64,000 nucleotides of DNA. Origin: Paraglaciecola marina. Lineage in GTDB: Bacteria; Pseudomonadota; Gammaproteobacteria; Enterobacterales; Alteromonadaceae. The notes under the pieces are model-generated. The model searched no databases, was not told the origin of the DNA, and saw only the letters and a program-made list of their open reading frames with translations. The stretch spans positions 277,078 to 341,077 of the forward strand of contig NZ_ML178720.1 in assembly GCF_004360155.1 (NCBI RefSeq), given 5' to 3'. Below are positions 1 through 64,000 of the stretch, one piece after another (position 1 is the first letter of the stretch; the number at the start of each line of letters is the position of its first letter). The translations under genes were made by a program, and so were the position numbers.

Positions 1-1160
1 AATGGCGCAACTGGCGGTATACTGTAATCAACGGCCCTAGTTAACGCTTCTTCACTGGGATTAGTGACATCATCGGTAAAGGGCTGCAATAACATGGCAT
101 AGCCAAGGTCGTCTTTGTGTTGTTCGAATATAGAAAGCTCTACCTCTGAGGCTTCTCCGGCACGCACACTGTCTAGTAATGCATAAGCTCTTATACCCGA
201 CAATATGCGTTCTCGGTTTATCTCTTTATGCTCTTTCAATCCCTTAACTTCCTCATCAAGTGAGCGAGTGGCAATAATTCCCATGGCGTATGGAATTTGC
301 AGGGCATAATCAACCTCTTGTGTTTCGTCATTAGGTATACCAAATACCGTAAAGTCTGCAGGGGCTTCTTGGGTTTCATATTCTGCTTCAACTGCAGCAA
401 GTTTTACTTGCTGTACATCACCCAACTCATAACCACTTTCATCACCTAAAATAATTACAGAGATAACTGACGCTAAACCAAAGCTTGCAGCTATAGCAAA
501 AGAGCGCCTTGCAAAGGCTACGTCTCGGCCTTTAAGTAAGTAATAAGCAGATATTGCCAATACAAAAACAGCGGCAGTCACATAGCCAGCTGATACTGTA
601 TGTACAAACTTAACTTGAGCGACGGGGTTAAACACCACTTCGCTAAAACTGGTCATCTCCATCCGCATTGATTCGAAGTTAAACTCTGATCCTACAGGGT
701 GTTGCATCCAACCATTTGCAATCAAAATCCACAAAGCTGAAAAGTTTGACCCTATTGCCACTAACCAAGTCGCCGTAAGGTGTTTAACCTTAGACATCTT
801 GTCCCAGCCAAAAAAGAACAAACCTACGAATGTCGATTCTAAGAAGAAGGCCATCAACCCCTCTATAGCTAAGGGCGCGCCAAATATGTCACCCACATAA
901 TGGGAATAGTAAGACCAATTCATACCAAACTGGAATTCCATAGTTAAACCAGTGGCAACACCTATGGCAAAGTTAATACCAAACAACTTCCCCCAAAACT
1001 TGGTCATTTGTTTGTAGATTTCTTTACCTGTCAAAACATACACAGACTCCATAATCGCCAGCATAAATGTCATGCCTAAGGTCAATGGAACAAATATGAA
1101 ATGAAACATGGCAGTCATCGCAAATTGCAATCGAGAGAGCTCGACTAACGTTTCGTTCAT
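1..1160 (-). CDS. cydA: Cytochrome bd ubiquinol oxidase subunit I, N-terminal part (runs off the window)
   Basis: Quinol-oxidising subunit of the high-affinity bd terminal oxidase in the inner membrane. The reading frame opens at an ATG behind a GGAG-type ribosome site and stays open for about 386 codons to the window edge; the family is usually about 520 residues, so the C-terminal quarter is missing. The start reads [20 protein letters not shown], typical of CydA including the N-terminal haem-ligand histidine. Next come the conserved segment ending [13 protein letters not shown] and the long periplasmic loop region. The window most likely ends before the conserved GRQPW motif. cydB is expected beyond the edge. 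The upstream region carries a sigma-54 element, an FNR box and a TGTCA-N4-TGACA palindrome, annotated separately. Confidence 0.95.
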
Positions 1161-1223
1161 TCAGTTTCTCCTAAAATGTGCTTATTAAAAAATAACAAAT
1201 TGAAAGTATTCTGGACGAGACTT

Positions 1224-1239
1224 TGCATTAGGTATGCCA
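1224..1239 (-). promoter_or_regulatory. Putative sigma-54 (-24/-12) promoter of cydA
   Basis: On the minus strand the sequence is TGGCATACCTAATGCA, against the consensus TGGCACGNNNNTTGCW. GG and GC are both present at the required spacing. It lies 64 bp upstream of the cydA ATG. The neighbouring gene for a sigma-54 activator and the upstream palindrome at 1326-1339 support it. Confidence 0.65.
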
Positions 1240-1293
1240 AATTCAAAATCAGCGTTAAGAACCTGATTTTAATAGGTATTTAGGTTGAAAAAA

Positions 1294-1307
1294 TTGATCT
1301 AGATCAA
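1294..1307. promoter_or_regulatory. FNR box upstream of cydA
   Basis: TTGATCTAGATCAA is a perfect match to the FNR consensus TTGAT-N4-ATCAA. It lies about 134 bp upstream of the cydA start, between the -24/-12 element and the distal palindrome. FNR is known to control cyd genes in Escherichia coli; a role here is inferred. Confidence 0.7.
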
Positions 1308-1325
1308 CAAGTAAAAAATAACCAC

Positions 1326-1339
1326 TGTCATATTTGACA
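1326..1339. promoter_or_regulatory. Putative upstream activator site for the sigma-54 regulator (cydA side)
   Basis: TGTCA-TATT-TGACA is a perfect inverted repeat 87 bp upstream of the cydA -24 element. A near-copy, TGCCA-AATA-TGACA, sits at 2191-2204 at a similar distance from a second -24/-12 element. The shared motif, arm spacing and promoter distance suggest enhancer sites for the activator encoded at 2244-3542. Confidence 0.5.
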
Positions 1340-1389
1340 TTGGTTACTCATACTTTAGTTGCAGCAGTTATTCACCAAAGAATAACAAG

Positions 1390-2007
1390 TTATTTCGTAA
1401 TGGTTTTAGTCAGGGAGAAAGCTCCGCGAATATCATCTAGAGTAAAGCCCGTAGCGGCATCTTCGGGATATTGGGCAGTAATAATTTGCTGTAGTGTTTT
1501 ATCAACTGAGGTTCCGTGGCACGCCAAACAGATTTGATCGGTAGGGATTGCTTTCATATATCTAAAGGTATCTTGAGTTTGTATGCTTGCCTCAAGCGTG
1601 GTTGCTGATACCCCTTGTTTAAACAAAGAGTCAAAATGTTTTAAATTCTTAATTTCCCAACCTGAAGCTTGGTTATCTGTATTGCGCACTTTTAAACTAG
1701 TTCGTGATATCTGCCAGCCATCAGTTGAAAGTGTTGCGGCAATTTGTGAAGCTTGATCTTTGCAAATATTGACGCCATTTTCGAACCCTCCGGTTTGAAT
1801 GGCGCTTACGAGAGTTTGTTTTAAAGTGGTAGCAAATACTTTTACTTTTTCCTTTGCTTCATTCTCAAGCTGTTTATTAACAACAACTTCTTGTGACACA
1901 TTATCTTTATGGATTGCCAATTCGGATGACCTAACTTCCGAATAACTAGCTGTACTTAGTAATAACAAAGTCAAAGCTAATGATTTTATCTTTAAATGCG
2001 CTTTCAT
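1390..2007 (-). CDS. DUF3365 (Tll0287-like) haem-binding protein, periplasmic c-type cytochrome
   Basis: A 205-residue exported protein with a signal peptide (about residues 1-23, hydrophobic LALTLLLLSTASYS) and a single CLACHG haem c motif near residue 158. This is the arrangement of the DUF3365 family of small c-type haem sensor or redox proteins. A conserved 'NICKDQA' segment lies around residue 80. The gene is directly upstream of cydA in the same orientation and has its own sigma-54-like promoter. The context suggests a role in respiratory redox sensing or in supporting the bd oxidase, but no reaction can be assigned. The CxxCH variant reads C-L-A-C-H. Confidence 0.8.
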   Translation of the reverse strand: MKAHLKIKSLALTLLLLSTASYSEVRSSELAIHKDNVSQEVVVNKQLENEAKEKVKVFATTLKQTLVSAIQTGGFENGVNICKDQASQIAATLSTDGWQISRTSLKVRNTDNQASGWEIKNLKHFDSLFKQGVSATTLEASIQTQDTFRYMKAIPTDQICLACHGTSVDKTLQQIITAQYPEDAATGFTLDDIRGAFSLTKTITK

Positions 2008-2081
2008 AATTTGTGAGTTCCTAGGTTAAAGGTGTTTGGGTATAAAGGTTTTATAAACCTCCGTAACTAGTTAATACAACA

Positions 2082-2097
2082 AACAAAACACATGCCA
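2082..2097 (-). promoter_or_regulatory. Putative sigma-54 promoter of the DUF3365 cytochrome gene
   Basis: The minus strand reads TGGCATGTGTTTTGTT. The -24 TGGCA is intact; the -12 is TTGT rather than TTGC. It lies 75 bp upstream of the start codon, with the palindrome at 2191-2204 about 94 bp further upstream. This repeats the cydA promoter layout. Confidence 0.45.
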
Positions 2098-2190
2098 TTT
2101 CAACTTCAGCGCTAATCTATATTTAACTAATTGATTTATATAACGAATAAATTTAAATCCTACAACCAAAGCTAAACCCTTTGTAATTAT

Positions 2191-2204
2191 TGCCAAATAT
2201 GACA
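2191..2204. promoter_or_regulatory. Putative upstream activator site (DUF3365/regulator side)
   Basis: TGCCA-AATA-TGACA matches the TGTCA-N4-TGACA palindrome at 1326-1339 with one arm mismatch. It lies between the divergent DUF3365 gene and the regulator gene, so it could serve both. A second symmetric element, GACA-AAAA-TGTC at 2213-2224, lies just before the regulator start and could be involved in autoregulation. Confidence 0.45.
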
Positions 2205-2243
2205 AAGTGATGGACAAAAATGTCAGTGTAAAGTGTATTAGCT

Positions 2244-3542
2244 ATGAATATATCTATCGTACAATCGATGATCAACGCCATTGAAAACCCTGCTATTTTC
2301 ATCAATACCGAATACAAAATTTTAGCGGTCAATCAAGCCTATAGAGATACTTACGATATTCAAGTAACACTAGGCAATAGTCACTGTTATGAGATTTCTC
2401 ATCAACATCAGCAGCCCTGTGAAAAACATGGTGAAGAATGCCCAATGCAACAATGCATGAAAACAGGCAGAACTAGCAGTGTGGTGCATATTCACAATAC
2501 TGAGCGCGGTAAAACCTATTGCGACATATTGATGAAGCCCATCAAAGATGAAGATGGTATTACAGCTGGCTTTTTAGAAATACTGAATCGCATTAATTAT
2601 GCGTCAGCTGAGTCACATTCCAACAGGATGATAGGAAGCTCAGCCCCCTTTAAGGCCATGTTAACTAAAATTAACCGCGCCGCTAAATCAGAGATTTCAG
2701 CACTGTTACACGGCGAAACGGGAACTGGAAAAGAACTAGTTGCCAAAGCTTTACACGAATCAAGCAAAAGAGCAGACAAGCCATTTGTGATAATTGAATG
2801 TACAGGTTTAAATGACAACTTATTTGAGTCTGAGCTATTTGGTCATGAAAAAGGAGCGTTTACAGGGGCCACGCAAGCTAAAAAAGGGCTTATAGAATTA
2901 GCCCATGGCGGCACGGTATTTTTTGACGAAATCGCTGATGTGCCTTTAACTATGCAGGTTAAATTACTAAGACTCCTAGAAACACAATGTTATCGGACTG
3001 TAGGTGGAATTAAGCAACGTAAAGCGGATTTTAGGTTAATCTGTGCAAGTCATCATAATTTACTTGAACTAGTGAAAAAGGGAGAGTTTAGGAAAGACTT
3101 GTATTACCGTATAGCCGGTTTCCCTATAAATTTACCGTCTTTAGCCAAACGCCATGATGACATCCCGGCCCTAGCTTTACATTTTTTACATGGCTCGGAG
3201 CTAGACCACAAAACCTTTTCAGATAAAGCATTAAACCAACTTAGCCGCTATAGCTTTCCGGGTAACATTCGTGAGCTAAAGAATATAGTGGAACAATCAG
3301 CTTTACTAGCCAATGAAGATACTATCAATGTAGATGATTTACCTGAATATATTCTTGATGAAAATTTTGCAGAGGTAGAGATAATAAAAGAGCTAGTTCC
3401 CTTAGATAAAGCGGAGGAATTCTATCTTACTCGAATTTGCAAAACCCAAAGCCTAGCTATAGATGAGCTCGCCCAAGAGCTTGGGATCAGCACCCGTACT
3501 CTGTATCGAAAGTTTAAAAAATATAATCTTAAGTATGAGTAA
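2244..3542 (+). CDS. Sigma-54-dependent transcriptional activator with cysteine-rich PAS domain
   Basis: A 432-residue bacterial enhancer-binding protein. Residues 1-115 form a PAS-type sensor with four clustered cysteines (C48, C59, C66, C71), a pattern seen in some redox- or metal-linked PAS domains. The central AAA+ domain has Walker A GETGTGKE (about 157-164), the sigma-54 contact loop GAFTGA (204-209) and Walker [13 protein letters not shown]. The C-terminus ends in a Fis-type helix-turn-helix ([16 protein letters not shown]). It lacks a receiver domain, so it probably senses its signal directly. Its position next to two promoters with matching -24/-12 elements and shared palindromes makes it the likely activator of cydA and the DUF3365 cytochrome gene. 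It differs from NorR, which has a GAF domain. Confidence 0.88.
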
Positions 3543-3775
3543 TTAAGTGTAATACCAAGTTAATTTAATTGGCGAGAGTTCAGAATAAATCCAGCATTTT
3601 ATGAACTAGGTTATGTGTAAAAGCTGATGGCTCTCTTTTAAATACTGACACCCATAGGCCAGTTTTAAACTGGGTTTACTCTGCGTTTTTCACATTTAAA
3701 ATAGGGGTATTATTCTATCGTAGATTTAACAAATACATACCAACCTGATGTGGCGACCATAAAAACAGCTAGTTG

Positions 3776-4969
3776 TTATTGTTTTAACACTCTTAGAATA
3801 TCCCAGAATGCGCCAATAGTGTGATAATCACACTTACCACCAGCTGTCGATTTTTCATCAGTTAGTTTTTGATTATCAGCAGTTAATATCCGATACCAAG
3901 CACCATACTGATGATCAACCATGTTTTGCCATGCATATTCCCAAATTTTTTGATACCACTGGCTATATTTGGTATCACCTGTCGCTTTTTCTAAACGTAT
4001 TGCTGCAGAGGTTGTTTCTGACTGCACCCAAAAGTACTTTTCATCATCACAAATACTACCATCTGGACCAAAACCATAAAATATCCCGCCATTTTTTGTA
4101 TCCCAGCCAACATCTAAGGCCTTATCAAATAGAAACTTTGCCCTATCTACCATCCAAGTTTCAGGCCGATAATCATGTAAAATCAGTAATAATTTTGCCC
4201 ACTCAGTCAAATGTCCAGGTTGAAACCCCCACGGCCGATACAAATTTTTTGGATCATCTTTGTTGTACTCCCAATCAATCTCTAATTGCTCGCTATAGTG
4301 CTCCCAAATAATACCGCCAGCTTTGTCAGCTAGTTCAATGGAAACCTTACGAGCTAGTTGACAGGCTATGTCTAAGTAACGGTTATCTGCCGTTGCCTCA
4401 TAAGCTGCAACAAAAGCTTCACAACAATGCATGTTGGCATTTTGGCCTCGATAGCTATTCACTTCTGACCAATCACTGCTGGCTTCGTCGGCAAACATCC
4501 CAATATTTTTATCCCATAGGCGAGTATGCAAAATATTGTGTGCACGTTGTAAATCAAAAAGTGCATTTTCAATTCCCACTTTATGGGCAGCAGAAAAACA
4601 TAAAATAACAAATGCTAGACCATAACAATGGTTAGTTTGATCAGTTGGTAAATGATTTTCACCCAACAACCAATTATAACCCTGCCTTTTGTCATCCCAA
4701 TGTTTGCTGCGAATGTAATCAACTCCATGCTTTGCTAGTGATAAGTACTCTTCATCACCATACAGCTCGTAAGCTTTGCAAAAAATCCATACCATTCTAC
4801 AACTTGACACCAAATGCCTATGGTGAGGATTAAAAACGCTACCATCGTCTTTAAAATTATGAAAAAAGCCACCACTTTTATCCACAATATTAGGTAAGTA
4901 AAAATCTAAAATTGATTGAATATGGGTTCGTAAAAAGCGTTCACTTTTAAAGTCTATTTGAATATCCAC
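3776..4969 (-). CDS. AGE-family epimerase/isomerase (N-acylglucosamine 2-epimerase fold)
   Basis: A protein of about 397 residues of the AGE superfamily ((alpha/alpha)6 barrel), which includes N-acylglucosamine 2-epimerases, mannose isomerases and cellobiose 2-epimerases. Family features are SGGFFHNF near the N-terminus, NANMHCCEAFVAAYEAT mid-protein, WGFQPGHLTEWAKLLL, and the C-terminal KCDYHTIGAFW. I chose the GTG at 4969, which has AGG 8 bases upstream, over an upstream in-frame GTG at 4993 without a ribosome site. No convincing signal peptide is seen, so it is probably cytoplasmic. As last gene of the carbohydrate operon it may isomerise a released mannose-type sugar; the exact substrate cannot be told from sequence. 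Confidence 0.8.
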   Translation of the reverse strand: MDIQIDFKSERFLRTHIQSILDFYLPNIVDKSGGFFHNFKDDGSVFNPHHRHLVSSCRMVWIFCKAYELYGDEEYLSLAKHGVDYIRSKHWDDKRQGYNWLLGENHLPTDQTNHCYGLAFVILCFSAAHKVGIENALFDLQRAHNILHTRLWDKNIGMFADEASSDWSEVNSYRGQNANMHCCEAFVAAYEATADNRYLDIACQLARKVSIELADKAGGIIWEHYSEQLEIDWEYNKDDPKNLYRPWGFQPGHLTEWAKLLLILHDYRPETWMVDRAKFLFDKALDVGWDTKNGGIFYGFGPDGSICDDEKYFWVQSETTSAAIRLEKATGDTKYSQWYQKIWEYAWQNMVDHQYGAWYRILTADNQKLTDEKSTAGGKCDYHTIGAFWDILRVLKQ

Positions 4970-5017
4970 TGCGTAAACCTGAGTAAAAAACACACTAAAA
5001 CATGCTAGTTATTAGAT

Positions 5018-5049
5018 TAAGAGCCTGCTTTGTTGTCAGCAGGCTCTTA
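5018..5049 (-). terminator. Strong intercistronic hairpin between the DUF1080 gene and the AGE gene
   Basis: A perfect 12-bp stem (TAAGAGCCTGCT paired with AGCAGGCTCTTA) with an 8-base loop lies in the 64-88 bp gap. In the direction of transcription it is not followed by a good U-run. It may be a partial terminator or an RNA-stabilising hairpin rather than a full stop. Confidence 0.55.
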
Positions 5050-5057
5050 TTTTTATC

Positions 5058-6437
5058 CTACAACTCTCGAATTTTTATAGAGCGAAACCTTACTTCATCA
5101 CCATGATCTTGAAGTAAAATCGGGCCCGTCTCCCACTCTCCGAAATTTGGCCATTTATGATATTTACTACGCTGAACTAAGGTGCGAAATATCTGCGTAC
5201 CACGGGGATAATCAACAACTTTAATGTTATTTAACCAATGCTGTACCCTACCATCTTTGACGACTATCCGTGCTCGGTTCCACTCGCCTACCGGATTTAC
5301 TCTTTTAGTTGTGCGGGTAGCTTCACTTAGGTTTGTTGCAGGAATAAGGTCATATAATGAGCCAATGGTTCTGTTGCCATTATTACCTTTTTTCGCATCT
5401 GGATGCTTTTCATCATGCAAGATTTGAAATTCTAAACCAATCGCAGAGCCTTGCCCTTTTAATAAATTAGGATCAACAAAATATTTAATGCCTGAGTTTG
5501 CGGTATCCGTTATTTTAAAGTCCACTTCCAACTCAAACTCACTGAATTCCTCAAGGGTGATAATGTCACCACCATTACGAGACTCAGCACCACCAGAGGA
5601 ATATACCACCAGCTCACCTTTTTCCACTCCCCATCCTTTTGCTGGAAACTCATCAAGTTTAGCGCCTTTCCAACCTTTGCTCGTTTTGCCGTCCCAAAGC
5701 AGTTTCCAGCCCTCACTCGTTTGCTTAGGCGAAAGCGTATTAGCTTGATAATTAATTTCTTGTACATGGCTAGGCATATACCAACGCTCGGCATTGAGGT
5801 CTTTAGTGAGAATTTTAGGAGAGCGCATTCTCACTTTTTTACCTGCTAGAGCTTTGTCACTAATGCTATGAACTTGTAACGCTATAAACCCCTCTTGATG
5901 GCCAGCTTCGCTATCCAAAATGTCAGCACAAGGCACACCATTAATCCAAGTGCGAATTTGATTATCGACAGCTTCAACTCGATATTTATTCCACTTGTCT
6001 ACATCAAACGCTTCTTGACAGCCCTCGTTACGAGATAGAGTATAAAGCCAACCCCTCTTTGCTTCTTCATACACCCCTCCACTCCACTTGCGCTCACTAG
6101 TATCAATTTCGACTTGATATCCATGAACTCGGCCTTTTTCAAAACTCCTTTTAGATTGACTCCGGAATTGAATGCCGGAGTTGAGACCTTGATCAACATT
6201 TATTTCTGCTTCAAAAATAAAATTGCCATAGTCTTTTTTAGTGGTTAAAAAAGAATTAGGACTATTTACCACTGACTCACCGACGATTGCTCCATTTTCT
6301 ACAGTATATTTGGCATCACCACCTACTTGCTTCCAACCCGATAAGCTTTTTCCATTAAAAAGCGATGTCCATTCAGCCCCTTGTGCACTTAATGACAAAC
6401 TAGTTGCTGCGATTAGTAATATTGTTGTGTGTTTCAT
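5058..6437 (-). CDS. Exported protein with two DUF1080 (3-keto-disaccharide hydrolase-type) domains
   Basis: A 459-residue protein with an N-terminal signal peptide (MKHTTILLIAATSLSLSAQG). Two tandem DUF1080 concanavalin-like domains follow, each opening with a signature of the LFNGKSLSGWK / LWDGKTSKGWKG type (about residues 25 and 246). Each domain has the family's Asn-Ser-Gly-Ile motif (LNSGIQFRS and ANSGIKYFV). Members of this family have been shown to hydrolyse or cleave 3-keto-glycosides. It is preceded by a strong GGAG ribosome site. The Gfo/Idh/MocA gene lies just upstream, giving the dehydrogenase-plus-hydrolase pairing expected of a 3-keto-glycoside route. Periplasmic location is inferred from the signal peptide. 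Confidence 0.83.
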   Translation of the reverse strand: MKHTTILLIAATSLSLSAQGAEWTSLFNGKSLSGWKQVGGDAKYTVENGAIVGESVVNSPNSFLTTKKDYGNFIFEAEINVDQGLNSGIQFRSQSKRSFEKGRVHGYQVEIDTSERKWSGGVYEEAKRGWLYTLSRNEGCQEAFDVDKWNKYRVEAVDNQIRTWINGVPCADILDSEAGHQEGFIALQVHSISDKALAGKKVRMRSPKILTKDLNAERWYMPSHVQEINYQANTLSPKQTSEGWKLLWDGKTSKGWKGAKLDEFPAKGWGVEKGELVVYSSGGAESRNGGDIITLEEFSEFELEVDFKITDTANSGIKYFVDPNLLKGQGSAIGLEFQILHDEKHPDAKKGNNGNRTIGSLYDLIPATNLSEATRTTKRVNPVGEWNRARIVVKDGRVQHWLNNIKVVDYPRGTQIFRTLVQRSKYHKWPNFGEWETGPILLQDHGDEVRFRSIKIREL

Positions 6438-6469
6438 TACTTACTCCTCATTATTAACTTTTATAAAAA

Positions 6470-7792
6470 CTAAATTTTTGGTGCCCAACCTGGCGCATAG
6501 TCTCGCTGCCAGTGCAAAAGTGCTGATTTAGATTTGGGCTTACCGTTTGCTGGATCACATATCAATGTTTCATTGCTGCGATAAGCCATATTGGCTAAGT
6601 GACACATAAGCGTACTCTTATGGCCTTCATCTATTGGTGAAGCTTGGTGTTTAGTTTCTCCTCTTAAAGTGCTAATGAAGTTATTAACGTGCATACGGGT
6701 TAATATGCCTCCGCCCATTAGATCACCTGAGTCATTGCTTTGCTTAATTTTGCTTTCACTCACTAGATTGTTGTCTAAGTCATAAATTTCATACCCTGTT
6801 CGGTCTAAAATTACATAACCTTTGGTGGCATAAATAACTAAGCCTCTGCCTCGACCCCATTTCAAAACTCGATTACACGAATGACCATCCCAGACAATTT
6901 TTTTGTTATTAGCGAAGGTAAATTCCGCATTCATAGTGTCGTACATCTGCCAGTCGTCAGATTTGAAAAACTGACGCGAGGCATCTACAGCCACTTTTTC
7001 AGGAAATTCGCCTTGAATAGCCCAACGAGCAATGTCTAATTCGTGTGCAGCATTGTTGCATGTCTCAGCGGTTCCCCAATGCCAAAACCAATGCCAGTTG
7101 TAATGAACATAGTTGCTATAGTAATCTTTGCGGGGAGCTGGCCCTTGCCATAGATCCCAATTCAACCAATCTTGCGGGGCTACCTTCTGACCATTACCAA
7201 TAGATTTACGGTTGTTGGCATACCAGGTGTAAACCTTATAAACCTCTCCAAGGTGACCACCATGGAGCATCTTAATAAGTTGTGCGGTTTCATTAGATGA
7301 CCTTTGCTGGTTACCCATTTGTACCACTTTATTGTACTTCTGCTGTGCGGCCACAAGCATTTCGCCTTCAGCTGGGTTGTGGCCACATGGCTTTTCAACA
7401 TACACATGTTTACCTGCCTGTAATGCCATAATTGCAGCAGGTGCATGCCAGTGATCAGGCGTCGCTATCGCCAGCGCGTCGATATTTTTGTCTTCTAAGG
7501 TTTCTCGTATGTCTTCTTGCAACACAGGTTTGCGACGATTGCTATCAATCAGGAGTTTGGATGCTTGGGCAAGCACACGTTTATCAACATCACACACATG
7601 GGTAATTGCGCAGTTTGGAGTTGTAAAAAAACCATCAAGTAAAGCCTTACCTCTGCTGCGTGCTCCCATTAAAGCTATATTAACTCGGTCATTAGCCCCT
7701 AAAATATTGCTATAACTTCTACTACTCATAGCGAGCGAAGAAGCCGCAGCAATGGCTCCAGATGCTTTAATAAAATCTCTTCTTGTCGTCAT
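6470..7792 (-). CDS. Tat-exported Gfo/Idh/MocA-family oxidoreductase
   Basis: A 440-residue NAD(P)-dependent sugar oxidoreductase. The N-terminus MTTRRDFIKASGAIAAASSL is a twin-arginine signal, so it is exported folded, presumably with bound cofactor. The Rossmann region begins VNIALMGARSRGK and the family motif EKPCGHN lies near residue 134. The C-terminal domain has the large-substrate form (HYNWHWFWHWGTAETCNNAAHELD). Periplasmic members of this family oxidise the C3 hydroxyl of glycosides or act as glycosidases through a tightly bound NAD. It sits 32 bp upstream of the DUF1080 gene, and the two probably act in sequence. An alternative is a secreted NAD-dependent glycosidase of the GH109 type. 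Confidence 0.85.
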   Translation of the reverse strand: MTTRRDFIKASGAIAAASSLAMSSRSYSNILGANDRVNIALMGARSRGKALLDGFFTTPNCAITHVCDVDKRVLAQASKLLIDSNRRKPVLQEDIRETLEDKNIDALAIATPDHWHAPAAIMALQAGKHVYVEKPCGHNPAEGEMLVAAQQKYNKVVQMGNQQRSSNETAQLIKMLHGGHLGEVYKVYTWYANNRKSIGNGQKVAPQDWLNWDLWQGPAPRKDYYSNYVHYNWHWFWHWGTAETCNNAAHELDIARWAIQGEFPEKVAVDASRQFFKSDDWQMYDTMNAEFTFANNKKIVWDGHSCNRVLKWGRGRGLVIYATKGYVILDRTGYEIYDLDNNLVSESKIKQSNDSGDLMGGGILTRMHVNNFISTLRGETKHQASPIDEGHKSTLMCHLANMAYRSNETLICDPANGKPKSKSALLHWQRDYAPGWAPKI

Positions 7793-7794
7793 AA

Positions 7795-10131
7795 TTATTC
7801 TCCACTATGTCTAGGCTCGTCGCCCATTTCCAGTTGTAAAACGCCACCAGCGACGATTTCTTGATGGGTTAAATAAAACCGTTGAATACGCTTACCGTTT
7901 AATAAAACAGATTGAACGTAACGGTTGCTATTAGAGTTATTGAGAGTTTCAATAACAAATGATTTTCCGGGGTAGTAAGTCTCATCTAACGCAATTTCAA
8001 TTCGGTCAAAAATCGGACTACCAATCTGATAAATGGCTTCTTTAGAGGTACCACCATCAACTTGAAACAAGCCAATTTTTAACAATACTGACAGGGATCC
8101 CATAAGACCTTGGTCTTCATCGCCATTGAATCCATCAGTGCTAGATACGTTGCTATAAACACTATTAACTATTTCTCTCGTCCAATATTGAGTTAAATGG
8201 GGGTTACCTAATTCGTTAAAGAGAAATGCCGTTTGTATAGAGGGTTGGTTTCCATAGTTAATAGGGATTTTTCTGTTTTCTTCATTGGTTTCTTCGTGAT
8301 GCGCGCTGCCCGATGTAAATCCCTGCTTGCTCGCCACTTCAAATGCTTTATTCAAACGAACCGAAGCCACCGATTTGCCTCCCATTAATTCGGCTAATCC
8401 CTCAAGATCATGGGGTACAAACCAGGTCATCTGGGCTGAATTTGATTCTACAAAACCATGTTGATAATCAAGTGGGTTAAAGTTGGGCTTCCAGTGACCT
8501 TCGATGTTTTTGGGGCGCATATAACCGGTTTCTGCATCGTAAATATGCTTATAGTTTTGGCTACGCTTTAAAAAATAATCACTGTCTTGGAATTTTCCTA
8601 AAGCTAAAGCCAGTTGTGCTAAGGTCCAATCTTGAAATGAATACTCTAAGGTTTGCCCAGCGCCGTCTTGATGAAATGCACCATTTTTAGGGGGTAAGGG
8701 ATAAGGTACATAACCCATGTCTATGTAATATTCCAACCCACCAGAATAAGCACTGTCATGTTCGTAACCGGCGCGCCCCATAGTTCCTCCGGGGAGGTGA
8801 TTTTTTTTCAGGGCTTGGTAGGCTAGTTCAACATCAAAGTCTCTGATCCCTTTCATATAATTACTGACAAAAAATGGTGTTGCAGTCGCGCCTGTCATTA
8901 CATGGGTGTAATTACCGCCAGAAGGACCTCTTGGAATGAATCCACCATCTTTGTACATGGCCAACATAGAACGTGAAAAATCTGATGCGACTTTAGGGTA
9001 AGCCAGAGGCCATAATGTTTGAATAGTCCACTGGGCTCCCCAGAAAGAATCTGAATTGTGGTGATTAAACTGAGGCGTATTCTCACCAGTCATAGGGATC
9101 TGCTTAATTTTACGCTCAGGCTGGGTTTGATCAGAGTATCGGCCATCAACGTCTGATATGATTCTTCGGCCTTGTAATGCATGAAATAAATCCGTGTAGA
9201 ATCGGGTTTTATCTTGCTCTGAAGAACCAGTTACCTTTATTTTTGATAACCAAGCATTCCAATCTTCAGTGGCCTCTTTAACTATGTCATCAAATTGCCA
9301 GGAACTGAGCTCTTGCTGCATATTTTGTTTCGCCCCCATTTCATCAACATAAGAAATAGCTACTTTCATCAAAATAGGTGCGTCACCATCAGCAAAGCCC
9401 AGTAATACCCGCTCTGATGTTTCATCAAGATTTAAAATAGGAGTGTCTACTTCAACGTAGAAAAATATTGGTGTGGCGCGAGGGCGTCGAATGGTTGGAG
9501 CATTAACAATAGAGCCACTAAAGCTTTGAGCCGAAATTTGAGTAAACTCTCCTTTGCTAAGCTCACTTGGACCAAATTTGCCTTGCAGGTCAAAAAGAAC
9601 TTTCCGATTTTTAGCCGCTTTGTAAGTATAACGATGAAACCCCACCCGAGTTGTCGAGGTAAGCTCTACATCTATGTTATATCTATCAAGAGTGAGTTTG
9701 TGGTAACCGGCTTTCACTGTTTCTGTCTGATGGCTAAACCCACTGAAATAATTTTTATCTAGCTCTGGAGCAGCCGACTCAGTCACCATTGGCATAACCG
9801 ATGGCCCTGCCAATTGCCAAGCGTGCACATGGTTAAAGCCCTTTACCTCTTCAGTGTTGTAACGATAACCACTGCCCCACGCCCCTTCTATTTCAGTATC
9901 TGGACTTAAATTAACCATACCAAATGGACGAGTGGCGCTATTAAAGTAAAACCAGCGGGAATTAGCTGAATCTAACCAAGGCCATACATATTCAACAGGC
10001 TCTTTGATTGTTTTGGTTTCACCTTCAACAAGAGACTGAATATCATGCTCAGTCTTAGCTTCATTACATGCAGATAGTAGAAGTAAACATATAAAAAGTG
10101 TTGTAGCACCGTTAGTAATTAAAGCTCTCAT
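7795..10131 (-). CDS. GH92-family alpha-mannosidase-like lipoprotein (divergent)
   Basis: A 778-residue lipoprotein (lipobox LLSAC, Cys22) resembling glycoside hydrolase family 92, calcium-dependent exo-alpha-mannosidases. Family landmarks are RPFGMVNLSPDT, GSGYRYN...GFNHVH near the N-terminus, GQTLEYSFQDW, FVESNSAQMTWFVPHDLEGL, and YGNQPSIQTAFLFN followed by IGSPIFDRIEI at the C-terminus. Several positions differ from standard GH92 sequences: the usual NDDCGQMSAW region reads GDEDQGLMGSL, and the EGN-type motif reads VESNSAQ. Activity or linkage may therefore have shifted. It ends 2 bp before the oxidoreductase start, so the two are co-transcribed. The mature enzyme is probably anchored to a periplasm-facing or outer membrane. 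Confidence 0.8.
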   Translation of the reverse strand: MRALITNGATTLFICLLLLSACNEAKTEHDIQSLVEGETKTIKEPVEYVWPWLDSANSRWFYFNSATRPFGMVNLSPDTEIEGAWGSGYRYNTEEVKGFNHVHAWQLAGPSVMPMVTESAAPELDKNYFSGFSHQTETVKAGYHKLTLDRYNIDVELTSTTRVGFHRYTYKAAKNRKVLFDLQGKFGPSELSKGEFTQISAQSFSGSIVNAPTIRRPRATPIFFYVEVDTPILNLDETSERVLLGFADGDAPILMKVAISYVDEMGAKQNMQQELSSWQFDDIVKEATEDWNAWLSKIKVTGSSEQDKTRFYTDLFHALQGRRIISDVDGRYSDQTQPERKIKQIPMTGENTPQFNHHNSDSFWGAQWTIQTLWPLAYPKVASDFSRSMLAMYKDGGFIPRGPSGGNYTHVMTGATATPFFVSNYMKGIRDFDVELAYQALKKNHLPGGTMGRAGYEHDSAYSGGLEYYIDMGYVPYPLPPKNGAFHQDGAGQTLEYSFQDWTLAQLALALGKFQDSDYFLKRSQNYKHIYDAETGYMRPKNIEGHWKPNFNPLDYQHGFVESNSAQMTWFVPHDLEGLAELMGGKSVASVRLNKAFEVASKQGFTSGSAHHEETNEENRKIPINYGNQPSIQTAFLFNELGNPHLTQYWTREIVNSVYSNVSSTDGFNGDEDQGLMGSLSVLLKIGLFQVDGGTSKEAIYQIGSPIFDRIEIALDETYYPGKSFVIETLNNSNSNRYVQSVLLNGKRIQRFYLTHQEIVAGGVLQLEMGDEPRHSGE

Positions 10132-10198
10132 ACTAGGTATCTATCCCCAACGATTGAATAAGCTTTAAAATCTAATGAAAAGAACATAAATAACATCA

Positions 10199-11485
10199 TT
10201 ATAAAATTCCTAACCAGTTAGGTAGCCATAAGGAAACAGAGGGAATAAAGGTGATTAAAAGCAGGGCGGTAAACAACGCTAGGTAAAATGGCAGCATACC
10301 TTTTACTACCGTTTCAATGTTGGTTTTACCCACCGCACACCCAACAAATAGCACTGAGCCCACTGGGGGAGTAATCAATCCAATCCCTAAATTAAGGATC
10401 AGCATAATGCCAAATTGAGTACTATCCATACCTGCCTGTTGAACCACAGGGAGCAATATAGGTGTAGTGATCATGATTAATGGCGCCATATCCATAACGG
10501 CTCCAAGCAAAAGTAACATTAAGTTAATCAATAGAAATAGCAGGATCGGATTATCAGTAAGAGAAGACAAAATTGCAGCTAACATACTAGGTACATCATT
10601 CACAGAAAGCACCCACCCAAAGGCAGCTGCTGAGCCAATGACCAGCATTACCATAGCTGTGGTTTTGCATGCCGCTAACGTGGCTTGCCAAAATATGTCT
10701 AAGTCCATACTTCTATATACAAAAGCTGCAACTATAGCTGCCCAGAATGCCGCAATGGCTGCAGACTCAGTAGCCGTAAAAACACCGCTTATGACACCAA
10801 AAAGAATAATAATTGCTGTAAGAAGCCCAGGAATACTGTGTACAAATGCTGTAAATAAAGCCTGCCATCCCGGAAAATCTTCTGTTGGGTAGTTACGTTT
10901 AATTGCAATCCAATAGCTAACAACCATTAAACATATGCCTGTTAAAACACCGGGAATTAAACCCGCGGCAAACAAGCCAGAAATAGAGACTCCCCCCCCT
11001 GCAGCAATAGAGTAAATAATCATGTTATGGCTAGGGGGAATGAGTAAGCCTAAGGTTGCAGAACTAGTGGTTACGTTTACTGCGAATGACTTGTCATACC
11101 CCCGCTTTTCCATCATGGGTATTAAGGTTGAACCTAGAGCTGAAACATCAGCTACGGCAGAGCCGGAAATACCCCCAAACAGCATAGATGAAGATATATT
11201 TACCATCCCCAAGCCGCCTTTTACATTACCTATTGCGGAATTGGCAAAGGTTAATAATTTTTCAGCAATTCCTCCCCTTGTCATTAACTCCCCTGCAAAA
11301 ATAAAGAAAGGTAATGCCAATAGTGCGAAGATGTTCATTCCTGAAAGCATCATCTGAAATGCTGCCACAGGATTGATATCCATAAACAGCAAGGTAGATA
11401 CCGCAGAAATTGCCAAACAAAATGCCACAGGTAAACCACAAATGAGTAAGGTGAAAAATACAACAGTCAGTAGCACTAAACTCAT
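10199..11485 (-). CDS. dctM: TRAP transporter large permease, DctM family
   Basis: A 428-residue polytopic inner-membrane protein of the DctM/UIT family, the transport channel of a sodium-coupled TRAP system. It has about 12 hydrophobic segments. Family motifs are PFFIFAGELM, the long SSSMLFGGISGSAVADVSALG stretch, and TPILLPVVQQAGMDSTQFGI...PPVGSVLFVG near the end. The start overlaps the small-permease stop by 4 bp. The uxaC-dctPQM order implies uptake of a hexuronate, as in other uronate TRAP systems; the ligand is an inference. Confidence 0.93.
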   Translation of the reverse strand: MSLVLLTVVFFTLLICGLPVAFCLAISAVSTLLFMDINPVAAFQMMLSGMNIFALLALPFFIFAGELMTRGGIAEKLLTFANSAIGNVKGGLGMVNISSSMLFGGISGSAVADVSALGSTLIPMMEKRGYDKSFAVNVTTSSATLGLLIPPSHNMIIYSIAAGGGVSISGLFAAGLIPGVLTGICLMVVSYWIAIKRNYPTEDFPGWQALFTAFVHSIPGLLTAIIILFGVISGVFTATESAAIAAFWAAIVAAFVYRSMDLDIFWQATLAACKTTAMVMLVIGSAAAFGWVLSVNDVPSMLAAILSSLTDNPILLFLLINLMLLLLGAVMDMAPLIMITTPILLPVVQQAGMDSTQFGIMLILNLGIGLITPPVGSVLFVGCAVGKTNIETVVKGMLPFYLALFTALLLITFIPSVSLWLPNWLGIL

Positions 11486-11961
11486 AGTTCATATTCCTTT
11501 TTTGGTTCAAAACTACCTAGTAGCTGCTCAAGATTAAATAACGCGATAAGGGTACCGCCTATTACTAAAGGTAAATATTGAAGGGACATTGGGAGCGATA
11601 ATCCGGGTAAGATATAATGCATAGTGCGTAATGACATAGCCGTTCCAAAGTAAGCCATTGCAACACCTAATAGCCCACAAGCAATAAACTCAAATTGCAA
11701 GACTTTCGCTTTTACTGCGCTAGAGAACTGGTCTCTAAACCAGGCGAGCCCTAGGTGTAATTGACTTCTGCAACCTGCAGCCGCCGCTAGCATCACTGCG
11801 TATAACAGTAGTAACAAAGCTGTTGGTTCACTCCAGCTGGGGCTATCGTTTAGTACTTTTCTGGCAAAAACCTGCCAACCGATAATTAAGCAAATGGCTA
11901 GCAAAGAGTAGCCGCTTAAACGAAAGCACCAACGTTCAATAACATTAGCTAACTGTGTCAT
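11482..11961 (-). CDS. dctQ: TRAP transporter small permease, DctQ family
   Basis: A 159-residue membrane protein with four predicted transmembrane helices. It has the family's WQVFARKVLNDSPSWSEPTAL segment, in which the Trp-Ser-Glu motif is typical of DctQ. It overlaps the binding-protein stop codon by one base (TAATG) and the large permease by 4 bp, so translation of the three TRAP genes is coupled. It bridges the binding protein and DctM in the transporter complex. Confidence 0.92.
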   Translation of the reverse strand: MTQLANVIERWCFRLSGYSLLAICLIIGWQVFARKVLNDSPSWSEPTALLLLLYAVMLAAAAGCRSQLHLGLAWFRDQFSSAVKAKVLQFEFIACGLLGVAMAYFGTAMSLRTMHYILPGLSLPMSLQYLPLVIGGTLIALFNLEQLLGSFEPKKEYEL

Positions 11962-12929
11962 TAACGAGCCTCCCGAATCTTAGTAATTAAGTCTGCAAGC
12001 TCAGGGTCTTGCATTACATCTTGATAAAGTGGCTCAACAGCGCGTACAAATTCATCAAGTTCAATGTTTTCGTTGATGATAATGCCTGCCTGTATGGCCT
12101 GTGCCTTGGCCTTATTGACACGTTCATTCCAAATTACTCGCATGTGTTTGGAGGCTTCTTTGGCTGCTTTTTTAACAATGAACTGGTGTTCTTTACTAAG
12201 TTTATTCCAACTTTCTTCAGACATAACAATGACTTCAGGCACCATTGAGTGTCTGTCTAAGGTGTAATACTTGGCGGCTTCAAAATGACGAGTAGACACA
12301 TAAGATGGCCAATTATTTTCTGCACCATCTATGACGCCCGTTAGCAATGATTCATACACTTGCCCAAAACTCATGGGGGTGGCATTAGCACCAAGTGCGT
12401 CCATCATACGAACGAACATATCAGTATTCTGAACTCTAATTTTGAGCCCTTTCATGTCACTCAATTTGTTAATGGGTTTCTTGGTATAAAATGAGCGAGC
12501 ACCAGAATCTAAAAATGCCAGACCCACTAAATGATGAGGCGTTAAGTAATCAAGTAATTGCTCGCCAATCTCTCCTTCGAGGACAGAATACATATGGTCT
12601 TGATCACGAAAGAGATAGGGAAGCGACAAGACTTGCAACTCCTGAGCAATATTGCCTAAAGGTGCGACATTAATTCTATTGATATCTATGGCACCAAATA
12701 TGGTTGCCAAAATGGTATCTTTTTCTTGCCCCAACTGCGCTGCGGCATAATGTTTCATAACAAGATCATTATTAGACATTTCTGCGATGCGCTTTCCCAT
12801 ATAAATCACAGACTGAGCTGTTGGGTATTGAGACGGGTGAACATCAGCCGCCCGCAGAAAAACTTGTCCTAAAACCTGTAGTGGCAATATCAACCATAAA
12901 AATGTTAAAAACGGGGTAATCAACCTCAC
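11961..12929 (-). CDS. dctP: TRAP transporter substrate-binding protein, DctP family
   Basis: A 322-residue periplasmic solute receptor with a signal peptide (MRLITPFLTFLWLILPLQVLG). DctP hallmarks are YPTAQSVIYMGKRIAE, the LKIRVQNTDMFVRMMDALGA stretch holding the conserved Arg that binds the substrate carboxylate, and VIDGAENNWPSY. It overlaps uxaC by 4 bp. The carboxylate-binding Arg and the uxaC neighbour fit binding of glucuronate or galacturonate, possibly also a short uronate-containing sugar. Confidence 0.92.
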   Translation of the reverse strand: MRLITPFLTFLWLILPLQVLGQVFLRAADVHPSQYPTAQSVIYMGKRIAEMSNNDLVMKHYAAAQLGQEKDTILATIFGAIDINRINVAPLGNIAQELQVLSLPYLFRDQDHMYSVLEGEIGEQLLDYLTPHHLVGLAFLDSGARSFYTKKPINKLSDMKGLKIRVQNTDMFVRMMDALGANATPMSFGQVYESLLTGVIDGAENNWPSYVSTRHFEAAKYYTLDRHSMVPEVIVMSEESWNKLSKEHQFIVKKAAKEASKHMRVIWNERVNKAKAQAIQAGIIINENIELDEFVRAVEPLYQDVMQDPELADLITKIREAR

Positions 12930-14353
12930 AGTTTGTACGCCTTTTTTGCAAGGCCATAAGCTAAATCAACGGCTAGTTCATAGGCTTCACTCAGTGTGAT
13001 TTTATGTTCTGCCACCAGCTCAGCTAAGAAATTACAGTCAACTCTACGGGCGAGATCATGTCGAGCCGGGATAGATAAGAATGCCCGAGTGTCATCATTG
13101 AAACCCACTGTATTATAAAAGCCAGCGGTTTCTGTAACTTGATTACGGTATCTTTTGATCCCTTCTGGACTATCATGAAACCACCATGCAGGACCTATCT
13201 TCAATGATGGGTAGTGCCCTGCCAAAGGTGCCAACTCTCTGGCATACACTGACTCATCTAAAGTAAATAAAATAAGATGTAAGTCAGGATTATTTCCGAA
13301 CTTATCAAGTAAGGGTTTAAGCCCTTTCACATACTCAATTTGTGTCGGTAAATCAGCCCCTTTATCACGGCCATATAAGTTGTAAAGTTTAGAGTTATGG
13401 TTGCGATAAGAGCCTACATGAAGCTGCATCACTAAGCCGTCTTCAATGCTCATTTTTGCCATTTCCGTTAGCATTTGACCGCGAAATTGTTCAGCTTCTT
13501 CCGATGAACAGTCACCCGAAATAGCCTTGTTGAGAAGTGATTGGCATTGCTGTACTGGCAAATCACAAGTTACGGCACTTGGATGCCCATGATCTGTTGA
13601 AGTTGCACCGAATTTAATAAAGTATTGACGTCTATCTGCGATGGCCTTGAGATAACCTTGCCATGATGCAACATCTTGTTTTGTTTGTTCGCCCATTAAG
13701 CGCACTTTGTCGCCAAAGCCATAAAAATCAGGGTCTACGACTTGATCCGGTCGAAATGCCGTAATAACTTTTCCCAGCCAGCCACTTTCTCTAATTGCTT
13801 TGTGATAACGTAAGTCATCGGTTGCAGCTTCAGTGGTGGTTAACACCTCAATATTAAAGCGCTCAAATAGTGCTCTGGGTTTAAAGGCATCTGTAGCTAA
13901 TTTCTCATTTATGGCATCATAAATCACATTCGCATTAGCACCGTTAAGAGGTGTATTAATGCTAAACACTTGCTCAAAAGTTGTATCTAGCCAGATTTTG
14001 CTGGGTGTACCACGAAATAAATAATAATTATCGGCGAACAGTTGCCAAATTTTGCGATTGTCGGTTTCAGCTTGAGTTCCCTGTTTATTTTCAATGCCTA
14101 GCTCACCCAACGAAATCCCTTGGCTGTATAACATTCTAAATACGTAATGATCAGGCTTAATGAGCAATTCAGTTGCATCAGTAAAGTTCTGATTACTAGC
14201 AAACCACTTCGGATCTGTATGGCCATGTGGGCTAATTATTGGCAGCGTCTTTACTTGCAAGTAAAGTTCACTTGCTAACTCTCTAATGACAGGATTTGCA
14301 GAAAAAAGCCTGTCTGGATGATTTAAATTGTCACGATTAATAGTCATATTCAT
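12926..14353 (-). CDS. uxaC: Glucuronate (hexuronate) isomerase
   Basis: A 475-residue cytoplasmic enzyme converting D-glucuronate to D-fructuronate, or galacturonate to tagaturonate. It has the amidohydrolase-like metal motif SPHGHTDP near residue 40, QLHVGSYRNHN in the middle, and a C-terminal DTRAFLSIPARHD segment typical of UxaC. Length is as in the family. It is the first gene of the minus-strand operon and overlaps dctP. The next steps of uronate catabolism (fructuronate reductase, mannonate dehydratase, KDG kinase) are not in the window and must be encoded elsewhere. Confidence 0.94.
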   Translation of the reverse strand: MNMTINRDNLNHPDRLFSANPVIRELASELYLQVKTLPIISPHGHTDPKWFASNQNFTDATELLIKPDHYVFRMLYSQGISLGELGIENKQGTQAETDNRKIWQLFADNYYLFRGTPSKIWLDTTFEQVFSINTPLNGANANVIYDAINEKLATDAFKPRALFERFNIEVLTTTEAATDDLRYHKAIRESGWLGKVITAFRPDQVVDPDFYGFGDKVRLMGEQTKQDVASWQGYLKAIADRRQYFIKFGATSTDHGHPSAVTCDLPVQQCQSLLNKAISGDCSSEEAEQFRGQMLTEMAKMSIEDGLVMQLHVGSYRNHNSKLYNLYGRDKGADLPTQIEYVKGLKPLLDKFGNNPDLHLILFTLDESVYARELAPLAGHYPSLKIGPAWWFHDSPEGIKRYRNQVTETAGFYNTVGFNDDTRAFLSIPARHDLARRVDCNFLAELVAEHKITLSEAYELAVDLAYGLAKKAYKL

Positions 14354-14594
14354 TTAAAGAGTACTCAAAAGCTGATGTTTAAAATGTTGAGTTTTCAGAG
14401 CCATCATCCACTGTGTTTTTACCGACTTCTTTAAATGCTTTGCACGACTTGGCGAACATTAAATTTATAGGCGATACAATTAACAGAATTCGATTCAACA
14501 CCCGATACTATTTTTAACTGTTAACCCATGTACCAGTCAGCTAGTTACCTATAATTTAAGTGTCTGACAAGCATTTATAACAGCGTGATTAGAA

Positions 14595-14620
14595 ACACTC
14601 ACAAATCCTTTTGCGAGTGT
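14595..14620 (-). terminator. Probable terminator of the TonB receptor gene
   Basis: An 11-bp stem with one mismatch (ACACTCACAAA against TTTTGCGAGTGT) starts 9 bp after the receptor stop. It is followed by TTTCT in the transcribed direction. The rest of the gap to uxaC (14354-14594) presumably holds the uxaC promoter, but no clear operator was seen there. Confidence 0.6.
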
Positions 14621-14628
14621 CATTAGGT

Positions 14629-17343
14629 TTAAAAGATAGCGCGTGCACCTAAAAATACTTGGCGTCCGGTGCCAACATAACGTTGCAATCTGTCGCTAGT
14701 ACCAAAATAGGTATACTCATCGTTTTCATTTAAGTTGATGCCTTCCATTGTCAAAGTGACATTTTCGGCAAAAGGCAAGGTGTACGTCGCAGACATATCG
14801 AACTGACCACTGCCTTCACGAGTTTTCAAGAAGGGTTGGTTGTTTCTACAACAAGCCGCTGTGGTGTAATCACTTCTGAAGTTGTATGAGCCACGTATGG
14901 AGAAACGCTCAGTTTCGTAGTACACAACCAAGTTATAGTTTTCATCCGATAGCCCTACAATATTGGAAGGAACAACCACATCATTGCCGGTAACAAAAGA
15001 GGTACTGCCATTAATTTTACTGTAGTTGATCATCGTACCTAAGCCATCGACGATAAAGCTAAGAGGCTGTTGATACAGAATTTCAAAACCAGTAATTTCA
15101 GTGGTATCTGCCACGTTTTGAGGTTGAACGAAGTCAACTATGGTATCAGGTGTTAAATTTGCGTAGATATTTGAATCCAAGGTTGAAATATCTATGCCGG
15201 AATCACTGAAAGGTCCGCTTGTGGATTCGTTCTGGATAAATCCAGTGATACTTTTATCGTAGTAACTCAATGCTAAGAGCGACTCATCAGCAAAATACCA
15301 TTCCAAGCCAAGGTCAATTTGATTAGATAAATAGGGTTCTAAATCTTGATTACCTCGGCTCACCGAGAAATCACTGCTAACAGAGGTTCTAGGTACCATA
15401 CTAGAAACAATAGGGCGAGTGATAGTTCGTGCTGCTCCCACACGTACAACCAAGTCATCGACCACGTCCCAGGCTAAGTTAAAGCTTGGTAACAATTCGG
15501 TATAACTTGAACTGAACTCTAGGTCGTTTCCTAAGAATGGTGCAGCTACATCAACTTCTGTGTTGATAAGCCTAGTACCCGCATTGAATCGGAACTCTCT
15601 GTTTAAGAAGTCAGAAGTGTGATTGACTTCAACATAGCCCGCTGTTGTTGTCTCTTTCGCAAAATAGGTCCCGGCTTCGCGTACAGCCGAAAACTCTTTT
15701 TCGATTTGATCATAATCGAAATAGGCGGCCGCATCATCTGGATTAATGATTAAATGATTGCTAATCGCTCCATCTGTTGGGTTGAGTACACTTAAGTAAT
15801 CGTTAAAGGGTAAAGTACTGGCGATTTGAGATAGCTCTGGCACATCACCTGTGATGTTATTGGCTGGCGTATTAGAAGTATTACGAAAATAGTCGTTGTC
15901 TCGCTCGTAAGAGTCGAAGGCTACACCAAAACGAAGATTTGAATCATCGTCTCCCCAGGTTCCATCTACATGAAAAGCAGTATCCTTTTCATCTCTGTAT
16001 ATAAAGTTAGCGCGAAGTGTATTAAGAACGAAATTATCAGGGTTGGTAATATCAACATTTGTATAGACTTCTGTAATAGGATGTGAGCCACTTGGAGTAA
16101 CAATTGTGACTTCTGTATCATCTACACTAGCTAAAAAAGAAATTTCTTCAAGCTCATATTCACTGCTTGAGCTGGATAATACCGCTTCGAGTTTAAACTC
16201 GTCATTGACGAACCAAGTGGCACTCAGTGCCGTGTGAAGCTGTTCAGTTTCTTGGTAAAATTTGCGGTTTTCAGAGCGGCGATCAGCGCCTTGTAAGGTA
16301 ATACTCTCAACCGTATTATTATCGCGTACTGAAGCATTCGTAGGAACAAGATCATTTTGATTTCGAATTTCAACATCCAAATTATGTCGATGGATATCAC
16401 TTTCCAGCTGTGCACCTAGTATATCTAAGTTGATTTCGAAATCGTCACTAGGTTTATATTGAAAGGCAGCCACATAACTAACTCGGTTACGGTCACCAAA
16501 CTGCACTTCAGTTCTTGGCAGTCTTGGCAACATCAAGGTATCTAATGCTTCGTCGGATAACCCAGAGTTATTGCCATCGGATACGTCAAATGTGTAACCA
16601 CCTGCCGATTGAGATACCCAGTCTTGTGATTCGAAACCATCTACCCTAACGTCGCGCTGTTGCGTGGTAAAACCAAATAGAGCACCAAAGGTATCATCTG
16701 CAAACGTATTACTGACAATTGCGGTAAAATTAGGGTCACTTGAATCTGCTAGGTCATTGAAACCATGCTTATAGATGGTTGTGGCATTAAACCCTTCGCC
16801 AAAGTCAAAAGCTCGAGCACTGCGGATATTGACCACACCGCTGATCCCCCCCTCAACTTGATGAGCCGCAGCACTCTTTGATACGTCAATTTGGGTAAAC
16901 AGGTCAGAAGAAAATACGTCGAAGTCGAACTGGCGGTTTTCTGCACTGACATCAGTTCCGCCGTTTGAGGCTGTGGAAATCGGCACGCCATTCCAAAGTA
17001 CGCGAGAAAAGCTGGGTCCTAAACCCCGCAATGAAATTTGCTGACCTTCACCGTTGTCTCTTGTTATCGCCACACCTGATATACGTTGTAACGATTCAGC
17101 CAAGTTTAGATCGGGAAATTTACCTATATCTTCCGCTGAAATAGATTCAGTCGTTAATGTTGAACCACGTTTCAGATTTATCGCTTTGTTTAGTGAACCA
17201 CGAATTCCTGTTACTTCAATTACTTCATATTCTTGCCCAGCGGCCTCTTCAGTTTGCTGTGCCATTACCTGAGATGTTAGGCATGAAACTATCGCCAATG
17301 TAATTGGCGACAAACAATGAGTCATTTTTGATATGTGTGTCAT
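14629..17343 (-). CDS. TonB-dependent receptor, carbohydrate-type
   Basis: A 904-residue outer-membrane receptor with a signal peptide ending near VMAQQ. A TonB-box-like segment (YEVIEVTGI) comes next, and then a plug domain (ISAEDIGKFPDLNLAESLQR, ISGVAITRDNGEGQQISLRG). A 22-strand barrel follows, ending in the canonical aromatic C-terminus FLGARAIF. The plug wording is that of the large Xanthomonas/Caulobacter-type family linked with sugar uptake. I preferred the ATG at 17343 over the adjacent GTG at 17346; AGGAAAA lies just upstream. It probably imports the oligosaccharide processed by the downstream enzymes. The promoter overlaps a perfect palindrome suited to the LacI-family regulator. 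Confidence 0.92.
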   Translation of the reverse strand: MTHISKMTHCLSPITLAIVSCLTSQVMAQQTEEAAGQEYEVIEVTGIRGSLNKAINLKRGSTLTTESISAEDIGKFPDLNLAESLQRISGVAITRDNGEGQQISLRGLGPSFSRVLWNGVPISTASNGGTDVSAENRQFDFDVFSSDLFTQIDVSKSAAAHQVEGGISGVVNIRSARAFDFGEGFNATTIYKHGFNDLADSSDPNFTAIVSNTFADDTFGALFGFTTQQRDVRVDGFESQDWVSQSAGGYTFDVSDGNNSGLSDEALDTLMLPRLPRTEVQFGDRNRVSYVAAFQYKPSDDFEINLDILGAQLESDIHRHNLDVEIRNQNDLVPTNASVRDNNTVESITLQGADRRSENRKFYQETEQLHTALSATWFVNDEFKLEAVLSSSSSEYELEEISFLASVDDTEVTIVTPSGSHPITEVYTNVDITNPDNFVLNTLRANFIYRDEKDTAFHVDGTWGDDDSNLRFGVAFDSYERDNDYFRNTSNTPANNITGDVPELSQIASTLPFNDYLSVLNPTDGAISNHLIINPDDAAAYFDYDQIEKEFSAVREAGTYFAKETTTAGYVEVNHTSDFLNREFRFNAGTRLINTEVDVAAPFLGNDLEFSSSYTELLPSFNLAWDVVDDLVVRVGAARTITRPIVSSMVPRTSVSSDFSVSRGNQDLEPYLSNQIDLGLEWYFADESLLALSYYDKSITGFIQNESTSGPFSDSGIDISTLDSNIYANLTPDTIVDFVQPQNVADTTEITGFEILYQQPLSFIVDGLGTMINYSKINGSTSFVTGNDVVVPSNIVGLSDENYNLVVYYETERFSIRGSYNFRSDYTTAACCRNNQPFLKTREGSGQFDMSATYTLPFAENVTLTMEGINLNENDEYTYFGTSDRLQRYVGTGRQVFLGARAIF

Positions 17344-17422
17344 CACTTTTCCTATCTTTTATTTATGTTTCATTTGGCCTATTCAATCCCCTGATTGGTA
17401 AGGCGATTATAAATTAACCACG

Positions 17423-17440
17423 ATTGACACCGGTGTCAAT
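17423..17440. promoter_or_regulatory. LacI-family operator in the TonB receptor promoter
   Basis: ATTGACACCGGTGTCAAT is a perfect 18-bp palindrome with the central CG typical of LacI-family operators. It lies about 80 bp upstream of the receptor start. A TATAAT on the minus strand at 17406-17411 lies just downstream, so binding would block the promoter. The divergent LacI-family gene starts 160 bp away. No second copy was found in the locus. Confidence 0.75.
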
Positions 17441-17600
17441 ACATTATTTACAAATTTGATACAAATAAATAAAAAATAAGTTACTTAAATTGTAACCATT
17501 AGCACACCTTATAAATGGCTTATTTACTAATAATTATTTATTGTGGTGTACAATTCTCCCATATCAAGAAGCTCAGCAATCAAGCGATTTTATAAATCAG

Positions 17601-18653
17601 ATGAATAACCAAAATATCAGAATAACAATTAACCATGTTGCCGATGAGGCCCAAGTTTCTAAAAAAACGGTATCTCGTGTTATAAACAATGAGCCTAATG
17701 TTAGTGAGCGAACACGTAAGCGAGTTCAAGAAACAATCGCGAGACTTAATTACTTTCCGGACCCTCAGGCGAGAGGCTTAGCATCAAGTCGATCCTTTCT
17801 ATTAGCAATGATATACGATAATCCTAATCCCGAGTTTGTCACTGAAGCCATGCTAGGGATCTTAGCTAGTTGCCAAAAAAAAGGGTATGAATTAGTTGTC
17901 CATCCGTGCCTTAGTAAAGAAGAGTTGAACATCGATTCGATTCTTACGTTTATTCAACGAATTAAAATAGACGGAGTGATTTTACTTCCACCCATGTCTG
18001 AGTCTCCATTATTAATTGAAGCATTAAGAGCCAAGAAAATTAATTATGTGAGATTGCTCTCAAATGATAATGAGTTTCCTGAAAACCTAGTTCAATTCGA
18101 TGATCAAAATGCAACCAAAGATGTGGTTGCTCACTTAATCAAACAAGGCCATACCAAAATTGGCTTTATTAAAGGTGCTATTAACTCAGAGTCAAGTGAG
18201 CGCAGATTCTCAGCTTTTATAGAAGCCATTGCCGCCAACAATATAGAATTACCAGAAGGATACATACAGCAAGGTAGCTACACCTTCCAATCTGGCTTAG
18301 CGAGTGGTTTGACTCTATTACAACAACGCCCCCGCCCCACCGCAATATTTGCATGTAACGATGAAATGGCATTAGGCGTTATTGCTGCAGCAAATAAGCT
18401 TAATGTTGATATTCCTGAAGACCTAGCATTGGTGGGATTTGATGATTCACCGCACTCTTCAGAGGTGGTTCCGCCCTTAACAACCGTCAATTTACAAGTC
18501 AAAAAGATGGCTGGGCTTGCTGCGGATAAACTGCTATACATTTGTGAAAACAATATTGTACAAGCAGCTAAAATACCATGCTGCGTAACTTCAGAGCTCA
18601 TAATCCGTGGCTCTAGTTCATCCAAATTTGCTGACGATCTTAAAGTTAATTGA
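17601..18653 (+). CDS. LacI-family transcriptional regulator
   Basis: A repressor of about 350 residues. The N-terminal helix-turn-helix and hinge read ITINHVADEAQVSKKTVSRV...NVSERTRKRVQETI...NYFPDPQARGLAS, as in LacI/GalR proteins. A periplasmic-binding-protein-like sensor domain follows, with the TAIFACNDEMALGVI and LALVGFDDSPHSSEVVPPLTTV motifs. An in-frame TTG 60 bp upstream would add a non-conserved extension, so I chose the ATG at 17601. It is divergent from the TonB receptor and followed by a sugar permease, so it probably controls this carbohydrate locus through the palindrome at 17423-17440. The inducer is unknown but should be a product of the glycan. Confidence 0.93.
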   Translation: MNNQNIRITINHVADEAQVSKKTVSRVINNEPNVSERTRKRVQETIARLNYFPDPQARGLASSRSFLLAMIYDNPNPEFVTEAMLGILASCQKKGYELVVHPCLSKEELNIDSILTFIQRIKIDGVILLPPMSESPLLIEALRAKKINYVRLLSNDNEFPENLVQFDDQNATKDVVAHLIKQGHTKIGFIKGAINSESSERRFSAFIEAIAANNIELPEGYIQQGSYTFQSGLASGLTLLQQRPRPTAIFACNDEMALGVIAAANKLNVDIPEDLALVGFDDSPHSSEVVPPLTTVNLQVKKMAGLAADKLLYICENNIVQAAKIPCCVTSELIIRGSSSSKFADDLKVN

Positions 18654-18827
18654 TTTTTAACTCGGGAGATCTTAGACTCCTGAAAATTAAAACGTTAATT
18701 ATTATCAAGTAAATTGTTAACATATAGTTTATTTTGATTATCGTGAACGGCATTAATTACTTTCGCAGCAGTTACAAGGCTAAAATTACAAGCCATTTAT
18801 CATGGATATCAACAGGGTTTTTCAAGC

Positions 18828-20147
18828 ATGAATAAAATTACGTTTTGGGCTTTGACGGTTGCAGTTGCTGGTTTTTTATTTGGATTTGACACCGCTGTCA
18901 TTTCTGGAGCTGACCAACCAATTCAAGATATTTGGAATACCTCGCCCTTGTTTCACGGCATGTTTGTAATGTCTTCTGCTCTTTGGGGAACAGTACTTGG
19001 AGCATTATTAGGTAATTATCCTTGTGATAAATATGGCCGCAAAGCCACGCTCGTATTGATAGGCGTACTATTTTTTATTTCAGCGCTAGGCTCGGCCATT
19101 GCACCTGATCCCTATAGCTTTGCGATATTACGATTTATCGGTGGAATAGGCGTAGGCATATCTTCGGTGGCTGTACCAGCGTATATTTCTGAGATTGCTC
19201 CAGCACAACACAGGGGGCGATTAGTAGCGACCTACCAATTTCAACTAGTACTGGGGATCCTAGTCGCATTTCTTTCGAACTATCTACTATCAGGTATTAG
19301 CGATTATGATTGGCGCATTATGTTGGGAGTTGAAGCAGTACCGGCTTTACTTTATCTAGCCATGGTATCAAAAATGCCTGAAAGCCCACGTTGGCTCATT
19401 TTACACTCTGGAGACTCTGCCAAAGCAAAAGAAGTTTTAATGGATTTAGGCGAACAAAACAGTGCTCAAATTATTGAAGCTATTGAACAAGATGCTGAAC
19501 ACCACAAGCAAGATCCGCTATTTTCTCGTACCTATTCTTTTCCTATATTGTTGGTATTTTTACTCGCATCTTTCAACCAACTCTCGGGCATAAATTTTAT
19601 AATTTACTACGCCCCTAGAGTATTTGAGTTGGCTGGATTAGATGCTAGTACATCGCTGCTATCAACGTCCGGAGTGGGATTAGTTAACTTAGTTTTTACC
19701 ATGCTAGGACTATACTTAATAGATAACTTAGGTCGTAAAACACTTATGTATATAGGCTCAATTGGCTACATATTATCTTTAACCGTTGTATCTTGGGCTT
19801 TTAATACAGGAGCAAGCGGAATGTTAGTGGTGTTTTTTATCTTTGCGTTCATAGCTTCTCATGCAGTAAGCCAAGGTGCCGTTATTTGGGTCTTTATTGC
19901 TGAAATATTTCCTAACAGTGTACGCTCTAAAGGGCAATCAGTGGGTACTGGCGTGCATTGGGTGCTAGCTGCAGCGATTACTTTACTCATGCCATATTTT
20001 TTGACACAGTTTTTACCCAGTCAAATCTTCATGTTTTTCACTTTTATGATGGTTTTACAACTGCTGTTTGTACACAAAATGATGCCAGAAACCAAAGGTA
20101 AGTCCTTAGAGAATTTAAGCAATATTAGCTATCAATCAAACAAGTGA
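18828..20147 (+). CDS. MFS sugar porter (sugar:proton symporter family)
   Basis: A 439-residue permease with 12 predicted transmembrane segments. It has the sugar-porter signatures GFLFGFDTAVISGA near the N-terminus, GRKATLV after helix 2, PESPRWL at the central loop, QLSGINFIIYYAP in helix 7, and a C-terminal PETKGKSLE. It probably imports a monosaccharide, such as mannose or glucose, released in the periplasm by the locus enzymes. It lies 174 bp downstream of the LacI gene; no clear terminator separates them, so they may be co-transcribed. It converges with the malic enzyme gene 17 bp away. Confidence 0.93.
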   Translation: MNKITFWALTVAVAGFLFGFDTAVISGADQPIQDIWNTSPLFHGMFVMSSALWGTVLGALLGNYPCDKYGRKATLVLIGVLFFISALGSAIAPDPYSFAILRFIGGIGVGISSVAVPAYISEIAPAQHRGRLVATYQFQLVLGILVAFLSNYLLSGISDYDWRIMLGVEAVPALLYLAMVSKMPESPRWLILHSGDSAKAKEVLMDLGEQNSAQIIEAIEQDAEHHKQDPLFSRTYSFPILLVFLLASFNQLSGINFIIYYAPRVFELAGLDASTSLLSTSGVGLVNLVFTMLGLYLIDNLGRKTLMYIGSIGYILSLTVVSWAFNTGASGMLVVFFIFAFIASHAVSQGAVIWVFIAEIFPNSVRSKGQSVGTGVHWVLAAAITLLMPYFLTQFLPSQIFMFFTFMMVLQLLFVHKMMPETKGKSLENLSNISYQSNK

Positions 20148-20164
20148 TAACTATGCTTTAACCT

Positions 20165-21409
20165 CTAGATGTTAACTTTACTCTTTATACTACCAATGGC
20201 CGCTACCCCAGAATCTATTGCTGCTTGAGCTACTGCCTTAGCTACCCTTTGCAACAAGCGAGGGTCCATAGGTTTTGGAATGATATAGTCTTTACCAAAG
20301 GCTAAGCTATCAAGGTTGCTAGCTGCTAACACTTCCGCAGGCACTGGCTCTTTTGCGATATCACGGATGGCATCTACGGCAGCTATTTTCATTTCGTCGT
20401 TTATTTGTGAGGCTCTCACATCTAAGGCTCCACGGAAAATAAACGGGAAACACAGTACATTGTTCACTTGATTAGGATAGTCAGAACGACCTGTTGCCAT
20501 GATTAAATCATCACGTACAGAGTGGGCTAATTCTGGTTTGATTTCTGGATCTGGGTTAGAGCAGGCAAATATAATTGGATTAGGCGCCATTAACTTTAGC
20601 CCTTCAGCTGGCAATAAATCGGGGCCGGATACTCCTACAAATACATCCGCCCCCTCTAAGGCCTCTTCTAAGGTGCGTTTGTCGGTATTATTTGCAAACA
20701 ACTTCTTATGATAGGTTAGGTCTTCTCTTCTGGTATGGATCACCCCTTTACGGTCTAACATGTAGATATGTTCACGCTTAGCGCCACATTTTACCAACAG
20801 CTCCATACATGCAGTGGCAGCGGCTCCCGCTCCTAAACACACTATAATGGCGTCACCTATGTTCTTGCCTTGCACCTCTAAGGCATTGAGCATACCTGCA
20901 GCTGTCACTATAGCCGTACCGTGTTGGTCATCATGGAACACAGGAATATTACAGCGTTCTATTAATGCTTGTTCTATTTCAAAGCACTCTGGCGCTTTTA
21001 TATCTTCTAAATTAATCCCTCCGAAGGTATCTGCAATATTAGCTACGGTATCAATAAATTCAGCGGTGGTTTTGTGTGTCACTTCGATATCGATAGAGTC
21101 GATATTAGCAAAGCGTTTAAACAATAATGCTTTACCTTCCATCACAGGCTTAGAAGCTAGCGGACCTAAATTACCCAATCCCAATATGGCAGTGCCATTA
21201 GAAATAACAGCCACTAAATTGCCCTTAGCTGTATATTGAAAAGCAGCTTGGGGATCAGCGGCTATTTCTCTAACTGGCTCTGCAACTCCAGGACTATAAG
21301 CTAGGGCGAGATCTGTGACACTTTCAGCAGGCTTGGTTACTTCAATGCAGATTTTTCCGGGTGTGGGTTTAGAATGATAATCAAGGGCCTGTTGGCGAAA
21401 ATTAGACAT
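20165..21409 (-). CDS. NAD(P)-dependent malic enzyme, short form (no phosphotransacetylase domain)
   Basis: A 414-residue cytoplasmic enzyme decarboxylating malate to pyruvate. It has the malic-enzyme motifs LAYSPGVAEPVREI, INLEDIKAPECFEIE, PVFHDDQHGTAIV (metal-binding Asp pair), the Rossmann segment IIVCLGAGAAATACMELL, and a C-terminal SDYPNQVNNVLCFPFIFRGA. It matches the N-terminal half of MaeB and lacks the C-terminal PTA-like domain, so it is a complete short-type enzyme. In Pseudomonas a similar gene lies close to rpmE-priA-hslVU; here about 12 kb separates it from rpmE. Confidence 0.93.
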   Translation of the reverse strand: MSNFRQQALDYHSKPTPGKICIEVTKPAESVTDLALAYSPGVAEPVREIAADPQAAFQYTAKGNLVAVISNGTAILGLGNLGPLASKPVMEGKALLFKRFANIDSIDIEVTHKTTAEFIDTVANIADTFGGINLEDIKAPECFEIEQALIERCNIPVFHDDQHGTAIVTAAGMLNALEVQGKNIGDAIIVCLGAGAAATACMELLVKCGAKREHIYMLDRKGVIHTRREDLTYHKKLFANNTDKRTLEEALEGADVFVGVSGPDLLPAEGLKLMAPNPIIFACSNPDPEIKPELAHSVRDDLIMATGRSDYPNQVNNVLCFPFIFRGALDVRASQINDEMKIAAVDAIRDIAKEPVPAEVLAASNLDSLAFGKDYIIPKPMDPRLLQRVAKAVAQAAIDSGVAAIGSIKSKVNI

Positions 21410-21624
21410 AATTGATGTCGGTCCTTATTGAAAGGGTTAAAGAGAAAGTATGTTCTAGAATTTGAAGTGACTCTAGCGTTACTAAGCGGCAAGTTTACCG
21501 TTAAAAAATATTTACATGAATGTAACATAATGCACAGTCGTAAATGTTAATTCAGAGTAATTTAATTTGAATACTTAGTATCAATTTAAACAATACTTAG
21601 GCCAGATCTAGGAAGTGATTCCCC

Positions 21625-23679
21625 TTAGTTCTCTGCATATATAAGTTGCGCTAGCGCACTCGGCTTAGAAAATAGAAAACCTTGCATTTGATGGCAGCCC
21701 ACTGACACTAAAAAGTCGACTTGTTCTCGGGTTTCTACACCATCAGCACAAACTTGCACTCCAAGTTGCGTGGCAATTTTCAGAATGGTTTTGACAACAA
21801 GAGTGGGACGTTTAGATAGCATTAAGTTATCAATAAAGTGTTTATCAATTCTGATAGTTGTTAAGTCCGACTGGTGTAAATACCCAAGCCCAGAATACCC
21901 ACAACCAAAGTTACTTAAAGCAACACCGGCACCTATTCCCCTTAATTTATTTAAAAATACTGAGGCTAAGTCATAACTCTCTAAATACACCAACTCTGGC
22001 AAAGTAAACTCAATATTTGCTGGGTTTACTTGATAAGTGGAGAAGGTATTCTTGATAAAACCGAGCACATTAGTGTGTTCATTATTTACACAACATAAAT
22101 TAATGGATATGACAAGCTGAGCATTATTAAGCTCAGTAATAGTGGCTAAATCTCGACATACTGTTTCAACAACCCACATGCTTATGGCACAAGACTTTCC
22201 ATTGTTAACTGCGATAGGGTTAAATTCACTTTCTGGTATAAAACCTAAGGTTTTACTGTCCCAGTGCACAGATACGTCATACCCCATCACTCGCTCATCA
22301 ACAGAAACCCTTGATTGGTAATTAACTGTAAACTCCTTATTTTGAATAGCTTCTTCGATAGTGGCAGCAATCAATACACTACGCTTGTTATCTTTCTTCA
22401 TATCTGGGAGATACATAGTATGAGTATTTATCCCAAGCATTTTTGAACGATACATAGCTATATCTGCATTTTCTATGAACTCACTTAGATTGAAATTTGA
22501 ATCTGACGCTTTAGCAATGCCTATATTTATAGTGACTTCGACCACTAGATTATTTAGTGAAAATGGCACGTTAAAGTCTTTTATTAAGCGCTCTACTATG
22601 TTTGCCAACATAGTGTCAGTAGGTTGATTATGGAGCAAAATCAAAAATTCTGAATCATCCAAGCGAGCTATGAGATCCCCCTCCCGTAACAGTCCCTTAG
22701 CTCGCTCACAAACCTTTATAAGTAATTGATCACCTGTCTCTTGGCCTAGCTCATCATAAACCTTTGAAATTCCATCTAAATCAAAATAAATAAGTACTAA
22801 ATCTTGGCTATTACGCATTGTTCTGGCAAGTTCAATGCGTAATGTCTGCATAAAAAATTGACGATTTGGAAACCCAGTCAACCTATCAAAATTAGCCCAT
22901 CTTTCAGCGTTCTTTTGATGCTCCTTCAAGGTTTGCGAAAGTTCACGGCTTCTAGAGTATTCTGTATTAATGGTACGCAACATTGAGTTTATACTGCCAC
23001 CCAGTTCAACTAACTCCTGTTTCCCCAGTGTTTTTATTTCAATGCTGTAATCCTTTCTAACTTCCACCTCCTTAGCAAATTTAGAAATTAATATTAGAGG
23101 GTTTAATAACTTACCTTGAAGGGCGTATCCAAATGCGGCACATAGGCTTAACAAAACTACAAATAACGGTAAGGTATGTTTCAAAAGACTAGTCGTATTT
23201 TCCTCTAACACTTTAGAAACATCACTCACTACCACCAGATAGTTGTTGGTAGATAATTCAGCACCGATAGCAGTAATTACAACCAAAGTGTCGTTAATAA
23301 AGTTAGACACTGGCTGCTGGTTTAAAATAGGCGTTGCGACATAATTTTGAGGTTCTAAACTTGTAGCCTTGAAAGCTTCTTTAATATAGGACTGTTGCAA
23401 TTGCCAGTTAGAATCATAAACAGCGGCATAGGAGACACTTTTAAATTTATCTAAAGCATTAAATACTTGAGCCTGTTGTGAGCTTGGTAGCAATACCACA
23501 GATCTGCTAGTTAATTCTTCGCCTAAATATGTAGATACCAAGTTAAGTTCATTAGATATTGAATCTAAAGAAATCCGCCTATTTTCTTGAATAGATATAA
23601 AAAGCGCAATACAAGAAATCAATATAAGAACACAAGTGAGATATGCTGTAGTTGCACTTTTAATGGACTTAAAAAACAT
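21625..23679 (-). CDS. Membrane GGDEF-EAL protein with both catalytic motifs degenerate
   Basis: A 684-residue inner-membrane protein with TM1 (about 11-30), an extracytoplasmic sensor region (31-167), TM2 (168-188), HAMP (190-245), GGDEF (262-425) and EAL (435-684) domains. The GGDEF signature reads DDSEF (341-345). The EAL signature reads YDVSVHW (467-473) instead of YEALIRW. The DDFGAG metal motif reads SNFGCG (589-594), and the substrate-loop Lys is Arg. Neither c-di-GMP synthesis nor hydrolysis is expected. The RxxD inhibitory site (R332-D335, five residues before the signature) is kept, so it may act as a c-di-GMP receptor. The intact paralogue is at 33847-35889. Confidence 0.9.
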   Translation of the reverse strand: MFFKSIKSATTAYLTCVLILISCIALFISIQENRRISLDSISNELNLVSTYLGEELTSRSVVLLPSSQQAQVFNALDKFKSVSYAAVYDSNWQLQQSYIKEAFKATSLEPQNYVATPILNQQPVSNFINDTLVVITAIGAELSTNNYLVVVSDVSKVLEENTTSLLKHTLPLFVVLLSLCAAFGYALQGKLLNPLILISKFAKEVEVRKDYSIEIKTLGKQELVELGGSINSMLRTINTEYSRSRELSQTLKEHQKNAERWANFDRLTGFPNRQFFMQTLRIELARTMRNSQDLVLIYFDLDGISKVYDELGQETGDQLLIKVCERAKGLLREGDLIARLDDSEFLILLHNQPTDTMLANIVERLIKDFNVPFSLNNLVVEVTINIGIAKASDSNFNLSEFIENADIAMYRSKMLGINTHTMYLPDMKKDNKRSVLIAATIEEAIQNKEFTVNYQSRVSVDERVMGYDVSVHWDSKTLGFIPESEFNPIAVNNGKSCAISMWVVETVCRDLATITELNNAQLVISINLCCVNNEHTNVLGFIKNTFSTYQVNPANIEFTLPELVYLESYDLASVFLNKLRGIGAGVALSNFGCGYSGLGYLHQSDLTTIRIDKHFIDNLMLSKRPTLVVKTILKIATQLGVQVCADGVETREQVDFLVSVGCHQMQGFLFSKPSALAQLIYAEN

Positions 23680-23890
23680 TAACTAACCTAGAATGGTGTT
23701 ATTTAACTAAAATAACGAAGCGACTAAAATTTACCTCACATTAACATAAAACAAACAAAAAACTGCATACCGCTTTACTTTCGGTTAATTATTTTTCCTG
23801 ATGATTATTTTTTATCCACTGACTATAAATAAATGGGTCAATTTTGATATTTTTCAATCCGAAACAGTCTAAATATAACTTGGTCAAGTT

Positions 23891-23919
23891 TTGCACAACT
23901 CATTGCCATAACTTATACT
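23891..23919 (+). promoter_or_regulatory. Sigma-70-type promoter of the di-haem peroxidase gene
   Basis: TTGCAC, a 17-base spacer and TATACT match the sigma-70 layout well. The predicted transcription start lies about 70 bp before the ATG at 23996. The rest of the 316-bp gap (23680-23995) is AT-rich with no other recognised element. Confidence 0.55.
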
Positions 23920-23995
23920 GCGGTTCCATCATTGCGATAGTAATTGATTGAAATAATTACGTAGTCTCACTTTGACATTTATTAAGGATGAAAAA

Positions 23996-25351
23996 ATGAA
24001 ATCAAAAAATAATAAAATCCACTTAAGTTTTGCCGCTCTAGTCTTAACATTTACAGTAACACCTACTTATGCTGACGAGCTTCCAGAACCCGCCACAAAC
24101 CAAGATTATTATTATGACGGAGCTCCCTCCAGAAACCTTATCAATTTAGGGCAAAGTTTGTTTTTTGATAAGATAATGAGTGGCAATAAAAATATTTCAT
24201 GCGCTACCTGCCATAACCCCTTATTAGCCAGTAGTGATGGCTTATCCCTTGGGGTAGGTGAAGGTGGAGAAGGCCTAGGTAGATATAGAACAACAGGAGA
24301 GGGTTCAGATGCGGTAGAATCGAGAATTGGCCGCCATGCTCCACAGTTATATAATTTAGGCGCTAAAGAGTTTGAAAAACTGAATTGGAATGGTATTCAT
24401 CAAGTTGATGCAGACTTACCAGGAGGGCTAAACCTTCCATCAGGCCTAACAACTCCTAATGGCCTAAATGATGTCCTCGCTGGGCAATCATTATTTCCAA
24501 TAGTTAACTTAAATGAAATGCTAGGTGATACCGGAGAAAACGAAATTGTAGCCCTAGTCACTCAAGACGATGATCGTTTCCCTAGGCTATGGAATGCTTA
24601 TGTAGACCGTCTCAAAGCTATTCCTGAATATGTTTCTCTTTTTATGGCTGCATTCGATGATGTAAATTCTGAAGATGACATTGGCATTCAACATTTTGGT
24701 AATGCGGTATCAGCATTCCAAGGTTTTGCTTTCAGAAGTGACAACAGTGCATTTGACCAGTATTTGAGAGGCAACACTGCCGCAATGACTGACAAGCAAA
24801 TTAGTGGGATGGAGCTTTTTTATGGTGAAGCTGGGTGTTCCACTTGCCATAGTGGCACCTTTCAAACCGATCATGATTTTCATGGTATCGCGATACCACA
24901 AATCGGACCTGGTGCTGAAGCCGCCTTTCCTTTTGAAGACAGAGGAAGAGCAGAAGTAACTGGTTCAGCTGAAGATTGGGCTAAATTCCGTACCCCGTCA
25001 CTACGTAATGTATGGATTACCGCACCTTATGGCCATTCAGGCGCTTACGGGACACTCAGAAAAATAGTTGAACATCATCTTGACCCAATAACCTCTCTAG
25101 AGAATTACAACGCTAATCAACTTATATTGCCAAAAGATGAAGTGTTAGATGCTTCCGACCTAGATGGATATAACGATGCTACTTTGCGCCAAACAATCAT
25201 AGATGCTAATGAATTGGAGCCAGTTGAGTTAACTCGAGCGGAAATTAATGATTTGTTAGAATTTCTTCGTGCCTTGACAGATTGGAACGTATTAAATCAA
25301 GAGTGGATGATCCCAGACTCGGTTCCTAGTGGCTTGCCAGTTAGAGATTAG
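23996..25351 (+). CDS. Di-haem cytochrome c peroxidase / MauG-family protein
   Basis: A protein of about 451 residues with a signal peptide (cleavage near TYADE) and two haem c motifs, CATCH (69-73) and CSTCH (281-285). This is the architecture of bacterial di-haem peroxidases and MauG-like oxidases. The C-terminal FRTPSLRNV...APYGHSGAYGTL segment is strongly typical. The start is the ATG at 23996 behind AAGGA; an in-frame TTG at 23972 is less likely. At 451 residues it is longer than classical CcpA (about 320-340), with an insertion between the haem domains (about 100-200) rich in Gly and Asn. It is periplasmic, reducing hydrogen peroxide or oxidising a protein substrate. It stands alone between a GGDEF-EAL gene and the MoxR operon. 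Confidence 0.9.
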   Translation: MKSKNNKIHLSFAALVLTFTVTPTYADELPEPATNQDYYYDGAPSRNLINLGQSLFFDKIMSGNKNISCATCHNPLLASSDGLSLGVGEGGEGLGRYRTTGEGSDAVESRIGRHAPQLYNLGAKEFEKLNWNGIHQVDADLPGGLNLPSGLTTPNGLNDVLAGQSLFPIVNLNEMLGDTGENEIVALVTQDDDRFPRLWNAYVDRLKAIPEYVSLFMAAFDDVNSEDDIGIQHFGNAVSAFQGFAFRSDNSAFDQYLRGNTAAMTDKQISGMELFYGEAGCSTCHSGTFQTDHDFHGIAIPQIGPGAEAAFPFEDRGRAEVTGSAEDWAKFRTPSLRNVWITAPYGHSGAYGTLRKIVEHHLDPITSLENYNANQLILPKDEVLDASDLDGYNDATLRQTIIDANELEPVELTRAEINDLLEFLRALTDWNVLNQEWMIPDSVPSGLPVRD

Positions 25352-25383
25352 TATTTGAACTAATAATATTCTTAAAATGATTC

Positions 25384-25422
25384 AAAGCCATGTCGATATG
25401 TAAAACTCGCCATGGCTTTTTT
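25384..25422 (+). terminator. Rho-independent terminator of the peroxidase gene
   Basis: AAAGCCATG pairs with CATGGCTTT across an 18-base loop, followed by a run of six T. It lies 32 bp after the stop. The complementary strand also carries an A/T run, so it may serve the converging DUF58 operon as well. Confidence 0.75.
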
Positions 25423-25467
25423 AATCCTACCACATTCCAACCCAACAGCTTTACATCACAACATCTC

Positions 25468-26805
25468 TTAAAGTAAACCTGCCTTTTTTACACTCAAATA
25501 AGTATTAATGACGTTAGAGGTAAGCTGAGTGGCGGGAGCATGAACACATATTACTCCTTGTTTTTTAAGGCGTTTAAAATTACGTTCGATTGACTGATTT
25601 AACATCTGAGCAGAGCTATACATCAATGATTGCTCGAAATTATCCACAGGATCATTAAGGATAGTTTCATAAATAGGTTCGGAAATACTAATAACGGCAA
25701 CTAAATGTTTCTTTTGAAGAATTTGTACTGCAGCCAATAAATCAGAAAAATCCTCATCTCTTAAACAACTCACTAGTAAAATAAGGGCTCTTTTAGGCTG
25801 TTTTAACAGCAGATCTTGTGCAGCTTTAACGTAATCGCTGGCAATTTTTTGAGGATATAAATCATAAAAGTGATTCAAAATTTTACTAACACTTTGCACG
25901 CCTTTCATTTGCCCCAACCACCGTGTTTCACTACCAAAGCTTTGTAAACTTAAGCTGTCACCATTTTTGAGTGCTGAATGAGACAGCAAAATAAGCGAAT
26001 TCAAAGCATGGTCAAAGTAAGTCATATCATCATCATGGACACGCATTCTTTGCCCAGCATCGAGCATAATCATTACATGCTGGTTTTTTTCTTCCTGAAA
26101 TTCTTTAGAAATAAGCTTGTTAAAGCGACTAGTGGCACGCCAATCAATTTGCTTTAAACTTTCACCCTCGCGATACTCTCTGAGTTGCCTGAAGTCCATC
26201 CCGGAGCCACGTAAATTAAACTTTTTCAGCCCAGCTTGGGTGAGATTGATGCTGCCATTAAGACCAGCCATATTTTGAATGGCTAAAAAATTAGGGTATA
26301 CCTTTACGTCAGAGTCATTCTCATAAAGCCACGAAAACTGCCAATACCCTAAACTAGACATCACACTAAACTCTGTAAAAGATAAACGCGCTAGCCCTCT
26401 TTTACGGGGGGTAACTTTGTATTCAAGTTGCAGTGATTCATCAGATTGAATCTCTAGCTCATGAAGTTCGGTGTGCAAACTCCAATCTTCGGGGAAATGC
26501 TCTTCTACATCAAAATGAAACGCTAACCTATCGTTATTGGTGATTTCAATTTTAACTGTATGCTCGCAGTTCACAGATAAACTTTGTGGGATGTAGCGTC
26601 TACTTGATAGCAAGGGTCGCCTGCGACTAAAAATCCAATCAACAGCAATAACCACTGCCATTAGACCCGCCAGTACATAAGGTAAAATAGCTAACTGGGG
26701 AATATCCCCAAAATGCCCTAACGTAGGCAGTAAGATACTCAAACAGCATACAAGAAATAGCTGTCGCAATAGCTTTTTACTTGGTTTCCCCCCCTTTCGA
26801 ATCAT
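25468..26805 (-). CDS. DUF58-domain protein
   Basis: A 445-residue protein with two N-terminal transmembrane helices (about 14-55). A beta-rich segment and the DUF58 signature around GESLKQIDWRATSRFNKL (about residue 212) follow, running into a von Willebrand A-like region (HVMIMLDAGQRM). DUF58 proteins are partners of MoxR ATPases in membrane-associated chaperone-like systems. It is the last gene of the operon and overlaps moxR by 4 bp. No enzymatic activity can be assigned. Confidence 0.88.
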   Translation of the reverse strand: MIRKGGKPSKKLLRQLFLVCCLSILLPTLGHFGDIPQLAILPYVLAGLMAVVIAVDWIFSRRRPLLSSRRYIPQSLSVNCEHTVKIEITNNDRLAFHFDVEEHFPEDWSLHTELHELEIQSDESLQLEYKVTPRKRGLARLSFTEFSVMSSLGYWQFSWLYENDSDVKVYPNFLAIQNMAGLNGSINLTQAGLKKFNLRGSGMDFRQLREYREGESLKQIDWRATSRFNKLISKEFQEEKNQHVMIMLDAGQRMRVHDDDMTYFDHALNSLILLSHSALKNGDSLSLQSFGSETRWLGQMKGVQSVSKILNHFYDLYPQKIASDYVKAAQDLLLKQPKRALILLVSCLRDEDFSDLLAAVQILQKKHLVAVISISEPIYETILNDPVDNFEQSLMYSSAQMLNQSIERNFKRLKKQGVICVHAPATQLTSNVINTYLSVKKAGLL

Positions 26806-27770
26806 TGTCTTGGGGCTGGCACTTTAGCGATTATGTCATTTAAAACTTGCTCGGTGTTGACTCCAGATATTTCTAATTCAGCCGACAAAATGATCCTGTG
26901 TCTAAGTACGGGAAACACCATAGCCTTAATATGGTCTGGCAATACAAAACCACTGCCTTGCATCAAAGCATGCACCTTAGCGGTTTGAATTAGCGCAATA
27001 CTCGCCCTAACACCGGCACCATGGGCCACCCCTTGCCACTCTCTTGAAGCTCTAACTAAAGCAACGGCATATTCAACAATCTTCTCATCCACCAGTACTT
27101 TAGAGGCTAGCTCTTGTAACGACAACACATCTTCTGCACTGATAACACTATTAATAGTTTGTACGTTGTGACTATTTGCCGTAATCCCTTGAGTTAAAGC
27201 TATCTCAGCAGAAAGCTCTGGGTACTCTACCTGCACTTTCATCATAAACCTGTCTAGCTCAGCTTCTGGGAGCGGATAAGTACCTTCGTTATCAATAGGG
27301 TTTTGGGTCGCTAAAACCATAAATGGTGCGTCTAGGGTATGGCTTTCGCCATCAATAGTAATTTGATGCTCTTGCATCACTTCTAACAAGGCAGCTTGAG
27401 TTTTAGCAGGAGCACGGTTAATTTCATCTGCCAGTAACAAGTTGGTAAAAGCAGGCCCCTTACGCAGTACAAATTTACCGCTTGATACGTCTAGCATAGA
27501 GTGACCGGTTACATCAGCAGGCATTAAATCAGGTGTAAATTGCACCCGCTTGTAATTAAGGCTAATGCTTTGCGCCAATGCCCTAATTAACAAAGTTTTG
27601 CCTAACCCAGGTACGCCTTCAATCAACACATGACCGCCCGCTAAGAATGCGATAATAACTTGTTCTAATACAGTATCTTGGCCTATCAATATTTGGCTTA
27701 CATTTTGTTTTAGCACAGCAATTTTTTGTGTTGCCTGCTGCAAAATATCGTTATCTAAGGTGTCACTCAT
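26802..27770 (-). CDS. MoxR-family AAA+ ATPase
   Basis: A 322-residue AAA_3 protein with Walker A GVPGLGKT (52-59), Walker B LLLADEINRAP (111-121), sensor 1 in the ATQNPID segment, and a C-terminal lid. MoxR ATPases act with DUF58/VWA partners to mature or remodel envelope or metalloprotein complexes. It overlaps its neighbours on both sides by 4 bp, so translation is coupled. It probably acts in the cytoplasm at the membrane with the DUF58, DUF4350 and DUF4129 proteins of the operon. Confidence 0.93.
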   Translation of the reverse strand: MSDTLDNDILQQATQKIAVLKQNVSQILIGQDTVLEQVIIAFLAGGHVLIEGVPGLGKTLLIRALAQSISLNYKRVQFTPDLMPADVTGHSMLDVSSGKFVLRKGPAFTNLLLADEINRAPAKTQAALLEVMQEHQITIDGESHTLDAPFMVLATQNPIDNEGTYPLPEAELDRFMMKVQVEYPELSAEIALTQGITANSHNVQTINSVISAEDVLSLQELASKVLVDEKIVEYAVALVRASREWQGVAHGAGVRASIALIQTAKVHALMQGSGFVLPDHIKAMVFPVLRHRIILSAELEISGVNTEQVLNDIIAKVPAPRQ

Positions 27771-28924
27771 AACATCTTCCTGAGTTGTTGCAGCCCCTTG
27801 ATACAGTGGCTGTATTGGTTTTGATTTAGTTCTTTTTGATCAAACATAAGTTGTTCAATCGTCGCGGTTGGCCAGCCAGATAGCTCTTCTAATAGGAGCA
27901 CTATTTTCTGTTGGTCTGTGCTATTGGTATTGGGCCATTTTTGATTGATTCGTTGTAAAATAGTATTTCGTACTTGAGTTAACATGGTTAGTTGTTGACC
28001 ATGCTGCCAATAGTGATTACCGGCCACACGAATATGCTCAGAAAAACGAGAGTTATCAGTTTTATATCCAGCAGACACACTGCCAAATCGCTTTCCAAAG
28101 TGCCATATGGCTAAAAGGATCAATACACACACTAACCAAATAAATAATGGAGCATGACCATAAAGCAAGGTAAACCAGTGGGGCTGTTCTACAGGCTTAA
28201 ACAAATAAACAGTATCAGACTCCTCTAACAGACCCAGCATTAATATGGCGTTATCATACTCGTCAATTTGCCAGTTATTCCAAATTTGGACATCTGTCAT
28301 TAGGGTAACTAACCCTTCTCCTTTATCAAATTGAACAAAGGTGTAACCCTCCTCATTGCTGACAGAATAAAATGGTTCAAGTTCTTCAGGAAAGGTGATC
28401 CGATAAATACTCTCTAAGCTAACTTCAATGGGGTCTCCATGGGGGTCATTCATAGAGCTAATTTGCTGCTCATACTCAGAATAAAGGCTTGATTCATCGC
28501 CAACCCATTCCACACCTATACCCAATTGTTGAATCAAGGCATTGGTTCTATGACTATCGGATTGGTCACTTGCATTGACCGATACAATCAAAAAGCCCCC
28601 CTGCTCTACCCAGCCCAGCAAGCTTGAAGCTAGTGAAGAGGAAATTGCAGCCTCTGCATCCGCCAAAATCACAGTATCTTCTATTTTAGGTGTAATACCG
28701 TTATCGTCCTTGGAATACAGGCGCTGATAATCTTGCTCAAACACCATAGTCACATCATGGGTTTCTAGCAGCTTTTGAGTAGCTAAAAAGGGTTGCTGTC
28801 TCACTTCTTTGCTTTCAGCGACATCCTGTTCTTTATCGTAAAACTCGATACTTTTAACGACATAAACTGTGACAATTAAGGCCAGCAAAACCGACAAAAT
28901 AGATTTTAGGTGTCCTTGATTCAT
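27767..28924 (-). CDS. DUF4350-domain membrane protein
   Basis: A 385-residue protein with one N-terminal transmembrane helix (about 8-25). An extracytoplasmic DUF4350-like domain of alpha/beta type follows (VILADAEAAISS...LLGWVEQGGFLIV). A second helix lies near residue 250 (PLFIWLVCVLILLAIWHFG), and a cytoplasmic C-terminal tail follows. The domain resembles glutamine-amidotransferase-like folds without an obvious catalytic Cys. It overlaps moxR and the DUF4129 gene by 4 bp each, in a standard MoxR operon position. Confidence 0.8.
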   Translation of the reverse strand: MNQGHLKSILSVLLALIVTVYVVKSIEFYDKEQDVAESKEVRQQPFLATQKLLETHDVTMVFEQDYQRLYSKDDNGITPKIEDTVILADAEAAISSSLASSLLGWVEQGGFLIVSVNASDQSDSHRTNALIQQLGIGVEWVGDESSLYSEYEQQISSMNDPHGDPIEVSLESIYRITFPEELEPFYSVSNEEGYTFVQFDKGEGLVTLMTDVQIWNNWQIDEYDNAILMLGLLEESDTVYLFKPVEQPHWFTLLYGHAPLFIWLVCVLILLAIWHFGKRFGSVSAGYKTDNSRFSEHIRVAGNHYWQHGQQLTMLTQVRNTILQRINQKWPNTNSTDQQKIVLLLEELSGWPTATIEQLMFDQKELNQNQYSHCIKGLQQLRKML

Positions 28925-30462
28925 GGGGTTTCACCTGCTTCTACAGTCAGAAACACTTGCTGCCACTGTGTACACAACTCAGCCATTTTTTCAGCATTTG
29001 GCCATCTATGGGCCCAAGCTAAATCAATCCATAATTGAATTAGGCTGGTCATAAAACGCAAGCTTTCACCCTGAACTTTAGACCTAATCTCAGCCAAACA
29101 TTCTAGTTCTGTCATGGATTCAGTAAGACTTAAATCATGCTTTTCATATAAGTAGGTTAAACTGCTGACTAGTAACAGAGACAAAACTTGGCGATAGGCT
29201 TGCTGCTCTAACAAAGCATCTAACTCAGCCGGGATATCACTAGGCAAGCCTTGCTGCTTTTCGTGACGGCTAAATGCAGGCAAGTCTACTTTTTGCTTTT
29301 TAAGATCGACTTTAATATTAAGAAGTTTAGCTAACTGGTGTCGGCTCAACCATAACAACCACCCAATGATTGAGATAAACAATACCCACAAAATAACTTC
29401 AGCAAACTTGGCTATAACAGCAAAAACTCCCATCCAACCACTTAAATCAGGAGGCTCTTCAGATTCCGATGACTCCCATTTCCATCCCGTCCAGCGCCAG
29501 TCTCTCACCATCTCTTTATTGTGAAATGGAGGGCCTGCCAGTATTTCTTGTAAGCTTTCTTTAATTGCTGTGTGCTTTTTAAGAGCGTCTTCTGACAGTT
29601 GCGGTTCTTCTGGGTCCGTTGCTAACTCCTCAGTTGCTTGTTCAAGCTCGTTAGTTTGAGCGTATGCAACCGGAGCATCTGCTGCATACCCCATTAACCC
29701 AGCGACTAAAATAACAAGTAAACTGATTTGTTTAGCTGACCATCTATTGCGTATCTTTTTTAGCCCTAGTTCAATATCCCAGCCTTCTAACAGGATCCTT
29801 CGGTTCAAATAGGCGGCAAAACCTCCCCCTATAAATAAGGGTGCAATAAGAACTAAGGCAAAATACCAACAAACGTTATAGGCAATAAGTATGAGGTTTG
29901 ATTCAGAATAAAAAGCTTCTGCAATGTTCCATTCAAATCCTAGCGGTATCAGCATATTCACTAACATAAGCAAACCAAAAGTAATGAACAACTCCCAGTG
30001 CAAACAAATGAGCAACCACCAAAAACTATTATCATCAGTGGTTTGATGCAATAACCGCAGCCGAGCTTTACGCTTTTCACCTCTTAAACCTTCCAGCTGA
30101 GCGACAGGTAAATCAAAGCCTCGACTAGGAGATAAACGCTGCCACGTTATACTGGCCAACCAATAGACTTTAATTTGTGACTGCCACGCTTTTAAGGCTT
30201 CGACTACTGAAACCTGTTGACCAAAAACTTGGCGGCTATGTATATACAATAACCCCCTTTCAAACCAAGGCTTTAATAACCACAAGAGGTACACGCCATA
30301 TTCAGGACTGAGTAAGGTGAATAACAAAAAAAATGGGAGCGTGCTGCACAGCATGAATCCATATAAAGGCCACCACCACTGCATGGCCATTCTGCAACCT
30401 AAATCAAAGGACTTCCAACTATTACGAGGGTGGGTATCTATGGCTAAAGCTTCAATTTTCAT
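28921..30462 (-). CDS. DUF4129-like multi-span membrane protein of the MoxR operon
   Basis: A 513-residue protein with an N-terminal membrane region of several helices (about 30-260). An acidic extracytoplasmic stretch follows (EQATEELATDPEEPQ), then another helix near 340 (VILWVLFISIIGWLLWL) and a soluble C-terminal domain. That domain contains the DUF4129-type pattern AYRQVLSLLLVSSLTYLYEKH. It starts inside the SpoIIM-like gene by 11 bp. Proteins of this type pair with MoxR/DUF58 in many proteobacteria; their task is unknown. Confidence 0.75.
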   Translation of the reverse strand: MKIEALAIDTHPRNSWKSFDLGCRMAMQWWWPLYGFMLCSTLPFFLLFTLLSPEYGVYLLWLLKPWFERGLLYIHSRQVFGQQVSVVEALKAWQSQIKVYWLASITWQRLSPSRGFDLPVAQLEGLRGEKRKARLRLLHQTTDDNSFWWLLICLHWELFITFGLLMLVNMLIPLGFEWNIAEAFYSESNLILIAYNVCWYFALVLIAPLFIGGGFAAYLNRRILLEGWDIELGLKKIRNRWSAKQISLLVILVAGLMGYAADAPVAYAQTNELEQATEELATDPEEPQLSEDALKKHTAIKESLQEILAGPPFHNKEMVRDWRWTGWKWESSESEEPPDLSGWMGVFAVIAKFAEVILWVLFISIIGWLLWLSRHQLAKLLNIKVDLKKQKVDLPAFSRHEKQQGLPSDIPAELDALLEQQAYRQVLSLLLVSSLTYLYEKHDLSLTESMTELECLAEIRSKVQGESLRFMTSLIQLWIDLAWAHRWPNAEKMAELCTQWQQVFLTVEAGETP

Positions 30463-31402
30463 TGGGCGCTCGCCTAAATACGTACACTAAAACCCAAACC
30501 CAGCAAAAGCCACCGACAGCATATTTCACATAATTTGGAATAGAATGACTAGACGACCAAAATGCTTCGATAAAAGCAGCAATGACTAACATCAAAAATG
30601 AGCCAAAAATTAAAGGAAATACCTTTTTTGCAGAAGCCTTCATAGCATGTATACGGCTTAATTTTTTGGGTGCAATTAAGCTGTAGCCAATCACAGTGCC
30701 TGCTGCCGCTGATATAACAATAGCCGTTAACTCAAAAGCCCCATGGGTAATCACAAAGGAGAAAAACGTATCCTGATAACCTATATTTACTATATGGGCA
30801 CTCACCACGCCAAAATATAAGGCATTAAAGAGTAAAATATATAGGGCACCAAAACCTAATAACAAGCCGCCAACAAAGGATTGAAAGGCAATAGATATGT
30901 TATTAAAGATATAATAGCCAAACATAATGAAATCACTATCAGATGCTCTTTCTTCTTCAAAGCGCGAATCACTGGGATCATACATTTCTTCTAAATGCAC
31001 AACTTGAGCATTCGGTAACACATTGCGAATAAACTCAGGCTCCAAGAAGGTAATACCAAACATCAATAAGGCCACACCATAAAAAAGAATATGGGCCCAA
31101 ATAATATAAAAACGAAACTCGGTAAGTTGTGCTGGGAAAGTATGTTTCACAAACACCATCAAAGGCATCAAAATACGATTATGAGGCTTATAAAGCTGTT
31201 GCTGACCTAACAATAACAACTGATTTAAATGACTAATTAAAGCAGGACTGTAATGGCGGCTTTTTGCGATGGATAGGTCATGAGTCAATTGCCTGAACAT
31301 TTTAGGTAAATCATGCTCATCGGAGACTTCAGAAGATTCAAGTAGCTCTTTAAATAACTGCCAGTCTTGCTGTTTTAACTGAATAAAGTCATTCTGCCTC
31401 AT
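30452..31402 (-). CDS. SpoIIM-family (stage II sporulation protein M-like) membrane protein
   Basis: A 316-residue protein with a cytoplasmic N-terminal helical region (about 1-95). Five or more transmembrane helices follow, with the SpoIIM/DUF95 pattern FGYYIFNNISIAFQSFVGGL and ITHGAFELTAIVISAAAGTV. Despite the name, members occur in non-sporulating bacteria beside RDD and MoxR genes. It overlaps the RDD gene by 4 bp. It probably forms part of the same membrane complex. Confidence 0.87.
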   Translation of the reverse strand: MRQNDFIQLKQQDWQLFKELLESSEVSDEHDLPKMFRQLTHDLSIAKSRHYSPALISHLNQLLLLGQQQLYKPHNRILMPLMVFVKHTFPAQLTEFRFYIIWAHILFYGVALLMFGITFLEPEFIRNVLPNAQVVHLEEMYDPSDSRFEEERASDSDFIMFGYYIFNNISIAFQSFVGGLLLGFGALYILLFNALYFGVVSAHIVNIGYQDTFFSFVITHGAFELTAIVISAAAGTVIGYSLIAPKKLSRIHAMKASAKKVFPLIFGSFLMLVIAAFIEAFWSSSHSIPNYVKYAVGGFCWVWVLVYVFRRAPNEN

Positions 31403-32076
31403 ACTTTACCCACTAAACCTGCGGCCATGGCTTTTAATTTAATCACGGCTTCTTCACCACGGCACTCCAACATAGGCTCAAGTTGATTAGCCAGTTCCTG
31501 TAAGCGCTCTTCGCTAAAGCTCTGACTTCGCTCTGCGTAAGCCACTATAGTTTGTTGTTCCTCTAAGGTTAGTGAAAGGGTGATTTGCGGCAGTTCATCC
31601 ACAGTAAAATGCTCCACTTTACTGGGCGTATCTTGATACACCACCATAGTACCCGCCACATGGTCACCTATACGTTTAAATTGCTTAGAACATAAAATGG
31701 CAACAAAACCACTGAGATAAGCGAAAGGAAGAATATCTATACTTCTAAACAAATTTCGAAGCATTGAACCCGGCAATGTAATAGGGAGTCCATTGTCGTA
31801 CACCACAACTAAGCCAAAGTACTTCTTACCTGGAGTGGCCCCCCTATATATCTCAAATAACACAGGGTAAAACCACTCTATACAAAACAGCAAAATGAAA
31901 AACAGGCCCTGCCCCATATTGCCAGTAAACTGTAAGGCCATTGATGCCGCAAACAAAACCACGCCTCGTATCAATAAATCAACCACAAAGGCCATAGTGC
32001 GAACGCCTATACCAGCCGGCGTCAACATAATATCGATCCCTTCAGGGGTTTCTAGGGCATAGCGGTTGTCTATCAT
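31399..32076 (-). CDS. RDD-family membrane protein
   Basis: A 225-residue protein with an RDD domain in residues 20-145: the Arg at FVVDLLIRGV, the paired acidic positions, and GATPGKKYFGLVVV...RNLFRSID. Three transmembrane helices are predicted, and the C-terminal tail of about 75 residues is soluble. RDD proteins are predicted transporters or membrane scaffolds of unknown ligand and are a standard member of MoxR/SpoIIM operons. The next upstream gene ends 14 bp before its start. Confidence 0.88.
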   Translation of the reverse strand: MIDNRYALETPEGIDIMLTPAGIGVRTMAFVVDLLIRGVVLFAASMALQFTGNMGQGLFFILLFCIEWFYPVLFEIYRGATPGKKYFGLVVVYDNGLPITLPGSMLRNLFRSIDILPFAYLSGFVAILCSKQFKRIGDHVAGTMVVYQDTPSKVEHFTVDELPQITLSLTLEEQQTIVAYAERSQSFSEERLQELANQLEPMLECRGEEAVIKLKAMAAGLVGKV

Positions 32077-32090
32077 CAGCAGGCTAACGT

Positions 32091-32681
32091 TTACACATCA
32101 GGTAACAGTAAACCAATGACCATTAATCCCCAAAAAGCTATGCCAATAAGAGTAAACACCCAATTAGCGGCACCGAATTTTTTATTGGTGATACCTTCTG
32201 GATCATCATTTAAAGTATTGGCAGTCTTTTGTACAACAAGCATAGGGATGATTGAGGTTAATCCAAAAATGATCCAAAAAAGACTGTCAAACAATAGATT
32301 TTCAGATATTGAAGGGAGGTTATCGCTAACATTTTGCAAAATTTGCAGCACGATATAATACACCGCCAATGGGCCAGCCATCCAAGGTGCTTTAACCGAT
32401 TTATGGCCTGCTTCATTTTTAATAGTAGAAAATAACGAGTAAACAAAGAACACCTGAAATATTGCACGAAGTACCGGTAAACAGTCGCGATTTGCATTCA
32501 ACTTTTGTGCTGTCCAATGTTTGTAAAACCAATAAAAGCTATAAAGGTTTAGAGTACATACAGACAAAATAATCATTTTACTAATCGCTGTAGTGAAAAA
32601 CTCTGGTTTGGCTTCTTCACTGTCGCTAGAGTTAGTTATAAGTTCAGCTTCTGGAGCTTTATAAATATCATCAGTCGGCAA
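32091..32681 (-). CDS. Small multi-span membrane protein of unknown function
   Basis: A 196-residue protein with an acidic N-terminal tail (DIYKAPEAELITNSSDSEEA). Four to five transmembrane helices follow, the first near residue 35 (MIILSVCTLNLYSFYWFYKHW), which resembles DUF4234-type membrane proteins. It lies 14 bp upstream of the RDD gene and 42 bp downstream of the frameshifted gene, so it belongs to the same operon. Its N-terminal motif [IV]Y-x-AP-[ED]-A-x-L is shared with the next upstream gene, which may reflect a common partner or sorting tag. Confidence 0.7.
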   Translation of the reverse strand: MPTDDIYKAPEAELITNSSDSEEAKPEFFTTAISKMIILSVCTLNLYSFYWFYKHWTAQKLNANRDCLPVLRAIFQVFFVYSLFSTIKNEAGHKSVKAPWMAGPLAVYYIVLQILQNVSDNLPSISENLLFDSLFWIIFGLTSIIPMLVVQKTANTLNDDPEGITNKKFGAANWVFTLIGIAFWGLMVIGLLLPDV

Positions 32682-32723
32682 AATAGATTCCTTTTATAGT
32701 GTACTTTAGGGATTAAAGTTTAA

Positions 32724-32818
32724 TTAAGCGGCAAGCATAGGTATCAAAATGGCTGCTAAAATGCCTATAAAGAAAAATCCAAGTACGATTAATACTCCCC
32801 AAAAAGACCATTTTTTTG
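32724..32818 (-). other. -1-frame extension of the 32789-33106 gene, reached through a slippery A7 run
   Basis: The zero frame crosses CAA AAA AAT. The stretch A AAA AAT (from 32817 down to 32810) fits the X XXY YYZ slippery pattern. A -1 shift reads K-K-W and continues SFWGVLIVLGFFFIGILA, then AILIPMLAA and TAA, adding 28 residues that form a transmembrane helix. This would give a 127-residue protein ending 42 bp before the next gene. An 8-A run in the true sequence would give the same product. Confidence 0.7.
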
Positions 32819-33106
32819 TACCCTTTGAAATTCTTCTACACTTTCCCATTTTTTGTTTTGCCAAGCCCACTCTCGACCTTTAATACCCAAGACTATAGCC
32901 ATAACAAAACCTATATATGGAATCAATGCTATCAAACCAATCCAAGTAGAATTCCCGATAGACCAAATCCAGTTAAGTAAAAATGCGCCCCAACTCCAAC
33001 CTTTTACACCATCAGGTAATGGGTGGCCTTTTCCCATTCCAGAATTGTTTTCAACTTCGGTATGTAAATTCGCATCCGGAGCGGTATAGACATTTGATTC
33101 AGACAA
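32789..33106 (-). CDS. Small membrane protein, zero-frame product (frameshifted C-terminus)
   Basis: As read, a 105-residue protein. An N-terminal tail with the motif NVYTAPDANL is followed by a hydrophobic pair (WGAFLLNWIWSIGNSTWIG, IALIPYIGFVMAIVLGI) and a basic segment (KGREWAWQNKKWESVEEFQ). The frame then runs through an A7 tract into a short, non-hydrophobic end (NGLFGEY). The -1 frame instead continues into a clean transmembrane helix. Possible explanations are programmed frameshifting, slippage-based switching, a recent mutation, or a sequencing error. It is probably the first gene of the RDD/SpoIIM/MoxR operon. No function is recognised. Confidence 0.7.
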   Translation of the reverse strand: MSESNVYTAPDANLHTEVENNSGMGKGHPLPDGVKGWSWGAFLLNWIWSIGNSTWIGLIALIPYIGFVMAIVLGIKGREWAWQNKKWESVEEFQRVQKNGLFGEY

Positions 33107-33347
33107 AATAGATTCCTTATTATTTTTATATTTAACAGCACCTGTATAGTGACTATGACATTATTTTTACTCTATTGTAAACAAGAGCTTACCCCACTTT
33201 ACCCAATTAACTTTTGTATTAATGTGGATTCATAAGAAACCTAAGTACTCGTTATGAATCAGTAATAAGCAAACTCAATAAACAATGACAATAAGGCGTA
33301 GGGAGATTTTAAAACAGACCAACAGCGCTAAATTACAGGCATAAAAA

Positions 33348-33366
33348 AGGCGCTATTTAAGCGCCT
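33348..33366 (-). terminator. Rho-independent terminator of rpmE
   Basis: AGGCGC pairs with GCGCCT across a 7-base loop and is followed on the minus strand by six T. It lies 32 bp after the rpmE stop. The remainder of the gap to 33107 shows no further clear element. Confidence 0.85.
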
Positions 33367-33397
33367 TTAATTTTTGTCTTTTCAGACTACAAACAGT

Positions 33398-33610
33398 TTA
33401 CTTCTTTTTAAGACCAGCAAAACGTTTGTTAAACTTATCAACACGGCCGCCCGTATCTACGTTACGTTGCTTACCGGTGTAGAATGGGTGGCAAGATGAA
33501 CATACGTCTAAGTTAAGTTCTTTTTTCAAAGTAGAACGTACTTTGATTACGTTTCCGCAAGAACAGTTTGCTGTCATTTCCTGGTAATCAGGATGGATAC
33601 CTTCTTTCAT
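33398..33610 (-). CDS. rpmE: 50S ribosomal protein L31, zinc-binding type
   Basis: A 70-residue ribosomal protein. It carries the four zinc-ligand cysteines C16, C18, C37 and C40 (CSCG and CSSC), so it is the C+ form rather than the zinc-free paralogue used under zinc limitation. The start [11 protein letters not shown] and the HPFYTGKQ region are canonical. It is divergent from priA in the ancestral arrangement; here a GGDEF-EAL gene lies between them. Confidence 0.98.
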
Positions 33611-33846
33611 GGGTTACCTCTTCGTCAGGCCGCATCGCTATCCAACCCGAAGTTGAACACCATACGAAAATTAAATTAAAAACTTTGTGGCTAGCCGCAA
33701 AGTGGCGCGCATAGTAATGTAAGAGCCAAGCGTGATCAAGGTTTTTGTTGTTTTTATCACCATTAAACCAAGCTGGTTCAGGTTAATAGACATTGTAAAT
33801 GTTGATTAAAATGAGGTAATAACGGTTTAGTGAAACTCAATTGAGG

Positions 33847-35889
33847 TCAAGATTTCAAATCAGCTAAACTAGTGGGTCTAGAAAATAAATACCCCTGTAA
33901 TTGATGACACCCATTTGAAATTAGAAAATTCGCCTGTTCACGGGTTTCTACACCCTCAGCACAAATTTTCAAGTTTAACTGCTTCGCCATTTCGATAATT
34001 GTTTTGGTAATTAGCGTACTGCGAACAGAAACGTTAAGGTTATCGACGAATTGTTTATCAATTTTTAAAGTATTCAATTCTATTTGGGTCAAGTAACCTA
34101 ATGAAGAATATCCTGCACCAAAATCATCTAACGCAATAGAGCAGCCCATTTCACGTAAATGTGAAATAAACTGATTAGCTAATTCGAAATTATCCAAGTA
34201 GGCAGATTCGGTCACTTCAAACTCGATATTTGAAGTATCAACTTTATATCGAGTAAACATATCTTTAATGTAATCAACAAGTGCAATATTTTTAATATCA
34301 AAAGCTGATAAATTTAAAGACACAACGATTGTATCATCATGTAATGCTAAGACTTGCTCTAGCTCTTGACAGACTTTTTCAATTACCCATTTGGTGATCG
34401 ATAATATCTTTCCACTTTGTTCTGCTATAGGTATAAACTCTGCTGGCGATATTATGCCTAGTGTGTCACTTTTCCACCTTATCAATGCTTCATAGCCGAC
34501 TACGATAGCATCTGAGTTAACTTTTCCTTGATAGTGAATGTCAAATTCGTCTTCTTTAATCGCATTTGCAATCGAATTAGCAATGAGCAGGCGACGTTTA
34601 TTTTCTTCCATCATCTCAGGCACAAAAACTGTATGTCGACTTCTACCCGCCATTTTTGAGCGGTACATAGCAATATCGGCATTACTAATAAATTCACTCA
34701 CATTAAAATGTGAATCTTGAGCTTGAGCAATACCAATACTCACACCAATCTGCACTTCCCATGAACGTATATGGAAAGGTTTATTCAGACCTGCAACAAG
34801 TCGCTCAGATAACTGAAATAACTCAAGTTCATTTGGGTCATTATGTAACAAGATTAAAAACTCATCTCCTCCTAAGCGTGATATTAGATCATCCTCTCGT
34901 AAGATTGATTTACATCGGTTACACACTTCTAACAAAACTAAATCACCGACTTCATGACCAAAAGAGTCGTTCACGCCTTTAAAGCCATCTAAATCGAAGT
35001 ACATCAAAACTAAATTTTGGTTTTCGCGTTTTGCTTTAGACAACTCTAAACGGAGCGTTTCCATGAAAAACTGACGATTTGGTAAGCCTGTTAAACCATC
35101 AAAATTCGCCAGCCGCTCCATGGTTTTCTGTTGCTCCATTAACTTATTAGTATATTTCTTATTTTTTTGAGTCTCTTGGTTAATTGTCTCCATCATAAAA
35201 TTAAGGTCTGTACTCAGTGACGTAACTTCTTGCTTTCCTTTAATATTAATTTTTAAAGAATAATCATGGGTTTTTTGAATTTTTTGAGCGATGCGAGACA
35301 AATGACTAAGCGGGAAAAACAACCTTGCTTGTACCCAAAGGAGAAAGGCAAATACAACAATTAGCAGCACCAGAGTAATGGGAAGAACTTGCTTAAGAAG
35401 GCTCTGTTTACTCTTATTTAATGGACCGCTAGAGTCGAGGACAATACGCAAATACCCTAAAGGAAAAAGTTCATCCCCTACTAATTTTAAAGCAACCAAT
35501 TCATCGTTATCGACATAAACGCCAGGCAGCTTGGTTTTAACTCCTTCGTATTGTGCATAAGACTTAGACTTCACTTGAGTAAATGCCTTACCATGGTAAC
35601 TCTGCAGAGGATGCCACTTGTCATCATAGATGAAAGCATACTTCACATTATCGTAAGGGTCTAAACGTAATAGCATGGTTGCCAGTTCGAATTCATCAGG
35701 CTGCACTGCAAGCATGGGAACTAAGTCACTTGACATATTTTCAGACAATGCATCAAGATCTCCCTTTACTGACTCAAAATATAGTTTTTCATGCTCCTGA
35801 ATTGAAAAATATAAAATGGCTAAGCTGACAAAACATATTGCAATGACGGAAATGGACGATGTGGTATTTTTAATGGTATTAAATAACAT
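33847..35889 (-). CDS. Membrane-bound GGDEF-EAL c-di-GMP enzyme (intact motifs)
   Basis: A protein of about 680 residues with TM1 (10-30), a periplasmic sensor region, TM2 (170-190), HAMP, GGDEF and EAL domains. GGDEF is intact (340-344) with the RxxD inhibitory site (331-334). EAL is intact (467-469) with LDDFGAGYSSLGYL and the downstream LKIDKQFV and EGVETREQ motifs. It may therefore make and/or break c-di-GMP; the balance cannot be read from sequence. The ATG at 35889 behind GGGAG is preferred over an in-frame TTG at 35904. It is a clear paralogue of the degenerate protein at 21625-23679, with the same layout and very similar linker wording. Confidence 0.93.
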   Translation of the reverse strand: MLFNTIKNTTSSISVIAICFVSLAILYFSIQEHEKLYFESVKGDLDALSENMSSDLVPMLAVQPDEFELATMLLRLDPYDNVKYAFIYDDKWHPLQSYHGKAFTQVKSKSYAQYEGVKTKLPGVYVDNDELVALKLVGDELFPLGYLRIVLDSSGPLNKSKQSLLKQVLPITLVLLIVVFAFLLWVQARLFFPLSHLSRIAQKIQKTHDYSLKINIKGKQEVTSLSTDLNFMMETINQETQKNKKYTNKLMEQQKTMERLANFDGLTGLPNRQFFMETLRLELSKAKRENQNLVLMYFDLDGFKGVNDSFGHEVGDLVLLEVCNRCKSILREDDLISRLGGDEFLILLHNDPNELELFQLSERLVAGLNKPFHIRSWEVQIGVSIGIAQAQDSHFNVSEFISNADIAMYRSKMAGRSRHTVFVPEMMEENKRRLLIANSIANAIKEDEFDIHYQGKVNSDAIVVGYEALIRWKSDTLGIISPAEFIPIAEQSGKILSITKWVIEKVCQELEQVLALHDDTIVVSLNLSAFDIKNIALVDYIKDMFTRYKVDTSNIEFEVTESAYLDNFELANQFISHLREMGCSIALDDFGAGYSSLGYLTQIELNTLKIDKQFVDNLNVSVRSTLITKTIIEMAKQLNLKICAEGVETREQANFLISNGCHQLQGYLFSRPTSLADLKS

Positions 35890-36098
35890 CAGGCTCCCTT
35901 GCAAAATTCAATACAGTTGTTTCGTACATGAATAATATGATGCATTATCTAACTATCACCATCTTCTTCAGCTTTGATCTTATAGATTGGCTATTAAGAA
36001 CACAATGCTGACTAGACTAAAGTTGTAGGCTAAACAGCCGTTTAAAAATCTTATATCAAGTATTAATTTAAGAACTAAGAGCAGGTCCAATAATATCT

Positions 36099-38279
36099 AT
36101 GGCAATACTTCGTGTCGCCCTACCAATACCTAAACGTAGACTATTTGATTACCATTACGAGGGCATAATGCCCGAAGTGGGAGTAAGAGTACGCGTCCCC
36201 TTTGGGCCACGCAAACTTATAGGCGTTGTTTGGGAGATCGCATCTGAGTCAGAATGGGATATTGCTAAGTTAAAACCAGTTGAGGAGGTCATTGACGATA
36301 CGCCAGTATTAGATAAAACCTTACTTAAACTATGTAACTGGTTAGCTCATTACTACAAACACCCAATAGGTGATGTAGTGCAATCAGCTTTACCAGTAGC
36401 TCTTCGCAAGGGAGAATCTAGCTTACCCAAACCAGTTACTTTTTTAACAACCAGCGAATCAGGTGCAAAATTAGAATTAGCTGAATTATCACGGGCACCA
36501 AAACAGCAAAAATTACTCGAAAAACTACAAGCTTCAGAATTAACAAAAACCATTGCCAATACAGAGTTTGGTGCACCAGCCATTAAAGCACTGCTAGATA
36601 AAGATTTAATAGTTAAGGTCGAGAAAGCACCTAAGTTGGAGACTAATTGGCAACAGCAACTGACAGTAGTAGACAAACCCACACCTAATGTTGAGCAGGC
36701 AATTGCCATTAGCTGCATCGAAGGTGCGCTAGGTCAATATAGTAGCTTTTTACTAGAGGGTATAACTGGCAGTGGGAAAACAGAAGTTTATCTACAAGCC
36801 ATTGAGCCTGTTTTAAAACAAGGTAAACAAGTATTAATACTGGTTCCCGAAATAGGCCTGACACCTCAAACCGTACACCGATTTAAGTATCGATTTGGAA
36901 TAGAGGTAGGGGTATTACATTCTGGATTAACTAACCTTGAGCGTTTACAGGTGTGGCAGCAAAGCAGCAAAGGACAACTTGGTATTGTAATTGGTACCCG
37001 CTCTGCCATTTTCACCCCCATACTCAATCCTGGTTTACTCATTGTTGATGAGGAGCATGATGCATCCTATAAACAACAAGATGGCTTACGTTACCATGCC
37101 AGAGATCTAGCCGTTGTCCGCGCCCACGCAGAAAATATCCCCCTTGTGTTAGGTACCGCAACACCAGCATTAGAAACCCTAAACAATGCCCTAACAGGAA
37201 AATACCAGCACTTAATACTTAAACAACGGGCCGGTAATGCCTCGGTTGCTAGCCAGCATGTGTTTGATATTCGTCAACAACAGGTTCAATTTGGCTTAGC
37301 CCAAGGCATGTTAGATAGGATCAAGCAGCACTTGCAGCAAGGCAGTCAGGTAATGTTGTTTATCAATCGCCGCGGTTATGCCCCTGCTTTAACCTGTCAT
37401 CAATGTGGACATATTGAGCAATGCAAACGCTGTGACAAACCCTACACGCTGCATAAGCTGCTGAATAAGCTGCAATGCCACCATTGTGGTAGTGCTAAAC
37501 CTATTCCCAGACATTGCCAAAATTGCCACTCAGAAGACTTAACCGCCATAGGGGTGGGCACTGAACAGTTAGAGCATGGCTTAGCAGAGTACTTTCCCGA
37601 GTACAGCAGTATCCGTATTGATAGCGATAGCGCCAGAGGTAAAAACAAACTCGATAAAATGCTAGACAGCATTAACAATAACGAACACCAAATTCTAATA
37701 GGTACTCAAATTTTATCGAAAGGGCATCATTTTCCTAATGTAACCCTAGTATTGATCTTAGATATAGACGGTGCTCTTTTTAGTGCAGACTACAGAGCGG
37801 CAGAGCATTTAGCACAGCTAATTACCCAAGTAGCGGGTCGTGCAGGTCGCGCTGAAAAGCCCGGTGAAATGTGGCTACAAACTCACGATCCAGCTCATCC
37901 CTTACTGCAAGATTTAATCAACAATGGTTATGGGCACTTTGCTCGATATGCATTATTAGAGAGAGAGCATGCGGCACTGCCTCCCTATACTTTTCAAGCA
38001 CTTTTTAAAGCACAAGCAATGAGTGCACAGCTTGCACACGAATTTTTAGCTCATGTTAGACACTTTTTTGATCAGGATCCCAATGTGTTTTGTATCGGAC
38101 CTATTCCTGCTTTGATGGAAAAAAGGCAAGGTCAATATCGCATGCAACTCGTTCTTCAAAGTACACAGCGCAGTCATTTACAACACGCCCTTGGGCAGCA
38201 TATACATCAGATAGAAGACTTGCCCCTTGCCAATAAAGTGAGGTGGTCTTTGGATATTGATCCTCGAGACTTTAGCTAG
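36099..38279 (+). CDS. priA: Primosomal protein N', replication-restart helicase
   Basis: A 726-residue 3'-5' helicase that reloads the replisome at stalled forks. The N-terminal 3'BD starts ILRVALPIPKRRLFDYHY. Walker A is GITGSGKT (221-228) and the DEEH box is at 317-320. Eight cysteines between C433 and C476 form the two zinc sites (CHQCGHIEQCKRC and CHHC/CQNC). The C-terminal helicase motif GRAGRAEKPG is present. Length is normal. It is followed 105 bp later by the SPOR protein gene, as in other gammaproteobacteria. Confidence 0.98.
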   Translation: MAILRVALPIPKRRLFDYHYEGIMPEVGVRVRVPFGPRKLIGVVWEIASESEWDIAKLKPVEEVIDDTPVLDKTLLKLCNWLAHYYKHPIGDVVQSALPVALRKGESSLPKPVTFLTTSESGAKLELAELSRAPKQQKLLEKLQASELTKTIANTEFGAPAIKALLDKDLIVKVEKAPKLETNWQQQLTVVDKPTPNVEQAIAISCIEGALGQYSSFLLEGITGSGKTEVYLQAIEPVLKQGKQVLILVPEIGLTPQTVHRFKYRFGIEVGVLHSGLTNLERLQVWQQSSKGQLGIVIGTRSAIFTPILNPGLLIVDEEHDASYKQQDGLRYHARDLAVVRAHAENIPLVLGTATPALETLNNALTGKYQHLILKQRAGNASVASQHVFDIRQQQVQFGLAQGMLDRIKQHLQQGSQVMLFINRRGYAPALTCHQCGHIEQCKRCDKPYTLHKLLNKLQCHHCGSAKPIPRHCQNCHSEDLTAIGVGTEQLEHGLAEYFPEYSSIRIDSDSARGKNKLDKMLDSINNNEHQILIGTQILSKGHHFPNVTLVLILDIDGALFSADYRAAEHLAQLITQVAGRAGRAEKPGEMWLQTHDPAHPLLQDLINNGYGHFARYALLEREHAALPPYTFQALFKAQAMSAQLAHEFLAHVRHFFDQDPNVFCIGPIPALMEKRQGQYRMQLVLQSTQRSHLQHALGQHIHQIEDLPLANKVRWSLDIDPRDFS

Positions 38280-38384
38280 GATTGCAACCTAACTCAAAAA
38301 TAATAAAGATACTGATTGATGAAAATATCAGTCAAGGTAAAATAATACGTCGTTTCTCTCCCTGTTTTCGGATATATCATTTTC

Positions 38385-38930
38385 ATGGCTCCTAAAGATT
38401 ACGTGGCCCGCGGCCGTAATAAAAAACCAGCTCCTCCGCCTCCTAAAGCTTCATTACCTTGGTTAAGAATTATCATCACTCTTAGCCTGCTAGGATTATT
38501 TGCTTATTTTTTATGGAGTATTAAGGGTAAAGCACCATATACTGAGGCCGAGATTGAAACTAGCTCTCAAGTACAAATAGCCGAAAATGGTGAAGCTCTA
38601 CCCGAAATACCCGAAGAAGAATGGGAGTTCATTAAAACATTACCGGAATACACAGTGGAGATTGAGCAACAAGAACAAGACCAACCTATAGTGCAAAGGC
38701 TAATGCAATGTGGTTCATTTAGAAAAGAACACCAAGCCCAAGAACTAAAAGCTCAAATTGCATTTCAAGGTTTAGAAGCCCAGGTACGATCAAGTAAAGG
38801 CACTTCTGGTTTGTGGTATCGGGTGATTTTAGGGCCTTATGACAGTAAGCGCTTGGCTGAAAAAGATCGCCACACCTTGCAAAGAGCTAAAATTATTGGC
38901 TGTAAGATTTGGAACTGGAATTTAAACTAA
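38385..38930 (+). CDS. SPOR-domain cell-division protein, FtsN-like
   Basis: A 181-residue bitopic inner-membrane protein. It has a basic, proline-rich cytoplasmic tail (about 1-25), one transmembrane helix (LPWLRIIITLSLLGLFAYFL) and an acidic linker. The C-terminal SPOR domain (about 105-180, with MQCGSFRKEHQAQELKAQI and WYRVILGPY) binds denuded septal peptidoglycan. Its position after priA matches ftsN, although it is shorter than E. coli FtsN (about 319) and lacks a long linker. In E. coli hslVU would follow directly; here the mmsA-rut cluster intervenes. Confidence 0.85.
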   Translation: MAPKDYVARGRNKKPAPPPPKASLPWLRIIITLSLLGLFAYFLWSIKGKAPYTEAEIETSSQVQIAENGEALPEIPEEEWEFIKTLPEYTVEIEQQEQDQPIVQRLMQCGSFRKEHQAQELKAQIAFQGLEAQVRSSKGTSGLWYRVILGPYDSKRLAEKDRHTLQRAKIIGCKIWNWNLN

Positions 38931-38941
38931 TAAGGTTTTGA

Positions 38942-38973
38942 GCTAACCGGCACACCTAAATGTGCGAGTTAGC
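38942..38973. terminator. Hairpin between the converging SPOR and mmsA genes
   Basis: GCTAAC...GCACA pairs with TGTGC...GTTAGC around a CCTAAA loop, with a two-base internal bulge. It lies 11 bp after the SPOR stop and 17 bp from the mmsA stop. No strong U-run follows on either side. Confidence 0.5.
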
Positions 38974-38990
38974 CATAATCTTAAAGAAAA

Positions 38991-40481
38991 CTAACTTGGA
39001 AAAGCAAAGCTTACACCTTCGCGTACGCCACTTGAAGGCCACCTTTGGGTAATGGTTTTACGCTTAGTATAAAACCTAACGCCATCTGGGCCATAGGCAT
39101 GCAAATCACCAAACAATGAACGCTTCCAACCGCCAAAACTATGGTAAGCCACAGGCACAGGTAGAGGGACATTAATTCCCACCATTCCCACTTGTATATT
39201 GTCTGAGAAGTACCTAGCCGCTTCACCATCCCGAGTAAAAATACAGGTACCATTACCGTATTCATGATCATCAATTAACTGCATCGCTTGTTGCATAGTG
39301 TCTACGCGGATAACTTGTAACACAGGACCAAATATCTCAGCCTTATAGCTTTCCATATCTTTGGTGACGCCATCAATTAAAGTGGCACCGATAAAGAAAC
39401 CATTATCGTAACCTTCAACCTTAGTATTTCGGCCATCGACTACAATTTTAGCGCCTTGTTGTTCGGCACTCGCTAAATAACCGCTGACCTTGTCTCGGTG
39501 TTGGCAACTAATCAGCGGGCCAAAATCGTTACTCGCATCTGTGTAAGCCCCTACTTTCAATCCAGTCATAGCTTGTTGCATTTTGTCTACTAAGGTATCG
39601 CCAGCTTTGTCGCCAACGGCCACAACAACAGACAAAGCCATACAGCGCTCTCCAGACGATCCAAAGGCCGCTCCTAACAACTGATTAACGGCGTTATCCA
39701 TATCAGCATCAGGCATCACTATGGCATGATTTTTAGCACCACCTAACGCCTGACAACGTTTACCGGCAGCATTAGCTGTGGTGTAAATATATTCTGCGAT
39801 TGGCGTTGAACCAACAAAGCTCACAGCTTTTACTGCGGGGTTAGTCAGCAACTCGTCTACCGCTTCTTTATCACCGTTCACTACATTCATGACGCCATCT
39901 GGCAAGCCTGCTTCTTTTAGCAATTGTGCAATGAAAAGTGTTGAGCTAGGCGCACGTTCAGAAGGTTTAAGAACAAAGGTATTGCCGCACACTATTGCTA
40001 ACGGAAACATCCATAAGGGCACCATAGCTGGGAAATTAAACGGGGTAATCCCCGTTACCACACCCAAAGGTTGAAGCTCACTCCATGAATCAATATTCGG
40101 CCCCACATTTCTACTGTGCTCACCTTTTAATAATTGTGGCGCACCACAAGCAAACTCGACATTCTCAATGCCCCTTTGAATTTCGCCAGCCGCATCATGA
40201 CTGATCTTGCCGTGCTCTTGACCAATCAACTCGGCAATATGCTCAGCATTGTCTTCAAGCAATTGCTTAAATTTAAACATCACCCTCGCCCGCTTCAATA
40301 CCGGAGTATTTCGCCATGCAGGAAACGCTACTTGAGCAGTATCGATTGCCTCTTGCACAGTTTCTGCCGATGCCAATAGAACCTGCTTATCCACAGCCCC
40401 TGTTGCTGGGTTAGTGACATCTTGGGTGCGCCCTGAAGGAGTGACTATTTCTCCCTTAATAAAATGTCCAATAGTTGTCAT
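38991..40481 (-). CDS. mmsA: (Methyl)malonate-semialdehyde dehydrogenase, CoA-acylating
   Basis: A 496-residue aldehyde dehydrogenase of the MmsA subfamily. It has the NAD-binding segment PFNFPAMVPLWMFPLAIVCG, the SFVGSTPIAEYIY region, and the catalytic cysteine C280 in GSSGERCMALS. MmsA converts methylmalonate or malonate semialdehyde plus CoA to propionyl- or acetyl-CoA. Placed right after rutF, it probably turns the malonic semialdehyde produced by the Rut pathway into acetyl-CoA, so uracil carbon could be used for growth. A role in valine or inositol breakdown is the alternative, but no such genes are nearby. Confidence 0.92.
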   Translation of the reverse strand: MTTIGHFIKGEIVTPSGRTQDVTNPATGAVDKQVLLASAETVQEAIDTAQVAFPAWRNTPVLKRARVMFKFKQLLEDNAEHIAELIGQEHGKISHDAAGEIQRGIENVEFACGAPQLLKGEHSRNVGPNIDSWSELQPLGVVTGITPFNFPAMVPLWMFPLAIVCGNTFVLKPSERAPSSTLFIAQLLKEAGLPDGVMNVVNGDKEAVDELLTNPAVKAVSFVGSTPIAEYIYTTANAAGKRCQALGGAKNHAIVMPDADMDNAVNQLLGAAFGSSGERCMALSVVVAVGDKAGDTLVDKMQQAMTGLKVGAYTDASNDFGPLISCQHRDKVSGYLASAEQQGAKIVVDGRNTKVEGYDNGFFIGATLIDGVTKDMESYKAEIFGPVLQVIRVDTMQQAMQLIDDHEYGNGTCIFTRDGEAARYFSDNIQVGMVGINVPLPVPVAYHSFGGWKRSLFGDLHAYGPDGVRFYTKRKTITQRWPSSGVREGVSFAFPS

Positions 40482-40502
40482 AATTTTTCCTCAAACACAG
40501 TG

Positions 40503-40606
40503 CTACCCATTACCCAAATAAGGTCAATAGCAAACTGGGTAGTCTTATTAATAGAATGAAGCTTACCGACAGTTTTCTTTGTTGATTTTATGTGCACTGT
40601 CGGTAA
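40503..40606 (-). other. Two hairpins in the rutF-mmsA gap
   Basis: The first, at 40563-40606, is a perfect 11-bp stem (TTACCGACAGT / ACTGTCGGTAA) with a 22-base loop. The second, at 40503-40542, pairs CTACCCA with TGGGTAG. Neither has a strong U-run. They may attenuate or stabilise the transcript between rutF and mmsA. Confidence 0.5.
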
Positions 40607-40625
40607 CCTTTTGATTTAAAGTAGG

Positions 40626-41156
40626 TTAGTCACTACTTTTAGTTAGGTGATGGTAACCACGGTTGTAATAAACGAGTGCTCCAGCCTGTTCTTTTTGTTT
40701 GATCCCTACCACTTCACAGATAATGACGTCGTGAGTAGCGACACTTTTCATTTCCACAATATTGCAATCAAAGGACACTGCAGACTCATCTAAAAGCGGT
40801 GAGCCAGTGACTAGGGTTTTCCAAGTGCCTTGTGCAAAACGTTCAGACATGGGTGCTTTTCCACCAAATAGATTTGATAAATTATCTTGTCCTGCGTCTA
40901 AGGTATTTATCACCAAACTGCTAGCGTTCTCAAAGGCTTTATAAACAGAAGCCCCGCGGTTTAAACACACCAATAGTGTAGGTGGGTTGTCACTCACACT
41001 GCATACGGCCGTAGCTGTAAAACCCGCTTTGCCTTGACCTGAGCCTGTGGTCACAACGCTAACTGTACCTGGTAAGGCTGACATACCCTGTCTAAATTCA
41101 TCTCCAGAAATACACGGCGCGGTGTTCTTAAGTATCACTTCTTTTAATGCGCTCAT
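40626..41156 (-). CDS. rutF: RutF, NADH:flavin oxidoreductase of the pyrimidine-degradation pathway
   Basis: A 176-residue flavin reductase-like protein (FMN-binding split barrel) supplying reduced FMN to RutA. Characteristic segments are FRQGMSALPGTVSVVTTGSG, GFTATAVCSVSDNPPTLLVCLN and SLVINTLDAGQDNLSNLFGG (N-terminal two thirds), and a C-terminal YYNRGYHHL. It is in operon order after rutE with a 29-bp gap. Length is close to E. coli RutF (164). Confidence 0.94.
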   Translation of the reverse strand: MSALKEVILKNTAPCISGDEFRQGMSALPGTVSVVTTGSGQGKAGFTATAVCSVSDNPPTLLVCLNRGASVYKAFENASSLVINTLDAGQDNLSNLFGGKAPMSERFAQGTWKTLVTGSPLLDESAVSFDCNIVEMKSVATHDVIICEVVGIKQKEQAGALVYYNRGYHHLTKSSD

Positions 41157-41185
41157 GATGAGTCTCCTAGCTTAATATGTTTGTG

Positions 41186-41776
41186 TTATACAATTTTGCA
41201 GGCTTGCTCAAAGGCTAAGCGAGGCAGACGTTTATGAACTTTTTCACTGTCGCCATAGCCAAGGTTAATTAAAAAGTTAACCTTCCATGTACTATCTGCG
41301 AAAAATGTTTCATCTAATAATTTGGGGTTAAACCCAGACATAGCGCCGCAATCTAACCCTAAGGCACGAGCTGCACTTATTAGATAAGCACCTTGAAGTG
41401 AGCTGTTGCGCATAGCCGTTTCATAAGCCGCTTCTGGGCTACCAGTAAACCAACTTTTAGCATCAGCGTAAGGAAACAAAGTCGGCAGTTCTTCATAAAA
41501 CTCTTCATCAAAAGCAACAATAACCGTACAAGGAGCCGACATAGTTTTATCTAAATTACCGCTCGATATTGTAGGCTTTAATTTTTCTTTACCCTCCGCA
41601 GACGTCACAAATACAAAACGTGCTGGGCTGCAGTTAGCTGACGTAGAGCCCAGCTTAACCATGTCATATAATTGAGTTAACAAAGCTTCAGGAATAGGTT
41701 TATCTTGCCAGTTTGAGTGGGTATGCGCGTCGTAAAAGAGTTGCGAAAGTGCTGCATCGTCTAAAGGTGTTGTCAT
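41186..41776 (-). CDS. rutE: RutE, malonic semialdehyde reductase (nitroreductase fold)
   Basis: A 196-residue nitroreductase-family protein, the same length as E. coli RutE. It carries [20 protein letters not shown], a [15 protein letters not shown] flavin-binding segment, and [19 protein letters not shown]. It reduces malonic semialdehyde to 3-hydroxypropionate. Because mmsA lies in the same operon, the cell may have two fates for this aldehyde, detoxification or oxidation to acetyl-CoA. The gap to rutD is 37 bp. Confidence 0.94.
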
Positions 41777-41813
41777 CGGTAATGTTCCAAAATTTGTATT
41801 ATTAATTTAAAAA

Positions 41814-42587
41814 TTAGTTAGATAAGAATGTGAGTAATTTATCGTTGAATACATCTGGGGTAGTAACCGTACAAGCATGTCCCCCGTATTCATAAACTGC
41901 CAACTCTGCATTAGGTAAAAAGCCTGCTAGCACTTCAGATCTTTGCCAAGGCACCAACATATCGTCCTTGTTAGCAACGATTAAAGTAGGGGTAGTAATG
42001 CTTGCTATATCAGCCTCTATATCAAACTCGCTTAAAGCTTGTATTCTTGCTAATAAATTGGGTTTGTCAGGGAAAGACGCAAGCATATGTTGTTCTTCTT
42101 GCTCGAGCATATCGATATTTTGCATGATCCAATCTGGTGGATACAAAAACAAAGCTTGGGCCTGCAAGTACATTAGTGGCGGGCTATTATCTAATAATGA
42201 TTTTCTTACCCTAAAACAACGTAAACTGTGTTCATTAGGGCTACTCCACGCATTAATTAACACCAGACTTTGTAGCAATTCGGGGCGCTCGATAGCAATT
42301 TGTAAGCCCACTAAGCCACCTAATGCATGGCCCACAAAATGGCAATCGCTCACATCGATACTATCTAAAAGCGCGAGTAACTCTGTTGCCATTGATTGAA
42401 TAGAGTAACCACTAGGTAAAACTCCAGGGCTGCGACCTGTGCCATTTTGGTCATAGACAATCACCCGAAAACTACTTTCTAAGGCAGGCAGTTGAGCTTT
42501 CCAAAAATGAGCAGAGCCGCCTAATCCAGAGCTCAATACAACAGTTGGCGCCTCCGGATGTTTAGAGCCCAGTATTTCAAAATACAT
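41814..42587 (-). CDS. rutD: RutD, alpha/beta hydrolase of the Rut pathway
   Basis: A 257-residue alpha/beta hydrolase. It has the oxyanion-region motif LSSGLGGSAHFW and a nucleophile-elbow motif GHALGG at about residues 84-89, in which Ala replaces the usual Ser as the middle residue (family pattern GxSxG). The final catalytic His lies in YEYGGHACTV. RutD is described as assisting aminoacrylate or carbamate hydrolysis. If the elbow is read correctly, the classical serine nucleophile is missing. It sits between rutC and rutE. Confidence 0.9.
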   Translation of the reverse strand: MYFEILGSKHPEAPTVVLSSGLGGSAHFWKAQLPALESSFRVIVYDQNGTGRSPGVLPSGYSIQSMATELLALLDSIDVSDCHFVGHALGGLVGLQIAIERPELLQSLVLINAWSSPNEHSLRCFRVRKSLLDNSPPLMYLQAQALFLYPPDWIMQNIDMLEQEEQHMLASFPDKPNLLARIQALSEFDIEADIASITTPTLIVANKDDMLVPWQRSEVLAGFLPNAELAVYEYGGHACTVTTPDVFNDKLLTFLSN

Positions 42588-42655
42588 GTTTAAACCTTAT
42601 TACACATTTAGAATTTATACCGCTTTTTGCTGCAAGGCACGTGTCTCTAAAAGCA

Positions 42656-43039
42656 CTAGTCAATGTGGGCAATACTTGCGATCTCCACTAGCGCTTCCGG
42701 CTTAACCAAGCCACATTGAATACAGTAGCGAGCTGGTTTTTCGCCAGGGAAATACTCAGCATACACCTTATTCAACGCTGGATAGTCATCCCAACTGGTG
42801 ATCATTATGGTGTTAAATGTCACATCATCCATAGTGCCACCAGCAGCTTCAACTACACTTTTAATGGTTTCTAAAATGTAACGAGTTTGCGCTTCTGCAT
42901 CCCCAACGTGAACAATATTATTGTCTTTATCAAAGGCTAACGTACCCGAAACATACAAGATATTATCCGCCATAGAACCCGGAACAAAAGGAGCGATTGG
43001 GGTACTAGTGCCTGGTGGTATGATTGCTTTTTTACTCAT
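42656..43039 (-). CDS. rutC: RutC, RidA-family 3-aminoacrylate deaminase
   Basis: A 127-residue RidA/YjgF-family protein, nearly the same length as E. coli RutC (128). The family pattern includes [40 protein letters not shown], and [19 protein letters not shown] with the conserved Arg that binds the substrate carboxylate. It removes ammonia from 3-aminoacrylate, giving malonic semialdehyde. Gaps of 50 and 68 bp separate it from rutB and rutD. Confidence 0.95.
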
Positions 43040-43089
43040 TTTAGATTTCCTTTAATTTAGTTTTTTATGGTAATTATTTAGTGGCTTTA

Positions 43090-43815
43090 TTAAGCCAGAA
43101 CATCACAAAATTCATCTACACTAGATACCCAACCAAAAAAAGTAGCTATATTAAACAGCGCCGATTCTTGGATCATATCCGAGCCCGCTTGATAGGTAGC
43201 ATCAGCCAATACAACGCCAAAATACTCCAAGAAAAAGCCATCTCGTAAGGTTGATTCCACACATACATTGGTAGCAATACCAGTAAACACTAAGTTACGA
43301 ATGCCACGACTACGCATCATGCTATCTAGGTTAGTGTTAAAGAACCCGCTATAACGGGTTTTGGGGATAATGATATCTCCCTCTTGAGGGGTTAGCTCAT
43401 CAACCAGTTCGTAGTCCCAGGTACCTTTTGCTAAGAGTGTGCCCATAAGCTCTGGGTTTTTACGCATGGTTTTTAAAGCGTTAGATTTATACCAATTTGG
43501 CGACCCTGGGCCACCTGCTTCAGCATATTTGTTGTCCCAACCATTTTGAAAGAACACAATAGGCATGTTAGCTTTTCTAGCCGCGGCAATCGCTTTAGCA
43601 GTTTGCGCAATTACAGGGCCTGTGCTTGAAATATCAAAGCCAGCCTTGTCTAAATAACCATTTTTACTGGCGTAAGCATTTTGCATATCTACAACTATTA
43701 GCGCAGTTTCAGTTACATCAAAGGCTAACGGTTCTGGCTTTGCAGGTAATATAATTTCATTAGGCTTATCGCCAGTACAATAACCAGCAATGGGGAGTTC
43801 TGTAACTTCAGACAT
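43090..43815 (-). CDS. rutB: RutB, ureidoacrylate amidohydrolase
   Basis: A 241-residue isochorismatase-like hydrolase cleaving ureidoacrylate to aminoacrylate, carbon dioxide and ammonia. The catalytic triad positions are visible: Asp in [11 protein letters not shown], Lys in [12 protein letters not shown], and Cys in [17 protein letters not shown]. Length is close to E. coli RutB (230). It shares one base with the end of rutA, so the two are translationally coupled. Confidence 0.96.
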
Positions 43816-44900
43816 TATTCACCTACCGCTGCTTTGATATGTTGACGAGATTTCATAAGTGGTTGAATCTTTTGTCCGTAATCATCCATGCCTTGGATAA
43901 AGTCATCAAAGGTTAGGAGTACACCCTCACAACCCGGCACAGTATCAATTTCGTCTAGCATGGCGGCAACTGAAGCATAAGAGCCTACTAAAGTGCCCAT
44001 ATTTAGGTTAACCGCTGATGTAGGATCAGTCATATCTCGAATATTGGTATCTTTTCCTGATTTTTTATCTGCGGCGCCCTGTTGTGTCATCCAATCTAAA
44101 GCAGATTGATCTTTACCATCTTTATACATTTGCCACTTAGCCATGGCTTTTTCATCAGTTTCGTCGGCAATAACCATGATCAATACCACCGAACCAACGT
44201 TTCTGCCTTTTTCTTCTGCCACAACTTTTAAACGCTCTGCCGTAGGGGCAAAAGCAGTTGGCGTATTTACGCCTTTTCCAAAGCAAAAGTTGTAATCTGC
44301 ATGTTCAGCTGAAAACTCCATTCCCGCGGAACTTTGACCTGCACAAATAATAGGAATTTTAGATTCAGGCATGGGCTTCATACGGCAATCTTCCATATGG
44401 AAATGGTCACCTTTAAAATCACTACTTCCGGTTTCCCACAACTCTTTACACACTTTTATATACTCACCCAAGTATTCGTAGCGGTTAGAGAAAAACTCAT
44501 CTCCAGGCCACATACCCATTTGTGAATACTCTGGACGTTGCCAGCCAGTAATTAGGTTTACACCAAAGCGGCCGTGAGAAATTGAATCAATAGTCGCCGC
44601 CATTCGGGCGACTATTGCCGGTGGCATCACTAATGTGGCGGCCGTTGCATATAGTTTAATTTTCGAGGTAACCGCGGCTAACCCTGCCATAAGGGTGAAA
44701 GACTCCAGGTTGTAATCCCAAAACTCAGTGTCGCCACCAAACCCTCTCAACTTAATCATGGATAAAGCAAAGTCCATATCGTACTGCTCTGCTTTTTGGA
44801 CCACCTCTTTATTTAAATCAAAACTAGGTTTGTATTGAGGTGAAGTCTTTGAAATTAACCAGCCATTGTTACCAATTGGAATAAATACGCCTACGTCCAC
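43815..44900 (-). CDS. rutA: RutA, pyrimidine (uracil) monooxygenase
   Basis: A 361-residue bacterial-luciferase-family flavin monooxygenase that opens the uracil ring between N3 and C4. The N-terminus [20 protein letters not shown] and the segment [19 protein letters not shown] are typical, as is [18 protein letters not shown] at the end. It is the first gene of the rut operon. The 310-bp gap to rutR holds two RutR-like palindromes. No rutG pyrimidine permease gene was found in the window. Confidence 0.97.
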
Positions 44901-45017
44901 TATTGCCTCACTTATTTTTTGATTATCTTTATTACGTGCAACTAACTTAATTTGTAAGTAACAGCGTGACAGTTATAAACTGCTTAGTTGTTAAACAATA
45001 ACCTGACTTAGCACATT

Positions 45018-45035
45018 TCAGACCAAATGGTAAAA
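45018..45035. promoter_or_regulatory. Second, weaker RutR-like operator
   Basis: The core ACCA-AA-TGGT (45022-45031) matches the centre of the E. coli RutR box TTGACCA-N2-TGGTCAA, but the flanks are less symmetric. It lies about 120 bp upstream of rutA and 60 bp from the stronger site. Confidence 0.5.
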
Positions 45036-45077
45036 ACCTATATATAACAACACGATAAAAACAAAACACAGGCAAAC

Positions 45078-45095
45078 TTGGACCAAACGGTCCAA
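45078..45095. promoter_or_regulatory. RutR-like operator in the rutA-rutR intergenic region
   Basis: TTGGACC-AAAC-GGTCCAA is a palindrome with perfect 7-bp arms, close to the RutR consensus TTGACCA-N2-TGGTCAA. It lies between the divergent rutA and rutR genes and could control both. The rest of 44901-45210 is AT-rich with no other clear element. Confidence 0.7.
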
Positions 45096-45210
45096 AATGT
45101 TGCGTGATATTCGTGCAACAACGCACAAAAAAAAGGCACGTGAGAAAACCTAGATTATTTTAATCAGGGATATTAGAATTCTAGGGAACCAATTAAAGGA
45201 TTCATTTACC

Positions 45211-45879
45211 TTGTCATCGGAAAAAACAACAGCCAATTCAGATACATCCCAAGCACTAGGCGGCGGAACTAAGCGTAGTCGAGCAAAACTAGATAAAAAG
45301 AATGCCATAATGCAAGCCGCACTAGAATTATTTTCTCGCCATGGTGTAAAAGGTACCAGAGTTGAAAAAATAGCTGCTTTAGCCAAGGTATCCAAAACTA
45401 ACTTACTCTATTATTTCAATAGTAAAGAGCAACTCTACATAGAGGTAATGCAGCGACTATTGCAGGTTTGGCTTGCGCCTTTGGCTAGTTTTAACGAAGA
45501 ACAAGATGCCATACAAACAATCAATGACTACATTAGAGTAAAATTAGAACTATCAAGAGACCACCCAGCGGAGTCTCGACTGTTTTGCATGGAAATGCTT
45601 CACGGTGCACCATTATTAGAAGATCAGCTAAAGTCTCCATTAAAGGAATTGGTTGATTCAAAAGCTGCGGTTATTAATGCTTGGATTGCTGCAGGAAAAC
45701 TAGCGCCTGTAGACCCATACCACTTAATTTTCACTATATGGTCAACCACCCAACACTATGCAGATTTTCGCGTGCAAATTGAATCTATCACAGACAAAAA
45801 TCTAGATGACCATGACTTTTTTGAGAGTACCCTTAGCAACCTACAAAACATCATTTTGCAAGGTGTACGCCCTAGTTAA
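45211..45879 (+). CDS. rutR: RutR-like TetR-family regulator
   Basis: A 222-residue TetR-family repressor with an N-terminal HTH (KNAIMQAALELFSRHGVKGT, VEKIAALAKVSKTNLLYYFNSKEQLY) and a ligand domain close to RutR (SRDHPAESRLFCMEMLHGAP). The start is TTG behind AAAGGA with a 10-base gap; no earlier ATG is available. RutR in E. coli is released from DNA by uracil or thymine. Its divergent location from rutA and the palindromes between them support this role. Confidence 0.9.
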   Translation: MSSEKTTANSDTSQALGGGTKRSRAKLDKKNAIMQAALELFSRHGVKGTRVEKIAALAKVSKTNLLYYFNSKEQLYIEVMQRLLQVWLAPLASFNEEQDAIQTINDYIRVKLELSRDHPAESRLFCMEMLHGAPLLEDQLKSPLKELVDSKAAVINAWIAAGKLAPVDPYHLIFTIWSTTQHYADFRVQIESITDKNLDDHDFFESTLSNLQNIILQGVRPS

Positions 45880-45934
45880 ATTAAGCAATGCTAAAGGGAA
45901 TGCATAGTAGCTATACCTTACAACACCTTGCGTA

Positions 45935-45962
45935 CTTGAAAAAAAATCAATGCTCCCCACAT
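45935..45962 (+). promoter_or_regulatory. Sigma-32 heat-shock promoter of hslVU
   Basis: CTTGAAA, a 13-base spacer and CCCCACAT match the sigma-32 consensus CTTGAAA-N(11-15)-CCCCATNT almost exactly. It lies 112 bp upstream of the hslV start. hslVU is a classical heat-shock operon. Confidence 0.85.
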
Positions 45963-46073
45963 CTAATCCATCTGGCAGCGTTTTAAATTATTAAATCGCC
46001 ATAGCCCACTCTTAGCCCTAACAACCAATAATTGATTAACCCTTGGTTGTTAAGAGATATCGAAGGAATTTTC

Positions 46074-46598
46074 GTGACTACAATTGTATCTGTACGCCGT
46101 AATAACCAAGTAGTTATTGCAGGTGATGGCCAAGTATCACTTGGTAATACCGTAATGAAAGGCAATGCTAAAAAAGTACGCCGTTTATATCATAACAAAG
46201 TACTGGCAGGGTTTGCCGGCGGCACCGCCGATGCATTTACCTTATTTGAACGGTTTGAGTCTAAATTAGAAATACACCAAGGTAACTTAACCCGTGCAGC
46301 GGTTGAGCTGGCCAAAGATTGGCGTAGTGATCGCGCTCTTCGTAAGCTTGAAGCCCTGTTAGCGGTAGCAGATGAAACTGCCTCTTTCATTATCACGGGT
46401 AACGGTGATGTGGTACAGCCAGAGAATGACTTAATTGCCATTGGTTCGGGAGGAAACTTCGCTCAAGCTTCAGCAATGGCACTACTTGCAAATACAGAGT
46501 TATCGGCAAAAGAAATTGCTGAAAAAAGTTTAACTATAGCCGGCGATATTTGTGTGTTTACCAATCATAGTCAAACAGTCGAAACCATAGACTACTAA
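46074..46598 (+). CDS. hslV: HslV, ATP-dependent protease peptidase subunit
   Basis: A protein of about 174 residues forming the peptidase ring of the HslVU protease. The start is the GTG at 46074, so the mature N-terminus begins at the catalytic threonine ([20 protein letters not shown]). A GAAGGAA ribosome site precedes it. Further family segments are [30 protein letters not shown] and [15 protein letters not shown]. It is followed by hslU with a 62-bp gap. Confidence 0.98.
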
Positions 46599-46660
46599 TA
46601 TCAAACAGAATTTTACGAGCCACGCTTCAAAAGTGACTCACTTTATATAAGGTTTTCAAT

Positions 46661-47992
46661 ATGTCAGAAATGACCCCAAGAGAAATTGTTCACGAGTTGG
46701 ACAGTCACATTATCGGCCAACAAGATGCTAAACGTGCAGTATCTATCGCGTTACGTAATAGATGGCGAAGAATGCAACTTGAGCCAGAACTTCGTCAAGA
46801 AGTCACGCCCAAAAACATCCTAATGATAGGCCCTACTGGTGTGGGTAAAACGGAAATTGCACGCCGCCTAGCAAAACTTGCCAATGCGCCTTTTATTAAA
46901 GTTGAAGCCACAAAATTCACGGAAGTGGGCTATGTGGGTAAAGAAGTGGAAACCATCATCCGAGACTTGGCTGATATCGCCGTTAAGATGACCAAAGAGC
47001 AAGCTACGCAAAAAGTAAAATTTCGCGCCGAAGAAAACGCAGAAGAGCGTATCTTAGACGCTCTATTACCGCCCCCCGAAAACGCCTTTGGCGAAAAAGA
47101 AGAGCCGCAAGACAAAGGCACCAGACAAATTTTTCGCAAAAAGCTACGTGAAGGCCAGTTAGATGATAAAGAAATCGAGCTAGATTTTGCTGCGCCTCAA
47201 GTTGGCGTAGAGATCATGGCGCCTCCGGGTATGGAAGAGATGACCAACCAACTTCAAGGTATGTTTCAAAACTTATCAGGTAAGGAAAAGAAAAAGAAAA
47301 AACTTAAGGTTAAAGAAGCCTTTAAGTTATTGATTGAAGAAGAAGCCAGCAAACTAGTGAATCAAGAAGACTTAAAGCAAACCGCTATTGAATCATTAGA
47401 GCAAAATGGCATTGTCTTCATCGATGAAATTGACAAAATTTGTAAGCGCGAAGGCACTACCAGCGGTGGCGATGTCTCCCGTGAAGGTGTACAACGAGAC
47501 TTACTGCCATTAGTTGAAGGTTCAACCGTATCCACTAAACATGGCATGGTAAAAACTGATCACATTTTGTTTGTTGCATCTGGCGCATTCCAAATGAGTA
47601 AGCCATCTGATCTTATCCCTGAGTTACAAGGCCGCTTACCCATTCGTGTTGAATTATCAGCATTAACGTCTGATGACTTTGTGCGTATTTTGACAGAACC
47701 TAATGCTTCGTTAACCGAGCAATATGTGGCTTTACTTAAAACCGAAGGGGTTGATGTAACCTTTACCGAAGAAGGTATTAAGCGAATTGCTAATGCCGCT
47801 TGGCAAGTAAATGAACGCACCGAAAACATTGGTGCTAGACGTTTACACACAGTTATGGAGCGCTTAATGGAAGAAATTTCTTACGACGCTTCTGAAAGAA
47901 ACGGGGAATCATTGATAGTCGATGCTGAGTACGTTAACAATCATCTAGATATGCTAGTAGAAGACGAAGACCTAAGTCGCTTTATTCTTTAA
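46661..47992 (+). CDS. hslU: HslU, ATPase subunit of the HslVU protease
   Basis: A 443-residue AAA+ unfoldase that feeds substrates to HslV. It starts [20 protein letters not shown]. Walker A is GPTGVGKT (about 57-64), the pore loop follows ([10 protein letters not shown]), and Walker B is [11 protein letters not shown]. The C-terminal LEDLSRFIL-like tail ([11 protein letters not shown]) docks into HslV. Length is as in E. coli. A bidirectional terminator follows. Confidence 0.98.
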
Positions 47993-48023
47993 TCACGTGC
48001 TACATAGTATCTAGCACATAAAA

Positions 48024-48059
48024 AATGCCGCTTATTTTAAGATAAAAGTAAGCGGCATT
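48024..48059. terminator. Bidirectional terminator between hslU and the retropepsin-like gene
   Basis: ATGCCGCTTA pairs with TAAGCGGCAT, with an A-run on one side and a T-run on the other. It therefore functions for both converging genes. Confidence 0.85.
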
Positions 48060-48066
48060 TTTGACT

Positions 48067-48966
48067 TTAAGGTTTGATATAAAGTTTAGCGCTAGCCACA
48101 TCAATAATAGTGCTCATCTGGGCCAGGTGCTTATTACCTAAAACACCAATAAGACGTGGTTGGTTTTCAACATTTACCGCATTCATTAATGCAGTAAAAT
48201 CAGTAGTAAAAAAGTCATCTGAAATAGTCGTATGCCCTAAGGTAATAAGACCATTTTTAAATACCTTCATAGGCAGCTCTATTCCTTCGCCAATAACGGT
48301 TTTTGCAGTGGGGTGGTCTTTCAAATCTAAACCAAACGACTTAAGTACAGACTCATCTAATACTATTTCAGGCGCTCCAGTATCAACTAATAATCTGACT
48401 TTTTGCTCTGCTAATAGAGCATCAACAAAACTAAAACCCATTGGTGAATTTTGCAAGGTAACGATATTGTATGGTTTATCAAAAGTTGCAGTTAGAAATT
48501 TATCTATGTCGGTCTGGCCATCAGGGAGCAGCAGCTTAGCGTTTTTCACGTCCAGCAAAGCATTCAACTCAACCAATGCATCGTTGCCTATAATACCCAT
48601 CACTTCGGGAGAAAACCGGTTTGATGAATCATTAGAGAAAATAGACGTAAGACGAAGTTGTTTTTTGCCAATAGAAAATTGAGCTATATCCACTGGCATA
48701 GTAGCAATTTTGCCCGCATCAGCATCGCCTATGCGAACCCCGTCGATTCTATCCTTGTTAGTATTAATAGCAAAAACATCTAGGTTTTGACTAAAAATAA
48801 CAGTGCCAGTTACACCGGTATCAAGTATGAATTTTGCCTGTACGTCATTGATAGAGGCATGTATTTCAAAGTGCCCATCTTCAGTCTTGATTAGAGGGAT
48901 ATGCTCCATCTCCGCATATGATAAAAATGACATGGCTGTTAAAAATACCAAAATGAATGCTTTCAA
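48067..48966 (-). CDS. Exported retropepsin-like aspartyl protease with two DTG motifs
   Basis: A protein of about 299 residues with a signal peptide and two tandem retropepsin-like folds. Each has a catalytic DTG (D49 in AKFILDTGVTG and D195 in RLLVDTGAPE), so the two halves could pair within one chain as in eukaryotic pepsins. I chose the TTG at 48966, which has AGGA 8 bases upstream and gives a clean signal peptide (MKAFILVFLTAMSFLSYA). An ATG at 49005 would add a 13-residue basic extension. Single-domain relatives form dimers. It is periplasmic, and the substrate is unknown. Confidence 0.75.
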   Translation of the reverse strand: MKAFILVFLTAMSFLSYAEMEHIPLIKTEDGHFEIHASINDVQAKFILDTGVTGTVIFSQNLDVFAINTNKDRIDGVRIGDADAGKIATMPVDIAQFSIGKKQLRLTSIFSNDSSNRFSPEVMGIIGNDALVELNALLDVKNAKLLLPDGQTDIDKFLTATFDKPYNIVTLQNSPMGFSFVDALLAEQKVRLLVDTGAPEIVLDESVLKSFGLDLKDHPTAKTVIGEGIELPMKVFKNGLITLGHTTISDDFFTTDFTALMNAVNVENQPRLIGVLGNKHLAQMSTIIDVASAKLYIKP

Positions 48967-49189
48967 AAAAATATCCTTTTTATAAGTTGAAGTTATTTGG
49001 CCCATTTTCTTTAGAGAAGTTCAGATTTACTGACGAGCAAATTGATTCAACATACCCTCTCAACAGCCAGGCATATTGATATCTTCAACATAGAATCGAG
49101 TCAGCTGCTCCCCGTTAATGTTGGAATTCAATGAATACCTCTATTGTCGTAAAGAGTATGAATCAAGGTTTTGAATCCAAATAATGCAC

Positions 49190-49531
49190 TTATCCACAGC
49201 ACTTTTTATATTTTTTACCACTACCGCAGATACATGGATCATTCCGAGCAGGGGCTTTTTCAACGGTTACTGTACCCTTTTTATTCAGTAATGCAGTTAA
49301 CTCGTTGATCTTCTCTACCGCTCCTTCCTTTGCATCAATGGTAATATCTGCATACAAATCAGCTTCAGCCACTAAAGCTTCAACTTCTTGCTTACGAGTG
49401 TCATTGGTAACCACTAACTTAAGGGGATATTTTTTGCTGCCTACAATACGGCTAGCGTTACGCTCATAACCGTATTTTAAAGTCGTTTGACGAGCGTCTT
49501 GACGACCTTTAAAAAAGAATTTATCTGACAT
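49190..49531 (-). CDS. SEC-C metal-binding protein of the PBPRA1643 type
   Basis: A 113-residue protein with a C-terminal SEC-C zinc motif ([16 protein letters not shown]) like the end of SecA. The N-terminal part ([20 protein letters not shown]) is typical of a small family found in marine gammaproteobacteria. The function is unknown; a nucleic-acid, SecB or ribosome contact is possible from the SEC-C motif. It stands alone. Confidence 0.82.
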
Positions 49532-49723
49532 TTGATGTTCCGAATATATAAAAGTAATGAGCAGATGCCATCATTAAATTGTCACAAAAACTAGTAAAAA
49601 ATACTCTGCAAATACGAACAGGTTAAAGTGATAGGCTGCTATAAAAAATTATTCGCAAGTTTACTACAAGTACCAAGCTCACACATAGTCTGCCTGAGAT
49701 TATTACAGTCTTTCGGACAAAAA

Positions 49724-49745
49724 AACGCCGCGCTAAGGCGGCGTT
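49724..49745 (-). terminator. Rho-independent terminator of nhaA
   Basis: AACGCCGC pairs with GCGGCGTT, and a run of seven T follows on the minus strand. It lies 26 bp after the nhaA stop. Confidence 0.85.
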
Positions 49746-49770
49746 ACAATTACAAATACTTTTTCTATAG

Positions 49771-50964
49771 TTACTCAATTAGCTGTTTCGGCTGAGTTCC
49801 TTGCTGCCCTGTTTTAGCCAAGATAAATGCGCCAATAAAAGCAGATAAAATAGAGCCTATCAATACCCCTACTTTAACACTCACCTGATACTCTAAGGGT
49901 TGCTCTTCAAAAGCTAAGGTCCCTATAAATAAACTCATAGTAAAGCCAATACCGCATAATAAAGTCACGCCGTACAGCTGTGCCCAAGTAGCTTTTTCGG
50001 GTAGTTTAGCCAAACCTGATTTAACGGTTAACCAACACACTCCGAAAATCCCCACCTGCTTACCAATAAATAAACCGGCAGCTATTCCTAAGGTAATAGG
50101 ATTGAAGATATTATCCATAGTGGCACCAATTAATGACACGCCAGCATTGGCAAAGGCAAAAATAGGCAACACAAAAAACGCCACCCAACTATGAAGCTTA
50201 TGTTCAAGGTGCTCCAACATTGGCTGACCATCGGTGTTTTTGAGTTTCAATGGGATAAACAAGGCTAATGCAAATCCTGCTAAGGTAGCGTGTACACCCG
50301 ACTTTAACACTGCAGCCCATACAACAACCCCCACCAGAATGTAGATACCTTGAGTACGAACATTAAAGCGATTTAATAAAAACAACACAATTAATCCAGA
50401 CACAGCAACCGCCAGAGAAACGGTAGATAAGTCTTGAGAATAAAATAGCGCAATAATAACAATAGCCCCAATGTCATCAAAAATAGCCACACTCAGTAAA
50501 AAGAGTTTTAAACTCAAGGGTAAAAATTTACCAAAGATAGTGAACACACCAACAGCGAAGGCAATATCAGTGGCAGACGGGATAGCCCAACCTGCAATTG
50601 CAACGGGGTCATCGCTATTAAACCAAACATAAATTAACGCTGGAAATACAATACCTGCAATGGCCGCCACTGCGGGTAATGTTATTTGGGCTGGTGACGA
50701 TAAATTTCCTCCTAATATTTCTCGTTTAATTTCTAAACCAACAAGAAAGAAAAATATAGCCATTAAACCATCGTTTACCCACAGAATAAGAGGCTTAGCA
50801 ATTTCAAAGTTTCCAAATGCTACAGTCACAGGGATAGCTAACAGCCCATTATAGAGCCCATTAAGCGGCGTATTAGCCATTATCATAGCTACTATAGCTG
50901 CCAGAATTAACACCACGCCACTCGCTGCGTCGTGCTTGAAAAAAGCCTGAATTGAACTAGGCAT
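49771..50964 (-). CDS. nhaA: Na+/H+ antiporter NhaA
   Basis: A 397-residue inner-membrane antiporter that expels sodium in exchange for protons, as expected of a marine bacterium. The family segments are FFLVGLEIKREIL, WAIPSATDIAFAVGVF with the ion-binding Asp pair region, AIFDDIGAIVIIALF (Asp-Asp), and a C-terminal LLCGIGFTMSLFIGTLAF. It is divergent from nhaR with inverted repeats between them. Confidence 0.97.
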   Translation of the reverse strand: MPSSIQAFFKHDAASGVVLILAAIVAMIMANTPLNGLYNGLLAIPVTVAFGNFEIAKPLILWVNDGLMAIFFFLVGLEIKREILGGNLSSPAQITLPAVAAIAGIVFPALIYVWFNSDDPVAIAGWAIPSATDIAFAVGVFTIFGKFLPLSLKLFLLSVAIFDDIGAIVIIALFYSQDLSTVSLAVAVSGLIVLFLLNRFNVRTQGIYILVGVVVWAAVLKSGVHATLAGFALALFIPLKLKNTDGQPMLEHLEHKLHSWVAFFVLPIFAFANAGVSLIGATMDNIFNPITLGIAAGLFIGKQVGIFGVCWLTVKSGLAKLPEKATWAQLYGVTLLCGIGFTMSLFIGTLAFEEQPLEYQVSVKVGVLIGSILSAFIGAFILAKTGQQGTQPKQLIE

Positions 50965-51007
50965 ACTCCCCCCTTTACTAATTTTAAAAAGTAGTTATAC
51001 AGAAAAA

Positions 51008-51063
51008 ATATGCATTGTAATATTCGAATTATATTTGCATATCATCAACTTTAGATTGATGAT
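51008..51063. promoter_or_regulatory. Nested inverted repeats between nhaA and nhaR
   Basis: ATATGCA and TGCATAT flank a central ATTCGAAT within 35 bp (51008-51042), almost on one axis. Directly next to it, ATCATCAA and TTGATGAT form a second inverted repeat (51041-51063). LysR-type regulators bind such sites, so these are candidate NhaR operators. Confidence 0.45.
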
Positions 51064-51089
51064 TGTCGTTTTTATATAAGCTATCGCCC

Positions 51090-51992
51090 GTGACTAACCT
51101 AAACTATCAACATCTATTATATTTTTACATCACCGCAAAAGAAGGAAGTATCGCAAGAGCCTCTAAAGTATTGCACCTCACAGCTCAAACTATTAGCAGC
51201 CAGATATCAGTGTTAGAAGACACTTGCGGTTTTCAACTTTTCGATAGAATTGGTAAAAGGTTAGTATTAAATGAAAAAGGCAAGCTTACCTATACATTTG
51301 CAGATGATATATTCAAATTAGGTAATGAGCTTCAGCATACTCTAAAAAATCAATATCAAACCTCACAACATATTTTTACAGTGGGCATCACAGATGCGCT
51401 ACCCAAAGTTTTAGCTTTCGATTTATTTCGCTCTTGTTTTGAAAACGACCTAAATACGCACCTTATTTGCAAAGAAGGAGATCTCGACTCTTTAATGACA
51501 GAACTTGCGGTTAATAAGCTAGATATAATTTTATCTGACAGACCTATGCTACCAGGTGTACATGTAAAAGCATTTAATCATGTTATTGGTGAAGGTGGCC
51601 TTACATTTTTAGCAAGTGCTAATCTAGCTGAGAGTTTAAAAGACAATTTTCCCCAATCCTTGCACCATCAACCCTTTCTAATTTCAGGCGAAAAATCAGT
51701 ACAGCGACTAAACCTACTCACTTGGTTCGACAGTCTTGGTATACAACCAATCATAAAAGCAGAGTTTGAAGACAGTGCATTAACAAAACTTTTTGGGCAA
51801 GCTGGATACGGAGTATTCTGTGCGCCTACCTCAATCGAGCAACATTTAATGGAACACTATGATGTGAGCATTGTAGGTAGAACGAAAGATATAAAAGAAA
51901 ACCTATATTTGATTTCCCCAGAACGAAAACTAAAACACCCGGCGGTTGTGCCTTTATTTGAACATGCTAAAACCATTGTTCAGGCTAAATAG
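51090..51992 (+). CDS. nhaR: NhaR-like LysR-family regulator
   Basis: A protein of about 300 residues with an N-terminal LysR HTH (LNYQHLLYFYITAKEGSIAR, LHLTAQTISSQISVLEDTCG) closely resembling NhaR (NYNHLYYFW...). The C-terminal substrate-sensor domain has the PBP-like fold. The start is the GTG at 51090; an upstream in-frame TTG at 51063 would add a poor extension. In E. coli NhaR activates nhaA in response to sodium. Divergent placement next to nhaA fits. Confidence 0.88.
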   Translation: MTNLNYQHLLYFYITAKEGSIARASKVLHLTAQTISSQISVLEDTCGFQLFDRIGKRLVLNEKGKLTYTFADDIFKLGNELQHTLKNQYQTSQHIFTVGITDALPKVLAFDLFRSCFENDLNTHLICKEGDLDSLMTELAVNKLDIILSDRPMLPGVHVKAFNHVIGEGGLTFLASANLAESLKDNFPQSLHHQPFLISGEKSVQRLNLLTWFDSLGIQPIIKAEFEDSALTKLFGQAGYGVFCAPTSIEQHLMEHYDVSIVGRTKDIKENLYLISPERKLKHPAVVPLFEHAKTIVQAK

Positions 51993-52130
51993 AGTGGGGT
52001 TACAACTCTAAATAAGAATCTATTGAAATAGTGTAATTAGCCTTCTATATTAATGACACGCATGATTTACTAAAAGGATTTTTAACGTGTTTACCAGCAT
52101 CTTTATGTCTTCAATATCAAGCCTAATACC

Positions 52131-53498
52131 ATGTTAGCGGCAGTGACCCCTACCCTATTAAATGTTCGCAGTATGCCTACTCCAAGCTCAACTGTATTAG
52201 GGCAATTGACTCAAGGTATGGTGATAAAAGGTGATGGGCCTTTTGATGGTTGGGTGCAATTTAATTACCAAGATACCTTTGGTTTTATATCGGCTCACTA
52301 TTTACAACCTATTAATGATTTAACCAAACTTACTGGAACCGTAAGTACCGACCGCCTTAATGTACGTGATGCTCCATCTGCTAGTGCAAAATACCTAGCC
52401 ACACTGACTCGCGGCGCGTCTGTGAAAACCTTAGCATTTGTTAATGACTGGCTAGAAATAGAATTCAACGGATACACCGCATACGTTGCTGCTATTTATG
52501 TAGACTTGGTTTATTTATCAGCAGGCTATTACGCAAAAGTAAGTGCTGACTTATTAAATGTGCGGTCAGCCCCTTATCCAAACGCAGGCTTATTTGGGCA
52601 GCTTGCACAAGGAGAAAAGATTTGGGTAGAAGGACAGCAAAAAAGTTGGAGTCAAATTCGCTTTAATGGCAATCGTGGTTATGTTGCCAGCCAATATATT
52701 AATAAAGTAAATAGCACAGAGCCTGTTCCGATCGTTATAGATAACACTCAAGAAACTATCATTCCTCTCGAAAACCATAGAGAGAGTTTATCTCGATTGA
52801 CACCCAACACTATTTTAACTGTGGCAGGGTCAAATGAGCAACGCAACGCAGCTGCCACTTGGAACAAATGGGGAGCTTTACTGGAATCACTCAGTGCTAA
52901 AAAAGAGCTAGATGTGGCCTGTGCATTGGCTGTACTTTGTGTAGAAAGCTCTGGAAAAGGGTTTGAACAAAACAACAGTGATCGCATGATTATCCGCTTC
53001 GAGAATCACAAATTTTGGACCTACTGGGGTAAATATAATCCACAGCAATACCGACAACATTTTCGTTACAGCAACAACAAAGTATGGCAAGGCCACGAAT
53101 GGCGGCGAGATCTAACTGGCGAATGGGTCAGTTTTCATGGGCGTCAAGCTAGCGAATGGCAAGTATTTGAATTTGCACGGCAGCTAGATGAAAACGCTGC
53201 CATGTTATCCATCAGTATGGGCGCACCGCAAATTATGGGGTTTCATTACGAACGTATTGGTTACCAATCTGTGGTTGAAATGTTCGATGCTTTCTCACGA
53301 AACATTCAAGGGCAAGTTAACGGTTTATTTGATTTTTTTTCAACAAGAATGCTGGGATATTTACGAGATTTATCTTTTGAAGAGTTCGCAGGTATGTACA
53401 ACGGCTCAGGACAGAAACAAGTTTACGGCCAAAAAATACAACAACATTATGCGGCATTTAAAAAGATGATGCCTAATTTGGATAACAGTCATCCCTAG
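52131..53498 (+). CDS. Endolysin-like protein: three SH3 domains plus N-acetylmuramidase
   Basis: A 455-residue protein. Three bacterial SH3b repeats (about 5-60, 66-125, 133-193) share the LLNVRS...P / LNVRDAPSA pattern and bind peptidoglycan. An N-acetylmuramidase domain of the DUF3380 type (about 215-450) carries the catalytic-type Glu E272 in LCVESSGKGFE, ending in MYNGSGQKQVYGQKIQQHY. There is no signal peptide, so it relies on another route to reach the cell wall. The 142-residue holin-like gene follows 8 bp later. No phage structural genes are near, so this looks like a stand-alone or remnant lysis module. Confidence 0.85.
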   Translation: MLAAVTPTLLNVRSMPTPSSTVLGQLTQGMVIKGDGPFDGWVQFNYQDTFGFISAHYLQPINDLTKLTGTVSTDRLNVRDAPSASAKYLATLTRGASVKTLAFVNDWLEIEFNGYTAYVAAIYVDLVYLSAGYYAKVSADLLNVRSAPYPNAGLFGQLAQGEKIWVEGQQKSWSQIRFNGNRGYVASQYINKVNSTEPVPIVIDNTQETIIPLENHRESLSRLTPNTILTVAGSNEQRNAAATWNKWGALLESLSAKKELDVACALAVLCVESSGKGFEQNNSDRMIIRFENHKFWTYWGKYNPQQYRQHFRYSNNKVWQGHEWRRDLTGEWVSFHGRQASEWQVFEFARQLDENAAMLSISMGAPQIMGFHYERIGYQSVVEMFDAFSRNIQGQVNGLFDFFSTRMLGYLRDLSFEEFAGMYNGSGQKQVYGQKIQQHYAAFKKMMPNLDNSHP

Positions 53499-53506
53499 GA
53501 GGGAAT

Positions 53507-53935
53507 ATGAACGTTTTTTCTTTTATAAGTAACATTTTTGAACCCGCAGTAAAATTAATTGATGAAGTACACACCAGTACTGAAGAAAAGCTCAAACTTC
53601 AAAGCCAAATTAAGGCTGTCGAAAACGAACTGCTTGCAAAGGTAATCGATTACGAAAACCAATTATTGCAAAGCAAAACCGCCATTATTACTGCCGAAGC
53701 AACGGGCCAGTCTTGGATGCAACGTAATTGGCGGCCTATCACAATGCTTACATTTTTAGGTCTGGTGGTATTTGACAGCTTTGGCTGGCTGCCTAACCCG
53801 TTAGCGAAGGAGGCATGGACTTTATTGCAGATTGGTTTAGGGGGATATGTTGCAGGACGCTCGGCAGAAAAGATGACTCAACAATATTTAAAAGCTCGCC
53901 CTGCCGAGCCAAAAAACGATATGGCCAAAGGATAA
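53507..53935 (+). CDS. Holin-like protein of the 3-TM gene-transfer-agent type
   Basis: A 142-residue protein with an N-terminal amphipathic/coiled segment (about 18-55: EEKLKLQSQIKAVENELLAK). A conserved WMQRNWRPITMLTFLGLVVF stretch and a second helix (AWTLLQIGLGGYVAGRSAEKM) follow, and the end is charged. The WxQRxWRP pattern is that of the 3TM holin family linked with gene-transfer-agent release. A strong GGAGG ribosome site overlaps the end of the endolysin gene. It probably gives the endolysin its route through the inner membrane. Confidence 0.85.
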   Translation: MNVFSFISNIFEPAVKLIDEVHTSTEEKLKLQSQIKAVENELLAKVIDYENQLLQSKTAIITAEATGQSWMQRNWRPITMLTFLGLVVFDSFGWLPNPLAKEAWTLLQIGLGGYVAGRSAEKMTQQYLKARPAEPKNDMAKG

Positions 53936-53962
53936 AGCCAACTCACCCATAGGTATCCCGTA

Positions 53963-54008
53963 AACCTGCTAAATAACTCATCTATCAGTTAAGAATGTTT
54001 AGCAGGTT
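53963..54008 (+). terminator. Hairpin after the holin-like gene
   Basis: AACCTGCTAAA pairs with TTTAGCAGGTT across a 24-base loop, with a T-rich stretch 10 bp later. This is a possible terminator of the lysis module. Confidence 0.55.
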
Positions 54009-54112
54009 AATCATTCATTTTTTGAGATACACCCGAGCAGTCTTTAAACTGTTTAAAAAACCGCCGTGCAATCTCGACATTTAATCTTCAGTTCCGTATG
54101 ATGCGCGCCTTC

Positions 54113-54143
54113 GCTTGCTTGATAACCTTATCAGGGTGCAAGC
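54113..54143 (+). other. Hairpin in the leader of the YbiT-like gene
   Basis: GCTTGC pairs with GCAAGC, and inside it GATAA pairs with TTATC around CC. It ends 34 bp before the chosen start codon. It may be a transcript-level control element; no known riboswitch was recognised. Confidence 0.35.
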
Positions 54144-54177
54144 CCATCTATTTACTTTATCTCTGGACGACAAACTT

Positions 54178-55782
54178 TTGATTTCTACTGCAAATATCAC
54201 CATGCAATTTGGCGCTGAGCCATTGTTCGAAAATATCTCAGCCAAATTTGGCCAAGGCAACCGCTACGGACTGATAGGTGCCAATGGTTGTGGTAAATCA
54301 ACCTTTATGAAAATTCTAACAGGTGAACTAGTACCCAGTGCTGGCAACGTGTCGATAACCCCTGGAGATAAAGTTGGTACTCTAAGCCAAAACCAATTCG
54401 CTTTTGAAGAATTTACTGTTGTCGATACCGTGATCATGGGTGACACCAAACTCTGGAAAATTAAGCAAGAAAGAGACGAAATCTATTCTAAGCCCGAAAT
54501 GAGTGAAGAAGACGGTATGCACGTTGCTGAACTTGAAACGCAATTTGCAGAAATGGATGGCTACACAGCAGAAGCTCGTGCTGGAGATTTACTAATAGAA
54601 GCTGGCATAGAAGAAGACGCTCACTTTGGTTTGATGTCACAAATTCCCCCAGGAAAGAAGCTCAGAGTATTATTGGCTCAAGCATTATTCTCTAACCCAG
54701 ACATATTGTTATTAGACGAACCTACCAACAACTTGGACATTTACACCATTAATTGGTTAGCTGAAGTACTAAACCAACGTAAATGCACAATGATCATTAT
54801 TTCACACGATCGTCACTTCTTAAATTCTGTCTGTACCCATATGGCAGATATTGATTACGGCGAGCTACGCATCTATCCAGGTAACTACGAAGCCTATCAG
54901 GCCGCATCATCACTAATACAAGAACAGTTATTGACAGAAAATGCCAAGAAAAGCGCCGAAATGGATGAACTACAAGCCTTTGTTGACCGCTTCTCTGCAA
55001 ATGCCTCAAAAGCAAAACAGGCTAGTTCTCGGGCAAGACGATTAGAAAAAATCACCCTTGATGAAGTTAAATCATCTAGCCGGCGTACTCCTAGAATTGT
55101 TTTAAAGCAACATAAAAAACTGCATCGCCAAGCTTTAATTCTTGAACAGCTAGGCCATGGATTTGATGACGAGTTGCTATTTAAAGGCGGAGAGTTAATT
55201 TTAGAAGCTGGTGCAAGGCTTGCAGTTATCGGTGAAAACGGTGTCGGCAAAACCACATTCCTACGCTGTTTGGTTGATGAGTTACAAGCAAAAGAAGGCG
55301 TGGTGAAATGGTCTGAAAATGCAACTATTGGGTATTGCCCCCAAGACAGCACAGCCGACTTTGCAGAAGATTTAACCTTATTTGATTGGATGTCCCAATG
55401 GCGAACTCCAAAACATGACGACTTAGCAGTAAGAGCCATGTTAGGTAGCTTGCTTTTCAGTGCAGATGACTTTAACAAAAAAGCCAAGGTATGCTCAGGT
55501 GGTGAGAAAAACCGCCTATTGTTTGGCAAGTTGATGATGTCTGATATCAATGTACTGATAATGGACGAACCCACAAACCATATGGATATGGAAGCCATTG
55601 AAGCACTTAATAACGCCTTGAAAAAATTCGACGGCACCTTGATTTTTGTAAGCCATGATAGACAATTTGTATCTTCACTTGCTACCCGAGTAATTGAAAT
55701 AAACAACCAAGAAGTGATTAACTTCCAAGGTACTTACAACGAATACCTAGCCAGCCGTAAAGAAGCCCAAGCAAGAACTTAA
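54178..55782 (+). CDS. ybiT: ABC-F ATPase, YbiT-type
   Basis: A protein of about 534 residues with two ATP-binding cassettes. Walker A motifs are GANGCGKS and GENGVGKT. The signature of the second cassette is [14 protein letters not shown]; the first has a divergent signature ([15 protein letters not shown]). Walker B motifs are [11 protein letters not shown] and [11 protein letters not shown]. Large parts match YbiT ([43 protein letters not shown]). I chose the TTG at 54178 because it gives the family's start and length (about 530); an earlier TTG at 54115 adds an unlikely extension. It probably acts on ribosomes in translation quality control. Confidence 0.92.
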
Positions 55783-55969
55783 GACTAAATCAGCCCATAT
55801 TAAAGGTATGGGCTAAGACCTCTTAAAATCTATCACTCAGTTTCACCGCCCATTTTTTTATGCGATAAGTTTTTCTATGTACCCCTATAGGTTTTATATT
55901 GGGCCATTGCATAGTACATCATTAATAATTAGTCTAGGTTCACAGTATTTTATTCAAACAGAGTGGCAC

Positions 55970-57154
55970 ATGAACCAAGAGACCCAAAACATTCCTTTAG
56001 TTGATTCTTCACGCCGCAAATGGCTTAAGTCTGTAGGCTTAGGCGCTGGTGCAATGGCACTTACAGCATGTGTTGATTCAAGTGTGAAAGAACTTAGTGC
56101 TGCAGGCATGAAGACCGATCACTTTCCAACGGCTACACCTAACCTAAATGATGGCTTGGTTCGTTTATCATCGAATGAAAATGCTTTTGGTCCTTCAGCT
56201 AAAGCTGTCGAAGCTATGCAAGGCGAATTGTTTAATCTTGGCCGATATGCAGATGCTACCACCAGTGTTCTCATCAAAAAGATTGCCGCTCAAGAAGGTG
56301 TGTCTGAAGACCAAATTATCGTAACAAATGGCTCGTCACCTATTTTGTTTGGTTATGCTGACTGGATAGCTAAGAATGGCGGTAAACTAGTTACCTCAAT
56401 GGCGACATATGAAGGCGTGCCTCGCGGTGCTGCATTTATGGGTGCTGATGTTACTTTTGTTCCTTTAGATGCTGATATGAACTTCGATCTTGATGCCATT
56501 GAAGCTGCCGTGACTGACGACACTACTGCAGTTTATGTATGCAATCCAAACAACCCAACAGGTACAGTTGTAGATGCCGCTAAATTAACCGCATTTGCTA
56601 AACGTGTTTCTAAAAGATGTCAGGTTTTCATCGATGAAGCCTATATCGAAATGACAGATGCATATCCTGCCAATGTGCAATCAAAATTAGCAGCAGATGG
56701 GCATAATGTGGTTATTTGTCGCACGTTCTCAAAAATTCATGCCATGGCAGGACAACGTTTAGGTTATGCCATTATGCCTGCAGAGCAAGCTAAAACTATG
56801 GGTCGCATGTTACGTATGGGTGGTGTGAATTACCTAGGTCTAGTTGCCGGTATGGCCAGCATGGACGACCACGCTAACTTAAATAAAATGCGTGACATGA
56901 TAAAGACAGAGCGAGAAAAACTTACAACTGCCGCAGAAGAATTAGGCCGCCCCTATGCGAAAAATCCTCAAGGTAACTTCATCTATATGGATACAGGTAT
57001 GCCTCATGATGAATTCGCAGCAAAAATGAAAGCACTTAAGGTGAGAGTTGTTGGTAGAACTTGGCCTGGCTATGACTCATGGTCACGTATTAGTGTGGGC
57101 ACACCATCAGAAACAGATGCTTGCGTTGCAGCATTAAAAGCGGTTTTAGCGTAA
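55970..57154 (+). CDS. Tat-exported lipoprotein aminotransferase (HisC/class I-II fold)
   Basis: A protein of about 394 residues. The N-terminus carries a twin-arginine motif SRRKWLKSVG followed by a hydrophobic stretch and the lipobox LTAC. It would therefore be exported folded, with pyridoxal phosphate, and lipid-anchored. The catalytic part is a fold-type I aminotransferase with the signature CNPNNPTGTVV, DEAYIEM, and the PLP-binding Lys in RTFSKIHAMAGQRLGYA; the substrate Arg lies in SWSRISVGT. It resembles histidinol-phosphate aminotransferase but is exported, so it cannot serve the normal histidine pathway. It is monocistronic, followed by a strong terminator. The substrate is unknown. 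Confidence 0.85.
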   Translation: MNQETQNIPLVDSSRRKWLKSVGLGAGAMALTACVDSSVKELSAAGMKTDHFPTATPNLNDGLVRLSSNENAFGPSAKAVEAMQGELFNLGRYADATTSVLIKKIAAQEGVSEDQIIVTNGSSPILFGYADWIAKNGGKLVTSMATYEGVPRGAAFMGADVTFVPLDADMNFDLDAIEAAVTDDTTAVYVCNPNNPTGTVVDAAKLTAFAKRVSKRCQVFIDEAYIEMTDAYPANVQSKLAADGHNVVICRTFSKIHAMAGQRLGYAIMPAEQAKTMGRMLRMGGVNYLGLVAGMASMDDHANLNKMRDMIKTEREKLTTAAEELGRPYAKNPQGNFIYMDTGMPHDEFAAKMKALKVRVVGRTWPGYDSWSRISVGTPSETDACVAALKAVLA

Positions 57155-57239
57155 ATCGATTGCAATAATAATAATATCTCTTCATATAGACCTGAGTAGC
57201 GCTAGCAATAGATATACTGAGGTCTAAATGAAACACTAC

Positions 57240-57269
57240 AGCCTAATCATATTTGATTGGGCTTTTTTT
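57240..57269 (+). terminator. Rho-independent terminator of the aminotransferase gene
   Basis: AGCCTAATCA pairs with TGATTGGGCT (one mismatch) around TATT, followed by seven T. It lies 85 bp after the stop. Confidence 0.85.
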
Positions 57270-57365
57270 ATGCTCAATATAGAGTTTAAGACACTCAACT
57301 ACCATGGAGCAGGCAGCAAAACTTGATAACATAGCCACATATGACAATCTAATGGTCTTCGACTA

Positions 57366-58040
57366 ATGCAAAATCATAACGCCTCTCCCCTAAATGACTT
57401 TATTGAATATCCACCAGCAGAAATGCTAGCGCGTTCTAAACAGTTTTATATAGACATAAAACGTCGCCATAGCATTCGCCAATTTAGTGATCGGAACGTT
57501 GATAAAGCTATTATTGAAAATTGCTTAAAGGCCGCAGGTACCGCACCTAACGGCGCAAACCACCAGCCTTGGCACTTTGCTGCTATTCATTCACCAGAAA
57601 TTAAAAAGCAAGTACGAGAACAAGCAGAAGCCCACGAACGAGGCTTTTATGAAGGCCGAGCAGGAGAAGAATGGTTAGGAGCTTTAAAGCCATTAGGCAC
57701 AGACGCAAACAAGCCTTATCTTGAACACGCCCCCTGGTTGATTGCCATTTTTAGTCAGAAAAATAAAGAGTCTGAAGCCGGCCAAAAACAAAATAACTAC
57801 TATGTACATGAGTCAGTAGGTATTGCCACAGGCTTTTTGATAAATGCCTTACATCACTCAGGCCTAGTTACTCTTACCCATACTCCTAAACCCATGAGTT
57901 TTTTATCTAAAATTTGCAAGCGTCCAGACAATGAACGCCCCTACATGCTGTTAATCGTGGGCTATCCTGCAAGTAGCGCTACTGTACCTCACCACGCTAG
58001 TACTAAAAAATCACTAGATGAAATTGCAAGTTTTCTATGA
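57366..58040 (+). CDS. Nitroreductase-family flavoprotein
   Basis: A 224-residue FMN-dependent oxidoreductase. It has [13 protein letters not shown] near residue 35, [19 protein letters not shown] around the FMN phosphate, and [18 protein letters not shown], as in nitroreductases of the BluB-like/iodotyrosine-deiodinase branch. The stop overlaps the next gene (ATGA), so they are co-translated. The substrate is not evident; a dehalogenating role is possible in a marine setting but is only an inference. Confidence 0.88.
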
Positions 58041-58759
58041 TGGCTATCAAAGCACTTTTAACAGCGGTTATCTTATTGTTTTCAGGCCTAGGTATTGCCT
58101 GCCAAGAGTGGCAAGCTAGTACCAAAAACAACCAAGTGTCAGGTTGGGATTATCAACTTAATCCTCAGAATGTAATGGTTACACCTGATCCTAAAGATAG
58201 TAGTGCTAAAGTAATAAAGTTTACTATCACCCCAGATTCAATTTGGCCTAATGGCCATACTCGGGCAGAATTAAAGCACAATGGTTGCGCAACAAACGAA
58301 GGTGATACTAGCTATTTTTCTTGGGAGTTTTATCTAGACAGGCCCATCAAGATCACTAACAACATAGCCTACTGGGAAACAGACAAAACCTACCAACAAA
58401 GTATGGGATTTTATCTCAAGCCAGAAGTTAAAAGCGGACATCCAATTACAGAATTGACATTTTTTAGTAGCCACCCAAAACGTCAGATACATTGGCAAAC
58501 AATTGTTGAAGTAGATAAATGGCATAAAATAGATATGGCTTTGACCTGGTCTGAAAACAAACAAGATGGACGCATTAGCCTGTGGTTTAACAACCAAGCA
58601 GTGATTACCAAGTTAACGGCTAAAACCAAACCCGATGCTAACCAATTATTTGTGCAACTTGGTTTACATAGAAACCAATCAGACACACTTGTAGATACTA
58701 TTTACCTGCGTAATGTCAAAGAGACTCGCTCTTTGGCACAACTGTTAACGGTTAAGTAA
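58037..58759 (+). CDS. Exported concanavalin-like protein, polysaccharide-lyase-like
   Basis: A 240-residue protein with a signal peptide ([20 protein letters not shown]; the Cys might also be a lipobox). A beta-jelly-roll follows, with the TRAELKH motif near residue 77 and [22 protein letters not shown] in the second half. These features resemble the PF14099-type polysaccharide lyases (heparin lyase I and glucuronan lyase relatives). It overlaps the nitroreductase gene by 4 bp. Binding or cleavage of an acidic polysaccharide is likely, but catalytic residues were not confirmed. Confidence 0.7.
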
Positions 58760-58784
58760 AGTGTAATAACAAGCCGCTATTGGG

Positions 58785-60440
58785 CTACTTTGCTAAATCG
58801 ACCTCTCGGGCGGTTTTAAAATCTGAAGGCATTTTCCATTTAGGCCATTCACTTGAATTAGCTAATGTTTCTGTAATATCTACCATCAACTCAATATCTT
58901 GCTTTACACCACCGAGTGACCAGTCGGTAGAGTAGTCATCTGCTGCTTTATGATATTTATGGGCAATATAATCTGGGTCAGTATCACCTAAACTCATAAA
59001 CAATAAGCTTGGTACACCTTGTTTAGCCATTGAAAAATGGTCAGAGCGGAAAAACAAACCATTTTGAGGACGAGGGTCTAGTTTCACCTTGCGGTTTTGT
59101 TTAGCAGTTGCAGCGGCAAGGTAGTCTTCCATTTCTGATAAGCCATCACCGTATTGCAGAATATAATCCACTTCATCAAGGACATTCATGCCATCAATGT
59201 TAACCAAAGCGACCATATCTTGGGTAGCTATAATCTCGCCTTTAGAAAACTGTTCAGAGCCAATTAAACCAGTTTCTTCTGCAGTAAAATTAATAAATAA
59301 AATCGACCGCTCAAAAGGGGTAACCTTATGCTTGGCCATTAATATTCTAGCCATTTCTAAGGTACCCGCAGTACCCGATGCGTTATCTACGGCGCCATTA
59401 TAGATAATATCTCCACTAGGCGTTTTCTTAGTACCAAAGTGATCCCAGTGAGCTCCTACCAGTAAATATTCGTTGGGATACTTACTTCCCTCAATTTTGG
59501 CAATGACATTATGTGAGGTTGCATGACTTATCTCATTTTTAAGGGTCAAATTAACATTTTGCTTTAAGGTAACGGCACGAAAGCGTTTACTTAAGGCTTG
59601 CTTCTTGAGTACCTGATAATCAAGGCCTGACTGTTCAAAAATGTCCTCGGTAGCCGCCAATTGTAACCAGCCCATTATGGGCAACTTAGAGGCATTATCA
59701 GATGCATCAACAAGTGTATATTTGCTACCTGTATTAGAACTTTCTACCACACTCCAAGGGTAAGCTGCGGGGGCGGTTTCATGTACTATCAAGACTGCTT
59801 TGGCACCTTGGCGAGCAGCTTCTTCATATTTGTAAGTCCAGCGACCATAGTAGGTCATGGCATTGCCGGTAAATATCTCTGGATCTTGTGTCGCAAAACC
59901 TGGGTCATTCACAAGGACGATAACGGTTTTGCCTTTAACATCGACATTAGCATAGTCGTTCCAATTGTACTCTGGAGCATTAATACCATACCCCACAAAT
60001 ACCAAAGGCGTGTTATCTAATTCGATTTTTTCGCTAATTTGCTCAGTGCGAGCCGTAAAATCAGCTCCAGATTGCAAAGATAAGTCGCCAATCTTCAGCA
60101 TAATATTTGGGTTTGGGGTAATCTGCGCCATAGGCACAGCTTGATAATAATGCCCTAAAGACGATTCACCAACTCGATTGGGGTTAGCGCCAACAAGCTC
60201 CATTTTTTGGTACTCGGTTGCCAAATACTCAATCGTAAGGGCTTCACCCTGGGTTAAAGGTCCGCGGCCTGCAAACTTATCTGAAGCCAGTACTTTAATA
60301 TGTTCAGCAACCAAAGGTAAATCAACCGAAAAATGCTCTTTGGAGTCTGCAAAAACAGCAAAATTAATAAGTAAAAAAGATAGCGTGAATAAAGACTTAA
60401 GACGTAAACCAATAAAACGGAAAAAGAGTATAGGTGACAT
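58785..60440 (-). CDS. M28-family zinc peptidase with PA domain
   Basis: A 551-residue exported peptidase with a signal peptide (LFTLSFLLINFAVFA). A PA (protease-associated) domain lies at about 130-280 (LVFVGYGINAPEYNWNDYAN...GKTVIVLVNDPG). The M28 aminopeptidase/carboxypeptidase domain has the zinc ligands in LVGAHWDHFG, GAVDNASGTAGTLEMAR, NFTAEETGLIGSE and RSDHFSMAKQGVPSL. It cleaves N-terminal amino acids from peptides outside the inner membrane. It is monocistronic. Confidence 0.92.
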   Translation of the reverse strand: MSPILFFRFIGLRLKSLFTLSFLLINFAVFADSKEHFSVDLPLVAEHIKVLASDKFAGRGPLTQGEALTIEYLATEYQKMELVGANPNRVGESSLGHYYQAVPMAQITPNPNIMLKIGDLSLQSGADFTARTEQISEKIELDNTPLVFVGYGINAPEYNWNDYANVDVKGKTVIVLVNDPGFATQDPEIFTGNAMTYYGRWTYKYEEAARQGAKAVLIVHETAPAAYPWSVVESSNTGSKYTLVDASDNASKLPIMGWLQLAATEDIFEQSGLDYQVLKKQALSKRFRAVTLKQNVNLTLKNEISHATSHNVIAKIEGSKYPNEYLLVGAHWDHFGTKKTPSGDIIYNGAVDNASGTAGTLEMARILMAKHKVTPFERSILFINFTAEETGLIGSEQFSKGEIIATQDMVALVNIDGMNVLDEVDYILQYGDGLSEMEDYLAAATAKQNRKVKLDPRPQNGLFFRSDHFSMAKQGVPSLLFMSLGDTDPDYIAHKYHKAADDYSTDWSLGGVKQDIELMVDITETLANSSEWPKWKMPSDFKTAREVDLAK

Positions 60441-60540
60441 TTATAGAATCTCTTAATTATAATAGGGCAAGTTTATCGCACTTGCCTATACACTTCTAAA
60501 TAAACCGCACCTACCTTATACATTTGATCACGAGACATAC

Positions 60541-61359
60541 ATGAAGCTAAATTTCCATAAATCATTCTGGGAAGCCCCCTGCACCACCGAACAGGATTTA
60601 CACCAATTACTCGAACGAACCCATAGGGATGGGTATCAAGGCACTGAGTTATTTTTACCTTTTTTTGACTTTGATGCTGAATTGACATTGGCAGCCCATC
60701 GCCAACATTCCTTAAACATTATTACCGGAATAGCCACAGAGGGCAGTAACTTAGCAGAGCACCTTAGAAGTATGGAGCGACAAGTTGAAAAAGCCTTGTC
60801 ATTTAATCCTATACTCATTAACAGTCATACAGGCCGTGATATTTTTAGCCTAGAAGACAATCTAGTACTGTTTGAACATGCTTTAGAGTTAGAGCAAAAA
60901 TTCGATATTTGCATCACCCACGAAACCCATAGGTTCAGACCTACCTTCAGTACATTTGATACAGAAAAAATCGTCGCGGCGTTGCCTGAGCTAAAATTGA
61001 ATTTAGACATTAGCCATTGGATGGTGGTTCACGAGTCCGATCTAAATGACCAACTAGCCCGGTTAAAGAAAATTTTTCCTCAGGTTCATCATATTCATGC
61101 CCGAGTGGGATTTGAAGAGGGGCCACAGGTAACTAACCCACAAGATTCTCTATGGAAAAGCCATGTAGATAACCATGTGAAGTTATGGCAAAGCGTCATA
61201 GATTTCGCTAAAAAACGCAATCAAGAAGACTTTACTATCACCCCAGAGTTTGGGCCATTTCCCTACGCCCATGTGCAGCCCCAATCACATCAACCTCTAG
61301 CTGATATTTGGGAAGCCAATAACTTTATGCGTAAGCACCTACAAGACAGATTGAGTTAA
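60541..61359 (+). CDS. Sugar phosphate isomerase/epimerase (xylose-isomerase-like TIM barrel)
   Basis: A 272-residue cytoplasmic TIM-barrel protein of the AP-endonuclease-2/xylose isomerase-like superfamily. Candidate metal ligands lie in ITHETHRFRPTFSTFD (Glu), LNLDISHWMVV (Asp/His), HHIHARVGFEEGPQV (His) and TPEFGPFPY (Glu). The substrate is unknown. The gene stands alone, with a hairpin overlapping its stop. Confidence 0.8.
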   Translation: MKLNFHKSFWEAPCTTEQDLHQLLERTHRDGYQGTELFLPFFDFDAELTLAAHRQHSLNIITGIATEGSNLAEHLRSMERQVEKALSFNPILINSHTGRDIFSLEDNLVLFEHALELEQKFDICITHETHRFRPTFSTFDTEKIVAALPELKLNLDISHWMVVHESDLNDQLARLKKIFPQVHHIHARVGFEEGPQVTNPQDSLWKSHVDNHVKLWQSVIDFAKKRNQEDFTITPEFGPFPYAHVQPQSHQPLADIWEANNFMRKHLQDRLS

Positions 61360-61376
61360 GCAACTCAGTCTGTCTT
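61343..61376. terminator. Hairpin between the converging isomerase and peroxiredoxin genes
   Basis: AAGACAGA pairs with TCTGTCTT, and an inner TGAGTT/AACTCA stem lies inside. The stem overlaps the isomerase stop codon (61357-61359). It is strong but lacks a clear U-run. Confidence 0.55.
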
Positions 61377-61386
61377 AAGGCTAAGA

Positions 61387-62037
61387 TTAATTTAATGTTT
61401 TAAGCTGTTCGATAACATCTTCTGGCTCAGAACGGTTGCGATAATCAACATCAACAAAACGCCACACAATATCGCCCGCCTGGTTAACAATAAATGTCGC
61501 AGGGATAGGTAAAATACTGCCGTTACCGTTATTAATTTTTTCTAAATCTAACCCTCTGTCCTTTTTCATATGCTCGGTTAGTACCTCAGGTACTTGCCAT
61601 GCCACACCAAAGGCCTCAGCTAATTTTGCATCTTGGTCAGATAAAACCGGAAATGTCAGCTCTTGCTTTTCAACAATACTTAATGACTCGTCAGGCACTT
61701 GAGCACTAATAGCGACGAGCTCAGCATTTAGCCCATGAATTTCTGCTAAACGCTGACTCAAGGCTCTAAGCTGCAGGTTACAATAAGGGCACCAACTGCC
61801 ACGGTAAAAGGTCACCACTAGAGCACCATTTGCTAATAAATCACTGGACTTTACTTGCTTGCCATTGGCGTCAGGTAAATCAAAACTTGGTGCTTTACTA
61901 CCAACTGCTAAAGCACTATCACCTTGTTTAAACGCTACAGCATCCGCTAAAAGTTTATCTACCTTTTGGGCAAACTCAGGGTTACCTTGGCGGGTTTTAT
62001 CCATTTGTGAATCTGTTTGACTTCTAAGACTTGTCAT
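61387..62037 (-). CDS. Peroxiredoxin-like (AhpC/TSA) thioredoxin-fold protein
   Basis: A 216-residue protein with a thioredoxin-like fold and the redox motif WCPYC (FYRGSWCPYCNLQLRAL). SFDLPDANGKQVKSSDLLA precedes it, and a C-terminal FIVNQAGDIVWRFVDVDY follows, as in peroxiredoxin-like proteins of the AhpC/TSA class. It probably reduces peroxides in the cytoplasm. It is monocistronic; no OxyR site was identified. Confidence 0.88.
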   Translation of the reverse strand: MTSLRSQTDSQMDKTRQGNPEFAQKVDKLLADAVAFKQGDSALAVGSKAPSFDLPDANGKQVKSSDLLANGALVVTFYRGSWCPYCNLQLRALSQRLAEIHGLNAELVAISAQVPDESLSIVEKQELTFPVLSDQDAKLAEAFGVAWQVPEVLTEHMKKDRGLDLEKINNGNGSILPIPATFIVNQAGDIVWRFVDVDYRNRSEPEDVIEQLKTLN

Positions 62038-62256
62038 TTTTTACCTAATCAATTATTTAAACAATTTGAGCTGCATTCGGAATAGAGCGCTCAATAAAAA
62101 CTAAGGCGTCTGACTGTTCAGACTAAACAAAGTTCTCTATCTAACACCTTATAAATATATATTGTACTGGCTTAAAATGATTTAAAAGCCTAATTCTAGT
62201 GTTTAAGTTCAGTTGCAAAGGTTACGGAACAAACTACGGTCACCTAAAAATAAAAG

Positions 62257-62637
62257 CTAATCGACCATAAAGCCCCAACCATCACTAACACCACCGTGCT
62301 TATCCGCTATTCCAGCGAAGACATATTCAACCATGGTTATAAATTTATGGGTGGGCACCATTTTTCTGGAAATGCATACTGATATTGGGTCTTCGTCTAC
62401 GTATATATCGACTTCAACATCTAAGAATTTTTCTACCACTTCGTTTGCCATGTTTGTTGCTGATTGCTCATCTACAAACAAGTGGCAAAAATCCACTACG
62501 TATTCTTTATCTAAATCAACACCACTATCTTTAAATTGCTGTAATACTTGTCCGTTGGCATCTTTTGGAAAATCCCTTGTTTGTGCACAAGCGGTTACAA
62601 ATAAAACCATGAGACTTAGAAATATAATGCGTATCAT
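62257..62637 (-). CDS. Small lipoprotein of unknown function
   Basis: A 126-residue protein with a lipobox (LFVTAC, Cys17). The mature part is acidic and ends GGVSDGWGFMVD. It shares no family motif that I recognise. The mature domain has a single clear pair of cysteines (DFCHLFVD and ISVCISRK), which may form a disulfide. It lies alone, divergent from the serine hydrolase. Confidence 0.72.
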   Translation of the reverse strand: MIRIIFLSLMVLFVTACAQTRDFPKDANGQVLQQFKDSGVDLDKEYVVDFCHLFVDEQSATNMANEVVEKFLDVEVDIYVDEDPISVCISRKMVPTHKFITMVEYVFAGIADKHGGVSDGWGFMVD

Positions 62638-62736
62638 AAAACTCCTAAAATTTAACCCTTCTGGGTATAGAAATGGGCGAACAGAAACTCACTTTACTCT
62701 ACAATACCTCACCAAAGTATTTAAATGGGACTTAAT

Positions 62737-63933
62737 ATGAAAGCAGGGACAAAGTGGTCACTCAGAATTTTATCAACACTGGTAATTGTCGCAGCAATTG
62801 CATGGTGGACAATAGGCCCAGATTGGCGTGCTTTTTTGGCAGATCCACCTAAAGATACAAGAATTCTTTTTTGGAGCCAAAGTCAACGTGATGAGGGCTT
62901 TAAGCTACTCGATCAATTGCCCTGGTTAGTAAAATCTCGCGAAATATCCCCCAGTGAAAATATGAGACCCTTGCCAAAGGGAGATGGTATTTCATTAAGC
63001 CAAGATATTAACGCCTTTTTCGAAGAGCAAAATTTATCTGGCGCATTAATATTGCACAAAGGCAAAATACGTTACGAAAAGTACGGTTTAGGACACTCTC
63101 CAGACAAGCGTTGGACTAGCTTTTCAGTGGCCAAGTCCTTTACTTCAAGCCTAGTGGGAATAGCCTTAAAAGAAGGCCATATATCAAGTCTTAACGACAA
63201 AGTATCAGACTATATTGTAGGCCTTAAAGGCTCAGCATACGACCATGTCACAATCGAACAATTGTTGACAATGACATCAGGTGTAGCTTGGGACGAAAAT
63301 TACTCCGACCCTAACTCAGACGTGTCACAATTTAACCTACACCAAGCTGAAGATGGCTTGCCTACCATTGTAAGTTACATGCGCCAACTTAAAAGAGCCC
63401 ACCAGCCCGGTGAAAAATGGCATTACTCTACTGGTGAAACCAACCTAATAGGAATTTTAGTTGAACAAGCAACGGGCCGTCATCTTGCGGATTATCTTAC
63501 CGAAAAAATTTGGCAACCCTTTGGTATGGAAAACAAAGCAAGCTGGTTATTAGGCGCAGACGGTTACGAAATTTCAGGTTGTTGTATTCAAGCCAGTTTA
63601 CGTGACTTTGCACGTTATGGTTTGTTTATATTAGAAGGAGGGATTATAAACGGTGAGTCGGTTTTCCCCGATGACTGGTTAGCAAAAGCCACAAATAAGC
63701 ACACTGATTTTGGTATCGACGGCAAGGGTTACGGATATCAATGGTGGACCTTTGATGACGGCAGCTTTACCGCCAGAGGCATTTTTGGGCAAACCATTTT
63801 CATCGACCCTAAGCTAGAATTAGTCATAGCTTTCAACGGCAATTGGCTCAACGCCAGTGATCCTATATTAAATAAAAAACGCTTTAACTTTATTGACCTA
63901 ATAAGAGCATCAATAGATGCAGAAGCCAATTAA
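62737..63933 (+). CDS. Membrane-anchored serine hydrolase, beta-lactamase (class C)/PBP4*-like
   Basis: A protein of about 398 residues. An N-terminal helix (WSLRILSTLVIVAAIAWWTI) is a signal anchor or uncleaved signal. The catalytic domain has the SxxK motif SVAKSFTS and the YxT variant of the YxN motif (HYSTGETN). The C-terminal segment runs YGYQWWTFDDGSFTARGIFGQ, where the usual HTG/KTG box reads ARGIFGQ. It resembles family S12 esterases and PBP4*-like proteins rather than a true resistance enzyme. The ATG at 62737 with GGGA six bases upstream is preferred over the ATG at 62725. Confidence 0.85.
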   Translation: MKAGTKWSLRILSTLVIVAAIAWWTIGPDWRAFLADPPKDTRILFWSQSQRDEGFKLLDQLPWLVKSREISPSENMRPLPKGDGISLSQDINAFFEEQNLSGALILHKGKIRYEKYGLGHSPDKRWTSFSVAKSFTSSLVGIALKEGHISSLNDKVSDYIVGLKGSAYDHVTIEQLLTMTSGVAWDENYSDPNSDVSQFNLHQAEDGLPTIVSYMRQLKRAHQPGEKWHYSTGETNLIGILVEQATGRHLADYLTEKIWQPFGMENKASWLLGADGYEISGCCIQASLRDFARYGLFILEGGIINGESVFPDDWLAKATNKHTDFGIDGKGYGYQWWTFDDGSFTARGIFGQTIFIDPKLELVIAFNGNWLNASDPILNKKRFNFIDLIRASIDAEAN

Positions 63934-63977
63934 CGAATTCACTTACTTTTTGCGGTTTATTTAAATTACCAAACTGA

Positions 63978-64000
63978 TTCGGCTCAAGATGTGAGCCGAA
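63978..64000 (+). terminator. Probable terminator hairpin at the window edge
   Basis: TTCGGCTCA pairs perfectly with TGAGCCGAA around AGATG, 45 bp after the serine hydrolase stop. The U-run would lie outside the window. Confidence 0.65.

Follow-up and report, generated by a model that had tools for sequence, protein, structure and literature searches.

The window, a 64,000-nucleotide stretch of Paraglaciecola marina DNA, opens with the 5' part of cydA (3..1160, minus strand; PF01654), which runs off its edge. It is followed by a gene for a 205-residue DUF3365 (Tll0287-like) protein (1390..2007, minus strand; PF11845, E 3.6e-23) and, on the plus strand, by the gene of a 432-residue FisR-type sigma-54 enhancer-binding protein (2244..3542). 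In the genome, cydA (locus L213) is followed in the same direction by cydB and two CydD/CydC-like genes, which matched the CydD and CydC models below their cut-offs. The DUF3365 protein matches the solved Tll0287 chain 5b82 (E 3.6e-10), and inspection reveals a signal sequence and the haem motif CLACH; it is probably a periplasmic monohaem cytochrome. RpoN and two haem-copper oxidases are also encoded in the genome.

Sigma-54 promoters have a fixed spacing between a GG at -24 and a GC at -12. The element upstream of cydA, TGGCATACCTAATGCA (1224..1239, minus strand), has both at that spacing and scores 13.1 in our own weighting of the consensus, for which the maximum is 14.8. The element of the DUF3365 gene, TGGCATGTGTTTTGTT (2082..2097, minus strand; score 12.4), has the GG but carries GT at -12 (TTGT rather than TTGC), a TTGT/TTGTT variant that recurs before many DUF3365 and sulfide:quinone oxidoreductase (SQR) genes of relatives. 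A putative FisR site, the palindrome TGTCATATTTGACA (1326..1339; TGTCA-N4-TGACA), lies in a single copy 86 bp upstream of the cydA element, and its counterpart TGCCAAATATGACA (2191..2204; TGCCA-N4-TGACA) lies 93 bp upstream of the DUF3365 element. The positions of all four features coincide with those of an earlier sequence-only reading and were re-scored here; that reading rightly placed the palindromes upstream, though its distances of 87-94 bp give way to the measured ones. It had not listed a second, degenerate putative site at the DUF3365 promoter, GGACAAAAATGTCA (2212..2225; GGACA-N4-TGTCA), which keeps 7 of 8 core letters and lies 21 bp from the first. Pairs of palindromes 20-21 or 32 bp apart are frequent in relatives, 21 bp being the commonest spacing before their cydA genes and among the commoner ones before DUF3365/SQR genes. 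A spacing of 9 bp is also common (8 pairs before cydA, 10 before DUF3365/SQR) and is that of a palindrome overlapping a neighbouring half-site.

By itself the palindrome is close to chance frequency in the 4.64-Mb genome, with 33 match rows (27 distinct places) against 12 rows for a reversed control pattern. The combination with a -24/-12 element, unlike the palindrome alone, is not close to chance frequency. Among the 24 of 27 places examined, only the cydA and DUF3365 sites, both intergenic, pair the palindrome with an element scoring above 12; three others have weak elements (11.3, 11.3 and 11.6), all within open reading frames, and no additional targets were found at these 24 places.

The arrangement is conserved in relatives. 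Homologues of the activator at E up to 1e-110 occur in 77 of 395 family genomes, the window's own included, and a genome without a match at that threshold was taken as activator-negative. Of 126 cydA places, 54 are linked to the activator and 72 are not; from the latter, G375 (a stop) and G340 (incomplete) were dropped, leaving 70 listed, of which 60 were fetched. We counted a module where a -24/-12 element scoring at least 11.8 has a palindrome 60-160 bp upstream of it. It precedes 44 of the 54 linked cydA genes (31 with a perfect site). In activator-bearing genomes, 3 of the 6 unlinked cydA genes also have it (all three with a perfect site), against 3 of 54 cydA genes examined in genomes of the family in which no activator was detected (none with a perfect site). 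Shuffled cydA upstream regions yielded 11 loose modules in 2,700 and no module with a perfect TGNCA-N4-TGNCA site in 2,700. At least one module is present in 13 of the 16 genera that have a linked cydA. The Fisher value, 1.2e-16, overstates the evidence, since related genomes are not independent. Outside the family, 19 of 22 loci have a palindrome and -24/-12 element that point away from the activator; the set comprises 22 of 34 places and is given as a plain count with no shuffled control. The sequence-only reading had made its proposal depend on the palindromes being conserved in orthologous loci; they are, and its view that cydA and the DUF3365 gene have recognisable upstream sites and a sigma-54 activator of their own gains comparative support.

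Each of the 10 linked regions below the module threshold holds parts of the module: in L167 and L169 cydA directly follows the DUF3365 gene; L162 and L177 have the site outside the 160-bp limit; L206 and L208 have the module behind another gene; L178 (11.6), L198 (10.9) and L209 (11.4) have a -24/-12 element scoring under 11.8; and L205 has the module farther than 450 bp away. The CydA proteins of the three unlinked genes that lack a module (L224-L226) are more distant, at 67-69% identity. Three cydA genes have the module and no detected activator (L217, L218 and L249), and L217 adjoins a 53-residue activator fragment of 62% identity.

The protein itself bears out the description of a PAS-AAA-Fis activator with an intact GAFTGA loop next to cydA and the DUF3365 gene. 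Pfam finds PAS_4 and Sigma54_activat (1.3e-64) with no GAF match, GAFTGA occupies residues 204-209 of the AAA+ domain, and the C-terminal Fis-type helix-turn-helix is barely recognised (HTH_8 at 22.5 against a cut-off of 22 bits). An AlphaFold2 model built from three sequences (mean pLDDT 52.9, pTM 0.28) was set aside. The PAS domain contains three cysteines spaced C48-x10-C59-x6-C66 (codons 2385-2387, 2418-2420 and 2439-2441, plus strand), and all 81 aligned rows, which include Cupriavidus metallidurans and one duplicate contig, have cysteine at these positions; outside the family, C-x10-C-x6-CP is present in all 22 loci examined. A full-length homologue in C. metallidurans adjoins persulfide dioxygenase (PDO) and SQR-like genes, and its PAS domain is homologous to that of the window protein (33% identity, E 2e-26). 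In a quick tree, the window protein groups with three SQR-DUF3365-cyd loci (SH-aLRT 86). Of 77 loci, 32 have SQR or PDO genes near the activator, 73 have a cydA or cydA-like gene, SQR/PDO, or both near it, and 4 have neither. The activator is placed in the FisR type by its sensor domain, by the invariance of the three cysteines and by these recurrent SQR/PDO neighbours, and as SQR/PDO genes do not adjoin it at the window locus, a matter of context rather than a property of the protein, we class it as FisR-type and not as FisR proper.

A search with a type I SQR query found no match in the window's genome, and a search for PDO run with no positive control found none at 1e-10. The SQR negative covers type I only, because the type III genes beside the activator in G227, G197 and G047 (L156, L158 and L211) escape the type I query at 1e-6. 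The best SQR match in the genome, a very weak one (E 0.0019), is a 404-residue protein with only short matches to SQR and type III SQR; it was rejected as an SQR, and we take it to resemble a ferredoxin-reductase-type flavoprotein. No SQR remnant was found in positions 1-2300 of the window; in the relative L166 (G036), a 31-residue remnant of an SQR C-terminus lies between the activator and cydA.

Sequence comparison provides the sites, their conservation and their association with the activator, as well as the cysteines, the sulfide genes near the activator in relatives and the missing type I SQR match. Taken together, these point to a circuit in which sulfane sulfur probably activates a FisR homologue that drives sigma-54 transcription of the DUF3365 gene and cydAB, perhaps with cydDC. 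When sulfane sulfur (persulfide or polysulfide from hydrogen sulfide) accumulates, C48, C59 and C66 of the PAS domain would become cross-linked, as the published FisR suggests. The activator, presumably seated at TGYCA-N4-TGRCA palindromes about 90 bp upstream, would hydrolyse ATP at the RNA polymerase-sigma-54 complex and start transcription at the -24/-12 elements of the DUF3365 gene and cydAB, the transcript possibly continuing through cydDC. Respiration would thus move to the sulfide-resistant bd oxidase under conditions in which both haem-copper oxidases would be poisoned; in the accessible part of the source, bd oxidases are described as insensitive to sulfide (PMC4815019), and the parts available of two papers report that sulfide raises cydAB expression in several bacteria (PMC7315123, PMC4815019). 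Counted against this reading are the TTGT -12 of the DUF3365 element, the single cydA enhancer where relatives frequently have pairs, the cydA genes without a module (10 of the 54 linked, 3 of the 6 unlinked), the 4 of 77 loci with neither cyd nor SQR/PDO close by, and an FNR-type box before cydA as an alternative means of control. The lack of type I SQR and PDO matches likewise counts against it, as it leaves no obvious source of sulfane sulfur. Since no type I SQR was found, the circuit seems to have been retained after loss of type I SQR. Rather more tentatively, a sulfide-detoxification switch might have become a dedicated respiratory-protection switch, having lost type I SQR and kept as targets only the resistant oxidase and a periplasmic haem protein; in such a case, the cell would sense sulfane sulfur to swap its oxidase and not for sulfide oxidation.

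How sure can one be of the signal? The sigma-54 circuit could be real and answer oxygen, nitric oxide, thiol oxidation or redox state through the same cysteines, with bd serving as an oxidase that tolerates oxygen or NO. Protection against NO is a further role of cytochrome bd, cysteine clusters are able to answer several oxidants, and type I SQR matches are absent here and from 45 of the 77 activator-bearing genomes. However, NorR-type NO sensing was rejected, as PAS_4 is present with no GAF match and the activator reaches 262 bits on the NCBIfam NorR model, where 476 are required; moreover, sulfide-oxidation genes recur as neighbours, including those adjoining the Cupriavidus relative. We therefore regard another signal as unlikely, and the earlier guess of oxygen or NO as probably wrong, given the FisR-like sensor domain, cysteines and neighbours.

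A perfect match to the FNR-type consensus box, TTGATCTAGATCAA (1292..1305), stands between the cydA enhancer and the -24/-12 element and is absent from the sequence-only reading, which had named sigma-70 with ArcA/FNR as the usual control of cyd genes and is to that extent incomplete. It could be argued that an FNR-type regulator acting at a sigma-70 promoter mainly controls cydA, the sigma-54 module being minor or decaying. By inspection, a TAAAAT hexamer misses the usual -10 distance by about 2 bp, FNR-type boxes precede 11 of 54 control cydA genes, and only one enhancer copy precedes this cydA. Yet both the -24/-12 element and the palindrome are intact, the module is conserved across genera, and among the 54 linked regions just 10 have such a box, in differing positions. 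This is quite unlikely in our judgement; the box suggests instead that FNR-type control probably operates alongside the sigma-54 circuit and has not given way to it. That a different regulator binds the palindromes, the -24/-12 matches being coincidental, as the near-chance genomic frequency of the palindromes might suggest, is highly improbable given that the module occurs with the activator, both at cydA genes linked to it and at some that are not, and is rare otherwise, that the pairs have helical spacing, and that palindrome and -24/-12 element so regularly face away from the activator outside the family.

The regulator belongs to a family already known, and cydA as its candidate target would be the new part. 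The locus family provides a specific connection that can be tested, running from what is likely a sensor of sulfane sulfur through a defined 14-bp site to the sigma-54 promoter of cydA. In the accessible parts of PMC7315123 and PMC4815019, no regulator is tied to the response of cydAB to sulfide, and no paper attributing cydAB control to FisR, or to any sigma-54 activator, was found in a literature search that most subscription papers lay outside. The locus family also links DUF3365 cytochromes to sulfide genes, and its candidate FisR binding motif could be used to locate FisR regulons in other genomes.

The FisR of Cupriavidus pinatubonensis JMP134 was reportedly described by Li et al. in 2017. 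In the parts of the literature available, it is a sigma-54 activator with three conserved cysteines that sense sulfane sulfur (PMC9774590; see also PMC7315123, PMC12170894), a likeness to the window protein that rests on description and not on sequence; its targets there are sulfide-oxidation genes, whereas cydAB and the DUF3365 cytochrome are the candidates here, and no type I SQR was found in the genome. Acinetobacter baumannii FisR is, in the accessible part of PMC7315123, likewise a sigma-54 activator, required for the sulfide response and divergent from a PDO-SQR operon, and is again likened by description rather than sequence; it responds to sulfide without the regulatory cysteines, so that the three cysteines are no universal mark, and the same part of the paper reports that sulfide increases cydAB transcripts there and does not assign cydAB to FisR. 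By sequence, it is the C. metallidurans relative that shares the C-x10-C-x6-C spacing of the window protein beside its PDO and SQR-like genes. NorR is also a sigma-54 activator answering a small reactive molecule; the window protein differs in having PAS_4 and no GAF match. Finally, E. coli cydAB is controlled by ArcA and FNR, and the window cydA resembles it in its upstream FNR-type box and departs from it in having a conserved sigma-54 promoter, upstream sites and a linked activator.

At the start of the window, cydA (3-1160, minus strand, running off the window's edge) and a DUF3365/Tll0287-like probable cytochrome gene (1390-2007, minus strand) lie divergent from the gene for a FisR-type sigma-54 activator (2244-3542, plus strand). 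Beyond the window, cydA runs on into cydB and two ABC-transporter genes whose best models are CydD and CydC, with scores under those models' cut-offs, and a single promoter may therefore serve both the oxidase and its assembly genes. On the far side of the activator lies a carbohydrate locus (3776-10131, minus strand) encoding a GlcNAc 2-epimerase family protein, a two-domain 3-keto-disaccharide hydrolase, a Gfo/Idh oxidoreductase and a GH92 glycosidase.

The -24/-12 elements of cydA (TGGCATACCTAATGCA, 1239-1224) and of the DUF3365 gene (TGGCATGTGTTTTGTT, 2097-2082) are both on the minus strand. A putative activator palindrome stands 86 bp upstream of the first (TGTCATATTTGACA, 1326-1339) and 93 bp upstream of the second (TGCCAAATATGACA, 2191-2204), the latter with a degenerate copy 21 bp away (2212-2225). 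Across the genome the palindrome pattern gave 33 rows (27 places) versus 12 for a reversed control pattern, a frequency near enough to chance that the palindrome alone carries little weight. Among the 24 of 27 places examined, only the cydA and DUF3365 sites, both intergenic, have a -24/-12 element scoring above 12 at 50-180 bp; three others, within ORFs, have weak ones (11.3, 11.3 and 11.6).

The activator was matched at E values up to 1e-110 in 77 of 395 Alteromonadaceae genomes, the window's own included, and all 77 loci were fetched, some ending at contig ends; 54 hold a cydA ortholog within the fetched stretch (linked cydA). To count as a module, a site had to fit TGNCA-N4-TGNCA at 9 or more of 10 positions, with the middle letters unconstrained, and to precede by 60-160 bp a -24/-12 element scoring at least 11.8 of 14.8, all no more than 450 bp from the start. 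The sequence-only reading had placed cydA in a sigma-54 circuit marked by this pairing, and the two elements do co-occur in activator-bearing relatives: the module precedes 44 of 54 linked cydA genes, against 3/54 in family genomes where no activator was detected and 11/2700 shuffled regions, and 3 of 6 cydA genes elsewhere in activator-bearing genomes. With a perfect site, the respective figures are 31/54, 0/54, 0/2700 and 3/6. At least one module occurs in 13 of the 16 genera having linked cydA. At locus L217 (genome G393), a 53-residue activator fragment (1968-2126, 62% identity) adjoins a cydA still bearing the module, as if the activator had been lost recently.

Sites are also paired at preferred distances, before cydA most often 21 bp (17 pairs), followed by 20 bp and 9 bp (8 each, the latter from overlapping half-sites) and 32 bp (7), and before DUF3365 or sulfide:quinone oxidoreductase (SQR) genes 9 bp (10), with 5 each at 21, 22 and 32 bp. 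Spacings of 18-23 and 30-34 bp are absent from shuffled regions. A pair spaced 19-22 or 31-33 bp is present in 38/54 linked cydA regions versus 1/54 controls and 0/1080 shuffles, and in 21/43 DUF3365/SQR regions.

A perfect FNR-type box (TTGATCTAGATCAA, 1292-1305) between the cydA enhancer and -24/-12 element suggests a second regulatory input to cydA; such boxes precede 10/54 linked versus 11/54 control cydA genes. In two loci (L206, L208), an FNR-type box lies 67-68 bp before a gene, which we take to be MarR-like, sitting between the module and cydA.

The activator's neighbours point to sulfur. Around it in the family loci are cytochrome bd genes, DUF3365, an SQR-like flavoprotein (best solved relatives sulfide-quinone reductases, E 3.7e-158), and proteins resembling persulfide dioxygenase (PDO) and type III SQR, neither of these last two reaching the whole-protein cut-off of its best model. 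The 77 loci comprise 54 with a cydA ortholog, 59 with any cydA-like gene, 32 with SQR or PDO and 34 with DUF3365; four (L142, L144, L145, L155) contain no cyd, SQR or PDO gene. In five loci (L153, L154, L159, L163, L196), a distant cydA-like gene (34-36% identity) next to the activator replaces the ortholog. The PAS domain is 33% identical to that of a C. metallidurans homologue (E 2e-26), and C48, C59 and C66 are cysteine in 81/81 aligned rows. Most likely, judging from sequence, sulfane sulfur would cross-link these PAS cysteines, and the palindrome-bound activator would drive sigma-54 transcription of the DUF3365 gene and cydAB. The genome encodes RpoN, and also two haem-copper oxidases, so a sulfide-resistant alternative oxidase makes sense.

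Searches of the order (11/295 genomes, cut-off 1e-100) and class (31/369, 1e-95), family members included in both, turned up 34 places beyond the family, and 22 of these were fetched as loci. All 22 have C-x10-C-x6-CP. In 20 of them a palindrome matching 7 or more of the 8 core letters is found no further than 100 bp from the activator, and in 19 it comes with a -24/-12 element pointing away from the activator, counts made without a shuffle control. Within 1.5 kb upstream, SQR, PDO, CydA or DUF3365 matches occur in 15 loci and a TauE-type match alone in one; nothing was recognised there in six. The activator-cydA link is not limited to one family, since cydA lies in the upstream stretch of three of these loci (L279, L286, L301) and likewise on a Pseudoalteromonas plasmid record (L275).

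Type I SQR was matched at 1e-6 in 32 of the 77 activator-bearing genomes (three or more of them as fragments only) and not in 45. The window's genome gave no match, with positive controls run and a query blind to type III SQR, since three genomes in which type III genes adjoin the activator also gave none; PDO was not found there in a search without a positive control. In genome G036 (locus L166), the stretch between activator and cydA still encodes, 166-258 bp upstream of the activator start, 31 residues from the SQR C-terminus, a vestige of the lost gene. In the window's lineage, type I SQR has probably been lost, bringing DUF3365 next to the activator, because the window protein groups with three loci ordered activator-SQR-DUF3365-cydA (SH-aLRT 86, below the starred level, in a quick, short tree search with long branches).

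The regulator family is already known; FisR-type control of cydA and the palindromic site may be new, as neither turned up in searches of an open-licence library. FisR is described as sensing reactive sulfur via cross-links among three conserved cysteines (PMC9774590), with its ATPase activity rising in response (PMC12170894), and bd oxidases are reported to be insensitive to sulfide (PMC4815019). In A. baumannii, the available text reports that sulfide raises cydAB, an effect it does not assign to FisR (PMC7315123). The A. baumannii FisR described there is divergent from a PDO-SQR operon, much as the C. metallidurans homologue is divergent from PDO and SQR-like genes (in a record unannotated at that place), but it is without the regulatory cysteines.
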